A DNA stretch of 64,000 nucleotides from Diplolepis rosae (Eukaryota > Arthropoda > Insecta > Hymenoptera > Diplolepididae), in NCBI GenBank assembly GCA_030998225.1, contig JAPYXD010000484.1, positions 6,014,001-6,078,000 of the forward strand. The letters are read 5' to 3'. The position numbers were made by a program, and so were the translations under genes. Within the stretch, counting starts at the first letter, position 1. Each line of letters opens with the position of its first letter. The notes under the pieces were generated by a model. The model ran no database searches and was not told the origin of the DNA. It saw nothing but the letters and a program-made list of their open reading frames with translations. This document shows positions 1 to 64,000 of the stretch, piece by piece.

Positions 1-435
1 ACTCAAAACTCTAGATATGTAAACGTATTCTGTGTTGTTTGAATACTGGTTTTTAAACATTACTTTTTTATTGCAAAATTAAATGAAAATTTTGGGTGCT
101 AAATTTTGTTCACTCATATGATTCAGATCAATATTAAAATCGCTGGAATTTCCGTAAAAAGAATTCAGCCACCACAATCTTACTGAAAGGACACACCATA
201 ATTTTTCCAATTTAAAATATTTTTTAATAATAAAATATATAGAAATTATTGAAATATACAAAAAAGTATATAAAAAGTTTCATAAATGTGAAGCGTTTTA
301 TTCCTTTTAATAAAACTCATCAAAATAAGCTATTTTTCCTTTGTTTACATGTATTGATACTCTTAAGGAACTGTTGCATCTTGATGCCCTAGCAGTTTAT
401 CGCATTCTGTACGATCATATCAACGGCACTTTTTG
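1..435. other. AT-rich noncoding DNA
   Basis: I see no coding exon, RNA gene or clear transposon end in this stretch. The only open frames are short and of low-complexity composition. Confidence 0.4.
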
Positions 436-830
436 GTCAAATCTAGGCTGACTGTCCCTGATCACCCTCTTTAAAGTTCAGATCTTGCTCCCTGTGATTT
501 TGATTTGTTTCCGGAAGTGAGAAAACAACTGAAATGTTTTTAATTTCGAGCGAAATCAATCTTCTGGGAACATGGGACTACTCGATAAGAAGGCTTGCAT
601 TAAAAAGTATTAAAAGAGTTAAATTTGGACAAAACGGGGATTCGAGAAGCAACTTTTAAATTCCTTTCAATTACTTGAAATAAAAGTGCATTCAGAAGTT
701 GCTTTCTGAACCATCGTTTTGTCCGTATTTGACACTTTCAATACTTTATAATGCAAGCCTTCTCATCGGGAACCTGTGTGATGACTTTCAGAAGAAAAGT
801 GCAAGGCCTAGTCCGACGAATAGTTTAGAT
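436..830 (+). pseudogene. Mariner-type transposase C-terminal relic
   Basis: Around 478-540 one frame reads SDLAPCDFDLFPEVRKQL, which matches the block containing the third catalytic Asp of mariner transposases (usual form SPDLAPCDFFLFPKLKK). A stop follows at once, then weak similarity. A hairpin repeat (582-770) interrupts the tail. Only this fragment of the ~340-residue transposase is left, so it is inactive. The call rests on this one motif block. Confidence 0.55.
582..770. repeat. Hairpin repeat inside mariner relic
   Basis: The left arm (from about 584, GAAGGCTTGCATTA core) and the right arm (about 710-768) are imperfect inverted copies of about 60 nt. A GGGAAC motif occurs on both sides (566-571 and 768-773) and could be a target duplication. 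It looks like a small foldback MITE inserted in the mariner relic. Confidence 0.5.
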
Positions 831-1380
831 ATTGTAAAATTCTAGTAGGGACTTATGCCTGAATAAGGTTTTATACAATTTATAAAATTTTGCATTCTCA
901 TGATTAAATTTCCACTGAGAGACTTTTTGTTAGAGTAAATCATAAAAATGAATTACATTTTAGTATGATATCGTTTCAAAATTATGCGAAGTTAATATTT
1001 TCGTTTGAATAAATGGAATATATGTTCTACTCATTGTTATAAAACCTACGAGAATTTGAAATTCACTATATCAAAGTTGCAAAGCAAAACAAAGAATATG
1101 TGAATCTGAAAACCACTACATGAAAAATCACTCACTCTACCAAAAGGTTTAACTTTCAGAAGTGACAAGAGAGGAGGTTTCAGTGGAAACACATACACAA
1201 ATATTATCAGGTGTACAAAGAAGTTTCCGCCGTTTGACAAAAGTTGGCGTCACCAGTAAGTTTTGGTTGAAATTGACAGATGTAAAACGTCTTTGTCGTA
1301 AGGTTGAACATCTGTCAACAACATAACTTTAAAATATTAGTGAATTTTTATCAGTATAATATATTCTTTTGTGTGCGAAA

Positions 1381-1665
1381 ATGTCGAGTTTTGAGCCAAA
1401 TAAGTGTCATTTGCGGGAACTTCTGATTTACTTCATCAATTTGAAGCAATCTGCAACTGAGGCGTATCGATTGCTTGTAGAAAGATATGGTGAGGCTGCC
1501 TTAAGTGGAAGAAGTTGACGTGAATGGTTTCAAAAATTTAAGAACAGTGAATTTGACATCGAAGACAAAGAACGTAGCGAAAGGCTGGAAGTGTACGAAG
1601 ACGCGGAATTGGAATCATTATTGGATTAAGATTCATGCCAAATGCAAGAAGAACAATACGATGGA
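1381..1665 (+). pseudogene. Mariner transposase N-terminal fragment
   Basis: From ATG at 1381 one frame encodes MSSFEPNKCHLRELLIYF and continues through the paired helix-turn-helix region of mariner transposases (EAYRLLVERYGEAALS, then REWFQKFKNSEFDIED). An in-frame TGA stands near 1516 where relatives have a Cys codon, and a TAA occurs near 1627. Similarity ends near 1665, before any catalytic Asp. About 110 of ~345 residues remain, so this is a dead 5' part. The upstream ~130 nt would be the element's 5' UTR. Confidence 0.75.
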
Positions 1666-2369
1666 CAATACTTCAAATAAAACATACGGTTCCATTCTTT
1701 CAGAATGAATGCCCAATTTTCAATAAAAAACTACGGAAACTTATTTGTACACCTGATATTATCATACCTGATTCATCTTCACATATTGAAGTACGCAATG
1801 ATACACTATTTATAATCGCACACGCTTGAATTATATTTCAGAATCACTTTTTGGGTCCGATCCCTCTAACCCTACCTATATCTTGAATAACTAAACGTAT
1901 TTCTAATGCCTAAAGCCTCTCGGCTATTCTCGCTTGCTATATTCTGAAAGAAATCTCGCTTATAAGCCAATACTGAGTTGGACAGACTTGGATATATAGA
2001 GTACAAAAATAATCGAAAAATGACGGAAGCACTCGAACGACATTCTGAAACGAATTGTACGAAAAACCGAGAATGAATGTTTTGATTTTTGCTGCGCGTC
2101 GCTAGGTTTCTGGCAAATTCTTATTTATAATATGAATTTCTCAAATATGCTTTCCAGATTAAAATATTCATTGTTCGACTTATTAGAATTATTTTTAGAA
2201 GCTTTACTAATCATAATATTATTTTTTTACACTCTTTACTATTCGAATGAAAATTCAGAATATTTGGTATTTAACCCTTTCGCTACGAGCGTCGCCTATA
2301 GACGACATTCGCGTGACGAATGATAAATTAACGATAATTATTTATATAAATTATATTTATATATATTTA
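1666..2369. other. Noncoding spacer
   Basis: AT-rich sequence between the mariner fragment and the dispersed repeat. A short GC-richer palindrome with ACGAGCGTCGC occurs near 2284-2320. No gene is recognised. Confidence 0.4.
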
Positions 2370-2719
2370 TTTCAGAACTTCAAGTTCTAAAACGTATTGT
2401 TTTATGAATATCAAATTCGAAAAAAATAGAAAGACAGATTTGGCAGGGTTATTTTATGTTTCCTCTTAACACATACTCATACACGCAGAGGAGAGCATAG
2501 TAATCATTACGTTAAAACATAGTACTTTAGTTACAGTCTTGAAACTTAGACAATCATTCATGGCCAAAATAATAACCATATCGGTAAACATTGGAATATG
2601 CGCTATGTTACATAGGTATCCGGTTTAATGGAACGAAACCTTGTGTTTCATGTGCCCTTAGCGATAGACATCGGAATGGTCCCAATATTCCATCGCTGCG
2701 ACTGTAGTCCAAGCAACAG

Positions 2720-2935
2720 GGAATTTGTTTTTTCTACTAGCGGGCCATAAAGCGGACTTTATTGCCCCATGTGGGGCAAAAAAATCCACTTTCTGACCCG
2801 CTAGTAGAAAAAAAATCGTGTGCAACACGGGAAAAACATTTATTTTACTCGTGTGGTTGTTATCCTCGCTTTGCTCGGGCATCAAACTTCACACTCGCAA
2901 AATAAATTTTTTTTTCCCTAGTTGCACAATGTACT
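2720..2935 (-). mobile_element. MITE family copy shared with 52305-52510
   Basis: This segment has short palindromes (CTACTAGCGGG...CCCGCTAGTAG; CCCCATGTGGGG) and a stretch CCTCGCTTTGCTCGGGCATC. It recurs in opposite orientation at 52305-52510. A short part of the same motif is found in a third foldback at 46150-46280. It has no coding capacity; the open frame through it is fortuitous. Confidence 0.65.
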
Positions 2936-3056
2936 AATGAATTATTTAGGACATTATTTATTTCAGAAAACGGACTGCGCCATCAGAAGAAAGATTGGTC
3001 ATAGAGTAATTGTGTCATGTTTTGGACAACGAAATATTAATTAATATTAATTAATT

Positions 3057-3517
3057 CCGCGCTATTGACACATTAATTTATTTAATGCGTTAATTGTAAA
3101 ATGTCTGCTTGCCGCAGAGGTGGTCCGATTTTTATTTTGAAAAAGGCTTTTAAGAATATAAATCAAGCACAACACAACGTCAATCTTGGTTTTTCGCTAA
3201 AATGTTGCAAAGTTCGTTAAAGAAAGGCCTAAACATGACTTCAAACTCCTGAACGCAGCAAAGTGACAGTGGTGGGGGGAGAAGGCGAGTAGGCTTACTG
3301 AGTCATTTTGCTGCGTTCAGGCGTTTGAAGTCATGTTTAGGCCTTTTTTTAATGAACTTTGCAACATTTTAGCGAAAAGCCAAGATTGATGTTCTGTTAT
3401 GCTTGATTTATATTTTTAAAAGCCGTTTTCAAAATAAAAATCGGACCACCTCTGCGGCAAGCAGATATTTTACAATTAACGCATTAAATAAATTAATGTG
3501 TCAATAGCGTGGAAACG
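3057..3517. repeat. Long hairpin (about 200-nt arms)
   Basis: The left arm 3057-3260 and right arm 3300-3517 are nearly perfect inverted copies (shared blocks include TCTGCTTGCCGCAGAGGTGG and CCTAAACATGACTTCAAAC). The loop of about 40 nt holds a GTGGGGGGAGAAGG run. It is nested in the 2706-3956 element. Confidence 0.8.
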
Positions 3518-4519
3518 TATTATCTTAAAGTGTCCGTTTTTTGTATACATTTGAAGAGCATAAAGTCTGCTACTTTCACACCAATCCTCAACCAAAAAAG
3601 TTAAAAATTAACTAAGATATTAATTTGTTTAACAAAAGCTAAATTTCCCGGTTTTTCCAAATTTTCTCCGCTTCTAATTATCCAATCAGATCAAGCGACG
3701 GCTTATTTTGTTCATAATTCAATTGTCTAAAACTTTTAAATTGATATTATTAAGATTGGATAATTACCTTTAATGTTATAAACAAAAAACTAAAAAAAGT
3801 GCGATTTTTTGGTCTTAAATGTTAATAAAAAATTTATAAATCATATTTCGTTGTCCAAAACATGACACAATGACTCTAAAACCAACCTTTCTTCTGATGG
3901 CGTAGTTCGTTTTCTGAAATAAATAATGTCATAACAAATCCCCTGTTGCTTGGACTACTGTTACTACTTAAAGCGTCTGTTCAATCAGCGCGTCGTATTT
4001 GATTTTCGATTGTTTGTTCACATTAAAAGTGTCATGTGCGTCGGAAAAAATCAACTCTTCTACTTTCACAATAAATGACGCAAGTTTATACAGATATTAA
4101 TAATAAATATCACTTTTTGTACGCTTTGTATATCAATAACATAATCCTAGCCTCAAATTATGAAAATTTTTAAAAATAATTTTACATTTTTTTCAGTCAT
4201 TCGTTCTTCATCAAGAAAAATACCATATTTTATCAAGTAAAGATAGATCATAAATATTATTATATTTAATTTTTTACTAGTATTATTATTTTGTAAGCTA
4301 ATATAATATATAAATAATGCAAAATTTATTTGAAAACTTAAAATTTGCCATTTTAAAAGAAATGTAACGATTTCTAAACATTGAATTTAAGTAGTATTTC
4401 TATTATTTACTATCTATCTATTAGTATCATAAATTTAGAAAATAAATCAGTATATGGTTACTTTTATATATTTTGTAATGTGAACGAACTGATATAATTA
4501 TATAATATTATTCATAGTA

Positions 4520-4979
4520 CACTGGGAAAAAAAACATGGTGAAATCAACGGGAAGGAGTCCCGTCGCCAATTTCACGTTGGCGTAGCGTTGCTCTCCCGT
4601 TGAATCGCCGGTGCTATTCAACGTTGCACTGACGGTAGAGCTAACGTTAAATCACCCAAAAATGATTAGCTGTGGCAATACTCGCGATTGTTCTTGTCAG
4701 TTCTTTTGTTTTCCTAATAAAAGTTTTCCTAATTATATATTGGTATTTATGGATTATGGATATGAAATTGCGTCATCGTGTGATATTTTCAAATAACACG
4801 GCGTTCCAGCGTTAATATTCCCAGTGAATTGACGGGGCTGACATAGCTGGATTAACGTGAGTTTTCAACGCTACATTGACGGTGGCAGCACGTTAACCTA
4901 ATGTTGTAAAGGCGCCGATGCTCATTCCCGTCAATGCAACGGGAATTTCCGGATAACCTGACGGTTTTTTTTCCCAGTG
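4520..4979. mobile_element. MITE with TA target duplication
   Basis: The termini CACTGGGAAAAAAAAC and its near-complement are inverted repeats flanked by TA (4518-4519 and 4980-4981). The other copy of the host repeat has the unoccupied site near 12840. Inside are repeated AACGTTA and GACGGGA motifs and no gene. Length (460 bp) and TA duplication suggest a Tc1/mariner-mobilised MITE. Confidence 0.8.
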
Positions 4980-5002
4980 TATTAAATATAATAATAACTA
5001 TA

Positions 5003-5411
5003 TTAGGTGCGCAACTAAGTTCCCGCTGTTTGTTAATAGATGGCTCCAGCAATAAGTACTGCTTGATTTTGACATATCCAAAACGTCATGAACCAAGCTT
5101 AGACATATGGTAAACAAACCGTTTTGACACATTAATGATTTTGTTTTGGCGTCATATACCTACTTTTGGTTGTGTGAAAATGTCTAATTTTGTGCCAAAT
5201 AATTGTCATTTGCGGAAAGTGTTGATTTTCTTCTTTCATTCGAAGAAATCGGCGGCTGAAGCGTATCGAGAGCTCTAAAAAGTTTACGGAGATGCTGCTC
5301 TAAGTGAAACAACGTGCCGTGATTGGTTCCGTCGTTTCAAAGACGGTGATTTCGATGTTGACGACCGTCCGCGTGAAGGAAGGCCAAAAACCTTCGAAGA
5401 CGCTGATGTTA
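5003..5411 (+). pseudogene. Second mariner fragment with 5' terminal repeat
   Basis: A mariner-like end (TTAGGTGCGCAACTAAGTTC, 5004-5023) follows a TA. ATG at 5180 opens MSNFVPNNCHLRKVLIFF, then helix-turn-helix sequence with TCRDWFRRFKDGDFDVDDR and REGRPKTFEDADV. An in-frame TAA occurs near 5276, and homology stops at about 5411 before the catalytic domain. It is related to the 1381 fragment but is a separate, less decayed copy. Only about 80 residues of coding sequence remain. Confidence 0.75.
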
Positions 5412-5757
5412 TATATATTTGGTATTTAAAATACTAATTTTTCTTCTACACGTTTTAAACACTGTTATGACTATATTGAATTTCGATCCACATTTTAAAA
5501 CAATATTATACTAAACTTCCATTCAATTTTATCATTTACTCTAACGAAAAGTCTCTCAGTGTGTGGTAATGATCATTCTGACCTGAAGTCCGTGTAATTT
5601 CAACCAATTTCTTGGTACGTTTATTCCACTGGATTTCTCATCTGAATTGTTGACAGTATTTCTTTCTAATAGTAACGAATTAAAGCTCGCATCAGGATTT
5701 TCATCTGGATTTTAAACAGTTCTTCTGCCCAATGACGAATCAGTGTTATAAATCGGA
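5412..5757. other. Noncoding spacer
   Basis: AT-rich DNA between the mariner fragment and the TTAA-flanked element. Nothing is recognised. Confidence 0.4.
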
Positions 5758-5992
5758 ATTAAGGGGGTAGACCTGTATGTCACTTTCGAAAAATCTGTTT
5801 TTTTTATTGCTTATTTCTAATATAAAACATGTTAAAAAGACTTTTATAAAAGGGTTTGTTCGAAACCATCTTAGTTTTTGAGCTACAGGACCTAAAGGCT
5901 TCCGCGGTCGGTTGATCAAAACAATGATTCATCCCGTTTTCAAACTTTGAGCTCGTTTTTCTCAAAACCGTGTTTTTCAAGTGTGTGTGCAG

Positions 5993-7322
5993 CACTGAGA
6001 AAACAGTTTGGTAGTGCCAACAAAAATTTGGTTGTCGCAACAAAATAATTTGTTTGATATACAGCTGACAAAATGTTTTGTTGGACCAACCAAATTTTTT
6101 TGTTGAATTTTTAGTTTCACTCAACCAAATAATTTTGTAGTGATAACAAAAGTGTTTTGTTAGTATGACAAAACTTATTGTTGGTTCAACAAAATTATTT
6201 TGTTCCAAGAAAAAAATTATTTTGTTAGGAGAGCATACTTTTTTTAGTAGAACAAAATCGTTTTGTTGAAGAAAATTCATAATTTTGTTAAATTAGCAAT
6301 ATTTTTTGCACAGATAAAACATATTTCTGTGCACGGAAAGAGAAATATGAATTTCCGAGGTTATTCGAATCTACAAATCATAAAAGTAGAAAAAAAGTCA
6401 ACTACATGTATCATTATTTACATTGTTAAAGTTTTCTGAACACTTTCTGGTAAGATTTTTAACAATCACTTTGCAAGACTCTGCCATATTGATTTTAATC
6501 CCAAAATAAAAGTGAAAAATGATAAATGAATATTTTTGATTAAATGCACTATTAGGGTTAGATTAGGGTTAGATTTACCTTTGAAGGTATTTATCAGGCC
6601 TGGTAAGCCCCATTCCTCCAAGAGTTGCTGCACTTTTAAGTCAGACATCAATAAATATGAAGTCGCGAATTCGATTAAATTAAATTTCGGTGAACGGCGA
6701 AAATGAAGACATGTGGTTTCTCGGTAAAGTTTGCTACATAGAATCAAACAAAAGAGCCGCGTGACCAGACCTGTGTATCGAGGAATTGAAATATGTCACC
6801 AGAGTTCAGGTGTCGCTAGTAGTAACTTTGCACTGTCAAAGCACGTAACACATGGAAAATAACACAATAATATGAAAACAGTTTAACTACTAGTTTAAAA
6901 TAATGTTTACTCTGTAACATGGTTTGTTTAGAGGTTAATTTGCCACTTTTTCGTATTTTTTCTGTGCATTATGTGGTCTAGCAGAACATAATTAATACTA
7001 GCGCCACCTTACGCCCTACTTTAACTCTCATAACATATTTTATGAAGAGGAAAGATAGGATGATGTGCCGGTTGCGTGCGACGCGAACGAAATACTGATA
7101 TAAACAAAACAATACACATGAGTGGTAATACATTTTGTCGGGACAACCAAATTATTTAGGTGGTTTAACCAAGGCATTCAATCAAATTATTTGTTCGAAC
7201 CAAATACATTTTTTGGTAACATTAACCATTCTTTTTGTAATGCCAACCAAATTTTAGTATTGACAACAAAATCTGTTTAACAAAACTATTTTGTTGCGGT
7301 GACATTATTTTTTCTCTCAGTG
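5993..7322. mobile_element. CACTGAG-ended element rich in CAACAAAA motifs
   Basis: The ends CACTGAGAAAA and TTTTTCTCTCAGTG are inverted. Both subterminal regions (5995-6290 and 7130-7300) are crowded with CAACAAAATT/CAACCAAATT motifs in both orientations. The longest open frame (5804-6280, minus) is a by-product of this low complexity. I could not settle a target duplication. It sits within the TTAA element. Confidence 0.55.
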
Positions 7323-7815
7323 AGGATTGCGGAAAATCTATTCAATTGATATGGCTCAAATTTTGTGTAATCAATTTTTATGCATAATGCGAGGTACTGA
7401 CGTAGGGATTTATAAAAAAAAAATGTTTTCCTGTTTTTTACGGCTCATTACGCTCGAAAAAAGAGGAAAAAACAAATTTTTGTTTTTTGCAAAGTGCGCC
7501 ATTTTGTCAATTTTTCAAAATTTACTAAATCCCTAGGTCAGTAACTCGGCAACTGAATTACGAATAACGAAGTATTTTGGTTTTTCGCTTCAGAAGACAG
7601 ATGTGTACTGTATCTTGCACACCGTTTGGGTCTGCCATTTTGAGAAGGTCTCGCTCCCGCTTCTATCATATATTTACTAATTTAATAACACCTTTGAAAC
7701 AATTTAAGAAAAATATTTAAGAATAAAGCGAGAAAATCGTGAAGGAATGATTAAAAAATCTTAATTACTTTACCTATACGTTGATCCTAAAAAAGCGCTC
7801 GAAAATCGCTCTGAT

Positions 7816-8460
7816 GAGGAGGTTCTGCACTTCAACGGGAAAATCGGGCCTATTTTTCGGAAATGAATTGCAAAGGATCTACTAAAGACATCAACACAAT
7901 TTTTTTTTCATTTAAAGATACATCCTTTCACTTTAAATCTGTATTTTTGCACATTTTCAAACATGAATTCCGCGACCTTGGAACGTTTTTGAACTTGTCG
8001 TTACCAAAAACAACATGAGTTTTTTGATTGAGACCGGTATTGGCTATGATCGGCCGAAGCGAATTTTTCGCTACATCATATTTGTTCAAATAATGCAATA
8101 TTAAATTAAAAGTTTGAAATTTCACCTAATTTTTTGACCTTTTTGAAAATTTTGAAAATCGTGCTCAGCCGATCGTAGCCAATACGGGCTCAATCAAAAA
8201 ATATTTAATTTTTTTGATTTCAGATAACCCAACTGGTCAATGTGATACAACAATGACACCCATGTTGTTTTTGGTAGCGACAAGTTCAAAGACGTTCTAA
8301 GGTCGCGGAATTCATGTTTGAAAATTTGCAAAAATACAGATTTAAAGTGAAAGGATTTATCTTTAAATAAAAAAAAATTTGTGTTGATATCTTTAGTAGA
8401 TCCTTTGCAATTCATTTCCGAAAAATAGGCCCGATTTTCCCGCTGAAGTGCAGAACCTCC
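7816..8460. repeat. Large hairpin with ~250-nt arms
   Basis: 7816-8055 and 8168-8460 are inverted copies. Shared blocks include GGAGGTTCTGCACTTCA, AATTGCAAAGGATCTACT and a CCAATACSGGCTC-like block near the loop. The minus-strand frames over these arms encode similar peptides only because of the palindrome. Confidence 0.75.
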
Positions 8461-8576
8461 CCTTAACACAGGTCTACCCCCTTAATATTTAGTTTCTGTT
8501 CATTTTCCCTCTCCAGTTACGAGTCAGTTTCTGCATATCAATTCTTACTTCAATTACAATAAATTTTTCTTTTTCC

Positions 8577-8710
8577 ACCCTTATGAAAAAGAAGTATTGG
8601 TAAGTATTGTATCCAGTACTATTTTCGCAAAAAAGTATTCGATTTCTAATACTTATTCGCGAAAAAAGTATTAGATCCAATACTTACCAATACTTCATTT
8701 TCATAAGGGT
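8577..8710. mobile_element. Small hairpin MITE
   Basis: ACCCTTATGAAAA at the left and TTTTCATAAGGGT at the right are inverted ends. The interior arms GAAGTATTGGTAAGTATTG and CAATACTTACCAATACTTC are also complementary, so nearly the whole 134 bp folds into one hairpin. Confidence 0.75.
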
Positions 8711-9009
8711 AGTGACTACGTAAGAGTTCTGATAAGTAAAATCAAGTTTTCCTCAACAAGACACATTTCCACTCGAGTTTGAATAACTTATAATTTTGAT
8801 AGGCTAAATCTTCACAAGTATCTCTCTTTAAGCAAAACATTGATTTTTGTGAGTCATAAATTTTTACAAGAGCTTGAACATATAAATTTCAAATTGCAGG
8901 TTAAAAGATAAAATGATAAAAATGACCAGTAATAAGGGTTTATAATTATATTTGAAATACTACCGCATATACATTCAAAAAATTTTCCTCGACTCTTTTA
9001 TCTTCTGCG

Positions 9010-9558
9010 TGACCTCGAAGCGCATGAGATAAAACCGAGAGAAGGAGTAACCTTTGCGAATAGACCGGCGCGGCGCAGCTTTGGTCCATATACACATATA
9101 CAGCTTTAGCTTCATCTCCACTCGCTCACGTTGCTGTTCTGCCCTTTTTCCCCTAGTGGAAGCAGATTCCCTTTTACATCTCCAGTGGCGCAGCGACTGG
9201 ATGAAATCGGAAGCAGAGCTTGCACCGGAACCGAGAAGATCCCTCTCAGTAGTTGCCCAGTCGTTGCCACGGGCGTAGTAACCGGATGTTGTACGTTGAC
9301 GCATCTTCGTGAACGGTGTGAGCATAATATCCTGATTGCCCATTTTGTCCAAAATCGTTGATTTACGGTGCGATTATTTCGCAAGAACCAAGTGCCGCCA
9401 GATAAGAGAAAACCAATTAAGGGTAGGGGGTGTGGGATGTGAAGTGTGCGTTTGCCGGTGTGTTGGTTCTATTTAGTTGTATTGTAAGGGTGCAAGTGCA
9501 GTGCAATGAGGATGCGGCGTTGGATCTTTCATGAATCCTGGCCCGGCATCGACGAAAG
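9010..9558 (+). other. GC-rich island, candidate 5' exon and promoter
   Basis: About 550 nt with clearly higher GC and CpG content than its neighbours (for example GACCGGCGCGGCGCAGC near 9063). The segment ends in a consensus splice donor AAAG|GTAAGG at 9558/9559. Overlapping open frames on both strands reflect composition. This suggests a transcribed 5' exon or promoter of a plus-strand gene whose next exon I cannot identify in the window. Confidence 0.4.
9506..9558 (+). CDS. Possible first coding exon (partial)
   Basis: ATG at 9506 opens a 17-codon frame, MRMRRWIFHESWPGIDE, with phase 2 at the GTAAGG donor that starts at 9559. A second ATG in frame lies two codons on. No protein family is recognised, and the following exon is not seen. 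The case rests on the donor quality and the compositional island. It could equally be an untranslated exon. Confidence 0.3.
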
Positions 9559-10728
9559 GTAAGGTTCTTATCTCATTTTTTTCACCTTTAAAAAATACCA
9601 CAAATAAATTCTTTTTATCTTCACGACCCTCATGAAAGGAATTTTGTCTTGAGCAAATACATTTTTTTTCAAATTGTTCCTTTATATTTTGCAGTTATAT
9701 TTATATTATTTTAATATTGATATTTCTCTATGCAACAATTGAATAGGGGCTGAAAAAGCCTTAATCTTATTGATTCAATTTTTTTTATAATTAAAAAAAT
9801 AATTAAAGTCTACTCAAAACTGAAAAATTAAGAGAATTTTACTAAATGCTATCTAGTTGTCATGTGCTTTTCTTCAATAATAATTTAATGATTGAGATTT
9901 CATTGGGACAAGAATGAAATGAAATATTATGGTAGCTATTTTGTGGGTCCGTTTTGCAGAAAATCTAGGGGAGAAAGGCATTATTTATGTCTGAAAGAGG
10001 GATTATTCATTCAGGCCGATCAGTTGAGTGGGAAGATTAGACGAAGGGTGCTTTCTTTACTAATCAAGTTTCTCTTTGGCTTGCCCTCCCACTAATTTTC
10101 AGTCGCACGTGCTTTAGTAGGAATGGTTCAGGGTTGATACTCAGATATCAATTTTTATACCAGGAAGTAGTTTATTTATAGCAAAAGAGCCAACTGTTTT
10201 AGTTATGATCTAAGAAATGAACTTTGCCGATATTAGTTTTGTATGAGAAAATCCAATTCTGTTAATTAGAAGTGAATCGTCTTATCAACGTTTACACTTT
10301 TGCAAAATTATAGAATAAATTGTATTGACTTTTATAGGGTCTTAATCCCGGAGTTTAATTTTGTCTACTTAGACAAAAAATGATCTAATCAAGAATAAAA
10401 AACCATATTTATTATTATTCCAATGGAGTTCTTTCAGGTCTCTATAAAAATCTTTCTTCAACTCCAAAATATGAGACTTTAATAGACTATTTCGAGTAAA
10501 CATATAATTATGTACTTATTAGTTGATATGAATTTTAGGGACATGACTTTAAAGTTGTCTGCATGTCTGCACAGACGAGGCTGACAACATAAGAACATAA
10601 AGGCTTTCTTGATACATTAGTGGTAGAAATAATTAGAAAGTTTTAATAGTCTTTTTGGATTAAAATACATGAAGGGAAAAAATATTTAGAATGAATGAAC
10701 ACGAAGAACAGACACAAGCAGACCAAAG
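9559..10728. other. Noncoding, AT-rich
   Basis: No homologous exon or transposon end was recognised. It may be the intron following the 9558 donor. Confidence 0.35.
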
Positions 10729-10857
10729 TACATTGATAGTTCATGAACTACCCGAGGTGTGGCGTTATCATTTAGATAGCTTCTATGCTGTGTGAATGTA
10801 ATCCATCGAAGCCATAATATCGCCACACCTCGGGAAGTTCGTGAAACTATCGATGTA
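10729..10857. repeat. Hairpin repeat
   Basis: TACATTGATAGTT...CCCGAGGTGTGGCG at the left is matched by CGCCACACCTCGGG...AACTATCGATGTA at the right. The arms are about 36 nt with a ~57-nt loop. Confidence 0.7.
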
Positions 10858-10984
10858 CTTCTCCCGCAAAAATATATTTACATTCGCTTGCCCTAATTTG
10901 GTCTCATTATGTCTATTCCCCTCCGTGAGAGTGATACACAATTTCTTAATATGGCCCCTCAAGAAGCGACAATGCAAAACGTGT

Positions 10985-11490
10985 ATTTTCTGTCATACAA
11001 GCAACGTGCCCCGCACCTGCATGCATTTCCATTAGTACGACATGCCTCGCACATCATACACGCAACATGCCCCGCACCTGCATGCATTTCCATTAGTGCT
11101 CCATGCTCCGCAAGCCATACACGCATCATGCCCTGCACCTGCTTGTATTATCACCGACACAACGTGCCCCGCACCTGCATGCATTTCCATTAGTACAACA
11201 TGCCTCGCACGTCATACACGCAACATGCCCAGCACCTGCATGCATTTCCATTAGTGCTCCATGCTCCGCAAGCCATACACGCCTGATGCCCTGCACCTGC
11301 TTGTATTATCACCGACACAACATGCCACGCACGTCATACACGCAACGTGCCCCGCACCTGCATGAATTTCCATTAGTACGACAGACCCCGCAGGCCATAC
11401 ACGCATCATGCCCTGCATCTGCTTGCATTATCAGTGATACAACATGTCCCGCACGTCATACACGCAACGTGCTCCGCATGATTGTTACTT
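10985..11490. repeat. Minisatellite of CCCCGCACCTGCATGCATTT type
   Basis: Short units built on CGTGCCCCGCACCTGCATG, TTTCCATTAGT and CATACACGCA recur about eight times, partly arranged as a higher-order block of about 180 nt (compare 11063 onward with 11240 onward). Unit lengths are mostly near 60 nt. Several frames stay open across it and encode repetitive CPAPACIS-type peptides. I regard these as fortuitous. Confidence 0.8.
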
Positions 11491-11520
11491 GAGCTACAAT
11501 ACACCTCGCTGCATGCGAGC

Positions 11521-12865
11521 TTTCAGAACTTCAAGTTCTAAAACGTATTGTTTTATAAATATCAAATTCGAAAAAAATAGAAAGACAGATTTGGCAGGGT
11601 TATTTTATGTTTCCTCTTAACACATATACTCATACACGCAGAAGAGAGCATAGTAATCATTACGATAAAACATAGTACTTTGGTTACAGCCTGGAAACTT
11701 AGACAATCATTCATCGCTAAAATAATAACGATATTGGTAAATATTGGAATATGCGCTATGTTATATAGGTATTCGGTTTAATGGAACGATTCGTAATGTT
11801 TCATGTGCCCTTAGCGATAGATATCGGAATAGTTCCAATGTTCCATCACTGCAACTGTTACTACACCGAATAAAATCTCTTACGCATTTCACATGAGGTG
11901 TCGTTACAATTTTTGTAAACGACTTTTTATGTGATATTGGTATAAAAGAATACGAAGAAAGCACACCACTCTGCTTGCGAAAAACGCACGGCACCCGTAC
12001 TCTCTCTGTATGGCCAAATTGGTTTGACAATATATTGCAATACATTAGATTCGGCAACTTCAGTGTATTGCTGTACGTTGTCAAACCAACTTAGTCATAC
12101 CGAGAGAGTACGGGTGCCGTGCGTTTTTCGCAAGCAGAGTGGTGTGTTTTCTTCGTATATCGGCTTTGCTATTTTGGCATACTGATGTCCATACGAAATT
12201 CGCTTAAATTTGTGCAATGAATGTGTTGCGATTTTAGTAAATTCAGATTTGTGCAAAATTCGGAAGAGATTTTTTTCGGTGTACTTAAAGCGTCCGTTCA
12301 ATCGGCGTGTCGTATTCGATTTTCGATTGTTTGTTCACAATAAAAGTGTCATGTGCGTCGGAAAAAATCAACTCTTCTACTTTCAAAATAAATGACGCAA
12401 GTTTATGCAGATATTAATAATAAATATCAGTTTTTGTATGCTTTTTATATCAACAACATAATCCTAGCCTCAAATTATGAAATTTTTTAAAAATAATTTT
12501 ACATTCTTTCAGTCATTTGTTTTTCCTCAAGAAAAATACCATATTTTATCAGATAAAGGTGGATTATTAATATATTATAAATATTATTATATTCAATTTA
12601 TTACTGGTATTATTATTTTGTAAGCTAATATAATATATAAATAATGCAAAATTTATTTGAAAACTTAAAATTTGCCATTTTAAAATAAATGTAACGATTT
12701 ATAAACATTGAATTTAAGTAGTATTTCTATTATTTACTATCTATCTATTAGTATCATAAATTTAGAAATTGAATAAGTATATGGTTACTTTTTTATATTT
12801 TGTAATGTGAATGAAATTATGTAATTATATAATATTATTCATTATATTAAATATAATAGTAATGA
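11521..12865 (+). repeat. Dispersed repeat, copy 2
   Basis: Same-orientation copy of the repeat at 2370-5002. It matches from TTCAGAACTTCAAGTTC through the AT-rich tail with ATTAAATATAATA. It lacks the 1251-bp and 460-bp insertions of copy 1 but carries its own 420-bp element at 11863-12282. No gene is seen. Confidence 0.8.
11863..12282. mobile_element. 420-bp TIR/foldback element
   Basis: The ends ACACCGAATAAAATCTCTT and its complement (one mismatch) are 19-bp TIRs. ACT occurs immediately outside both ends. A long inner palindrome lies at about 11955-12020 against 12085-12150 (CACGGCACCCGTACTCTCTC and complement). It has no coding capacity. Its insertion point is only a few bases from that of the 2706-3956 element in the other repeat copy. 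Confidence 0.75.
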
Positions 12866-13375
12866 TACTATAATATATTATGAATAATGTAATATCATGA
12901 ATATTTATTACAAATAAAAAACAAGAAAATAATTTTAATAAATAAAATAAAAATCAATTTATGTGTCGGAGATATGAAACAACAAAATTATTGCAAAAAA
13001 TTATGTTGGGTTTTTTTATCAATTTATATTGAATTTCAGTTTCTTTTTACTACACAAATGATTTTTATAAGAATTACTACAGATTGAAAAGGATCGTGCA
13101 ATCAAAATAGATTATTTATGACACACGACAGTGCGGGCTACAATAATTAACTTTTGAAACATCATAAATAGCGAATTTGGTTATATTTAACATTGCAAGG
13201 CTTTCAATGTTTACGTGCAGACTATTTCCATCCAGTACGCTTAAAACTGAACCTCGCGTTGCCGGAACCTCGGTTTAGTGTTTTCTTATATAAAAACCTA
13301 GAAAATATTGGAATGATTACTATTTTTCTCTCAGTCTACAACAGACATATTCAATTTAAAATTCGCTCCGATGAT
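12866..13375. other. Noncoding, AT-rich
   Basis: Very AT-rich from 12866 to about 13080. No feature is recognised up to the tRNA-like sequence. Confidence 0.4.
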
Positions 13376-13475
13376 GTCCTCCGACGAGAATCGAACTCGG
13401 GACCGCCGTTTCAACCCTACATCGCTACCTAATCGCTTGAAACTGCGTGTCGTACGCTACCACTAAGCTAATGCA
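13376..13475 (-). other. tRNA-like sequence with internal hairpin
   Basis: On the minus strand an A box (TAGCTTAGTGG, 13460-13470) and a B-box-like GAGTTCGATTCTC (about 13383-13395) are present about 75 nt apart. Between them GTTTCAA and TTGAAAC form a 7-bp stem that could be an intron or an inserted arm. No convincing acceptor stem is visible. It is probably a tRNA-derived SINE or tRNA pseudogene. Confidence 0.35.
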
Positions 13476-14090
13476 TGAAATGTACATGGCTCGAATAATA
13501 TATATCTTAAAGAGGCAACGAGATTCTACCGCTAGAACGTCCAGAATATGAATGTTATAAACAGTTTTGTGAAACACGGAGTTCTAAACTGTATCGATTA
13601 CTACCACTTTTGATATTTTTGTTCTTTACTCGTGGAGAACGTCAAGTTCTAAATCGTAGAAACATCGTCATTAATGTCGATTGTTTCGCATTCAGGACTT
13701 GTCTTTTTAATTCTTTGATGACTACTATTCGTCATAAAATCATAAATTTACAATTTACTTACAGTTCTGAACGTTCATTGAATGATAACAAAATTTTTTT
13801 TCAAAATAAAATTAATTATTATGTTTATACTTAGGATCCTTCAAGCATACACAGTCTGTCATTAAATATATGCTACTTTTTAATTTACTGGGACAAAAAC
13901 TATAATTATTTAGTTTTCGAACAAAATATATTCCATCGTTCGATAAACGTTCAGAACTATAAGTACATAAATTTAAGTTTAGAACGTCAAGTTCTAAATT
14001 TCAGATATTCAAGGGCAAATCAAGATATACTTAAAAATAGTTGTTCTGTTCAAAAATCAGTATCGAGTTTCCAATGTTTCGAACATCCTG
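13476..14090. other. Noncoding with GAACGTCAAGTTCTAAA motifs
   Basis: Motifs like GAACGTCAAGTTCTAAA occur near 13637 and 13981, resembling the start of the dispersed repeat (GAACTTCAAGTTCTAAA). They are probably diverged repeat fragments. No gene is seen. Confidence 0.35.
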
Positions 14091-14877
14091 TACGGAGAGA
14101 ACTTAGAGTATATGCTACTATTCCCGTTTAGTAAGCTAATTTATAGTAATAACAACTACTCGTTGGTTCAGAAATACTAAACAACGTTCTCTTGATTCTA
14201 CTAAACAGAATAGTACGAACGCTGACTATTTGTTTAGTAGAATCAACTGTATAGCCCTCTGACCTGACGCTCCTGATGTCAATGCTCGTACGTTCTGACG
14301 TCATCAACGCGTTCTTACCAACTGTCGCACGTTTCGTTGATTAACGTGCTTAAGGATTAATTCCTGGTTTTTCAAGCTGCTGGCAACTAGTCTCGATAGG
14401 CGAATGGTTAGGCTTGTTGATTTGCGTGCGTTAGGTTAGGCGTTCGAATTCCCTCCATTGCGTGCGAAATTTTAATTATTAAGCAAACGTTAAAAATTGC
14501 GATTACCAATTAATTATAAGTAGATTCATGTATATCTTAACAAAAATCATGTGTTATGTGTAATTATATTTTTTTTAGGATTCTTATTTATAATTTTAAG
14601 CGCGGTTTTAATAATCACTGAAGAGCAGCACCTAATGCGCACGCAGTCGCATGTACGATTCTTGTTTAGTAAAACGCACTCAACTTCAGTATGTTCTACT
14701 AAACAAGAATCGAATGTGCGACTGCGTGCACAGTAGAATCTTTTCATCGACCAGTGAAATCGACTAAACTCGCGTTTAGTAGATTATACCGTCGAATTAA
14801 CCCGTCCATAATTTACTATTCCGCTTAGTAGCTCTAACCCTTGCAAGGGTGGGAGCTACTAAACATTTTTCTCCGTA
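14091..14877. mobile_element. TIR element with TTTAGTAG motifs
   Basis: TACGGAGAGAA at 14091 and TTTTCTCCGTA ending at 14877 are inverted ends. GTTTAGTA/TACTAAAC motifs recur through it. A strong hairpin lies at about 14639-14728 (GCACGCAGTCGCA and complement). A tRNA-like stretch lies at 14380-14455. It has no transposase. Confidence 0.5.
14380..14455 (+). other. Degenerate tRNA-like segment
   Basis: ATAGGCGAATGGTTAGGC and, about 35 nt later, GGCGTTCGAATTCC resemble the A and B boxes of a tRNA gene. Acceptor and anticodon stems are not convincing, so it may be a tRNA-derived remnant. Confidence 0.25.
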
Positions 14878-16949
14878 TTTACTGATATTTACAAACTTTC
14901 ATTAGGATCTGGTACACAGACAAAATTTGTCGCTTAAAATTTAACAGACTATTCGAAGAATACAGAAGAATGAAAGAGATACATACATATGCATCTCTCT
15001 CTATCTTTTTTATGATTTTCTACTTCATGCGTTTAGTATTACTCTTTCATGGGACTCCGTCTTGGCATCACAACAGCATTAATTAAATATAGGTACACAA
15101 TTTAAAAAGGCTGCCGCTTTTGGGGCTATGCACGCTAAAAAAACAGTTATAATATTCAGAAATTTTATTATAATTTATAGGAATTTTTAGTCATACGAGG
15201 AAAAATACACTACAGTTTAGTAAATGTGCACTGAAGACTAAAAAATTTCGAGCTGCATAGTTTAATCATAAGATCGCTGAATCTAACGATTTTATTCCCA
15301 TTTTTACATTCTCATCATTTGAGAAGGTATTGGTTTTATGTAAAAAATGACTTCAAATTTGCCTAAAATCTCGACGTTTTGAGACACCCTGAGTAGGATA
15401 AAATGGTTTTTACAAAAGTGTCTATCTGCATTGGGCAGATTTTGATCTTCTTGTTTGTGGCTTTGTGTTAAGGTTGCTAAGGTAGAAAACAGGCGTATTA
15501 GTCATGTGTGTATTAGTCATGTAAAGTCCAGTACTGACACGCTAACAATACAAACATTCATTACACATTTAAACAGTGTTGCCACCGACGATTATGTGTG
15601 TAATTTACTAAATATTACTACAGGCATCAACCAATTACTTTATGGAACTGTTTCTTGTTTTTGGAGCGTTATTCGAATTTTTTTGTTACAAAGTACCAAA
15701 TTGACTACTACTTTTAGAACCATTATTATGCAATTCGAAGTTCTATTTCTATTTTTTTTTAAATTTTTGGTTGAAAGTTTATATATATTGCCGATATAAA
15801 AAATATAAATATCTAAATTATAAAGTTCAGAATAATTATTTATTATTCATTGAAAACATATGACATGAGGTTTACAGAACTACCAATATTTTAAGCGCCT
15901 AAGTGAGAGAAAAAGAATAGTTTTAAAGTTAAAAAATACCGGTTTTTAATCAGAATCTGGAAAAGTCGGGAGATTTAACAGAAAAATCGGTATATCGGGA
16001 GGAGAGACTATAAATCGAGAGCTGTGGCAACACAGCATTTAAATTAAAAAATATAATGTCACTGTAAATGGCCAAAAATCTTCTGGCACGGAAGCTCTAC
16101 TTTTTAAGTAATTGAATTTTATATTGTTTTCTGATGGGTGGAAAACATAGATTTGCTTATAAAGATATTAAAATTCTTTTTTTAGTTTAAGTATGATTTT
16201 TTTTACAATTAATTAGGTTTCATAAATTCTCGAAGTACAGGTTTGGCGCCATTGATGAATACGTAATTTTCCTTATGCTTGCTGTCTTGCCTGTCATGAC
16301 TTACAGTCAATTTCAAAGTCTTTTCACTAAACTCAAATTTTTACTTATTTGAAAACTTCAAGTATGATAGTAATTATTCACACTACAAATTGTGAGAATT
16401 AAAATTATCTAGAATATATATGTTTTTATCATGACACAGAATTTTGCACGGACACTTTATTGATCACATGTAGAATTGTTATTATCCTATGCCTTGCTTT
16501 TCTCCAAACACCCAGTATGTTAAAGGTTTTCATAGCAACCGGATCGACCCCTAAAGTAAAATTTACCCCATGTAGCTTTTCGTATCGATTGTTTTCTTGA
16601 TACATGAGCTCCTGCGAAAACTGTACAATATCTAATGTATACCAAAATTAAGTGCAAGTTTTTAAGATGTTTTGTGGTAGAATAGTTAATAAATAGTCAT
16701 TAATCACTATGTTTTTACATTATTTTCATATGAGAAGGTATTAAAATTGTGTAAAATTTAATATCTTGATTCAGATTTGTTAGTTTTTATGCATATATTT
16801 GTCATTTCCATATTCAGACTTATTGACACACAGAATAGTATATGATTGGAATAGTAACATTTTCTTCCTAAGTGATTTACACGGAGAAATATTTTATTGT
16901 AATATTTGTGAAAATTTTTCCTATATTTTACCATATTCACTTAGCAAAG
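14878..16949. other. Noncoding, no recognised feature
   Basis: Two kilobases without recognisable exons or transposon ends. A 114-codon frame at 15455-15799 has no family resemblance and I treat it as chance. A CACGGAGAAA motif near 16880 resembles the end of the next element. Confidence 0.4.
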
Positions 16950-16951
16950 TA

Positions 16952-17876
16952 CACGGAGAAACTCTACATTGTAAAATTTAGTATTCTTATATTTATTTTT
17001 ACTAAAATCAATGGGAAATGAGGATATAACGTCAGTTTTTTATAAATTACTATTTTGAATATTAAACTATGGAGTTACTAATAAGATTGAAGAAAATGGT
17101 GAAATAATTGTATTCATGCCTAAAAACAAAAGCAACTTTTATTTCTTGAAATTGTAAAATCGTGATCGACACATCGAACCAATTATATTGAAGTAAACCC
17201 AATTAATGTTTTATTTATTCCTAAAACAGAACGTTAAGTTTCCAAAAGACAATGGTAAAGTCACATCTTCTATCTAACCGATTAACCATAGTCTTTGGGA
17301 GATAGTGGAACCATATTTATAACTTTTCCTATCGAAAATAGGGAATAATTGCACCTTCATAATAAAAAAATGCAGTCATTCGTAAATTTTACCATAGATC
17401 TTATTAGTTTTTGAGAGCTACATAAAGAGAGTATTAATAAACACAGTTACATAATCATAACGGAAATTTTGGCAACGTACTATTCCAATATATGAAGTAT
17501 TCGATTGCAAAATATTCAAGTCTTTCTTTCTTCATAGTTCATTACTATTGACAATGGTAATTTCTCTAAACTATTTTGCAATTTATATTATTCAAAAGAC
17601 TAATTCTTGCATTGATTGTTTTACTTTCTATTTAAACAGGTATCACTTATTTTTAGTTTCAATTTGCCATCAAAGATATTAATCTTTGCAACTCTCAATG
17701 GTAATTTATAAAGTTGCACTATATTTACAATTGGTTCAGAAAATGTATTTCCTGCTACCGCTATGGTAAATAAAACTACTTTTGTTACTATATCCTCGCT
17801 TCCTATTGACTTTTAGTAGAAATAAATATAATAATACTAGATTTTACAATGAAGAGTTTTTCCGTGTAGGGATATT
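16952..17876. mobile_element. TA-flanked MITE with CACGGAGAAA ends
   Basis: CACGGAGAAACTCTACATTG at the left is inverted at the right (about 17840-17876). The similarity runs about 40 nt into TTGTAAAATTTAGTA. TA stands outside both ends (16950-16951, 17877-17878). It has no gene. The size (925 bp) and TA duplication suggest mobilisation by a Tc1/mariner transposase. Confidence 0.7.
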
Positions 17877-18027
17877 AGAAAAATTTTGTAAAGTTTGCAA
17901 AACTCTGTATAGTAAAATTGGGAGCTCATGATCACAGCCATTTACTACTTTCTATAGAAAAAAATTTTAATCGTTTTGAAATTCGTTGTCAGAAACTGAC
18001 CGGGAATCAGTCGGGCACTAGTCAAGT

Positions 18028-18439
18028 ACCTTGGCGAAAGTTTCGGATTGTGAATTTATTCCAAACCAATGCGACCCATTCAGAAATCTGTTTCTGAACC
18101 AATCCGAGTTATTCCGAAAAAATCCGAAGCCAGTTGCAATTCGTATTAATCAGAGGCCCATTTAAAATCAATCCGAACTCTTAATCCGAATGAATTCGAC
18201 CAATCCGAATCAGTCCAAACTTTCAATCCGAATGGATCCGAATGAATCCGAAATTGACCGGATTTATTCGGATTGAAATTTCAGATTGATTTTGAATTGG
18301 CTTCGGGTTGATTCGGATTGCAAATTTGCTTTGGAGTCATTCGGAATAACTTGGTTTAGTTCGGAATCAGATTCCGGAATGGCTCGGAATAGTGCGGATT
18401 GATTCGGAATGAATTTCAATCCGGAACTTTCACCAGGGT
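18028..18439. repeat. Foldback made of TCCGAA/TTCGGA units
   Basis: The left half is filled with AATCCGAA-type hexamers, the right half with the complement ATTCGGATT. The outer ends ACCTTGGCGAAAG and CTTTCACCAGGGT are imperfect inverted repeats. A diverged fragment of the same family lies at about 22453-22520. Confidence 0.65.
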
Positions 18440-19172
18440 GAACCTATATGATGTTTAAAAATTTTTTTAAATTTTCAAAGATGTTATGCAGTAGTTTTCC
18501 TTAAGGGCATGTGTTCGGGTGCTTTGAACCATTTAGCGAGATCGCAGTCTTTGTCGTTTGTTTTCTTTTGTGTTCGTTTACTTATCTTAGTAGGCTCTGC
18601 GCTGACCTTTCAGGTTAACGTCGTGCAAGTATCAAAATTAATTACCCTCCCCCACGACGTTCAGTTGGGATGTTTAGTTATGGGACTTCCCTTTGGGTTT
18701 TTGTTTAAAATGGGGGAGATTTAGTCACATTTCACCCTTGGCAACGAGAGGGATCCTCGACAGAATAGTGAAACGTGCCGTTACTTTTCTCTTCTTGACG
18801 AAAGGCTTGTGGATTACGCGTGTGCCCCTGTGGATTGTGTGCGAAGTGGGTAACAGTGTTCAGTTGTCCGAAGCATATTCCAAGCGGATTGCGTGAGTTT
18901 TGAAATGTTTTGACAGCGCTCTGAGCATTGTCATAGGCAATACCAAAGATTGGCAGAGTGAACGAAGAAAGCGAATTGTCGGAAGAGCTCTGTCAACCAA
19001 TCGCATTAAAAGGCCACATCGTCAAGAAGAAAGTGAAACTGGCAGTGAATTGTAATTTAAAATCACTACTGCGATTAAAAAGTATATTAATGAGTTTATT
19101 CCAGAATAATTTGTAATAATCACTAATTATTATCCATCCTCTAATAATTTTCAAACTAATTTTAATGCTAAG
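18440..19172. other. Noncoding, moderately GC-rich
   Basis: Several open frames of 60-70 codons exist at 18509-18896, but none resembles a known family and no splice structure is evident. Confidence 0.35.
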
Positions 19173-19520
19173 TTTCTGGCGGGTTCCTGGTCGAATAGCC
19201 CGACCGGTTCCCGACCAGCCTTCACGTCGGGAAGATAACCATACCAGCGTGACGTTATGGCGGGTTCCTGGTCGAATAGCCCGACCGGTTCCCGACCAGC
19301 CTTCATGTCGGGAAGATAACCAAACCAGCGTGACGTTTCTGGCCGGTTCCTGGTCGGATAGTCCGACCGGTTCCCGACCAGCCTTCATGTCGGGAAGATA
19401 ACCAAACCAGCGTGACGTTTCTGGCGAGTTCCTGGGCGGATAGCCCGACCGGTTCCCGGTTACAACTAGGGCTATCCGTCCAGATCTCGATCAGTTTCCT
19501 GGTTCGATTTTCACAAGGGT
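19173..19520. repeat. 82-bp minisatellite plus flanking repeat tail
   Basis: A unit of 81-82 bp (GGCGGGTTCCTGGTCGAATA...GTGACGTT) is repeated just over three times from 19173 to about 19460. Each unit contains the palindromic GAACCGGTCGGGCTAT motif on the minus strand. The tail 19435-19515 (GGATAGCCCGACCGGTTCC, GGGCTATCCGTCC) recurs at 42178-42262, so the array arose at the edge of a dispersed repeat. Confidence 0.8.
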
Positions 19521-19622
19521 AATAGCTAAGTAATATATGGCATTGATATAAAAAAGTACAAAAGAAAGACAGAACAGCAACTTTTTTACTAGTAAGAGTA
19601 TAACATTCTAATTACTCTACAG

Positions 19623-22090
19623 ATTCTAGTGGGAAGCTTCAAAATAAAGGTCAACCAAAAGTTGTTTCTATATATGTTGATGGTGGGAGAAGGTGTACTG
19701 GTGTCATGATCTTCGATCTAACAATTTTAGCTGTGCGTGATTGCTTCATAGAGTATACAGACGGGGAATTTGACCTGACTATTAAATTCGCAAATAATAA
19801 AAAGTCATATAAAGCTACATTAAAAATTTACTCTAAAAATCAACGAGAAGCAAAAATCTATGAAGTAGACCTTGTGGCTGTAACCGTGAGTAATTGAATA
19901 TTAATTTAAATTATAAACAAAAAATGTTGATGGTCTGAATTTTTTATAAATAAAAAATTGCAAAATGTATGATTTAGATCAAATCAAAATCATTTCTGAA
20001 AACATTTAGTTTATGGCATTTTTTCCAGCTTAGTGAGAAGGATAATCCTCCAAAATGTGAATGGACCTTTCAATTGCCTGAATCTGATAAACATGGTGAT
20101 AAAGGACAAATTACACTTATCCGTAATTTTAAAAACAAAGATGACGTAAGAACAATGGATGTTATATTCGACGATTGCAAGAAAATTTTAACTAAGGAAT
20201 ACAATTTATCGAAATCAATTTGCGTAAAAAGAGGCGCAACCTGGGAGACTAACGAAGTAAATACCTTTATCAACTTTAAAATAAATGTTTAACAAAACTG
20301 ATGAATGATTAATTAACATTATATATTCCAATATTTTTGATGTTCTTAGTTGGCTTTAGGGTCCAGAAAAAATAAAACTCAAAGTTTCATGTTTCTAAAA
20401 ACCTTACCCTCCACTTTACTTTACAAAGCCTTTACCAAGTCTGTTGCCAAATGCAACTCAGTTTTGATGAAAAATCCGTAGTGACAGGAGTGTTTCTCAA
20501 AAATTATGTGGTCACCTTATTCGCGACGAAATAAAAGGAAAATGAAAATTTGTGATTGTGTCACTTCAATTATTTTGTTCACCAACGATTTGTCCGTCTA
20601 CTTAATCAAATAACAGGTCAGTTTTTGTTTTGGTGATACTTTATTGTCATGAGTTCACAGTTCTTAGACTTTTTATTCTGTAATAATTCTTCTTAACTTC
20701 CACAATTTTACTGCATATATAATCTTTCTTAAGGGAATTTAAGAAAAAAAAAATTTTCCTGTATAGTTTTTTTTATGAATTCAGCTATTTAGACCGTTTT
20801 TACAGCTTTCACACGTACACGCACGTTATATCGTTTGTTACCACAATGTTTATCCGTTACACGTGCAAATATTTTACGTTTTTTCCGTTATATTTTTTTA
20901 TAGGAAAAAAAGTTTGCACAGTTTTTATTTAGTTAAATGTGCGATTGATTTATATCGTTTACCACTAGGTTCATCCGTCACATGTGCAATTTTTTAAGTC
21001 TCTTCTCTTTGTATTTTTGTAGAAAATATTTTTGGTACGGTTTAATTTCTGTAAATTTAGTTTAGACCAATCTTATAGTATATCACATGTACAATTCATT
21101 TATAGCGTTTTTACCACAATGTTCAGCGGTCACACGTGCAAATTTTTTAAGTTCTTCCCTTTGTATTTTTATAAAAAAAATTTTTATACAGTTTTTATTT
21201 TGTGTAAATTTAGTTATTTAGACCAATTTTATAGTTTCACATATACAATTCATTTATATCGTTTTTACCAAAATGTTTATCCGTCACACGTGCAATTTTT
21301 TAAGTTTTCCCCCTTAGTATTTTTACAGAAAAACTTTAACACAGTTTTCATTTCTTTTGCAAATTTAGTTATTTAGACCAATTTTATAGTTTCACATGTA
21401 CAATTCATTTATATCGTATTTATCACAGTGTTTATTAGTTACACGTGCAAATTTTTCTAAGTTTCTTCCTTTGTATTTTTGATAGAAATAATTTCTTACT
21501 GATGAGGACTCCAATCTGAGTCGAAACGTTTGAAAACATGAAATTTTTTCTGGACCTTAAAGCCAACTAAGAACATCAACAATATTTGAATATTAATACT
21601 AAGGGTCGATATAAGTCCTGTTCATTATTATCAACATTTAAAGAATTTTAAATCTTTCTGTGGAAAAAAGACGCTTTTGACTGCGCTGGGATTCGAGCCC
21701 AGGTCTTTCGATTGCCGGTCGACTGCTCTAACCACTGAGCTACACATGCGCCCGACATCTTCTCCATAGGAAGATCTCCTCATATCGCCTAGTGGCTCAG
21801 CCTTGCGGCTATAAATGATTTCAAGTTAATTAGTTGAATTTGAAATTTCTGCCACTGCCTAAATTATCGGAGAATCACTGGTCACGTATCAGATATATAT
21901 ATTTTTCTTTCAGGAAGATCAAGGAGCCCCTCTTTTCTTAGATGGCAAATTTGCAGGGGTTATGAGGCAACAAGAAAGTCCATCTAACTCCAGTCTTTTT
22001 GAAAATCTTTACTACGAAAAAGAATATTTCGAAAAACTTCCACAAAATCCTGCTAAAAATAAGAAACCGGCCAACAAGAAAAAAACATAA
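19623..22090 (+). CDS. Trypsin-fold serine protease homolog (gene A), exons 2-4
   Basis: Three exons join in frame: 19623-19885 (acceptor CTCTACAG, donor GTGAGTAA), 20029-20256 (acceptor TTTTCCAG, donor GTAAAT) and 21914-22090 (acceptor TTTCAG, stop TAA). They give about 222 residues, close to an S1 domain. The block CTGVMIFDLTILAVRDCF matches the Cys42-Cys58 region of trypsins, with Asp where His57 should be. EDQGAPLFLDGKFAGV matches the GDSGGPL region, with Gln in place of Ser195. It is therefore a non-peptidase S1 homolog, probably secreted as a regulator or venom-type protein (inference). The C-terminus is Lys-rich. Exon 2 begins in phase 1, as in gene B, but I did not find the signal-peptide exon upstream. 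Confidence 0.75.
20820..21480 (+). repeat. Tandem array with CACGTG in each unit
   Basis: Five diverged units of 121-155 bp; the recurring block CACACGTGCAATTTTTTAAG starts near 20860, 20981, 21133, 21287 and 21442. Other shared parts are GTTATTTAGACCAATTTTAT and TTCATTTATATCGTTTTTAC. Most units keep the E-box CACGTG. Confidence 0.75.
21499..21527 (+). ncRNA. Hammerhead ribozyme-like core
   Basis: CTGATGA (21499-21505) and GAAAC (21523-21527) are the two conserved hammerhead boxes. Between them GACTC (21507-21511) pairs with GAGTC (21518-21522), with one unpaired G beside the first box. Stems I and III were not resolved. Penelope-like elements are known to carry such ribozymes. Activity is not established. 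Confidence 0.55.
21679..21749 (-). other. tRNA pseudogene or tRNA-derived sequence
   Basis: On the minus strand TAGCTCAGTGGTTAGAGC forms a D arm and CTGGGCTCGAATCCCAG a perfect T arm. The acceptor stem is mostly mismatched, and C replaces the invariant T33 before the putative anticodon GGC. This argues for a decayed tRNA or SINE head within the gene A intron. Confidence 0.45.
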
Positions 22091-22887
22091 ACATCACATT
22101 AAGCATTACATTCGTCGTTAAGAATATATGAATTTTTGTGTTTAAAAAGTATTATACCAATAATACTTCAACAAAGAGTTTACTATTCAATAAACAAATT
22201 TAAAATCTATTCCAGAACTGAATCTCTAGTCGTTTTCCAATATTAATATTTAATGAAATTTTACATAGTTTAATTTCAGAAAATGTAGGAAAACGATGTG
22301 TACTGCGCTCAAATTTTAATTTGCAAAAGTGTAAATAACCAATGCATTTTTTGCATTTTTGTTACTTTATAATCATCTAGTCATTTGTTGGCGACTGTCA
22401 GACTTACAGAATAAAGAGACTGTCAATGAACACCTAATTGAATGTACTAACTAGCGAAAGTATCAGATTGAAATTCAATCCGAGCTTCCAATCCAAAGAA
22501 TTTTGTTTTGAGTCATTGCAATTATTATGTTGCCCGCATATACACTTTTTGGAAAAACCTCAAATTAACTTTTCTCAATATTAGCCACACATAACACAAG
22601 CCAGAGATATTAAACTAAGAGCTCCATTTCTTGCACATTAATATTGCTTCTACTTCATATTTAATATTCATTAACATTTGACTCTTGTTTATTGTAGAAT
22701 ATGAATATTTGGGAAGTTTTGTCGATTTACTTATATTTTTTTACAACCTATAAATAAATCATTACCAAAAAGCTGCGTACACGGAGAAAAAAATCAGCTT
22801 ATGTACGAAATATATATGCCAAAATAGTGATAGTTTACTAATTGTTCTGATTTTAAAGATATTCTAGCATAAACAATTTGATAGTTA
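22091..22887. other. 3' flank of gene A and spacer
   Basis: An AATAAA-containing stretch (CAATAAACAAAT near 22189) could serve gene A polyadenylation. A diverged TCCGAA-family fragment occurs at 22453-22520. Otherwise nothing is seen. Confidence 0.35.
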
Positions 22888-23086
22888 CACTCTAAAAACA
22901 AGTGTGTAATTGAGCGAAGTGTGTACTTACTAAACATTACCAACTCAATTTCTCGGGTACAAAACGTTAAAGTGTTTGAAAATTAAACGTTACGTTTGTA
23001 ATGTGTATTGGAAATACACACTTCGAATGCCCAATAAGTTACTATTGTGATTCACGTGCAGAAGTAACACACTTGTTTTTAGAGTG
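22888..23086. mobile_element. 199-bp MITE with TA target duplication
   Basis: CACTCTAAAAACAAGTGTGT at the left is inverted at the right (CACACTTGTTTTTAGAGTG), with TA outside both ends (22886-22887 and 23087-23088). It is non-coding. Confidence 0.8.
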
Positions 23087-23167
23087 TACATATAAATATT
23101 GCTGATTTATTAAGAAAAATAACAAATAATCCAGTCAAATTGTCATTTTACGCAGTATTAACTCACG

Positions 23168-23660
23168 AGCGCATTTTTTTGGTTTAATCGCTTCATTATT
23201 GGTCACTTATATACCATCTGGTTTTGTGACAAGAATTTAGGACCGAAACACGGGAAAATTTTTGGAGAAAAGTGCCAAACATCACATATGCGTAGATTGT
23301 TGCTCTCCTATGGAATTTAGCCAAGAAAACGTGAAGAGAGAAAAGAAAGTAGAAAAAATTATGAGAACTTAAAAAAAAATAATGTTCTAGCACTAATACT
23401 TTCCGAGATACAGCATTTCGAAGAAACCTCTTTTTTCGATTTTTCCCTGAAAATCGCTACTTTTCAAAAAACCATCTAGAATTTGTATAATTAATAGACC
23501 TACGCCAAAATTGTCTGCAGATGACTTAAAGTAGACGTAATTATCTTCAATTTAAGTTAAAGAACAACTCTTTAAGTCCAGTAGATCGGGAGCTATAACC
23601 ACTCAAAGTTGACACGTTTTTGCCTGTTTTTATGACCAAAAATCATAGGCTTAGTTTTTG
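23168..23660 (+). repeat. Outer inverted repeat, left copy
   Basis: Diverged inverted copy of 41425-41930. Recognisable blocks include GGTCACTTATATACCATCTG, GGAGAAAAGTGCCAAA, GTTGCTCTCCTATG and ATGACCAAAAATCATAGGC. The pair brackets the whole 23.7-41.4 kb complex. I see no gene in it; the minus-strand frame through it is unrecognised. Confidence 0.7.
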
Positions 23661-24721
23661 GGAATTAGGGAGTTCCCTGATGAATGTACGTTAATGCTGA
23701 CAGAGGATAACTGAAAGTAGGGGAGAAGCGGCGAAATTAGCGCGTCGTCTAAATTGGCGCACCCTATTTTTCAGAAAATGATAACATAACAAAAAATAAA
23801 AATAGTTCTATCGTGTGCATTCTTGTATGATATATATTTGATAGAAAACATTATAAAAATCTAATTGCTTAATACAGTTTTATTGCGATTAATCGTTTTT
23901 TGGCATAATGGTTATATTCGAAGCCATTGAGTTAAATCGTTAAATAATAGTAATTCAAGGTGAATTAGATTAATGCAACGATTTTATAATCTTTGATATT
24001 TAATCTTACGATTAGGATAGAATATTTGTATGAAAAATAAGCATTTTACGTAAAAAGTATTTAATTAATGAACGATACACTTGCGGCAAAATTGGCGCAT
24101 ACGAGATTCAAATCAGAGGCGAAGTTGGCACACGTGTTGTGTTTCTGAAAACCGGTGACTGAAGTCAAGTGCTCGGATGTTTATGATTGAAAATATAAAG
24201 AAGATAGTAAGTACACAATTATTAATATATAGATATATACATTTAAATGTTGCTCGACTTTTCTGCTAATCTTTTTCTTAAGATTTTTTGTGACATGGGA
24301 GGTAATGTGGTTCGCAAAACTGATGTAACGACTTTGTAAGGTTATATTCATTTGAACAATCAGTGGTTAAATTTTTTTTTTAAGTTTGAGGTATTAAGGC
24401 ATTTTAAAAGCGATTTTTAATAATTAAGTAAAAAATTTGTATTTTTGATTGATTGTTTCTATTATTTATAAGTCTTCTAAAGTTAATAATTGTATATACT
24501 TCTGATTACAAATTCAAATAATTCTCTATAAAAATGATTTCAATTTGAATATTCAAGTAGTTATACAATGCCGGTTCTAGATGCAAATTCCTGTAACCGA
24601 CATTTACCGACATCGAGAAGCTTCGATTGGTTCTGTTCCAAGCTAAGTCTGGAAGTTTCAAGAAGGAGTTCGAAGCATATGACGTCACACTATACCCTTG
24701 ATAAATTGTTTATTAATGAAT

Positions 24722-24749
24722 GGGGGTGGGGGTGGGGTGGGGTGGGGGT
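24722..24749 (+). other. G-quadruplex-type run near palindrome tip
   Basis: Five runs of four or five G separated by single T. The right arm has a version with different run lengths (37048-37071, C-rich on the plus strand). It lies about 170 bp inside the tip. Confidence 0.6.
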
Positions 24750-25165
24750 CATCTCTTTCGGGAAACATTTATTTCAAAGACTTTAGGAGTTGGTTTAACC
24801 TCTGTACGTATGGAATGTAAAGGACAAATGTTAAAAAATATTTCCTAGAAAAATAAAGGCATGTGACGGACAAATATTGAAAAATATTTCTCAGAAAAAT
24901 AAAGGCATATGGTTAATTTAAACGCTCTCAGGATGTTTAATGTAATAAATTTGATAAAATTTTTTCTGATTAATTTAGACGTGGGGTATGTGTGAAATGA
25001 TTTCGTTTTTAGAGCTTGGATTGTTTATGCTAATAAAATTGATATGACATCTCCCAGTTAGACTGCAGTAATCTGATATCTTACGTTTATGACATTAAAT
25101 CACATTCGGGATATGTGAACAATAATACCCCTCTTGTTTAAAACGAAGATAGAAACATATACCAT

Positions 25166-25203
25166 TATAAAAAGATGCATCTCACTGTTAATAAGAATCA
25201 TTT
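25166..25203 (+). promoter_or_regulatory. TATA box and initiator of left polymerase gene
   Basis: TATAAAAA at 25166 is followed by TCATTT at 25198-25203, a match to the arthropod initiator TCAKTY with its A about 34 nt downstream of the TATA box. The polymerase ATG is about 50 nt further on. The identical pair occurs in the right arm. Confidence 0.55.
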
Positions 25204-25251
25204 GTAACTGAAGTCTGAATCCTTCACTTGTATTTTGTATAAAGAAAAGTC

Positions 25252-27252
25252 ATGGATTCTGAATATTACAAGAGACTTATTAGGATTATGGACGAAGCCT
25301 ATCAATTATTAAAATATAATTCAAGTTTCGAATTGTATGAAAAATGGTTGAAATTCGGTAAACGAAATATTCGTTTAATAAATAAATTTTTTAAAGTGAA
25401 CAAAAATAAGTTGTCAGTGCATGAGAAGATGAGGATAACATCTACACTTGGAATACTGAAAGCATTAAACACTAAAATAAACCAACTACGGAAGAAAGGA
25501 AGAGGTACAGCATTATCGAGTCAAGAGGAAAGGAGAAGAATAAGGTGGGAAGATTTAGAGACTGCTTTTCAGAATAGAATTAAAACGGGTTCTATTGTTA
25601 ATTTAACACATATAGATTTAAAACATTTTTTGGAGGATGCTAAGTTATTAACAATTAAAAAAATAAACAGTGTTTTAAGGCAATATCCAAATTTGAAAAT
25701 TAATGTAATTTTATATGGTAAATTTAAAACTTTAGTAGAAGGGAAAATGGATGAAGCTATAAAGTATTTCAACACAAAGAACGATATTATTTCTCAATCA
25801 ACAGATTTAGATGCGTGGTATGATGAAAAAGTAAAAGATCAGCTTTTAGTAAATGCTGAAGAATTTCAGGAAGAAAATTCTGGTTGGTCTTTAATTGAAA
25901 TTATGAATTTATTAGTAAATATAAATAAATATGCCCCTTTTCAAATTGGATTATCAACGTACAACAATTTACCAAAGTATATTCAAACACAAAAGGCAGT
26001 GGTTAATATAAAAAATAACGATCCTTATTGTTTTTTGTGGTCAGTCACGGCAGCATTGAATCCCGTAGAAAATAATGCATGCTTAATGAGTTCTTATCCT
26101 CATTTTAGTGAAGTGTTAAAATACGATAACATAAAGTTTCCAATCAGTTTTTCTGACATCAAAAAGTTTGAAAAAATGAATAGTTTAAGTATAAACATTT
26201 ATGGTGAAGATAATGAAAAATCTAAAAAAACAACAGAAATCGTTCCTTTTTATATAAGTCAGGAAAAATCAAATTTACCTGTAATTCATCTTTTAATGAT
26301 TGAAAATACTTTAGTTGATGTTAATGAAGAAGATTATATTGGTGATGATGAAATTGATATTTCTAAACCAATTTATCATTTTTCATGGATAAAAAATTTA
26401 TCTAGATTAATAAGTTCACAAGTCACAAGAAATGAGCATCGAATATTAATATGTGACAGATGCCTATGTCATTTTAGTTCAGAAAAGTCTTTTCGAAGTC
26501 ATATATTGACATGTCAAAATATAAATAAATGTAGAATGATTTTACCAGATCATGAAAATAATATTTTGAAATTTAAAAACTATCAATATAAAGAAAAGGT
26601 GCCTTTCGTTGTATATGCTGATATTGAATGTCTTCTGGAGCCAGTGGTTGACTCACACATGAATACATCTATTTATCAAAAGCACGTTCCTACAAGTGTC
26701 GCTTATAATGTACTATGTAGTTTCGATAATTCAATTTCTAAAATTAAACTTTATCGTGACAAAGACTGCATTGAGTGGTTCATAAATGAACTAAAATGTT
26801 TGGCTGAAAAAGTAGATGAGTATTTAAAAATTATAGTACCAATGGAGCCTCTAACTAATCAACAAAAACAAGAATTTAAATTTGCAAAAATTTGTCACAT
26901 TTGTGAAAATCCTTTCAAAATTGATGATATCAAACACCGTGATCATTGCCACTTTACAGGCAAATATCGCGGTGTTGCTCATCAGGGTTGCAATATAAAT
27001 TACAAGAATTCACACGTGATTCCAGTAGTTTTTCATAATTTATCAGGTTATGATTCCCATTTTTTTATCAAAGCTTTAGCGACAAGTTTTGAGGGAAATG
27101 TCAGTTTATTACCAATAAATAAGGAAAAATACATTTCTTTCACAAAAAATGTTGAAAAAACTAATGTAAAGCTACGATTTATTGACTCTTTTCGATTTAT
27201 GCCGAGTAGTCTTGAAAAATTAGCATTATTTCTCAATAATGATGAAAAATAA
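25252..27252 (+). pseudogene. Protein-primed family B DNA polymerase, N-terminal part (left arm)
   Basis: ATG in good context (AAAGTCATGG) opens 666 codons. Residues 240-420 include the [12 protein letters not shown] and [16 protein letters not shown] blocks typical of animal Polinton-type polymerases. A C2H2-like finger (CDRC...H...C, about 401-421) follows. The exonuclease motif YADIEC carries Asp457 and Glu459. A Cys/His cluster like endonuclease VII (CHIC...[13 protein letters not shown], about 548-585) comes next, then Exo [11 protein letters not shown] with Asp601. The frame stops at 27250-27252 after NNDEK; the enzyme continues in another frame 18 nt on. The same stop exists in the right arm. 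The role would be replication of a linear DNA from a terminal-protein primer. Confidence 0.85.
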
Positions 27253-27269
27253 TAACAAAAAGACACTGT

Positions 27270-28226
27270 GTGAATGATAATGAATTTAATTTACTGACTA
27301 GAAAAGGTGTATTTCCATATAGTTATATTGACAATTGGGAGAAATTAGAAGAACATCAATTACCCCCAAAAGAGGCTTTTTTCTGTAAATTAAATAATTC
27401 AAGTATTTCTAATGAAGATTATCAGCATGCTCGTAGAGTTTGGGAAACTTTCAACTTGAAAACTTTAGGTGAATATTCAGATCTTTACCTCAAAACTGAT
27501 GTCCTACTTTTATCTGATATTTTTGAAAATTTTAGACACCATTGTTTAAAAACATATAATTTAGATCCATTGCATTATTACACGGCACCTGGACTTGCTT
27601 TTGATGCAATGTTAAAATTTACTAAAATAGAACTCGAATTGTTGACCGATCCTGAAATGTTATTGTTCATCGAAAGTGCTATTAGAGGTGGTGTCTCTCA
27701 ATGCTCTAATAGATATGCAAAAGCAAATAATCGATATATGGAGTCCAATTTTGATCCAAATTTACCTGAATCATATATTATTTACTTTGATATTAATAAT
27801 CAGTACGGTGCAGCTATGAGTGAGTTTTTACCTTACAGAAATTTTGAATGGGTAGAAGATTTTTCAATGATTGATTTTTTAAACATTCCTGATAATTCAT
27901 CTGTAGGTTTTATACTTGAAGTGGATTTTGAATATCCCGAACAGCTTCATGATTCACATAAAGATTTACCTCTATGTCCAGAGCATTTCATAGCCCCCAA
28001 TTCAAAATGCAAAATTTCAAAACTGATGACAACTCTATTACCCAAGAATAATTACATTGTTCACTATAGAAATTTTAAATTGTATTTAAGTTTGGGTGTA
28101 AAATTAACAAAAATTCATAGAGTTTTGAAATTTGATCAAAAACCTTGGTTAAAAAGCTACATTGATCTGAATACAGAATTAAGAAAAAATCAGACAATGA
28201 TTTTGAGAAAAATTTTTATAAATTAA
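27270..28226 (+). pseudogene. DNA polymerase middle part (left arm)
   Basis: The continuation opens with [16 protein letters not shown], standard for these polymerases. It contains polymerase motif A in the form YFDINNQYG, catalytic Asp at residue 174 of this segment. The frame is lost in an A-run at 28184-28189 (six A; the right arm has seven), giving a stop before motif B. The segment is therefore broken at both ends relative to the family. Confidence 0.8.
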
Positions 28227-29002
28227 TGAATAATTCTGTATTTGGAAAAACGATGGAAAATGTTAGGAAGCATAAAGATGTAAAATTAGTTACAAAGTGG
28301 AAGGGGAGGTATGGCGCAAAAGCTCTAATAGCAAAACCAAATTTTCACAGCTGCACCATATTTGATGAAAATATGGTTTTAATAGAGCTTAATCGATTAA
28401 AAGTAAATTTTAACAAACCAATTTATACAGGTTTTACTATTCTCGATATATCAAAAATAATGATTTATGATTTTCATTATAATTATATGAAACATAATTT
28501 CGGAAACAATGCAAAATTACTTTATACAGATACAGACAGTCTAATATATGACGTCACAGTTCCAGATTTTTATAATTACATTCGAAGAGATATTCATAAA
28601 TTTGATACGTCTGATTATCCTCCAAACAATGTTTATGATATTCCTCTTGCGAATAAAAAAGTTTTAGGTTTAATGAAAGATGAGAACAATGGGAAAATTA
28701 TGTTAGAATTTATTGGATTGCGATCAAAACTATATGCATTTAAAGTACAGGGGGATCAAGAAGAAAAACGAAAGGCTAAAGGCGTTAAAGGGTCAACTTT
28801 GACAGAAATAACATTTGAAGATTATAAGCAGTCTCTATTTTCCTATAAAAACCTTGTCAAGACTCAATTCCTGATTCGAAGTAAAAAGCACGAAGTGCAT
28901 ACGATTAAACAAAATAAAATAGCCTTGAGTTGGTATGATGATAAAAGAATGCTTCATCCTGGGAAAACAGACACTTTTCCATGGGGCTACATTATGAAAT
29001 AA
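28226..29002 (+). pseudogene. DNA polymerase C-terminal part (left arm)
   Basis: Begins within motif B ([11 protein letters not shown]) and includes motif [10 protein letters not shown], with the two metal-binding Asp at segment residues 102 and 104. The Lys-rich KAKGVKG and [17 protein letters not shown] blocks that end these enzymes follow. The C-terminus PWGYIMK is typical. The three left-arm segments total about 1240 residues, the usual full length, so only small indels break the gene. Confidence 0.85.
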
Positions 29003-29282
29003 TTTAAAGAAAGTCCAAAAGCATCTTTTTCGATGTCTCTCTATAACATATACTCTTAAATATTCTTCTGAAGCTGAACTTATCACAAGAGGATCACATT
29101 ACTGTAAACAAGCTCTGGAATATATAAGGAGGTGACAACGGGAAGAAACCATTACTAAATTCATCATCATCAGAAGCTCTAACTCTTTACAAAGTGAAGA
29201 TTTAAAAAAAGGAAGGAAGTGAAAAACAAAAAAAACAGTAAGATATTCTAAAAACTTTTACAATATTTTATGAAAAAAGTGT

Positions 29283-30547
29283 ATGTGTGGAAGTGTTTTG
29301 CAAAAGTTGGGATATTTTTTATATTCATGGATATATCTCGTAAGTGATTTTCTTATTCTATATCGAAACATGAAAAAATCTTTATTTTTTTAATATCACA
29401 ATTATATCAAAAAATTTTATTCAAAGAAAATATGCTTAAAATTCTGATCGCTCCAAAAAATTTAACTGCAATTTAAAAATAAAATTGATCGAGAATGTTG
29501 TTAACTTAAAAAATTAAATACATGAAAAATTACTTGATGATTTTATTTTTTAAGTTATTTTGAACTTAAAATTTTTCAGAAAAAACTATAATTAGATGAA
29601 AACTCTTCCAAAGAATTGTGATACAGATATGAGAACTTTACACTGTTAAAAATTTATGTATTAAACTTCCATTTTATATAATGGAAGTTTTTTTTAGTAT
29701 CTTATATTAAATTTAAAATACTTTCATCTTAAAAAAATTAAAAACTTTTTTTGTAATTTGATACAGATGGGTATATATTTTTATAATTTTTATTAAATCA
29801 AATTTACAGTATTAATTTCAAATACATGTAAAATTACTTAATGATTTTATTTGATATTTATGATTTATTGAAAAATGTTATTAATTTAAATAGTCTTTAA
29901 TATATAAGTAGTCAAATTAAAATAAAATTAAAATAAATAGATTTTTTATCTAATTATAGTTTTTTATGAAAAATTTTAATTTCGAAATAACTTGAAAAAT
30001 AAAATCATCAAGTAATTTTTCATGCATTTAATTTATTTAAACTAACAACATTCTCGGTCAATTTTATTCAAAATTGCGATTAAATTTTTTTGACTGTTCA
30101 GAATTTGAGTGTTCAGAATTTGAGCATACTTTCTTTGAATAAAATTGTTTGATATAATTGTGATATTAAAAAATTCATGATATTTTGATGCTTCAGATAA
30201 GAATAGAAAAATTATTAAAGTACATTCAGAACATATAATCTGTTCCAAATTTGCAACATTTATTTTTTCATTCAAATTTAAGTATAAAATAATAATAATA
30301 ATAATAATAATAATTTTCAAAATATTTGTTTCAGATCATGGATTATGTCCACATCTTAACGACAGTGAAGATTCCCGAGGAGTGGATGAGGTCTACTCCA
30401 TACAGCATCTTAAAGGAGGTTTGCAGTGATGCAGTGTCGAGATTCATTGCAGACCCACAGGCGCTAATTCTGATGGAGTTTGGCGGAGTGTTTACCATGC
30501 TCCAAAAAGATGAAGAAGACAGTGGTCTTATTTTTAAAAAATTATAA
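29283..30547 (+). CDS. Candidate two-exon small gene (left arm)
   Basis: Exon 1 (ATG at 29283 to 29339) ends at a perfect donor GTAAGT at 29340. Exon 2 (30335-30547) follows the acceptor TTTGTTTCAG. The join keeps frame and predicts 89 residues: a hydrophobic start, then a compact domain with KIPEEWMRSTPYSILKEV and ADPQALILMEFGGVF. I recognise no family. AATAAA follows near 30606. The right arm lacks one base just before the donor and one A in the run at 30504-30508. The intron contains its own inverted repeat. It could be a terminal protein, an accessory factor or a captured host exon; none of these is shown. Confidence 0.45.
29390..30180 (+). repeat. Inverted repeat inside the small gene's intron (left arm)
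   Basis: 29390-29610 and 29940-30180 are inverted copies with blocks such as TTACTTGATGATTTTATTTT and ATAATTGTGATATTAAAAAA. A hairpin is thus nested in each palindrome arm (mirror at about 31615-32405). Confidence 0.7.
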
Positions 30548-30862
30548 AAACCAAAAACGTAAAAAAAGTTAAAAAATATTTCACAATATATTATCAATAT
30601 TTGTAAAAAATAAAAAAATGTGATTTTTTAACAAATTTATATAAAAATAAAAATATATGATGAAAATTTTTGCAATATAAAAATTAAATTGTGTCGTTTC
30701 ATTCCACTACCTTTCCCCACTTTTATTTACGATGGTTCGTTTTATTGAAAAAATAATTTTTATTCATAAAAAAAGTCTGTTTCATCAGAATTTTTCAGTT
30801 TTTTAGTTGACGAATTGTATTTAAATATAAATTTTTGTAATAAAATGAATTGAAGTATAGTA

Positions 30863-30936
30863 TTTTAAAGTTAAATTTAAGAAATATTTGTATTAAAAAG
30901 CATATTTTCAAATTTAAAATACGGTTGGTGAAAAAT
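30863..30936. other. Unpaired spacer at palindrome centre
   Basis: 74 bp with no inverted partner separate the arms. It is AT-rich and contains no gene. Both arms' transcripts are directed into it. Confidence 0.8.
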
Positions 30937-31224
30937 TACTATACTTCAATTCATTTTATTACAAAAATTTATATTTAAATACAATTCGTCAACTAAAAAC
31001 TGAAAAATTCTGATGAAACAGACTTTTTTTATGAATAAAAATTATTTTTTCAATAAAACGAACCATCGTAAATAAAAGTGGGGAAAGGTAGTGGAATGAA
31101 ACGACACAATTTAATTTTTATATTGCAAAATTTTCATCATATATTTTTATTTTTATATAAATTTGTTAAAAAATCACATTTTTTTATTTTTTACAAATAT
31201 TGATAATATATTGTGAAATATTTT

Positions 31225-31470
31225 TTAACTTTTTTTACGTTTTTGGTTTTTATAATTTTTTAAAAATAAGACCACTGTCTTCTTCATCTTTTGGAGCATG
31301 GTAAACACTCCGCCAAACTCCATCAGAATTAGCGCCTGTGGGTCTGCAATGAATCTCGACACTGCATCACTGCAAACCTCCTTTAAGATGCTGTATGGAG
31401 TAGACCTCATCCACTCCTCGGGAATCTTCACTGTCGTTAAGATGTGGACATAATCCATGATCTGAAACAA
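31225..31470 (-). pseudogene. Small candidate gene, right-arm copy (exon 2)
   Basis: Mirror of 30335-30547. It encodes the same MDYVHIL...FTMLQK region but has four A where the left arm has five (31289-31292), so the last ~15 residues differ. The matching exon 1 (about 32457-32512) lacks one base before the GTAAGT donor, so the left-arm splice would be out of frame here. Confidence 0.45.
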
Positions 31471-32790
31471 ATATTTTGAAAATTATTATTATTATTATTA
31501 TTATTATTTTATACTTAAATTTGAATGAAAAAATAAATGTTGCAAATTTGGAACAGATTATATGTTCTGAATGTACTTTAATAATTTTTCTTTTTCTTAT
31601 CTGAAGCATCAAAATATCATGAATTTTTTAATATCACAATTATATCAAACAATTTTATTCAAAGAAAGTATGCTCAAATTCTGAACACTCAAATTCTGAA
31701 CAGTCAAAAAATTTAATCGCAATTTTGAATAAAATTGACCGAGAATGTTGTTAGTTTAAATAAATTAAATGCATGAAAAATTACTTGATGATTTTATTTT
31801 TCAAGTTATTTCGAAATTAAAATTTTTCATAAAAAACTATAATTAGATAAAAAATCTATTTATTTTAATTTTATTTTAATTTTACTACTTATATATTAAA
31901 GACTATTTAAATTAATAACATTTTTCAATAAATCATAAATATCAAATAAAATCATTAAGTAATTTTACATGTATTTGAAATTAATACTGTAAATTTGATT
32001 TAATAAAAATTATAAAAATATATACCCATCTGTATCAAATTACAAAAAAAGTTTTTAATTTTTTTAAGATGAAAGTATTTTAAATTTAGTATAAGTTACT
32101 CAAAAAACTTCCATTATATAAAATGGAAGTTTAATACATAAATTTTTAACAGTGTAAAGTTCTAATATATGTATCACAATTCTTTGGAAGATTTTTCATC
32201 TAATTATAGTTTTTTATGAAAAATTTTAAGTTCAAAATAACTTAAAAAATAAAATCATCAAGTAATTTTTCATGTATTTAATTTTTTAAGTTAACAACAT
32301 TCTCGATCAATTTTATTTTAAATTGCAGTTACATTTTTTGGAGGGTTTAGAATTTTAAGCATATTTTCTTTGAATAAAATTTTTTGATATAATTGTGATA
32401 TTAAAAAACTAAAGATTTTTTCATGTTTCGATATAGAATAAGAAAATCACTTACAGATATATCCATGAATATAAAAAATATCCCAACTTTTGCAAAACAC
32501 TTCCACACATACACTTTTTTCATAAAATATTGTAAAAGTTTTTAGAATATCTTACTGTTTTTTTTGTTTTTCACTTCCTTCCTTTTTTTAAATCTTCACT
32601 TTGTAAAGAGTTAGAGCTTCTGATGATGATGAATTTAGTAATGGTTTCTTCCCGTTGTCACCTCCTTATATATTCCAGAGCTTGTTTACAGTAATGTGAT
32701 CCTCTTGTGATAAGTTCAGCTTCAGAAGAATATTTAAGAGTATATGTTATAGAGAGACATCGAAAAAGATGCTTTTGGACTTTCTTTAAA

Positions 32791-33420
32791 TTATTTCATA
32801 ATGTAGCCCCATGGAAAAGTGTCTGTTTTCCCAGGATGAAGCATTCTTTTATCATCATACCAACTCAAGGCTATTTTATTTTGTTTAATCGTATGCACTT
32901 CGTGCTTTTTACTTCGAATCAGGAATTGAGTCTTGACAAGGTTTTTATAGGAAAATAGAGACTGCTTATAATCTTCAAATGTTATTTCTGTCAAAGTTGA
33001 CCCTTTAACGCCTTTAGCCTTTCGTTTTTCTTCTTGATCCCCCTGTACTTTAAATGCATATAGTTTTGATCGCAATCCAATAAATTCTAACATAATTTTC
33101 CCATTGTTCTCATCTTTCATTAAACCTAAAACTTTTTTATTCGCAAGAGGAATATCATAAACATTGTTTGGAGGATAATCAGACGTATCAAATTTATGAA
33201 TATCTCTTCGAATGTAATTATAAAAATCTGGAACTGTGACGTCATATATTAGACTGTCTGTATCTGTATAAAGTAATTTTGCATTGTTTCCGAAATTATG
33301 TTTCATATAATTATAATGAAAATCATAAATCATTATTTTTGATATATCGAGAATAGTAAAACCTGTATAAATTGGTTTGTTAAAATTTACTTTTAATCGA
33401 TTAAGCTCTATTAAAACCAT
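32791..33420 (-). pseudogene. DNA polymerase C-terminal part (right arm)
   Basis: Same sequence as the left segment from MVLIELN on, with motif [10 protein letters not shown] and the C-terminal PWGYIMK. It is cut off from motifs A and B by a frameshift at the T-run 33497-33500 (plus strand), which has one base more than the left arm. Confidence 0.8.
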
Positions 33421-33427
33421 ATTTTCA

Positions 33428-34525
33428 TCAAATATGGTGCAGCTGTGAAAATTTGGTTTTGCTATTAGAGCTTTTGCGCCATACCTCCCCTTCCACTTTT
33501 GTAACTAATTTTACATCTTTATGCTTCCTAACATTTTCCATCGTTTTTCCAAATACAGAATTATTCATTAATTTATAAAAATTTTTCTCAAAATCATTGT
33601 CTGATTTTTTTCTTAATTCTGTATTCAGATCAATGTAGCTTTTTAACCAAGGTTTTTGATCAAATTTCAAAACTCTATGAATTTTTGTTAATTTTACACC
33701 CAAACTTAAATACAATTTAAAATTTCTATAGTGAACAATGTAATTATTCTTGGGTAATAGAGTTGTCATCAGTTTTGAAATTTTGCATTTTGAATTGGGG
33801 GCTATGAAATGCTCTGGACATAGAGGTAAATCTTTATGTGAATCATGAAGCTGTTCGGGATATTCAAAATCCACTTCAAGTATAAAACCTACAGATGAAT
33901 TATCAGGAATGTTTAAAAAATCAATCATTGAAAAATCTTCTACCCATTCAAAATTTCTGTAAGGTAAAAACTCACTCATAGCTGCACCGTACTGATTATT
34001 AATATCAAAGTAAATAATATATGATTCAGGTAAATTTGGATCAAAATTGGACTCCATATATCGATTATTTGCTTTTGCATATCTATTAGAGCATTGAGAG
34101 ACACCACCTCTAATAGCACTTTCGATGAACAATAACATTTCAGGATCGGTCAACAATTCGAGTTCTATTTTAGTAAATTTTAACATTGCATCAAAAGCAA
34201 GTCCAGGTGCCGTGTAATAATGCAATGGATCTAAATTATATGTTTTTAAACAATGGTGTCTAAAATTTTCAAAAATATCAGATAAAAGTAGGACATCAGT
34301 TTTGAGGTAAAGATCTGAATATTCACCTAAAGTTTTCAAGTTGAAAGTTTCCCAAACTCTACGAGCATGCTGATAATCTTCATTAGAAATACTTGAATTA
34401 TTTAATTTACAGAAAAAAGCCTCTTTTGGGGGTAATTGATGTTCTTCTAATTTCTCCCAATTGTCAATATAACTATATGGAAATACACCTTTTCTAGTCA
34501 GTAAATTAAATTCATTATCATTCAC
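33428..34525 (-). pseudogene. DNA polymerase middle part (right arm)
   Basis: 365 codons including motif A (YFDINNQYG) and motif B ([14 protein letters not shown]). The seven-base run at 33605-33611 keeps this arm open through the position where the left arm breaks. It then shifts frame near 33497 and ends in unrelated residues. Confidence 0.8.
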
Positions 34526-34542
34526 ACAGTGTCTTTTTGTTA

Positions 34543-36543
34543 TTATTTTTCATCATTATTGAGAAATAATGCTAATTTTTCAAGACTACTCGGCATAAAT
34601 CGAAAAGAGTCAATAAATCGTAGCTTTACATTAGTTTTTTCAACATTTTTTGTGAAAGAAATGTATTTTTCCTTATTTATTGGTAATAAACTGACATTTC
34701 CCTCAAAACTTGTCGCTAAAGCTTTGATAAAAAAATGGGAATCATAACCTGATAAATTATGAAAAACTACTGGAATCACGTGTGAATTCTTGTAATTTAT
34801 ATTGCAACCCTGATGAGCAACACCGCGATATTTGCCTGTAAAGTGGCAATGATCACGGTGTTTGATATCATCAATTTTGAAAGGATTTTCACAAATGTGA
34901 CAAATTTTTGCAAATTTAAATTCTTGTTTTTGTTGATTAGTTAGAGGCTCCATTGGTACTATAATTTTTAAATACTCATCTACTTTTTCAGCCAAACATT
35001 TTAGTTCATTTATGAACCACTCAATGCAGTCTTTGTCACGATAAAGTTTAATTTTAGAAATTGAATTATCGAAACTACATAGTACATTATAAGCGACACT
35101 TGTAGGAACGTGCTTTTGATAAATAGATGTATTCATGTGTGAGTCAACCACTGGCTCCAGAAGACATTCAATATCAGCATATACAACGAAAGGCACCTTT
35201 TCTTTATATTGATAGTTTTTAAATTTCAAAATATTATTTTCATGATCTGGTAAAATCATTCTACATTTATTTATATTTTGACATGTCAATATATGACTTC
35301 GAAAAGACTTTTCTGAACTAAAATGACATAGGCATCTGTCACATATTAATATTCGATGCTCATTTCTTGTGACTTGTGAACTTATTAATCTAGATAAATT
35401 TTTTATCCATGAAAAATGATAAATTGGTTTAGAAATATCAATTTCATCATCACCAATATAATCTTCTTCATTAACATCAACTAAAGTATTTTCAATCATT
35501 AAAAGATGAATTACAGGTAAATTTGATTTTTCCTGACTTATATAAAAAGGAACGATTTCTGTTGTTTTTTTAGATTTTTCATTATCTTCACCATAAATGT
35601 TTATACTTAAACTATTCATTTTTTCAAACTTTTTGATGTCAGAAAAACTGATTGGAAACTTTATGTTATCGTATTTTAACACTTCACTAAAATGAGGATA
35701 AGAACTCATTAAGCATGCATTATTTTCTACGGGATTCAATGCTGCCGTGACTGACCACAAAAAACAATAAGGATCGTTATTTTTTATATTAACCACTGCC
35801 TTTTGTGTTTGAATATACTTTGGTAAATTGTTGTACGTTGATAATCCAATTTGAAAAGGGGCATATTTATTTATATTTACTAATAAATTCATAATTTCAA
35901 TTAAAGACCAACCAGAATTTTCTTCCTGAAATTCTTCAGCATTTACTAAAAGCTGATCTTTTACTTTTTCATCATACCACGCATCTAAATCTGTTGATTG
36001 AGAAATAATATCGTTCTTTGTGTTGAAATACTTTATAGCTTCATCCATTTTCCCTTCTACTAAAGTTTTAAATTTACCATATAAAATTACATTAATTTTC
36101 AAATTTGGATATTGCCTTAAAACACTGTTTATTTTTTTAATTGTTAATAACTTAGCATCCTCCAAAAAATGTTTTAAATCTATATGTGTTAAATTAACAA
36201 TAGAACCCGTTTTAATTCTATTCTGAAAAGCAGTCTCTAAATCTTCCCACCTTATTCTTCTCCTTTCCTCTTGACTCGATAATGCTGTACCTCTTCCTTT
36301 CTTCCGTAGTTGGTTTATTTTAGTGTTTAATGCTTTCAGTATTCCAAGTGTAGATGTTATCCTCATCTTCTCATGCACTGACAACTTATTTTTGTTCACT
36401 TTAAAAAATTTATTTATTAAACGAATATTTCGTTTACCGAATTTCAACCATTTTTCATACAATTCGAAACTTGAATTATATTTTAATAATTGATAGGCTT
36501 CGTCCATAATCCTAATAAGTCTCTTGTAATATTCAGAATCCAT
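34543..36543 (-). pseudogene. DNA polymerase N-terminal part (right arm)
   Basis: 666 codons, predicted protein identical to the left N-terminal segment, with the C2H2-like finger, exonuclease motifs and endonuclease VII-like cluster. It ends at the same premature stop as in the left arm. Confidence 0.85.
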
Positions 36544-36591
36544 GACTTTTCTTTATACAAAATACAAGTGAAGGATTCAGACTTCAGTTAC

Positions 36592-36629
36592 AAATGATTC
36601 TTATTAACAGTGAGATGCATCTTTTTATA
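36592..36629 (-). promoter_or_regulatory. TATA box and initiator of right polymerase gene
   Basis: Mirror of 25166-25203: TATAAAAA (minus strand, 36622-36629) and TCATTT (36592-36597) with the same spacing. Confidence 0.55.
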
Positions 36630-37696
36630 ATGGTATATGTTTCTATCTTCGTTTTAAACAAAGAGGGGTATTATTGTTCACATATCCCGAATGTGATTTA
36701 ATGTCATAAACGTAAGATATCAGATTACTGCAGTCTAACTGGGAGATGTCATATCAATTTTATTAGCATAAACAATCCAAGCTCTAAAAACGAAATCATT
36801 TCACACATACCCCACGTCTAAATTAATCAGAAAAAATTTTATCAAATTTATTACATTAAACATCCTGAGAGCGTTTAAATTAACCATATGCCTTTATTTT
36901 TCTGAGAAATATTTTTCAATATTTGTCCGTCACATGCCTTTATTTTTCTAGGAAATATTTTTTAACATTTGTCCTTTACATTCCATACGTACAGAGGTTA
37001 AACCAACTCCTAAAGTCTTTGAAATAAATGTTTCCCGAAAGAGATGACCCCCCCACCCCACCCCCAGCCCCATTCATTAATAAACAATTTATCAAGGGTA
37101 TAGTGTGACGTCATATGCTTCGAACTCCTTCTTGAAACTTCCAGACTTAGCTTGGAACAGAACCAATCGAAGCTTCTCGATGTCGGTAAATGTCGGTTAC
37201 AGGAATTTGCATCTAGAACCGGCATTGTATAACTACTTATTCACTTAAATATCCACAATTGCCAGTATTTTATTGTACAAATATAAAATATATTTTAACT
37301 TTGGCTGGTTTATGTGAATAAAGGTATAAAAAACTTCACATATCTTGATATACTATCTCAAATTTAGTTTCAAATTATAACTACCTCTTTTCATCAACCT
37401 TTGCTACTGAAATGTAATTCTAAATCGATGAAAATATAACTAATACGTGGCAAGAGAAGATTGTAATATTAGTGCGTCAATTTACCCGACATGGCGGGTA
37501 AATTGACGCAGGTGCAGTCCTTCGGAAATCTGAATAAAAACCTGCTTTAATAATTTTCAATGCAATCTTTATCCATTGGAAAGTATAGAAAAGATATCCA
37601 GCTATTAAATAAATATTTTTTCATAATTTTTAGTCATATACTTTCTTTTTAAACTCGCACTTTCTATTAGGTGCGCCAATTTCGCCGCTTCTCCCC

Positions 37697-38535
37697 TATA
37701 TCAAATTCCACGTAAATTAAAAAAAAACAATGTTCTATCTTTATAAACTTCAGAGTTATGAATTTTTCAAACTTTATGTTTTCCATTGTTTTTTCGCTCT
37801 TTTTCTGAAAAAATGGAAAACACGTTTTCTTGACTATTTCTGCAATTTTGACGTGAAAATTAAAAAGTGGCTCTAACTTCAATAGGTCAAAAGTTATGAC
37901 CTCTCGAACTTGACCCTCTCTGTATTTTGTGAGTCAAACGTACTGAAAAATGTAATTTCCGTCACTTTTTGACTAATACAGTAAAATGCAATGCACTGAA
38001 TAATTAGTATTGATTAATTAGACATTTTGGGTGAATAAATTAATAATTATGTAAATTCATTTTTCATTTTTGACGCATTTTTCCTTCATTTTATCGCTGA
38101 AATTAATTCCAAATGGTTTAATGGTCAATTTTCTTAAACAATTAAACATATTTATAAACAAATAAATGTTATTAAAAATCAAGTTTTTACTTTTTCTGCA
38201 TTTATGACTATTTTTGTCTCCTAAATTAATTCAAAATAATAAATATTCATTTTTTGTAAGCGAAACAAAATATTCTTTTTTAACCAATACCATACATGTT
38301 AAAACTGAGTCTCTTTTCTGATAATTATTCCAATCTTTTTAGAAGGTATGGACAGTGGATAATAAACATTTATTTTTATTTTACTTTATTCAATACTACA
38401 TCTCGTACAGTCAATATAAACATTCTTCTGTTATATGCACCACTAGAAATTCTACAATTTAATTTAAAACTGTAATAACTAATTATATCAAGACATGTTC
38501 CTGTACATGTTTTGGATTTTTTATATTGACCCACA
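37697..38535. other. Noncoding host-repeat sequence
   Basis: AT-rich stretch between the split element and the hammerhead element. It is probably internal sequence of the outer inverted repeat. No gene is recognised. Confidence 0.4.
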
Positions 38536-38613
38536 GTAATAAATATATGATAATTGCATCGGCATGGGGTCAGTTACTTTTTTTCAAATATATAAAATTT
38601 CAAAGTGGCAAAC

Positions 38614-38643
38614 GTTTCGGCCACAGATGTGGGCCCTCTTCAG
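38614..38643 (-). ncRNA. Hammerhead ribozyme-like core, left arm
   Basis: On the minus strand CTGAAGA (38637-38643) and GAAAC (38614-38618) bracket a stem GGCC...GGCC extended by ACA/TGT with one bulged C. CUGANGA allows any base at the fifth position. It lies in the left TIR of the 38543-41417 element. Confidence 0.5.
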
Positions 38644-40009
38644 TGCCAGATTTATTTAAAAGTAAAAACATTAAGATATCTAAGCAGCCTTAGAAAATAA
38701 ACCTTAAAAATTAATCATTAATAATTAACCTGAAATGCGTGCAATTTATAAGTTATTTAATAACCTAAGAGTAATACTAATTTTTGTCTTTGTTTTTTTT
38801 TGATTTTTTATTTTATTACTTTAATTAAGTTAGTGGATCATGCATAAAAATTTTGGAAAAAACTCATGAAAAAGTGAAGGCCTGATGTTGGACGACCAAA
38901 GGAGAGGTGCAGTTTTTTTGTATTAAAAAATTAATCCCAGTTGCGCTCGTGAGAGTGTGAGGTTGTCAACCACAAACAGCACATAAAAACTAAAAAAAAC
39001 ACCAGACACAAGAACCACGAGAAGACAACGAAAACACACAAAGAACACGAAAAACCACAGAAACAACACAATAAATTCAAAAAAACAACAAAAAGGAACG
39101 CACACTCACTGATAGGGGTAGATTTGAAATTAAGGCACTTAGATCACGCACTAGAAGTAGTGGGTTTTAATCCACAAAAATTCCGAAAAAAAAAAAAAAA
39201 CAAAAGGAACACACGCTCACTGACAGGGTTATATTTAACATAAAACAACGATTAATTTGAATTATTTTGATTGCTGACTTAATACACTTAAATCACGCAC
39301 TAAAAATGATGAGTTTTAATTCACAAAAATTCCAAAAAAACACGAAAAAACACTTTTCACTCACAGGGGTAGATTTGACACAATAACCAATTAATTACAC
39401 ACTACCGGTAACGAGTTTAATCGCAAAATTAAGTTAAAAACTTATAATTATCCTACACACACACGCGAGCGCAAATAAGAGATGAAAGAAATAGTTTTCC
39501 ACTCTTTAGAAAAGTAGAAAAATCGACGTTCGTCGAGGTCGTTCCACGTCAAAAAGCAGACTGATTTTGAGAAAGGAAATATGACATTTAAAGTCAATGG
39601 CAAAAATGCTTTTATGTATAAAAAGAAATGTGTTAAGAGGACTCGATTTTAAAGTCTCCAAGCCTGTACAGTTCAAGAGCTTGTCCAAACACTTAAAGAT
39701 GTCAAACGGCTCAATAGAAAATGAGAGATGGAAGGCACATGTTCAAGTTGGAATTCAGGGAAAGGAACGGTGCAAGTTTTTCCAGTATATTATTAATATG
39801 CATGTGTTGTAATAAACAGTATGGACTGACTACGTATGATAGAAGTGGTCAGATATTAGGTGATACCAGATTCGTATTTTATAGTATTAATAGAGGGGAA
39901 AAAATGGTATTGGTAATGTAGAAAGGGGAATCCTTATAGAGTATAATATTGCAAGAAAGTAACATCAATTGCGACTCAAACTTGCATAATGAGTTCTAAA
40001 ACTAGCCAT

Positions 40010-41165
40010 TGCGAGAAAGTTATGTAACATTTACATAACAGTAATTGAAAAACTTCAGATAGAGAAATGAGGCCTCATAAACTGATATTTATATAATTAA
40101 TAATAATATATAATGATAATATTAATTATTATTATTAATAATAATAATTAGCTATTGTGAGAGAGTTATGTAACATTTACATAACAGTGATTGAAAAACT
40201 TCAGATAGCGGATTGCAGCCTCATAAACTGACATTTATATGTAGTTTTATGGTGAAAAGAGAATTATATGACAAAAAATTTATTTCGAAGGAGTTATGTA
40301 ACATTTACATAACAATTATTAACAATTGGAACTCCGTGTACAAAGCAGGTGTAGTACTGTAGTACAGATGGAGGTGTATGACTAGCGACTGGCAACCCAA
40401 TAGTTAATGTAACATTAATGTAACGTAGATTGAAGATAGAAGACTTTATCTAGTAAAATGTAACAGTAATGTAACATTTTTTATTGTGACCAGATCCTTA
40501 TCTGAAGAATTCTAGCCGTGAATACAAATATTCGTATGTAGTTTAATAACACAGGGGGAGATGTATGACAATTAGCTATTGTGAGAGAGTTATGTAACAT
40601 TTACATAACAGTGATTGAAAAACTTCAGATACCGGATTCCAGCCTCATAAAACTGACATTTATATGTAGTTTTATGGTGAAAAGAGAAGTATATGACAAA
40701 AAATTATTGCGAAGGAGTTATGTAACATTTACATAACAATGATTGAAAATTGGAACTCTGGGTACAAAGCAGGTGTAGTAATGTAGTACAGATGGAGGTG
40801 TATGACTAGTGAATGCCAACCCAATAATTAATGTAACATTAATGTAACGTAGGTTGGAGATAGAAGACTTTATTTAGTAAACTGTAACAGTAATGTAACA
40901 TTTAATGTGACAAAATCTTTACATGAAGAATCTGGCCGTGAAAAATGATATTCGTATATAGCTCGCAGGGGGAGCTGTATGACAATTGGCTATTGTGAAA
41001 GAGTTATGTAACATTCACATAACAATGATTAAAAACTTACATAGCGAAATCCAGCCCAAAAACTGACATTTATATCTAGTTTTATGGTAAAAAGAGAAGT
41101 ATATGATAAAAAAAACTATTGCGAAGGAGTTATGTAACATTTACATAACAATAATTGAAAATTGA
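40010..41165 (+). repeat. Tandem array of ~420-bp units with TTATGTAA palindromes
   Basis: About 2.5 units start at roughly 40150, 40576 and 40988 (blocks AGCTATTGTGAGAGAGTTAT, AGCAGGTGTAGTA, TAATGTAACATTAATGTAAC). Each unit carries GTTATGTAACATTTACATAA, a TTATGTAA/TTACATAA palindrome, twice. About seven copies occur in all (near 40019, 40166, 40291, 40589, 40717, 41002, 41130). Confidence 0.75.
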
Positions 41166-41316
41166 AAACTCATTTGTTGAAATTCGAACTCTTAGGTTAT
41201 TAAATAACTTATAAATTGCACGCATTTCAGGTTAATTATTAATGATTAATTTTTAAGGTTTATTTTCTAAGGCTGCTTAGATATCTTAATGTTTTTACTT
41301 TTAAATAAATCTGGCA

Positions 41317-41346
41317 CTGAAGAGGGCCCACATCTGTGGCCGAAAC
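41317..41346 (+). ncRNA. Hammerhead ribozyme-like core, right arm
   Basis: CTGAAGA (41317-41323) and GAAAC (41342-41346) with the same stem II as the left copy. One G next to the first box is unpaired, as in the other cores of this window. Confidence 0.5.
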
Positions 41347-41424
41347 GTTTGCCACTTTGAAATTTTATATATTTGAAAAAAAGTAACTGACCCCATGCCG
41401 ATGCAATTATCATATATGTAATAA

Positions 41425-41930
41425 CTAAGCCTATGATTTTTGGTCATAAAAACAGGCAAAAAGGTGTCAACTTTGAGAAGTTATAGCTCTTGATCTACCT
41501 GACCTAGAGGGTTATTCTTTAACTTAAATTGAAGATAATTACGTCTACTTTAAGTCATCTACAGACAATTTTGGCGTAGGTCTATTAATTATACAAATTC
41601 TAGATTGTTTTTTGAAAAGTAGCGATTTTCGGTCAAAAATCGAAAAAAACAGGTTTCTTCGGAATGATGTATCTTGGAAAGTATTGGTGCTATGAAATTT
41701 TCATTTTTTCCTTATATTTCTCATAATTATGTCTACATTTTTTTCTCTAACTACGTTTTTCTCGCTAAATTTCATAGGAGAGCAACAACCCACGCAACTA
41801 TGATTTTTGGCACTTTTCTCCAAAAATTTCCCTGGTTTCCGGGTTCGAAATTCTTGTCTCAAAACCAGATGGTATATAAGTGACCCAATATGAAGCGATC
41901 ATGCCAAAAAAAACACAAACATGCAGAAAC
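41425..41930 (-). repeat. Outer inverted repeat, right copy
   Basis: Inverted, diverged counterpart of 23168-23660. It starts right after the target duplication of the hammerhead element (CTAAGCCTATGATTTTTGGT). Confidence 0.7.
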
Positions 41931-43019
41931 TTAAAATCATTAAAATTTGCTAATTTACCAAGTATCACATGCCCTTAACTCTCAGACTGCCCAAGTTCAT
42001 ACACGGAGAAAAACGGAGGGTCGAAGTTAGAGGTTCAAAATTTTGATAGTCAGACCGACCCTCTAGATTATCAAATAGTCCTTCCATAATTTTATGGACA
42101 TAATCAGGGAGACTCTCGATTTATGATCAGCTTGATTAACACAGAGAAACACTCACACTATCAAGATAATCAAATCGTTCCTGGTCGGATAGCCCGACCG
42201 GTTCCTGATTACAACTAGGGCTATCCGTCCGGATCTCGATCAGTTTCTGGGTTCGATTTGCACACGGGATGATATTATAGAAAAATACGAGTTCCTCACA
42301 ATATGTTAATCTGAAAAATTAGATCTAAAACTACGATGTGTAAGAATTCTAATCTTTTTATATCTACATAAAGACCCAAAGGAGGTACCGAAACGTCGTT
42401 TTATTTTATTTTGATTATCTGAATAAACGAAAATTGGAACGTATGACCGAAAAAATGTTTTTCTCCTTTTGGAGATTTTTCCACTAAATAGGATATTTTT
42501 AGGACTTTAATAAGCTCAGATATAAATTTGATATTAACTTCATTTGTAAGAAAAAACTCAGACATTCATATTTCCACGGTGTTCAATACTGTCTGATTTA
42601 AGAAGGTTCCTTTTCCTTGATACACGCACAGAAAAAAAGCAAGTCTTATATTTACCTGGATTTTTAATAGAATCTGCATTTTACCCTAAAACTAGATTGA
42701 TATAAAATTAGATTTTAGTGTGGAATCTATATTCTACACTAGGATGCACGGGAATATAACACCAGACTCTGGGTGAATATCCCCCCCCCCCTTTCCGAAT
42801 GAAAGAAGCCATTATATTCTTGACACCCATACATTTGGTTGAAGCAACTAATACGTAGGGTGAGTTTTTCATCTTGAGACATCAAAATATCTCAAGAAAT
42901 ACGCATCGTACGAAAAAAATGACTACAATAAAGACTTGTTATTTAATGTATTTTGTGTTTACAAAGTATTAGATATCGAATAAATTAATTTATGCGCCTC
43001 CGGCGCGTAAACTCGCTTT
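41931..43019. other. Noncoding with repeat fragments
   Basis: 42178-42262 repeats the tail of the 82-bp minisatellite locus (GGTCGGATAGCCCGACCGG). Near 42371-42393, GACCCAAAGGAGGTACCGAAAC resembles the second half of a hammerhead core but lacks an intact CUGANGA box. A run of 12 C occurs at about 42781-42792. No gene is seen. Confidence 0.4.
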
Positions 43020-43436
43020 TACGCTACATTTGAGAGTAGTGTAATGTTGTGTATTACGATACAGAGGAATGCAATGTAAAAATTGAACTGCGCATGTGCC
43101 TATAACCATAAAGCGGAGCGCAATCTTCTTATTCTTCTTCTTCTTTGTACAGCGCTGGCACTGTACTGACAAAGCCTTGTACATTTGAACAGCACATGCT
43201 CTATTACAATATGCTACTACTACACAAGATCGAGAAAATCAAAATGGCCGGAACTAGTCGCGAAATATCAAGTGCAATGGACGAGAATCATGATGAATAC
43301 TAGATTAGATTTAAGTGTACGCATAAAAACTCGTATACGCACCGAAGTCACATAAAATAGAATATGTGCCAATGCACACAATTCGGGTAATTACGAGACT
43401 CGCTTAAAATGCTCACAGGACTAATCGCGCCCCGGA
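43020..43436 (+). repeat. Dispersed repeat family, copy 1 (5' part)
   Basis: Matches 46400-46780 over its whole length (ATGTAAAAATTGAACTGCGC, CTACTACACAAGATCGA, AATCAAAATGGCCGG, AAAACTCGTATACGCACC). The last ~64 bp (43373-43436) are duplicated at about 45162-45226, on the far side of the Penelope-like insertion. Confidence 0.75.
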
Positions 43437-43536
43437 TTAAAATATTAAAAATTCAAGTATAGTACACATCCAATGTGTTTGAAAAAAACAATGACGCTTT
43501 CGGACCAAGTCATTTTATTTAAAAAACAGTTCCAAT

Positions 43537-43567
43537 GTTTCGAGAACACAATGTATCTCCTCATCAG
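43537..43567 (-). ncRNA. Hammerhead-like core of Penelope-like element (left)
   Basis: On the minus strand CTGATGA (43561-43567) and GAAAC (43537-43541) enclose GAGA...TCTC. It is the inverted partner of 45303-45333. Confidence 0.55.
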
Positions 43568-43848
43568 GGAATAAAACTTCTTATTACAATTACCACATTA
43601 GTATTAAATTTTTTGTATTTGTAATAATAAATTTTTTATAAAGATTGTAACAAATAAAATATTATAAAAGTATTATTATAAAAAGTATGTACCTTAAAAA
43701 ATTGTAAGAGTAGAACTATAAACAATAATAATTTACAACTACATTGTATGATTAAACAAAGGTGAAATTTTGTTTGGAAGCAAGAGCACACGGCTCTGTT
43801 CCCGACTTAACTGGATTTTAAAATTGTCATTTATTTATTATTATAATA

Positions 43849-44325
43849 TTACAGGAGCGTATTATTTCTTTTTTTATGAAAATCATTTCTGCAAAAGCTC
43901 TTTTTTGAAAGTTTTTTTCTTGATGTCTGTCCAACGTATGTTTTACCACACTTAAAATTTAATTTATAAACTACATTATTTTTATCTGAGGAATATACAG
44001 GATCCTTACCTAATCTTACAAACTTGTTAAATTTTAAATTTATTCTGTAAATGGTATTTCTCTGATATTTGTTTAAAACTCTTTTTATATTTTCAGAAAT
44101 AGTGCCATAGTAAGGAATTGTGATAATTTTTTCTTTTTCTTTGTTTTCAATATCTATGTTTTGTTTAGGTTTTGTGATTCTCTCATTTAATTCAATAATT
44201 CTTTTATTAATATGTTTTATGATTATATTTTTTGGATAATTATTTAACTCTAAATAGTTCTTGATAATATCTAAGTTTTCATTGTGGAAGGATTTGTCAG
44301 CAAGTAAGATAGCGGAGTCAACCAA
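43849..44325 (-). pseudogene. Penelope GIY-YIG endonuclease region, truncated
   Basis: The frame continues the polyprotein after the reverse transcriptase: a linker with LVDSAILLADKSFHNENL-type sequence, then NNVVYKLNFKCGKTYVGQTS, where VYKL and YVG correspond to the GIY and YIG motifs. The catalytic Arg/Glu region is missing. The annotated start is not an ATG; this is the downstream half of a frame lost near 44330. Confidence 0.75.
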
Positions 44326-44350
44326 ATTTTTTTATCATTCCTATTTTGTG

Positions 44351-45172
44351 TTATAAAGGATGGTTAGAAAAATAATTTAAGAATCTACCAGAATAAGTGT
44401 TTTTGCGAAACCAATTAGTTTTTATGGAATTATCTTCATTTTTTATGATGGTTAAATTCAAAAAATTTATAGAATTGTGTTCGTTTTCAATTTCATATGT
44501 AAATTGGAGTCTATCATGATAGTTATTAAATGTGGCTAAGACTTCTTCAATTTTATCTTTCGGGATGAACATAATCGTATCATCAACATATCTATAATAA
44601 GCTTCAATATTACAATCATAGTTTCCTAAAACATTTGTTTCTAAATCTTGCATTACTAAGTCAGCTAAAATAGAAGAAATTGGAGAACCCATAGGTGTTC
44701 CAAAAGATTGTCTGTAAAAAGAGTTATTAAATTGAAAAAAAGTGTTGTTCATTAAGAATTCTATTCCATCTTTAAATTCTTCTAAAGGTAATTTTGTGAA
44801 TTTTTCAATATAGTGCCATATTTTTTCTATGCTCTTTTGTATTAGTTTGATTGGAATGTTAGTAAATAATGACATCACATCTAATGAAATCATTATATAA
44901 TTATTTGCAATTTGGTTTTTTATTATGGTATCTCTGAAAGATAAAGAGTTTTTTATAAAAGAACGTGGTTTTGGTAATGAATCGTTAAGGATCTTGTTAA
45001 AAATTTTAGACATATTATAAGTGGGACAGTTCACACAAGAAACTACCGGTCTTAGTGGATAATTATCTTTATGTACTTTTGGTAATCCATAAATTCTAGC
45101 TAATAAGGTATTTGAAGTGATTAAGTCTTTTATTTTTATATTTTCGTTTAAATAACATGTCCCAATGCACAC
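44351..45172 (-). pseudogene. Penelope-like reverse transcriptase, 5' truncated
   Basis: 273 residues with RT motifs in order: YGLPKVHK (28-35), SLDVMSLFTNIP (96-107, catalytic Asp98), FGTPMGSPISS (157-167) and YRYVDDT (193-199, catalytic Asp pair). It would copy element RNA into DNA at a nick. The N-terminal portion of the usual ORF is absent, an in-frame TAA ends it after FSNHPL, and a frameshift separates it from the GIY-YIG part. It is not functional as it stands. Confidence 0.85.
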
Positions 45173-45296
45173 AATTCGGGTAATTACGAGACTCGCTTAA
45201 AATGCTCGCAGGACTGATCGCGCCTCAGCTTCGTCTCGGCTTTGCCTCAGCTTCGTCTCGGCTTTGCCTCAGCTTCGTCTCGGCTTTGCCTCAGCT
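45162..45296 (+). repeat. Dispersed repeat copy 1, resumed, with 22-bp tandem
   Basis: CAATGCACACAATTCGGGTA to AATCGCGCC-type sequence repeats 43373-43436. It is followed by three copies of a 22-bp unit (CTCAGCTTCGTCTCGGCTTT, from about 45226 to 45293). Confidence 0.7.
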
Positions 45297-45302
45297 CATT
45301 CC

Positions 45303-45333
45303 CTGATGAGGAGATACATTGTGTTCTCGAAAC
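45303..45333 (+). ncRNA. Hammerhead-like core of Penelope-like element (right)
   Basis: CTGATGA (45303-45309) and GAAAC (45329-45333) with GAGA pairing TCTC; one G beside the first box is unpaired. Stems I and III were not resolved. Confidence 0.55.
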
Positions 45334-46149
45334 GTTAGAACTGTTTTTTAAATAAAATGACTTGCTCTGAAAGCGTCGTTGTTTCTTTCAAACACATTGG
45401 ATGTGTACTACACTTTAATTTAAATTTAAATCTGTAAAATATAAACAGCTGGGCACTATTTTGAAACGAGTCATATTTTTGACATCTATAGAAAGAAATC
45501 ATTCTCAGAATAAAAAGAAGAAATCGAAACTGCGTAAATTTATAAAAAGTATACTAGATATAAAGATTGAATCTGTTGAACTAATGATAGCGTACTTATT
45601 ACTTGCTCTTACAAATATTTTCGTACAATTTACCAATTTTATTACTAGTAAAATTTTTCGTAGCCATGTAATGACGCTGGTAATGACTTGGAAGATTTCA
45701 ATGCTTTTTACTTGGTCCTGAAATTATCTTAAGGCAAACAAAAGATTCCCCCAATTTCGTCTACAAGATATGAAATTTCAGGTAAATGGTGGGAAGCTTT
45801 AAAATGTGGAAATAGATTTTTCTTGAAAAATCTGGCAGTTCGTTAAAATACACTGCTTTTACTATTCAGTGAAAATGAGGAACATATTTGTTGCTTTCGT
45901 CTGTGCTTTTATAGTAACAGCTGCTGCTTTGGGTAAATATTTTTTGTATTTTTCCATAGCTAAATAATTTTTAGAGTTATGGGAACTCTGAAAATTTATA
46001 ATTCCAATTTGCACAAGGCGGTGAATTCAGCAAAAAATTGTCTATTTTATTAATCCAAACACTATTTTACAGAATATAGGTGCAAAGATACCATTTGATC
46101 TGAAATGAAGATCAGAAAATATTTCAAGAATTTTGATACCTGATTGAAA

Positions 46150-46280
46150 TAGTATATTACATTACAAGGGGCGAAACACAGCGAATGCAACTCGTGTGAC
46201 TGCAGCCCTCGCTTCGCTCGGGCAGCAAACTTCACACTCGTTTGCAATCGCTGTGTTTTGTTTCGAGTAATGTATACTAT
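46150..46280. repeat. Foldback repeat in gene B intron 1
   Basis: TAGTATATTACATTAC...AAACACAGCGAATGCAA at the left is inverted at the right (TTGCAATCGCTGTGTTT...GTAATGTATACTA). The loop region has CCCTCGCTTCGCTCGGGC, similar to the MITEs at 2720 and 52305. Confidence 0.65.
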
Positions 46281-46399
46281 TTTTCATAGCAACTGTTTTG
46301 AGAATTTGATTTTCGGTACCTGTAAAGCGGGACGAAAGTGTGGTTTGCAACCCTACCTTTAAAGTTTCGCCCCTAGGGTTGAAAATCGCAGTTTCGCAG

Positions 46400-46880
46400 T
46401 AGCGCAATGTACTACATTACGCTACAGAGGAATGAAATGTAAAAATTGAACTGCGCATGCGCCTAAAGCCATGCAACGGAGCACAATCTTCTTATTCTTC
46501 TTCTTCTTCGTACAGCGTCAGCACCTTACTGGCAAAGCCTTGTACATTTGAACTGCGCATGCGTCTTTTAAAATCCATTACTACTACACAAGATCGATAA
46601 AATCAAAATGGCCGGGACTAGTCATGACATATCAAGTGTAATGACTAGCGCCGCAAACAACTACAATACTAGATTAGATTCGAGTGTACGTATAAAAACT
46701 CGTATACGCACCGAAGTCACATAAAATAGAATACGTGCCAATGCACACAATTTGGGAAATTACGAGACTCGGGACAATGCTCGCAGGACTGATCGCGCCT
46801 CGGCTTCGTCTCGGCTTTGTCTCGGCTTCGATCTCCTGCGAGCATTGTTGCTCGTCACGCAATAACCCTCATTGTGCGCC
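46400..46880 (+). repeat. Dispersed repeat family, copy 2
   Basis: Uninterrupted counterpart of 43020-43436 plus 45162-45296, lying in gene B intron 1. It ends with CTCGGCTTCGTCTCGGCTTT and an inverted CTCCTGCGAGCATTGTTGCT. Confidence 0.75.
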
Positions 46881-47901
46881 TAGGCATTAATGAAACTGAC
46901 TCCAAAAAATTAGATTTTTCTTATCTTAGACGTGCGCGCGCATACACGAATCATGAACGTGGCAAAATGATCTTGGTTAAGCATATTGTTCAATTCTTTT
47001 TGAATTGCAATGTAAATGTTGGGAACATTACGTAAATAATTTTTCGATTATTCCTCTTCCAATGTCTTTTCCATTATAGCTGCTTTTCTTCAGAATTTCG
47101 TTAAGGATATAAATTTACTTAAAATTTCTCGAATGTAATTACTGACGGCAGTAGTTATATTGCCAGGTGTTTGAAGAGACTCAAGTGATCAAGAAAATAT
47201 TTTACTCTACCACAAGATTTATTAACAATGATGAGAATTTTTGACTAAAGTCTCATGACATGATAAAAGACATATGCTAACCGGTATTTCTATAGACTCA
47301 AATTGGTTTCAAGCAGTTTTCAATGATTGGGAAAGACCAATTTCTTCTTTATCGGCATTGAAACTTTTATAATAAATCAGAACCAAGAAGAGTATACAGA
47401 GTTACGTTTATTTACGCTTAAAAATTTTAATGGAATTAAATATATATTTTCACTTTACTATTCGTTCTTAGTGAAATTGAAAATTTAATAATTACTTTTT
47501 GACTATTGCACAGATACCAGTAAGAGGATTCAAAATAAAAAGCCACCAAAAGTTGTTGCTATAGAGGATAATGGTGAGAATATTTGTACTGGTGTCATGC
47601 TCTTTGACGGAACCATTTTAACTATGTCTAACTGCTTCGAGAGCTATGAACCACAGAAACACAACTTGACTATTAAATTTCCAAATGATAAAAAATCATA
47701 TAAAGCCAGTTTCAAATATAGCTCTGAGGAGAAGACACAAAAATACAAATTAACTCCATATTTCGAAATACTAGCTGTGAGTCTTTACATGTAAATCTAA
47801 CTCATATAGAAAAACCATTAAAAAAACTACGTTCTTGAAGTTATAAGTTTTATACGACGAAAATTCGATTTGATTTGAAATGAGTTATTTTCTCAAAATT
47901 A

Positions 47902-49169
47902 CCCAGATAACGATCGTGTGAGGCACGTTACCCGCACAGCATGCGAGGAACACAGTGCGTGCACAGTGCGGTACATATGCGTCGCATTTTGTGGAAGGCA
48001 CGTACGTGGGAGGCATATTTCTCGCACTTTGTAATAGGAATTTGTTTATATATATACATATATATTAAATATTATTGATATAAGACCTTTTTGTGATAAT
48101 AAAAATCTTAATTTGTGTTAATAATTTAAATAATATTGTATTTATTTTCTTTTATTCATTTAATATTAATAATAATTAAATAATTAATGTTAATAATTTC
48201 CTGCAGAAAAAAGGAAATATGAAAAATTCCTGGAATATAAATTTAAATTCTATAAGTACATTTTTAGTTTACCAATATCGACAGACTTATTTAAATATCG
48301 AATGTTCACAAGTTAGACATTTTATAATTAACGTTTAAGTTACTTTTACTATTTTTAAAATGTTTTTCAATTTATTTCATCTCATTATAATATTCCCGCG
48401 TGATCACATGGTTGGAATAAACTCCAACATAGCGTTTCTTTCTGTTGGTTAGGCTAGGTCGTTCATAATCAGTTTTTTTCACGTCATTTTCATAATCATA
48501 GTTTTAGTGCATTTAGTGGATTCAGTGTGCGTAAGGTAATTAATATTTATTCTTAAAGTTTGTTAGTCTGACACGTGGTTTTTCTTATTTTAAAAGTACA
48601 AGCCACAATGTAAAGTTGACCACGCGTTGACCGGCATCACTAAATAACTCTAATAATATAAGAAAATGTACTATTTGTTCAGTACTAAAAATATTTTGCT
48701 GTTCATTGTGATTCAACTATAAGTTTAATGCTAATTATATTTCAAATTTATGACTGTACTAATATAGAAAACTACTTATTTATCGGCACTAAAAAAATGT
48801 TCGCGTTCGTCGTTATTTAAGTATATTGAACACTTTATACATTGTTTATTGGGATTTATTGAATATTTAACAAATATTTATCCATTACCCGTATGTATAA
48901 TATCGGTTTTCAACTTTAAATATAATGTTTTCAAGTACATTATGTATTTTTATTTCTTATTATAATTAATATTTTGGAAATAATTTTAAATTATACAAGA
49001 CGCATAAAGCTCGCTTTCCACCGTCACGAATGCGAACTTCACTACGTGCTGGCGATATGCGTCGCATATGACGACGCATCTGCGTGGCGTGGTGAATGCA
49101 CGCGTGATGCATAATCCGCACCCGTGCGAGCGGTAACGCTCGCACTGTACGCGCACTTTGTTATCTGGG
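47902..49169. mobile_element. TA-flanked TIR element in gene B intron 2
   Basis: CCCAGATAAC at 47902 and GTTATCTGGG ending at 49169 are inverted ends, with TA outside both. Both subterminal regions are rich in GTGCGAG/CGCATATG-type motifs, and the centre is AT-rich. It has no coding capacity. Confidence 0.65.
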
Positions 49170-49694
49170 TAAGATTGTTTGAATAACCGAATTTTGTATT
49201 GCTATGAAAGATACTTTTTATCCCCATTTTCATATTGTAGGTAAAACAAAATTTTTATACGAATTCAATTCAATAAAATACATCCTCGTTCATTAAAATT
49301 TCAAGAAAATAAGAAAAAAAATGACGAATATCCATTTGTGACCAAGTTCAAATGCTTTTCAAACGCACTGAATTATTAAAATATTTCTTTTTCAGCTTGA
49401 TGAAAACGACAATCCTCCAAAAAGTGAATGGACCTTTCAAGTATTAAAGTCTGATAGAAGTGGTGGTAAAGGACAAATGATAGTTATTCGTAAAAATAAA
49501 GACAAATATGAGACAAAAGTGATAGATCTTACAATCTTTTCGATGGTATACTTGCAGGAACGATTATCACTCCAGGTTACCCTGGGCGCCCCATTCTTTT
49601 CGAAAATTTTTTCTCAGACGCAGGATCGTTAGAAAATCTTTTAAAAGTTTCAAGTGGAAGTAAAAAACATGAAACAAAGGGAAAAACTCCACAT

Positions 49695-50290
49695 TAAGTA
49701 TTTCATATTGTCGATTATGAACATATTTTTTGTTTTTAAAAAGTGTTATAATAATGATACTTTTACGAAGAATATGATTTTAAATAAATGAATGGTCATC
49801 AACTTTAGCATTTTATTCCTAGTTTTTTAAAAAAAATATCAATATTCATTACCATGTTAATTATTTTGATATGGGAGTTCAACTATTAAAGAGTTTAAGG
49901 AGATAAGTTTACTTTTATTTCAAGATAAAATTACTTAAAAAGGTAAAAAAGCTGCCATTGTTATTCAACTTCTAAAACTGGATTTACTGATAGTCTGCAG
50001 AAATAAAATCAATTATCCAGTGCTTTTGCGAAAGAAGCATTCGCGAAAAAATTTTCATTCACTAAAGAAGTTTCTAAATCAATTTGGCATGGGTTTAGTT
50101 GGCATAGCGGTTGTTGTTATTGTTGCTGTTATTGCCTTTGAAGTAAATAACTATAAGTTTTACGTAGAAAATAAAAAATCTGGCCTCACAAGATGGACAC
50201 TATCTTTTCTGATACAGATTTCATCTCACATACTGGGTACTGAGAGTGCATCAACTCACAAATCTTTTATTGATACTTCTCTTAATCTAC
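49695..50290. other. Noncoding with one open frame
   Basis: A frame at 50020-50331 encodes a hydrophobic stretch (GLVGIAVVVIVAVIAF) that would span a membrane. No start context, splice site or family supports it as a gene. Confidence 0.3.
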
Positions 50291-50960
50291 GGGGTGGGCC
50301 ATGTAACACTTGGAATTTGAATCGGCTATAAAAAAAACTTATGGATATTTTCACAAAAGTATCGTTTTATGAGGAAGAATGGACCTTTCCTATTTAAGAA
50401 TGAAACACAACATCATTTAAATGACTGCCACGGCTAGCTTTACAGTAACCTATTCGATCAACTCAATTTGTCAATACATTTTCGATTGTTTCGGCAAAAG
50501 GTCAATAAGGTCAATAAGCAAAATTGTTACATTTAGGGCTCAGAAAATCGAAATGTCATCATTGAGAAGCCGTTGCACCCACAACAAGTGACTTTTTGGT
50601 GCGGATTTTGGTACGGTGGTATCATTGGGCCATTTTTCTTCAAAAATGAATTTTTGTTTCCAAAAATTGAAGAGGATGACATGGACGACATTTGGTTTCA
50701 ACAGGACGGGCCACTTGGCACACATCCAAACGTAACAATCAATCTTTTGCGCACCGTTTTCGAAAATTGAATAATCAGCCAAGATTCTGATGTCAATTGG
50801 CCGCCTCGGAGCTGTGATTTGACCCCATTGGACTATTTTTTGCGGGGAGCCGCTAAGATTAAATTTTAAATTTATGGGATTGAATTCTTTAATCAATTCT
50901 CAAAACCAAAGGTGACGTAAATTCTGAGGGAAACCCTCCATAGGTTGGTTTTTGTGCAAG
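50291..50960 (+). pseudogene. Tc3/mariner-type DDE transposase relic
   Basis: A GGGGTGGGCC terminus at 50291 is followed by decayed sequence. From about 50537 it encodes NRNVIIEKPLHPQQ-like and VTFWCGFWYGGIIGPFFF sequence, then DDIWFQQDGP with the second catalytic Asp, and SQDSDVNWPPRSCDLTPLDY with the third. The frame changes and a part between GIIGPFFF and EEDDMDD is missing. The N-terminal domain is absent. This DDE/DDD type is common in insect genomes; the copy is dead. Confidence 0.75.
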
Positions 50961-51095
50961 GGAAATAGCTTGATTTCTTGAGTGCGGTGTTGCCACATTT
51001 TGATGTTACACGTTCAGCCAAGTATACATACATTTGGCGACACTGCAGATGTTCTAACACGCAGGGGAAATCCTTTAGGGCTTGGTATCCGGGTA

Positions 51096-51843
51096 ATAAT
51101 TTTTAAGGTGGGTATCGAAGGGTTAAAACAACTTGGTTACGTTAATAAGCTCGATATTTGGATTCCTCAGAAATTGAACGAAATTCAACTCACCAAACGA
51201 ATTTCCATTTGCGAATCACTGCTGAAACGTAACGAAACCGATCCATTTTTAAAGCGAATCATAACGGACGATGAAAAATAGGTTGTTTACGATAATGTCG
51301 TGCGAAGAAGATGATGGAGCAAGTGAGATGAGCCTGCACAAACGACATCAAAACCCGATATTCATCAAAAGAAGGTTATGCTGAGTGTTTGGTGGGATTT
51401 CAAAGGTATTGTTTATTTTGAGCTGCTCCCAAGGTACCAAACTATCAATTCGAATGTCTATTGTCACCAGCTAATAAAATTGGACAAAGAAATAAAGGAA
51501 CAGCGGCCAGAACTGGCAACTCGTAAAGACGTCATCTTCCATCAAGATAACGCCAGACCACATAAATCTTTGGTCACTCGCAAAAAATTATTGGAGTTAG
51601 GCTGGGAAGTGATTCTTCATCCACCGTATAGTCCTGACCTTGCACCATCCGATTATTATTTATTCCGTTCATTTTAAAACCATTTGAATGAAAAAAAATT
51701 CGATCCAAATAAGGCTGTCAAAAATGAGTTGATTCAGTTTTTCGCCTCTAGGAACCAAACTTTCTACGAAAGCGGAATTATGAAGCTCACTGTAAGATGG
51801 TAAAAGATCATCGAACAAAATGGTCAATACATAATTGATTAAT
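51096..51843 (+). pseudogene. Mariner transposase, C-terminal two-thirds
   Basis: One frame holds GYVNKLDIWIPQKLNE, ITDDEK (first catalytic Asp), HQDNARPH (second) and SPDLAPSDYYLF (third). There are 34 residues between the last two, the D34D hallmark of mariner. In-frame stops stand at 51279 (in place of the Trp after DDEK), near 51315, at 51675 and near 51801. The N-terminal DNA-binding domain is missing. The catalytic triad survives, but the gene cannot be translated whole. Confidence 0.85.
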
Positions 51844-52304
51844 GTTTGTTATTTGTATTAATGAACTTGCTTTGAAAATCAACACTTTTAAAGACATTAG
51901 CAGCGATTAAATATTAATCAATATAATTTCTCATTATTTACTGTTTCGAAATAAATTCCTATTTTTAAAAACGCGCATCATTAAACGTTAGGTCGGCACA
52001 GCTACCAAAAGCGAGCGTTCTCGAATTTCTTCAAAAATTTCTTTGAAATTTTTTGTTTTTCTTAAAAAACAATATATACAAAGCGTTTAAATGTTGATAA
52101 AAAAAATTTATCATGTATTTATAAGAATTTTACTATTAAAAAAAAATTTCAGGATCTAGTAGAAATTTTTTTTTTGTGGAAAATAGGGACTAATCTAGGG
52201 GGAAAGCGACTCAGACATCTGGCAACACTGTTTGTTGCCAACCCAATAGTGTGTGAACCTCGAGCGCGAACGCCCATTTTCGCTCTGAGTGCACAATAGT
52301 ATAT

Positions 52305-52510
52305 TGTGTAACAAGGGAAAAAAAAATTTATTTTGCGATTGTGAAGTTTGATGCCCGAGCAAAGCGAGGGTAACAACTATACGAGTAAAATAAATGTTTT
52401 TCCCGTGTTGCACACGATTTTTTTTCTACTAGCGGGTCAGAAAATGGATTTGTTTGCCCCACACGGGGCAATAAAATCCACTTTATGACGCGCTAATAGA
52501 AAATTTACTA
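52305..52510 (+). mobile_element. MITE copy related to 2720-2935
   Basis: Inverted-orientation copy of the MITE at 2720-2935, with GATGCCCGAGCAAAGCGAGG and CTACTAGCGGGTCAGAAA. The outer sequences TATTGTGTAACAAGGG and the CGCGCTAATAGAAAA end mark its limits. Confidence 0.65.
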
Positions 52511-53967
52511 TTGTCACCTAACGTAATGGAATGTTATTCTTCCTATAAAGATCGCCTTATAATGTTATACTTATTGTGATTTTCCTATAATCGCGGAAAA
52601 TTACAGAGAAACCATTATTGGCCTATAATTAATTCCTGATAAAAAATTTGTATAAGGACAGCTTCATATTTATCGCTGTTCGCATTAAAAATAGTTAAAT
52701 GTATAGCATTTCTACGTAACGAAGATTATTGCTTTTTTTCTCTAGTTTATTATTCACGCGTAATTTTTTACGAGAAAACAATTTACGAAGCTAAGACAGA
52801 TAGTATTTTAAAAAGTGCATAGGTTACTTATATCAATTGGAACAATCTATATTTCATGTATTATTTTCCTGTAAAAGATGCTGCATTCGAGTAATAATTA
52901 CTTTCCACTAAAAATGATGATAAAATCCATGTATATTTCATCCTGACCTCAACTGACCCAGAAACGCGACTCGATTCAGCAAATAGATGGTGTATTTTTT
53001 TTTATATAAATATATCGAAGGGATGAGATTAAGTAGAGGTTTTGCAGTTGCATATCGATCGCAAGAGTGTAACACATGCTACGTTCATATGCTTCATATA
53101 CGCACACACGCACAATTATTGAAAGGAATATTTCCATAACAGACGTTAAATTTCCCTAACAAGTCAGAATTTAAGAGAGTACTAAGATTTATGCGTTTAT
53201 TAGGTCCCAAAAATTTTGAGAAAATTCTCCGAAAAATGTTTACACAATGTATATATACTGTAAAACTCCAAAAATATTTCTTACAATAACTTTACACTGT
53301 AAAAATTCTTTGAGAATTTAGCGAGAATCCGAATGCGTTGAATAAAATCATCAACAAACAATATTTCTTAATTATTTTTAAGGTTATAGGTATGGTTCTC
53401 TTAGTTATCAAAATACAAATTCAATTTGATGAGAAAAAATAAAGTTTCACCGAAAAGATCTAAGAAAAATAATCCGGTATAATGATATTTATGATAACTT
53501 TCGTCGATTAAGTTAAAAAATTGTCACTTTTTTCATCATCATAAACTTTTTTTGACTGACTATAGTTTTGACAAAATACGACGAGACAGCAAAATTGGAA
53601 CGCATTGCATTGACCCCGAACAAAATCGTTTATCATTTAGAAAGAATTGTCAAACTATATTTATAATAGAATTATTTACCTGATAATGCTTGGCACGGTG
53701 AAATATAGTCCAGGAATCGAGAACGAGAATTGGCAGGATTCAACTTAGGCTGCATATCTTTCAATGAAAGTTATACTTGATTTGTCTAGCGCAACAGCGA
53801 ACGCTGCGGTTGTAGTAACCAAAGGAGCTTGGCAGTACACATAAAGAAAATGTACGTCTACTAACCGTTGGGGTACGTATAAAGCTCATTCTAATCATCA
53901 ACTTTGGTCACAACAACCGAATACACAAAAAAGTCCAAATTACTGTCATAATAACTATAAAAGTAGT
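52511..53967. other. Noncoding, AT-rich
   Basis: About 1.45 kb with no recognised exon or transposon end. Confidence 0.4.
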
Positions 53968-54502
53968 AGCTAGGATTTTGAGATATCCTAACCTTCAAGT
54001 GTCAAAAAGACGGTTTTTGGCAGAGTTGGGTAAGTAAAATACTCTAGGTAATTTACGTAGTTTTTTACCGTAAATGACTAGGTATTTTACCCCACTAGTT
54101 CTCTACATGAAGTAAATTACGTGGTTCTAAAATAGTGGATGATCCTGCATTTTCCAAAAAAATTAGATAATTTTCAATGTTAAGAACAGTGTAAGATGCG
54201 AATCAGCAAGTATGGTTTACTTTCAATAAAGAATATTTTTTAAAAAAGAAAAGAATAAGAAACCACAAATTGATACCAAATATTCTTAAATAATTTGAAG
54301 GTCTTACTTGAGAATTTCCATTTTTTAGTTCAGATGTAGAAACATCATTGTCCGCAATTATGATGTCCTTACTAATTGGTATATTATTAAATAAAATGTT
54401 TAAAATGATTCACATAAATTTATTTATGTGAAATAAATGTTTTTTATGTGAAATTTATATTTATTTATGTGAAAATAAAAAAATTAATTTTATTTATCAA
54501 TA

Positions 54503-54652
54503 TCCCTATTGAAAAAATCCTCGAGAAAATCCTCGTGTTCTTTTCGGACGAGGAAAACACGAAGAAATCCGCGAGGATTTTCAAATTCCTCGCGGATTTC
54601 CTCATTTTTTCCTCGTCCGAAAATAAGACGAGGATTTTTTCAATAGAGTATA
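54503..54652. repeat. Perfect-type hairpin inside hAT element
   Basis: CTATTGAAAAAATCCTCG and its complement flank further inverted blocks (TTCGGACGAGGAAAA, ATCCGCGAGGA). Frames open on both strands here are palindrome by-products. Confidence 0.75.
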
Positions 54653-54869
54653 CATCATTAAACACAAAACTTCGCCAAAATATGAATAAAAAAACATATG
54701 AACAGCTTTCAGTTTCATATATTAAACAACATTTTATAATAATAATAAAGTATGATCGTGAAAAATATTTTTTAACCACAGATAAAACGGACATACACTA
54801 AATGCAAAGAAAATCTCGAAAATTCATAAAAATTTACGAATTTGAGGTTAGAATATTAACCGGTATACT

Positions 54870-55133
54870 CTAGAAAATTGTTTCAATACATAATCGCACA
54901 AATATTTGAATAAACAAAAATAACAATATTCTACAATTACTTACCTGTACAACTACATACCTGTGTCCCAAAAGGCGATTATATCCAACATCTTTTAACA
55001 CTTTACTACAAAATAAACATTTTGCAACATTTTTATTTTGCTCTTGCAGGCGCAGAAAGTTCAATTTATTCCATGGAATATATGGAAGCCCGAAGTGGGA
55101 TTTTATTTTCCCCCGTTTATTTTTAGTCGACAT
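54870..55133 (-). pseudogene. hAT transposase N-terminus (BED zinc finger fragment)
   Basis: 87 codons. After a basic start (MSTKNKRGKIKSHFG) comes AKCLFCSKVLKDV with Cys39 and Cys42, then RLLGHR with His57, the spacing of a BED finger that binds transposon ends. The remainder reads into unrelated sequence, and no RNase H-like catalytic domain follows. The position and strand fit the 3'-to-5' orientation of the hAT element. Confidence 0.6.
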
Positions 55134-55510
55134 TGATGATATTGTTTAATTAACAATGTTCACGTTTAAAATAAACTTTTCGGGAACAGAACTTTGAAAA
55201 AGTGAGGTTATATACAGTTCTATAAGGCCGCCATCTTGGCACGTAATTTATTAGGTATTTTACCGGTTTTCTACGTAAAATACCTCACTTAGGTAATTTA
55301 CGTGAAAAACCTCGAATGACGCGTCACTGCACAACCCTGGTTTTTGGTGATATTTGAGGCTATGTTGTAAGAATAGCGAAATTCTTTTGCTCATTCCCGT
55401 CCACACCATCATCTAATACTATTCTTCTCCTTCAAAATTCATCACGTATTAAGCTTTTTTAAGGCCATGGACTAACCTGGTCACTTGAATTTGTAGAATC
55501 AAATAGAATA

Positions 55511-56443
55511 CCATCTGATCAAATTTGACCCGGACTGGTTAAAAAAAACAACATTTTTATGTATTTTAATACAAATCTTTATCATCGCCTTTAAAATAGG
55601 CTTTTTTGAGCCAATACAAGCATGCCAACAGTTAATTCAATTTTCCATACACTCCTTATAGGCCTCGGCCGGTATGACCTTTAGTTCCTTCAGCGAATTT
55701 GTTTTTATGGCCTCAATCGACACATGACGCGTTCCCCGGAGCAGAAATTTGAGTTTGGGAAACAGGAAAAAGTCTCAGGGAACCAAATCTGGCGACTACG
55801 GTGGCTGAGCACTGACTTTTGTTTCGTGTATAGCAATCAGGCTGGAATGTAACGGCGCATTATCGTGGTGAAAAATCCATAGTTATCTGCCCACAAAACG
55901 GGCCGTTTACGACGAATTGCTTCACGCATTAGACGCCTTAAAACGACCAAGTAACATCTGTTATTGACCGTTTGACCTTCTAGGACGAATTTATGGTGAA
56001 CCACACCACGGTAATCACTTTTTCAATGTTATCGTCGTTAACAGAGGTGGATAGACGACTCGCATGAAGCAAGTTTTCTACGACCTCAAGACCCTCACTG
56101 AATGCTTTATGCCACTCAAATACTTGTGTTCTCGATAGAGTAGACTCCCCAAAACATTTCTGCAACATCTTCAATGATTCCGTAGGCGTAATTCTATTGG
56201 AAACACAAAGTTTCCAGTAAACTCGTTGTTCAATTTTTTTTTCTTTGTAAAAGTCGCCAGACAAACATTTCACGTCGTAAACCAATGGCTGCCAAAAACA
56301 TACTAATGGACGTCTCCAGCTCAAACTTCACACGACTGTCAAAGAAGGTGTTACCAACATAGAAAAAAAAAATTTTAACCGTTTCGGCTTAAGCGCGCAG
56401 TTTAACTGGACCAGTCTGGGTCAAATACAGGACTGTCTGGTCA
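55511..56443 (-). mobile_element. Degenerate mariner element
   Basis: Termini with TTTGACCCGGACTGG (left) and its near-complement (right) lie just inside TA (55509-55510, 56444-56445). The 933-bp body codes on the minus strand for a mariner-like transposase in pieces. The length is below the ~1.3 kb of complete mariners. Confidence 0.75.
55620..56324 (-). pseudogene. Mariner transposase, fragmented
   Basis: The N-terminal frame (55980-56324) has IEQRVYWKLCVSNRITPTES, MLQKCFGESTLSRTQVFEWH and VENLLHASRLSTS, the DNA-binding half. The middle with the first catalytic Asp is deleted. Downstream, in shifting frames, are REAIRRKRPVLWADN and pieces of the HHDNAPSH/SPDLAPCD regions and the WHAC-type C-terminus. 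It differs clearly from the two mariner families at 1381/5180 and 51096. Confidence 0.75.
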
Positions 56444-57390
56444 TAAATTTTCATAATTATGGAAAAAAATGTCCTTCACATTTTTTTTTTTTTTAATAAT
56501 TATATACATTTATGATCAGAGACCTATCTTAGTGCATTTCATTTACTCTCACAAAGTTTTAACTTGTTATCTCATTGTTTACAGAAATGAGGTTACACAA
56601 ATTGAAAATGCTGATAAGGTAGAAATCTAGTCATATGATTCGGTGGGTCCATGGCCTGAAACAAACTTTTCTAACGCTTCTTGATAATCTCGCAAAGCCG
56701 CTTGAAAATGGTTACCTAGGTGAAAATATTCACATGGAAGTTATGTGGAAATTCACGTGGAATTCGGGGATATATCCACGCGGATTTCCGCGTGGAAATT
56801 CCACTTAGGAATTTAATTTGGTCATTATGCATAATGTATACGAAGTATCACGAAGTAGTATGAGGAACTCTAACTCTGATATAACGATTGCCCCTATTTT
56901 TCCGAATACACTTCCTACAGCATTCTATATATCTTGCATTCGAAAATATTTATTTTTATGGCTGCACGTACACACTGCACTTTCTAAAAAAAACTATTAA
57001 AAAACCATAGTTGTATCGGCAAACACAACTGTAGGATGTAAGCCAACGTAAGCTAATAACGACCATTTTGAAAACCCCAACAACGTATGCTATAGGAAGT
57101 GGATTAGGAAAATTGGGGTACAATTTTCTGAAGCTGTCCATAGAATTGGAGCTCCTTATACTATAATACTTCGTGCGAAGTACTATAGATTGAAATTGCT
57201 ATATCTCGAGAAAGAAAAATTGAATACGACAGATCGCAGATGGATTTTGAAGGGAAAGAGTAGTAATGAATGATAGCGTAGGCAGGAATGAGAGAAAAAA
57301 TTCGCTATTCTTATAGCATAACCTCAAATATCACTAAAAACCGTCTTTTAGCACTTTGAGGTTAGGATATCTTGAAATCCTGACGATGGC

Positions 57391-58552
57391 AAAAATAATT
57401 CAATTTTGCGATCTGTGCTAATTAGCAAAACCACCGTCGAGTATTACAATACTTCTTGTAAAATAACAATACACCTTGAGATGTAACACATTTCTGGAAA
57501 AATTTCATTACTATTATAGAATTTCAAATTTGAAAAAACCGTGTGTGTATTGCTACATTATGATGCGGAAATTTATTTCTAATACATTTATAGTAAAGTT
57601 ACAACAGAAATTTGTAGCAATGTATGTAGCAGAATGTCGATGAATAAAGGTTTCTATTACAGATATTACTATTTTCAACAAAAAGGCATTTTTGTTTCTT
57701 AATGTATATAATCAATAGTTAATTTTCTCATAAATAAAATATCGATAAATAAAAGTATAGAATTTTCCAATCCTGAGATTGAATCTCAATTCCATTTCTA
57801 TAAAAATACTGATGTGAACAACTTTGCCTCGGTATCTGGGACAAAGTTCGCATGCAACTCGTTGTGAACAATTAAATTATCAACTAGTCGTGTGACTGAT
57901 ATAATAATTTCGTCTAAAAATATCTTTTATAATAATTGGGGACTTAAAATAAGGAAATAACGCGTTAATAACGTTGGTAAATCATATCTCATATGTTGTA
58001 GAAATATTCCCTCTTTTACCTTCGGAGGACGGGGATTTCAACCTTGAAATCGACCTCTTTTTTTACGAAAAAAAATGGTAGATAAAAATGTTTGGATCTT
58101 TGTTAACCTTCAGAGGACGGGAGTTCCTCGCTTGAAATCGATCTCTTCATTCATTCATAAATTATATGTATATTTCGCGTGGAGTCACCAAATTTGTGGG
58201 TGATCAGCATGCTGGTCAGATTCGTACCCAGAAGATTAAACGATACACGAAGAAAAATGGTTGTAGTAATTTCACTCAACTTCCGATCAAATTTGGACAC
58301 ATAGACAAGTTAGAAGATATTTATTATCACTGTAATTATTTGTGATATATTAAATGTTCAAGAATGAATCAAAGTTGAGTTAAACTCAGAAGTGTAGGGT
58401 GAAGTATGAAAGCTTGCATTAAAAGTTTCTAAATATATATATTATTACTCGTAGTATAATTATAAAAAAAACCAATCTTTTATTCAATCACAAAAATAGA
58501 AATCGAGAGTTGAGTAAACCGTGAGTCGCAAGACTCGTTCCACCAGCTATAT
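57391..58552. other. Noncoding, AT-rich
   Basis: No exon or transposon terminus is recognised. CCTTCGGAGGACGGG and CCTTCAGAGGACGGG near 58019 and 58109 show a small internal duplication. Confidence 0.4.
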
Positions 58553-58688
58553 CTACTTGTATTCACGCAGGATGAATGAAATCAACCTGCGCCTTAGGCA
58601 CACATACAAAATTTTTAATTTGAAAAGCGTGTTGAATTTCAGCATATTAATGTTCCAAATTATCATATTTAATAATCGAAACCAATCA

Positions 58689-59033
58689 CCGTTTTCGGAG
58701 GTAAAGGTATCCCTGACGAGGAAGCCCTTCAGAGGCACTCGGAAGGCCTTCGTCAGACTTAAGGAAGCGCGTGCCCTGACTTTACTCAAGGCGACCCACA
58801 TGAAGATCGGGTCGATCTCCTGTAGAGTCCGCAAGAGAACGGAGATTAGTAGGTGTTACCGCTGCCTGGGTTTTGGACACATGGCGGCGGATTGCCGGGG
58901 GCCGGATCGCAGCAGATCTTGCTGGAGGTGCTACCTTTGCACCGCACGAGACGAGAAGCCCCGGGATGACCATATTCCGGGGACTATGCGTTGCGCGGCG
59001 TTCCGAGAGGCAGCCCCAAACAGGAACCCTTGA
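58689..59033 (+). pseudogene. LINE ORF1 (gag-like) CCHC fragment
   Basis: The frame carries LTRKPFRGTRKAFVRLKEA and a perfect CCHC knuckle, CYRCLGFGHMAADC (C-x2-C-x4-H-x4-C). CWRC then runs directly into YLC, so most of the second knuckle has been lost by an in-frame deletion. It would be a nucleic-acid-binding protein of an R1-clade LINE. The open frame that begins at 58521 contains 56 residues of host sequence and is not a natural N-terminus. Confidence 0.75.
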
Positions 59034-59251
59034 AAAGACCGCGAAGAGAGAGTCCAAGCAGGCAACAACGTAGAGCGCCGATGTTCGGCGGATTGCGCCC
59101 GTAGACAATGGCCCTGAAGTAAAGCTAACGCGGTTCCGGGGTCATTGTCTGGCGAGGAAGCAAGGGATTTTTGATTTTAGTGGGTATTGCTTTGGCCAAG
59201 TCCCACACAGCGTGCGTAAATGCATTCTCTTTGCTCCTCTGAAAATAAAAA
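58689..59251 (+). mobile_element. R1-like LINE, internally deleted
   Basis: A 15-bp target duplication AATCGAAACCAATCA (58674-58688 and 59252-59266) encloses a fragment ending in an A-rich tail (GAAAATAAAAAA). It begins within ORF1 and passes straight to 3' UTR-like sequence; the ORF2 region (endonuclease/reverse transcriptase) is missing. GC content is well above the surroundings. Confidence 0.8.
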
Positions 59252-59935
59252 AATCGAAACCAATCATAAACATAAAAAATACAACTACAGTTTATTTTTG
59301 TAGATGGTTATTAATTTTATCTCAATAGATTGAAGCTAACGCTCCTACACGGAAAATATTAGTTGTCAAAACTTTCTTTATCTGTCATCGACTTTTGGAT
59401 ATGGCTAGTCAATGGGAATTTCAACAACTTTTTTAGAAGCTTTCATTAAAAGGTGTACGGAATTATTGAAATTGTCAATGAATTTTTTTACCACTTCACT
59501 CCTATCCAAATATCGATGACAAGTGATTACAATAAGAATTTTTATTCCCATTCCATCTAAATCTTTCGTTATTTTTAAAGTGTAAAAACTATAGTCAATT
59601 CAGTTAAAAATAAGTAATTTTTTTAATCTAACACTTTTATGACAAATCTTGTTTTAGTCTAACAGTTTATATATTGTAATTTATTCAAAAGTTTCACATA
59701 ATCTAGTTATATAGATTCTTTTAGTTCAATAAATTCTTGATTCATAATTTTTTCTTAATTCATTAATAATTACTTCTTTATTTATCACTTGAGTTTTTAA
59801 AATTAAATTGATTCAATTAAAATTTAAGCAACAAAAGTGTTGATAATTGTATTACATAAAATACAAAAAATCTATACAGGATTTAGAATTCACATAAATT
59901 TATTAGGCATAATAATAATTTGGAATTCACAATTG

Positions 59936-60234
59936 AAGGGCCGAATTCTATAACCAGATGTGCGCGCGAGCCAGCTTGGTGCGCTCATGAGAGTATGCAA
60001 CCTACGCTTGTCGCCCATTGCTAAAAAAATCAATTTTGATGGGAAAAATTATTATGAAGAATTACGTTCACGCAAAACTTGTGAAAGGAGAATTTTTCTC
60101 CAATATTTTTTTAAGAAATACATATATAAACTGTAACGTGGATTGGCATCAAATCACGTCAAGCGTAGGTTGCATACTCTCAGGGGCACGCCGAACTGGC
60201 TGGCGCGCACATCTGGTTATAGAATTCGGCCCTT
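59936..60234. mobile_element. 299-bp MITE at a CAATTG site
   Basis: AAGGGCCGAATTCTATAACC at the left is inverted at the right, continuing for about 40 nt. CAATTG flanks both ends (59930-59935, 60235-60240). The sister copy has the unoccupied sequence CACAATTGTAACATA near 61687. The open frame at 60018-60293 lies across it and is not a gene. Confidence 0.8.
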
Positions 60235-60240
60235 CAATTG

Positions 60241-60734
60241 AGGCTCCGGATCGAGAAACTGGCCGAGCGCTCGGCCACGGCGAAAAGTCATGATGTGCAG
60301 GGTCGATTGTTCAAAGTCTACAAATCAATTTTTAAAAAATACCATCATATAGAGAATAAAACAACACAACTTTTTTACATTTACAAGTTTTTTATTCGAT
60401 AAATAGTTTCCGAGATAAAAAATAAAAGCTGTAAAATTTTTATCGATCGAAATCATTAAATTTCGAAACTTAAATCGCCGTATCTCCGTGATAAATGCAT
60501 AAATCAATTTGAAATTTTCAGCATAGATAAAGTAAGTACTACCGATGCTGAAAGCATGATAAGAGTAATAATATTCTTCGTCAGTCTAATAAAATTTAAT
60601 TAACAAGTGCTTTACCCAAAAGGTTAGGTTTCTTGTGATTCACTGAGAAAAAGTGTGTTATGAAGATTCCTTTGAAAAAACTTTGATCGAGAAAGTTGTT
60701 CCTCGATGCATAGAAAAGTTTTTCACAAAAGTTC
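60241..60734. other. Noncoding spacer
   Basis: GC-richer for about 60 bp after the MITE (GGCCGAGCGCTCGGCC palindrome near 60261), then AT-rich. No gene is recognised. Confidence 0.4.
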
Positions 60735-61690
60735 ATATCTGCGCCTTGGCCACACATAAACATTTTTCAATTCCAAACACCTGTTGAATTTTCAGCATAC
60801 TGATGTTCCAGGTTATTATAATCAATTAAAAACATCCAAAAAACAATTACAGTTTATTTTAGTACTCTCTAAATCCAAAATAGTGGATTCCACTTATAGA
60901 CTAGTGATTTTAAAAATTCATCGTACTGTCGTGTTTGATCGTGTTTTGTCTGTTCGTCACGAAGTTGTCGTACATGCTCCGCGGTGTTAACCACTATTTG
61001 TTTTCGTGATTATCCCCTAGTCCAGAGTGGCGTACTTCGCATTTTGTCAAATAGTGGATAACCACTAGCAAAAAGTGGTTTTATTAAGTGGAAGTTATTA
61101 ATTTTATCCTAATACATTGAAGTTAACGTTCATGCACGGAAAATATTAACAGTTCAAACTTTCTTCAATTGCCATCGACTTTTGGATATGACTAAACAAT
61201 GAGAATTTTGACAACTTTTTAAAAAGCTTTCACTGAAAGGTGTACGGAATTATTGAATTCGTCAATGAATTTCTTTACGATTTCAGTCCTATCCAAAAGT
61301 TGATGACATGTGACTGTAATAAGAATTTTTATTCCCATTCCATCTGAATCTTTCGTTAATTTTAAGGTACAAAAACCATAGTCAATTTAATGAAAACATT
61401 TTTTTTCTCATCTAACACTTTTATGGCAAATCCTGTTTTAGTCTAACAGTTTATATAATTTATTTAAAAATTTCACATAATCTAGTTATATAGATTCTGT
61501 AAGTTTAATTCATTTTGTCTTAATTCATTTATAATTACTTCTTTCTTTTTCACTTAAGTTTCTTAAATTAAATTGATTTCATGAAAATTTAAACAATAAA
61601 AGTCTTGATAAGTGTATTACATAAAGTTTAAAAAATCTACACAGGATTTAGAATTCACATGTTAGGCATAATAATAATTCGTAAATCACA
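60735..61690 (+). repeat. Local duplication, copy 2
   Basis: Second copy of 58553-59935, lacking the LINE and MITE but with its own ~228-bp insertion (about 60862-61089). AATAGTGGAT and AACCACTA-type motifs lie near both ends of that insertion. Confidence 0.75.
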
Positions 61691-63554
61691 ATTGTAACAT
61701 ACATCTTTTAGAAATATACAACACAGAAAATAAAAGAAACTTTTCATAAATGCTTTTACACAAGATACTTTTTGATAATAATGCAATTTTGTAATGTACA
61801 TTTCAAACTTTAGTTTCATTAAACTTCATACGTAGTTATAATATAAATGTATACTAAATATTAATTAATAATTATATTATATATATCAACAATCAGAATT
61901 ATAATAATTAATCAATTATATTAATTTAAAAAAATATGTTATGAATAATTGATGAAAAAAGTTGATTTATTTTTACTTGACTAAGGTTCAAAAATTCTAG
62001 TCACGACACTTACTCTCACAAGCTCTGAATAACTCTTGCAATCACTATATAACGAAGTTCCAAATCTTATGTCTCAGCACTGTATAGTAAGCGAGTGTGT
62101 GCGTGATTTAACGAAAGCGTATCGTCCTTATATATAAGTTTTAGTTATTAGGTTTATATATGTGAAGTTGTATTTTTAAGTGCATTTGTGATAAAAAATA
62201 TGATTGGCTGCGACTAAATGGTGTGAATGTGTTTGTATAATGTTTGTGTATGTATGTATCGGATGACTAATGGCAAGCTCTCGAGACAAGAATTTTTTTT
62301 AATTTAAGAGAACCATTTACCATACTACTGCCTGTTGAAGTACTACGCCTGATGCTTATTTTACTCAACTATCGTTTGAAGCTCCTCATGCGTCAGTGAT
62401 ATACTTATACATTTCACGTTAACCCAGTGACGCATATTGATGCCTTGTCGTCGACCACGTTTTACTGAACTCCTCATTATTCCCTATGCAACGCTCATTA
62501 TTATTCACGTTGGGTGAATTAAGTATTTATCAAATTCATTTTACTCGACTAGAATTTAAAACATGTTAAAGTGTCTTTTTGCCCTAAGTTTAACCGACAG
62601 AATCGTGTAAAATTACTCCAACTATGTTTCTTCGTTTAAAGTAGCGCAAACTTGTTAATAACTAATATTTTACATGTTTCCGAGATTCAAACGATAGTGA
62701 CAAGGCTACTTTTGATAAAAAAAATTTCATCCACTGTATCCGGTTTTTTAAACGAGCAGAATCGTGTCCACCATGGAGCAAATTTGTTTACAGGCTCAAC
62801 TTCAAGGCGTTGCCCAGACAACATTAATAAACATTCCCATTAAGATCAAACTAATTTTTGTAAGTTTATATCTTGTACAATAACCTGCAAAGTCGTAATT
62901 CAAAATATTGGACGGTTTTTTCCAACAATAATTTGAAATAACGATGTTTTTTCGGCCACCTGAGTAGAATACCCCCTTAATTTATTTTTGTAACTTTGAA
63001 TTGTCGATCACTACTAGGTTATTATGGAAGACTCTGAGCAAAAAGCGCGAAAATTAAATTGCACGCTCTGGAATTTTGTCCGAATGCATTAATTAAAGAT
63101 TTCATTATTACAAAAACGCGTAATTCTTTTACCCATTAAATTCTCATCCTTTCACTGCTTTTATTTAAATACATTTGTGTATAAGTTCTTAAAATTATAA
63201 CATACAATAGAAACATTTATAAATAGATTTTAAAGACTAACGACAAAACTAAACATTATTCTAAATACGTGAGTCGCTAAGAGAGTTTTTCAATACGTGA
63301 TATCTATTATAGCGGACTGAACGTGATTTATTTTATTGAAAAAAGAACGTTTGGAATTAGGCGGAGGAAAGGTGTAACGTCAAGTTTTCTGTGAAAAATT
63401 CCGAAGAAGCTGAGCGAAATATATAAGAGTGGTATCGTGAGGCTGAGTCGTACGATTTTTCATCTCATTTAAGTGTAGACAAGTGTTTTAAAGAAATTAA
63501 ACTGGTTTTGTAGATGCATTCCTCACCTCGGATGACTATTTCCCTTTGATATAA
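61691..63554. other. Noncoding, AT-rich
   Basis: No exon or transposon end is recognised in about 1.9 kb. A 63-codon frame near 62652 shows no family resemblance. Confidence 0.4.
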
Positions 63555-63731
63555 GCAGCTTTAACAGGAGGGTTAAGTAATGAGGGTGAACCACACAAAG
63601 GCCAGCTATTGAAAGCTGTGCCGCTAGAAAGTGTCGCTGTGGTAGAAAAATTGCCAAAAGAAAGTAAAAAACTAATCTACCGGCAGATTGAGAAACTTAC
63701 ACAAATTAATTCACTAAAAAAACTATCGTAA
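63555..63731 (+). pseudogene. Unrecognised coding-like fragment
   Basis: An open frame without ATG encodes about 58 residues ending VEKLPKESKKLIYRQIEKL then TQINSLKKLS and TAA at 63729-63731. One in-frame TAA upstream separates it from VDAFLTSDDYFPLI. The amphipathic, Lys-rich C-terminus looks protein-like and could be the end of a transposase or host exon. I do not recognise it. Confidence 0.3.
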
Positions 63732-64000
63732 TCAATTAGGTTAGCAAATAAGTTAGTTCGGTTTATTTTTCAAAATGAATCTAAAAATAAATGAAATATT
63801 AGTAGATTAATAACAATTAATACTAAATGATAAATTAATTATAATTATTATTAAATAAATAATAATATATAAATAATATTTCATAATTAATAAATACAAT
63901 GATAATACTTTAAGAAACCGAACGAACATAGAAAAACGAAGAAATTTCGGGTCCTTTTCAGCTTAATTACGGATGACGTAAATTAGGTAGAATTTTTTGG
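63732..64000. other. Noncoding to window end
   Basis: AT-rich sequence without visible features. Confidence 0.4.

What the first reader, a model, noticed from the sequence alone, without database searches (positions are those of the whole stretch)
24555..37238. 12.7-kb near-perfect palindrome carrying two convergent protein-primed DNA polymerase genes
Two collinear ~6.3-kb inverted arms joined by a 74-bp spacer each hold a promoter, a PolB gene and a small candidate gene. Typical Polintons have short TIRs around a single gene set with integrase, ATPase, protease and capsid genes; none of those is seen here. An element that is essentially all inverted repeat and encodes its own protein-primed polymerase could replicate as a hairpin or self-complementary linear DNA. 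Flanks are the two unlike halves of one TA-flanked transposon, and ATTC is present outside both tips.
Basis: partly seen in the sequence, partly recalled or inferred. Interest (0 to 1): 0.88.

Follow-up and report, generated by a model that had tools for sequence, protein, structure and literature searches.

The report
Palindromic snap-back Polintons with target duplications
In this insect genome a virus-like transposon (a Polinton) exists both as ordinary copies and as shortened copies folded into giant palindromes that were inserted as whole units, which looks like a fossil record of the replication slips that make defective virus genomes.

Summary
The palindrome is real: 24556-37237, arms of about 6.3 kb differing by 16 substitutions, perfect 6-bp target duplications (TATTCA) on both sides; 4 of 4 paralogues read of the transposon it landed in show the empty site. 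It is not a lone oddity. The genome holds an ordinary 16.3-kb Polinton/Maverick family (0.56-kb TIRs, 6-bp TSDs, PolB, capsid, A32-type ATPase, integrase). The window element is a derivative: the PolB end read out to a short inverted repeat and copied back to its own tip. Of 37 tip-bounded copies, 20 have one PolB and an integrase; 15 are palindromic. Of 17 palindromes with both tips read, 14 have direct 6-bp TSDs; 3 have inverted host flanks instead. Fold points differ, so palindromes arose repeatedly; one junction is shared by copies at different sites, so a palindrome probably moved as such. In one of these both arms carry the same recombinant mosaic (122 of 123 sites), as a hairpin stage or arm-to-arm conversion would leave. 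PolB frames in the window are broken in both arms. Best reading: snap-back (defective-interfering-like) Polintons integrated in trans. The replication steps are inferred. New variant of a known kind.

The parts
24550..24555 (.). left target-site duplication TATTCA
   Evidence: present once in 4 of 4 empty-site paralogues read
24556..30862 (+). left arm, equal to the PolB-side end of the ordinary element (E1 to about E6302)
24556..25118 (+). stretch equal to the 0.56-kb terminal inverted repeat of ordinary copies
25252..29002 (+). left-arm PolB, broken into three ORFs
30338..30547 (+). small conserved ORF, 69 aa
30858..30862 (+). left switch point TAGTA
30863..30936 (.). 74-bp loop, single-copy stretch of the parent between the two switch points
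30937..30941 (-). right switch point TACTA
30937..37237 (-). right arm, inverted copy of the left arm
31246..31458 (-). right-arm copy of the small ORF; first 55 aa as on the left, then a different end (71 aa to the first stop)
32791..36543 (-). right-arm PolB, broken into three ORFs
37238..37243 (.). right target-site duplication TATTCA
23718..24549 (+). left half of the interrupted host transposon (outer limit from a 26-bp inverted match with the right half, approximate)
37244..37698 (+). right half of the interrupted host transposon (outer limit approximate)

Best explanation
A snap-back derivative of a Polinton/Maverick. SHOWN: an ordinary 16.3-kb family with PolB, capsid, ATPase and integrase genes exists in this genome; the palindrome is its PolB-side 6.3 kb read out to a short inverted repeat and back to the same tip; it entered its site as one unit with a 6-bp duplication; palindromes of the family have several different fold points; one fold junction occurs at several sites. 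INFERRED: during linear, protein-primed strand-displacement replication the growing strand (or the displaced single strand) folded at short microhomology and copied itself back to the end, giving a self-complementary molecule with an origin at both tips; integrase from ordinary copies inserted it in trans; some palindromes went through further rounds as palindromes, with a hairpin stage in which one arm pairs with and corrects the other.
For: Parent family and gene set. Both window arms match parent E1-6306 and E6381-1 at 99.5-99.6%. C284 folds at a perfect 9-bp parental inverted repeat with a 43-nt loop, the window at TAGTA/TACTA a few bases away; a 190-bp probe over the C284 centre matched end to end only in C284 and the window, while 34 other places carry only part of it (36 of 36 candidates scored). 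Direct 6-bp duplications in 14 of 17 palindromes with both tips read and 8 of 8 ordinary copies. Different fold points in C365a, C365b, C190, C117. The C229 junction is whole in C229, C427 and C231 (15 of 15 candidates scored), and C229 and C427 have different duplications. C252b: both arms switch type at the same place, 122 of 123 sites concordant. Integrase word in 20 of 20 single-PolB copies and 0 of 7 two-PolB copies.
Against: No extrachromosomal molecule has been seen; protein priming rests on the PF03175 family match alone. Repair in the chromosome guided by the inverted ends could also keep a target duplication. Three palindromes (C81, C86, C252:2530486-2544840) have inverted host flanks rather than direct duplications, so some inverted duplications here did not come by integration. 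The only integrase-side palindrome is one of these three, although a snap-back process should make both sides; the PolB-side bias is unexplained. The two TIRs of 8 ordinary copies have no diagnostic sites, so a test of which end gave the tips failed. C231 has the shared junction but only a 404-bp palindromic core.
Confidence: 0.72

Rival explanations
1. Formed in the chromosome from ordinary insertions: a break or stalled fork inside an inserted Polinton was repaired through the inverted end or by template switching, so one end was rewritten as an inverted copy of the other while the old target duplication stayed.
For: Needs no extrachromosomal stage; inverted ends of 0.56 kb give homology; C81, C86 and C252:2530486-2544840 show inverted duplications that include host flank; template switching with hairpin intermediates is proposed for chromosomes (PMC10766183 and PMC4689423, search listing only).
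Against: One junction at several sites with different duplications is hard to get by independent repair in place. Palindromes are many: 15 of 37 tip-bounded copies.
Confidence: 0.18
2. Assembly or fold-back read artefact.
For: Fold-back artefacts are known in long reads (PMC12870357, abstract seen); C86, C81 and C252:2530486-2544840, whose inversion runs into the flank, could be such.
Against: 14 of 17 palindromes stop at the element tips and have direct 6-bp duplications; flanks of the window, C284, C365a, C427 and C352 are not inverted; arms differ by substitutions; the C284 and window centres share a locus-specific junction. No raw reads could be examined.
Confidence: 0.03
3. Two ordinary copies inserted head to head by chance, followed by deletion between them.
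For: The family is numerous: 166 tip words and 70 PolB-start words.
Against: 10 convergent against 0 divergent close PolB pairs, 0.03 expected; one duplication spans the pair; arms are nearly identical; the junctions of the window and C284 lie at short parental inverted repeats.
Confidence: 0.02

Closest known systems
Polinton/Maverick transposons (polintoviruses; insect adintovirus-like elements)
   Same: Same tips, 6-bp duplications and PolB as the ordinary copies in this genome, which carry the Polinton gene set.
   Different: Palindromic, lacks capsid, ATPase and integrase genes, carries PolB twice (broken here).
AAV snap-back genomes (PMC8235507, passages seen)
   Same: Self-complementary subgenomes made of the left or the right moiety, symmetric or asymmetric, replicating with helper functions.
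   Different: AAV replicates from hairpin ends with Rep; here the parent is a protein-primed-polymerase element, and the palindromes are inserted in a genome with target duplications.
Palindromic defective genomes of adenoviruses (recalled, not from a call)
   Same: Protein-primed linear genomes that can become symmetric because either end suffices for initiation.
   Different: Not integrated; relation recalled only.
Foldback-type and MITE-like transposons (recalled)
   Same: Long inverted repeats, non-autonomous, moved by an enzyme from elsewhere.
   Different: Here each arm is a collinear copy of one end of a known parent including its polymerase gene, and the fold lies at parental short inverted repeats.

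Membership tests
Polinton/Maverick (as a non-autonomous derivative) | 6-bp target-site duplication (feature recalled) | tested here: met
   TATTCA on both sides; 8 of 8 ordinary copies likewise
Polinton/Maverick (as a non-autonomous derivative) | tips beginning AG and terminal inverted repeats shared with a full family (AG recalled) | tested here: met
   AGTAGTTATAC tips; 0.56-kb TIR shared with ordinary copies
[quoted passage not shown]
   PF03175 E=5.2e-20; frames broken in both arms
Polinton/Maverick (autonomous) | RVE integrase | tested here: not met
   no such ORF in the palindrome, integrase word absent; present in ordinary copies
Polinton/Maverick (autonomous) | packaging ATPase, protease, capsid proteins | tested here: not met
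   not among the palindrome's ORFs; capsid PF21738, PLA2-domain PF08398 and A32-type ATPase PF04665 in ordinary copies; protease assigned by eye only
Snap-back defective genome (works-like comparison) | self-complementary molecule built from one end of a parent genome | tested here: met
   arms equal parent E1-6306 and E6381-1
Snap-back defective genome (works-like comparison) | junction at short inverted microhomology | tested here: met
   9 bp in C284, 5 bp in the window; C365a has a templated insert instead; others not resolved to the base
Snap-back defective genome (works-like comparison) | arises and persists as a replicating extrachromosomal molecule | not testable with these tools
   no raw reads or DNA molecules available
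Snap-back defective genome (works-like comparison) | forms from both ends of the parent | tested here: inconclusive
   PolB-side copies prevail; the one integrase-side palindrome has inverted flanks

The most novel reading that the evidence does not exclude
Palindromic Polintons are a self-perpetuating class of mobile element, not dead ends. Once folded, the molecule replicates as a hairpin or self-complementary linear DNA with PolB from itself or from relatives, its arms are corrected against each other each round, and it is inserted by the parent's integrase. The palindromic lineages (the C229 fold; the PolB-reduced group C399, C387, C353, C379) would be lasting snap-back satellites living on the ordinary Polintons, and read-through of their arms could also make long double-stranded RNA that silences the parent.
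Probability: 0.35. Interest if true: 0.85.

Novelty: new variant of a known kind. Interest (0 to 1): 0.72.

Why it matters
How Polintons replicate outside the chromosome is inferred from their genes (established view, recalled). A set of palindromes folded at different parental sites, most with their own target duplication, would be physical evidence for a linear, end-initiated replication stage followed by integration in trans, readable from any good assembly. It links snap-back defective genomes of DNA viruses with non-autonomous transposons. As 15 of 37 tip-bounded copies here are palindromic, such forms may be an overlooked part of insect Polinton loads and a possible source of fragile sites and double-stranded RNA.

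Tried and rejected
Assembly artefact, chance head-to-head insertion and a wholly separate element class were considered and rejected or lowered (see rivals). A test of whether both palindrome tips are of PolB-end type failed: the TIRs of 8 ordinary copies have no diagnostic sites. One scan of viral contigs with a PolB piece gave no relatives; the PDB sequence search with one PolB piece gave none; PHROGs gave one weak DNA polymerase match. I first took the shared centre of C427, C229 and C252b as possible refolding at a hot spot; (15 of 15 candidates, no place outside the palindromes and C231 with arm and loop together; 43-60-bp pieces also in C400, C382, C277 and C58) makes common descent likelier, not certain, since no ordinary copy carrying that stretch was read. 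C426 was dropped as a palindrome (520 bp inverted only); C359:1486116-1520312 was read at one end only and is not classified. One search counts for C284 include local inverted repeats; the per-site comparison is 3 substitutions in 5963. C190 gave no value. On checking I found that the small ORF is not open in every subtype and corrected that. Nine paper searches listed no paper on palindromic or snap-back Polintons; most subscription papers and bioRxiv are not held.

Full report
WHAT IS THERE. The window lies in an unnamed 757.7-Mb assembly of 428 contigs. The best named relatives of its PolB are hymenopteran (Venturia canescens 56%, then Leptopilina, Diprion, Microplitis), so the host is probably hymenopteran (inference). 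From 24556 to 37237 sits a 12,682-bp element whose arms align with 6284 matches, 16 substitutions and 14 gap positions. The centre is TAGTA, 74 bp, TACTA; the tips are AGTAGTTATACA... with TATTCA directly outside both. The flanks are two halves of another transposon: its left half matched 41 places (40 candidates scored of 1006), four were read, and 4 of 4 run through the joined flanks at about 99% with TATTCA once.

THE PARENT. Ordinary copies exist in the same genome. The one used as coordinate frame (contig C239, E1-E16335) has 0.56-kb inverted ends. Ordinary copies carry PolB, a double-jelly-roll protein (PF21738, 1.5e-117), a PLA2-domain protein (PF08398, 1.7e-11), an A32-type ATPase (PF04665, 2.7e-9), an rve integrase (PF00665, 1.6e-15) and a weak chromodomain match below its cut-off (PF00385, 0.00073) (the ATPase ORF was taken from a second copy). 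This is the Polinton/Maverick set (PMC4028283, one passage seen). An uninterrupted PolB frame exists in an ordinary copy; in the window both PolB copies are in three pieces. Eight of eight ordinary copies checked have perfect 6-bp duplications.

THE WINDOW ELEMENT AS A FOLDED PARENT END. The left arm is E1 to about E6306 and the right arm E6381 back to E1, at 99.5-99.6%. A 190-bp probe over the near-identical centre of copy C284 matched end to end only in C284 and the window; 34 other places carry only part of it, as unfolded parent would (36 of 36 candidates scored). C284 folds at a perfect 9-bp inverted repeat (E6318-6326 with E6370-6378, 43-nt loop), the window at E6298-6302 with E6377-6381 (positions counted). 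So the two are either neighbouring folds or one fold plus a 17-bp deletion. They share one substitution (E2767) in all four arms that is not in the four ordinary copies compared, and stand at sites with different duplications (TATTCA, CTCACG).

HOW COMMON. The tip word occurs 166 times, of which 100 were listed; these bound 37 elements, so this is a sample. Twenty hold one PolB-start word, and 20 of 20 hold the integrase word. Seven hold two convergent PolB words, and 0 of 7 hold the integrase word. Ten hold no PolB word. Of these ten, seven have ends inverted beyond the 0.56-kb repeat (C399, C387, C353, C379, C84, C86, C252:2530486-2544840), C203 is a degraded palindrome, C426 is inverted for 520 bp only, and C359:1486116 was read at one end. 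That makes 15 of 37 palindromic. C365b, C427, C252b and C117, outside this list, are palindromic too. By PolB-start words alone there are 10 convergent close neighbours, 0 divergent, 1 tandem, against a mean of 0.03 convergent under random placement.

INSERTED AS UNITS. Both tips and flanks were read for 17 palindromes. Fourteen have perfect direct 6-bp duplications: window TATTCA, C284 CTCACG, C365a ATTATT, C365b CAAACA, C190 AATATA, C229 TACGTT, C427 AATATA, C352 GTCCTT, C399 AAGGTT, C387 ATCACG, C353 GATGCT, C379 GGTTTG, C84 ACTATT, C203 ATCGCG. Three do not: in C81, C86 and C252:2530486-2544840 the inversion runs on into host flank for about 1.3, 1.25 and 0.3 kb. These may be chromosomal events or artefacts and I do not count them as integrated palindromes. 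C252b lacks its left tip and the tips of C117 were not read.

FOLD POINTS. C365a turns at about E4604/4647 with some 41 extra nucleotides that match another family stretch; C365b at E2045/885; C190 at about E5962/1768; C117 at about E7180/7242 with a further deletion in one arm. Loops thus range from tens of bases to kilobases, like the symmetric and asymmetric snap-back genomes of AAV, which also come from the left or right moiety (PMC8235507, passages seen). Here the PolB side prevails; the one integrase-side palindrome has inverted flanks.

MOVING AS PALINDROMES. A 181-bp probe over the C229 centre (15 of 15 candidates scored) matched end to end only in C229, C427 and C231, in two parts in C203, C252b and C86, and as 43-60-bp pieces in C400, C382, C277 and C58. 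C229, C427 and C203 have different duplications. No ordinary copy with arm and loop together was found, so I infer one founding junction carried to several sites. Refolding at a hot spot is less likely but not excluded. C231 is not a clean case: its palindromic core is 404 bp at 90%, with unlike sequence on the two sides.

ARMS KEPT ALIKE. C252b matches C427 in the inner block to 0.8% but its outer arm is 3.3% away from C427 and close to the window type. The change of type lies between E3886 and E3949, and 122 of 123 diagnostic sites agree between its two arms. A change that entered one arm therefore reached the other, unless the mosaic existed before the fold. A hairpin stage with arm-to-arm correction would do this; so would conversion in the chromosome. 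Arm divergence within palindromes is 0.04-1.2% (C190 not measured).

MECHANISM. Snap-back synthesis during linear, protein-primed replication, then integration in trans by ordinary copies, fits best. Extrachromosomal replication, protein priming and the hairpin stage are inferred. Formation in place guided by the inverted ends is not excluded for any single copy; the shared junction argues against it as the whole story.

SMALL ORF. It is identical in 5 fully matched loci of the same type, 97% in C117, and 69.6% in C426 and one C399 arm, where 19 codons changed synonymously and 21 not. In the C427, C229, C252b and C352 type it falls into two frames, and the other C399 arm has a stop. The window's right-arm copy has a different end. 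The protein database has four further relatives, unnamed.

NOVELTY. Nine searches listed no paper on palindromic or snap-back Polintons in the open library held here; that is not proof of absence. In PMC6035795, on Mavericks of parasitoid wasps, a term search found no mention of palindromes or inverted repeats.

Noticed in passing
G000:C252:2530486-2544840 (L059, L060, L061, L080, L083, L084): The one integrase-side palindrome: two outward-facing integrase words and no PolB word, but its host flanks are inverted for about 0.3 kb and there is no direct duplication.
   Followed up: partly
G000:C81:1496321-1505545 (L015, L016, L034, L035): Compound locus: E1-1594, then a 1.3-kb inverted copy of the right host flank, then a palindrome of E1-2895. 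AGCAAT stands outside the outermost tips, as if an insertion was later rearranged in place.
   Followed up: partly
G000:C86:560881-575644 (L036, L037, L046, L081, L082): Palindrome whose inversion continues about 1.25 kb into both flanks.
   Followed up: partly
C399, C387, C353, C379, C86, C231 (L051-L058, L064-L075, L085, L104): A group of palindromic copies with the same PolB remnants (E2655-3125, E3288-3382, E3818-4222 where read), i.e. a PolB-reduced palindromic group at several sites.
   Followed up: partly
ordinary copies, TIRs (L022, L023, L025, L027, L029, L030, L092-L101): The two terminal repeats of 8 ordinary copies show no end-specific differences (1-6 substitutions within a copy), as expected if the ends are equalised during replication.
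   Followed up: partly
window 30338-30547: Conserved 69-aa ORF between PolB and the fold, function unknown; four unnamed relatives outside this genome's own entry.
   Followed up: partly
window 38537-38772 and 41188-41423: A 236-bp inverted repeat at 99% in the right flank, outside the element.
   Followed up: no
window 20746-21494 and 39997-41167: Imperfect tandem repeat arrays on both sides of the element.
   Followed up: no
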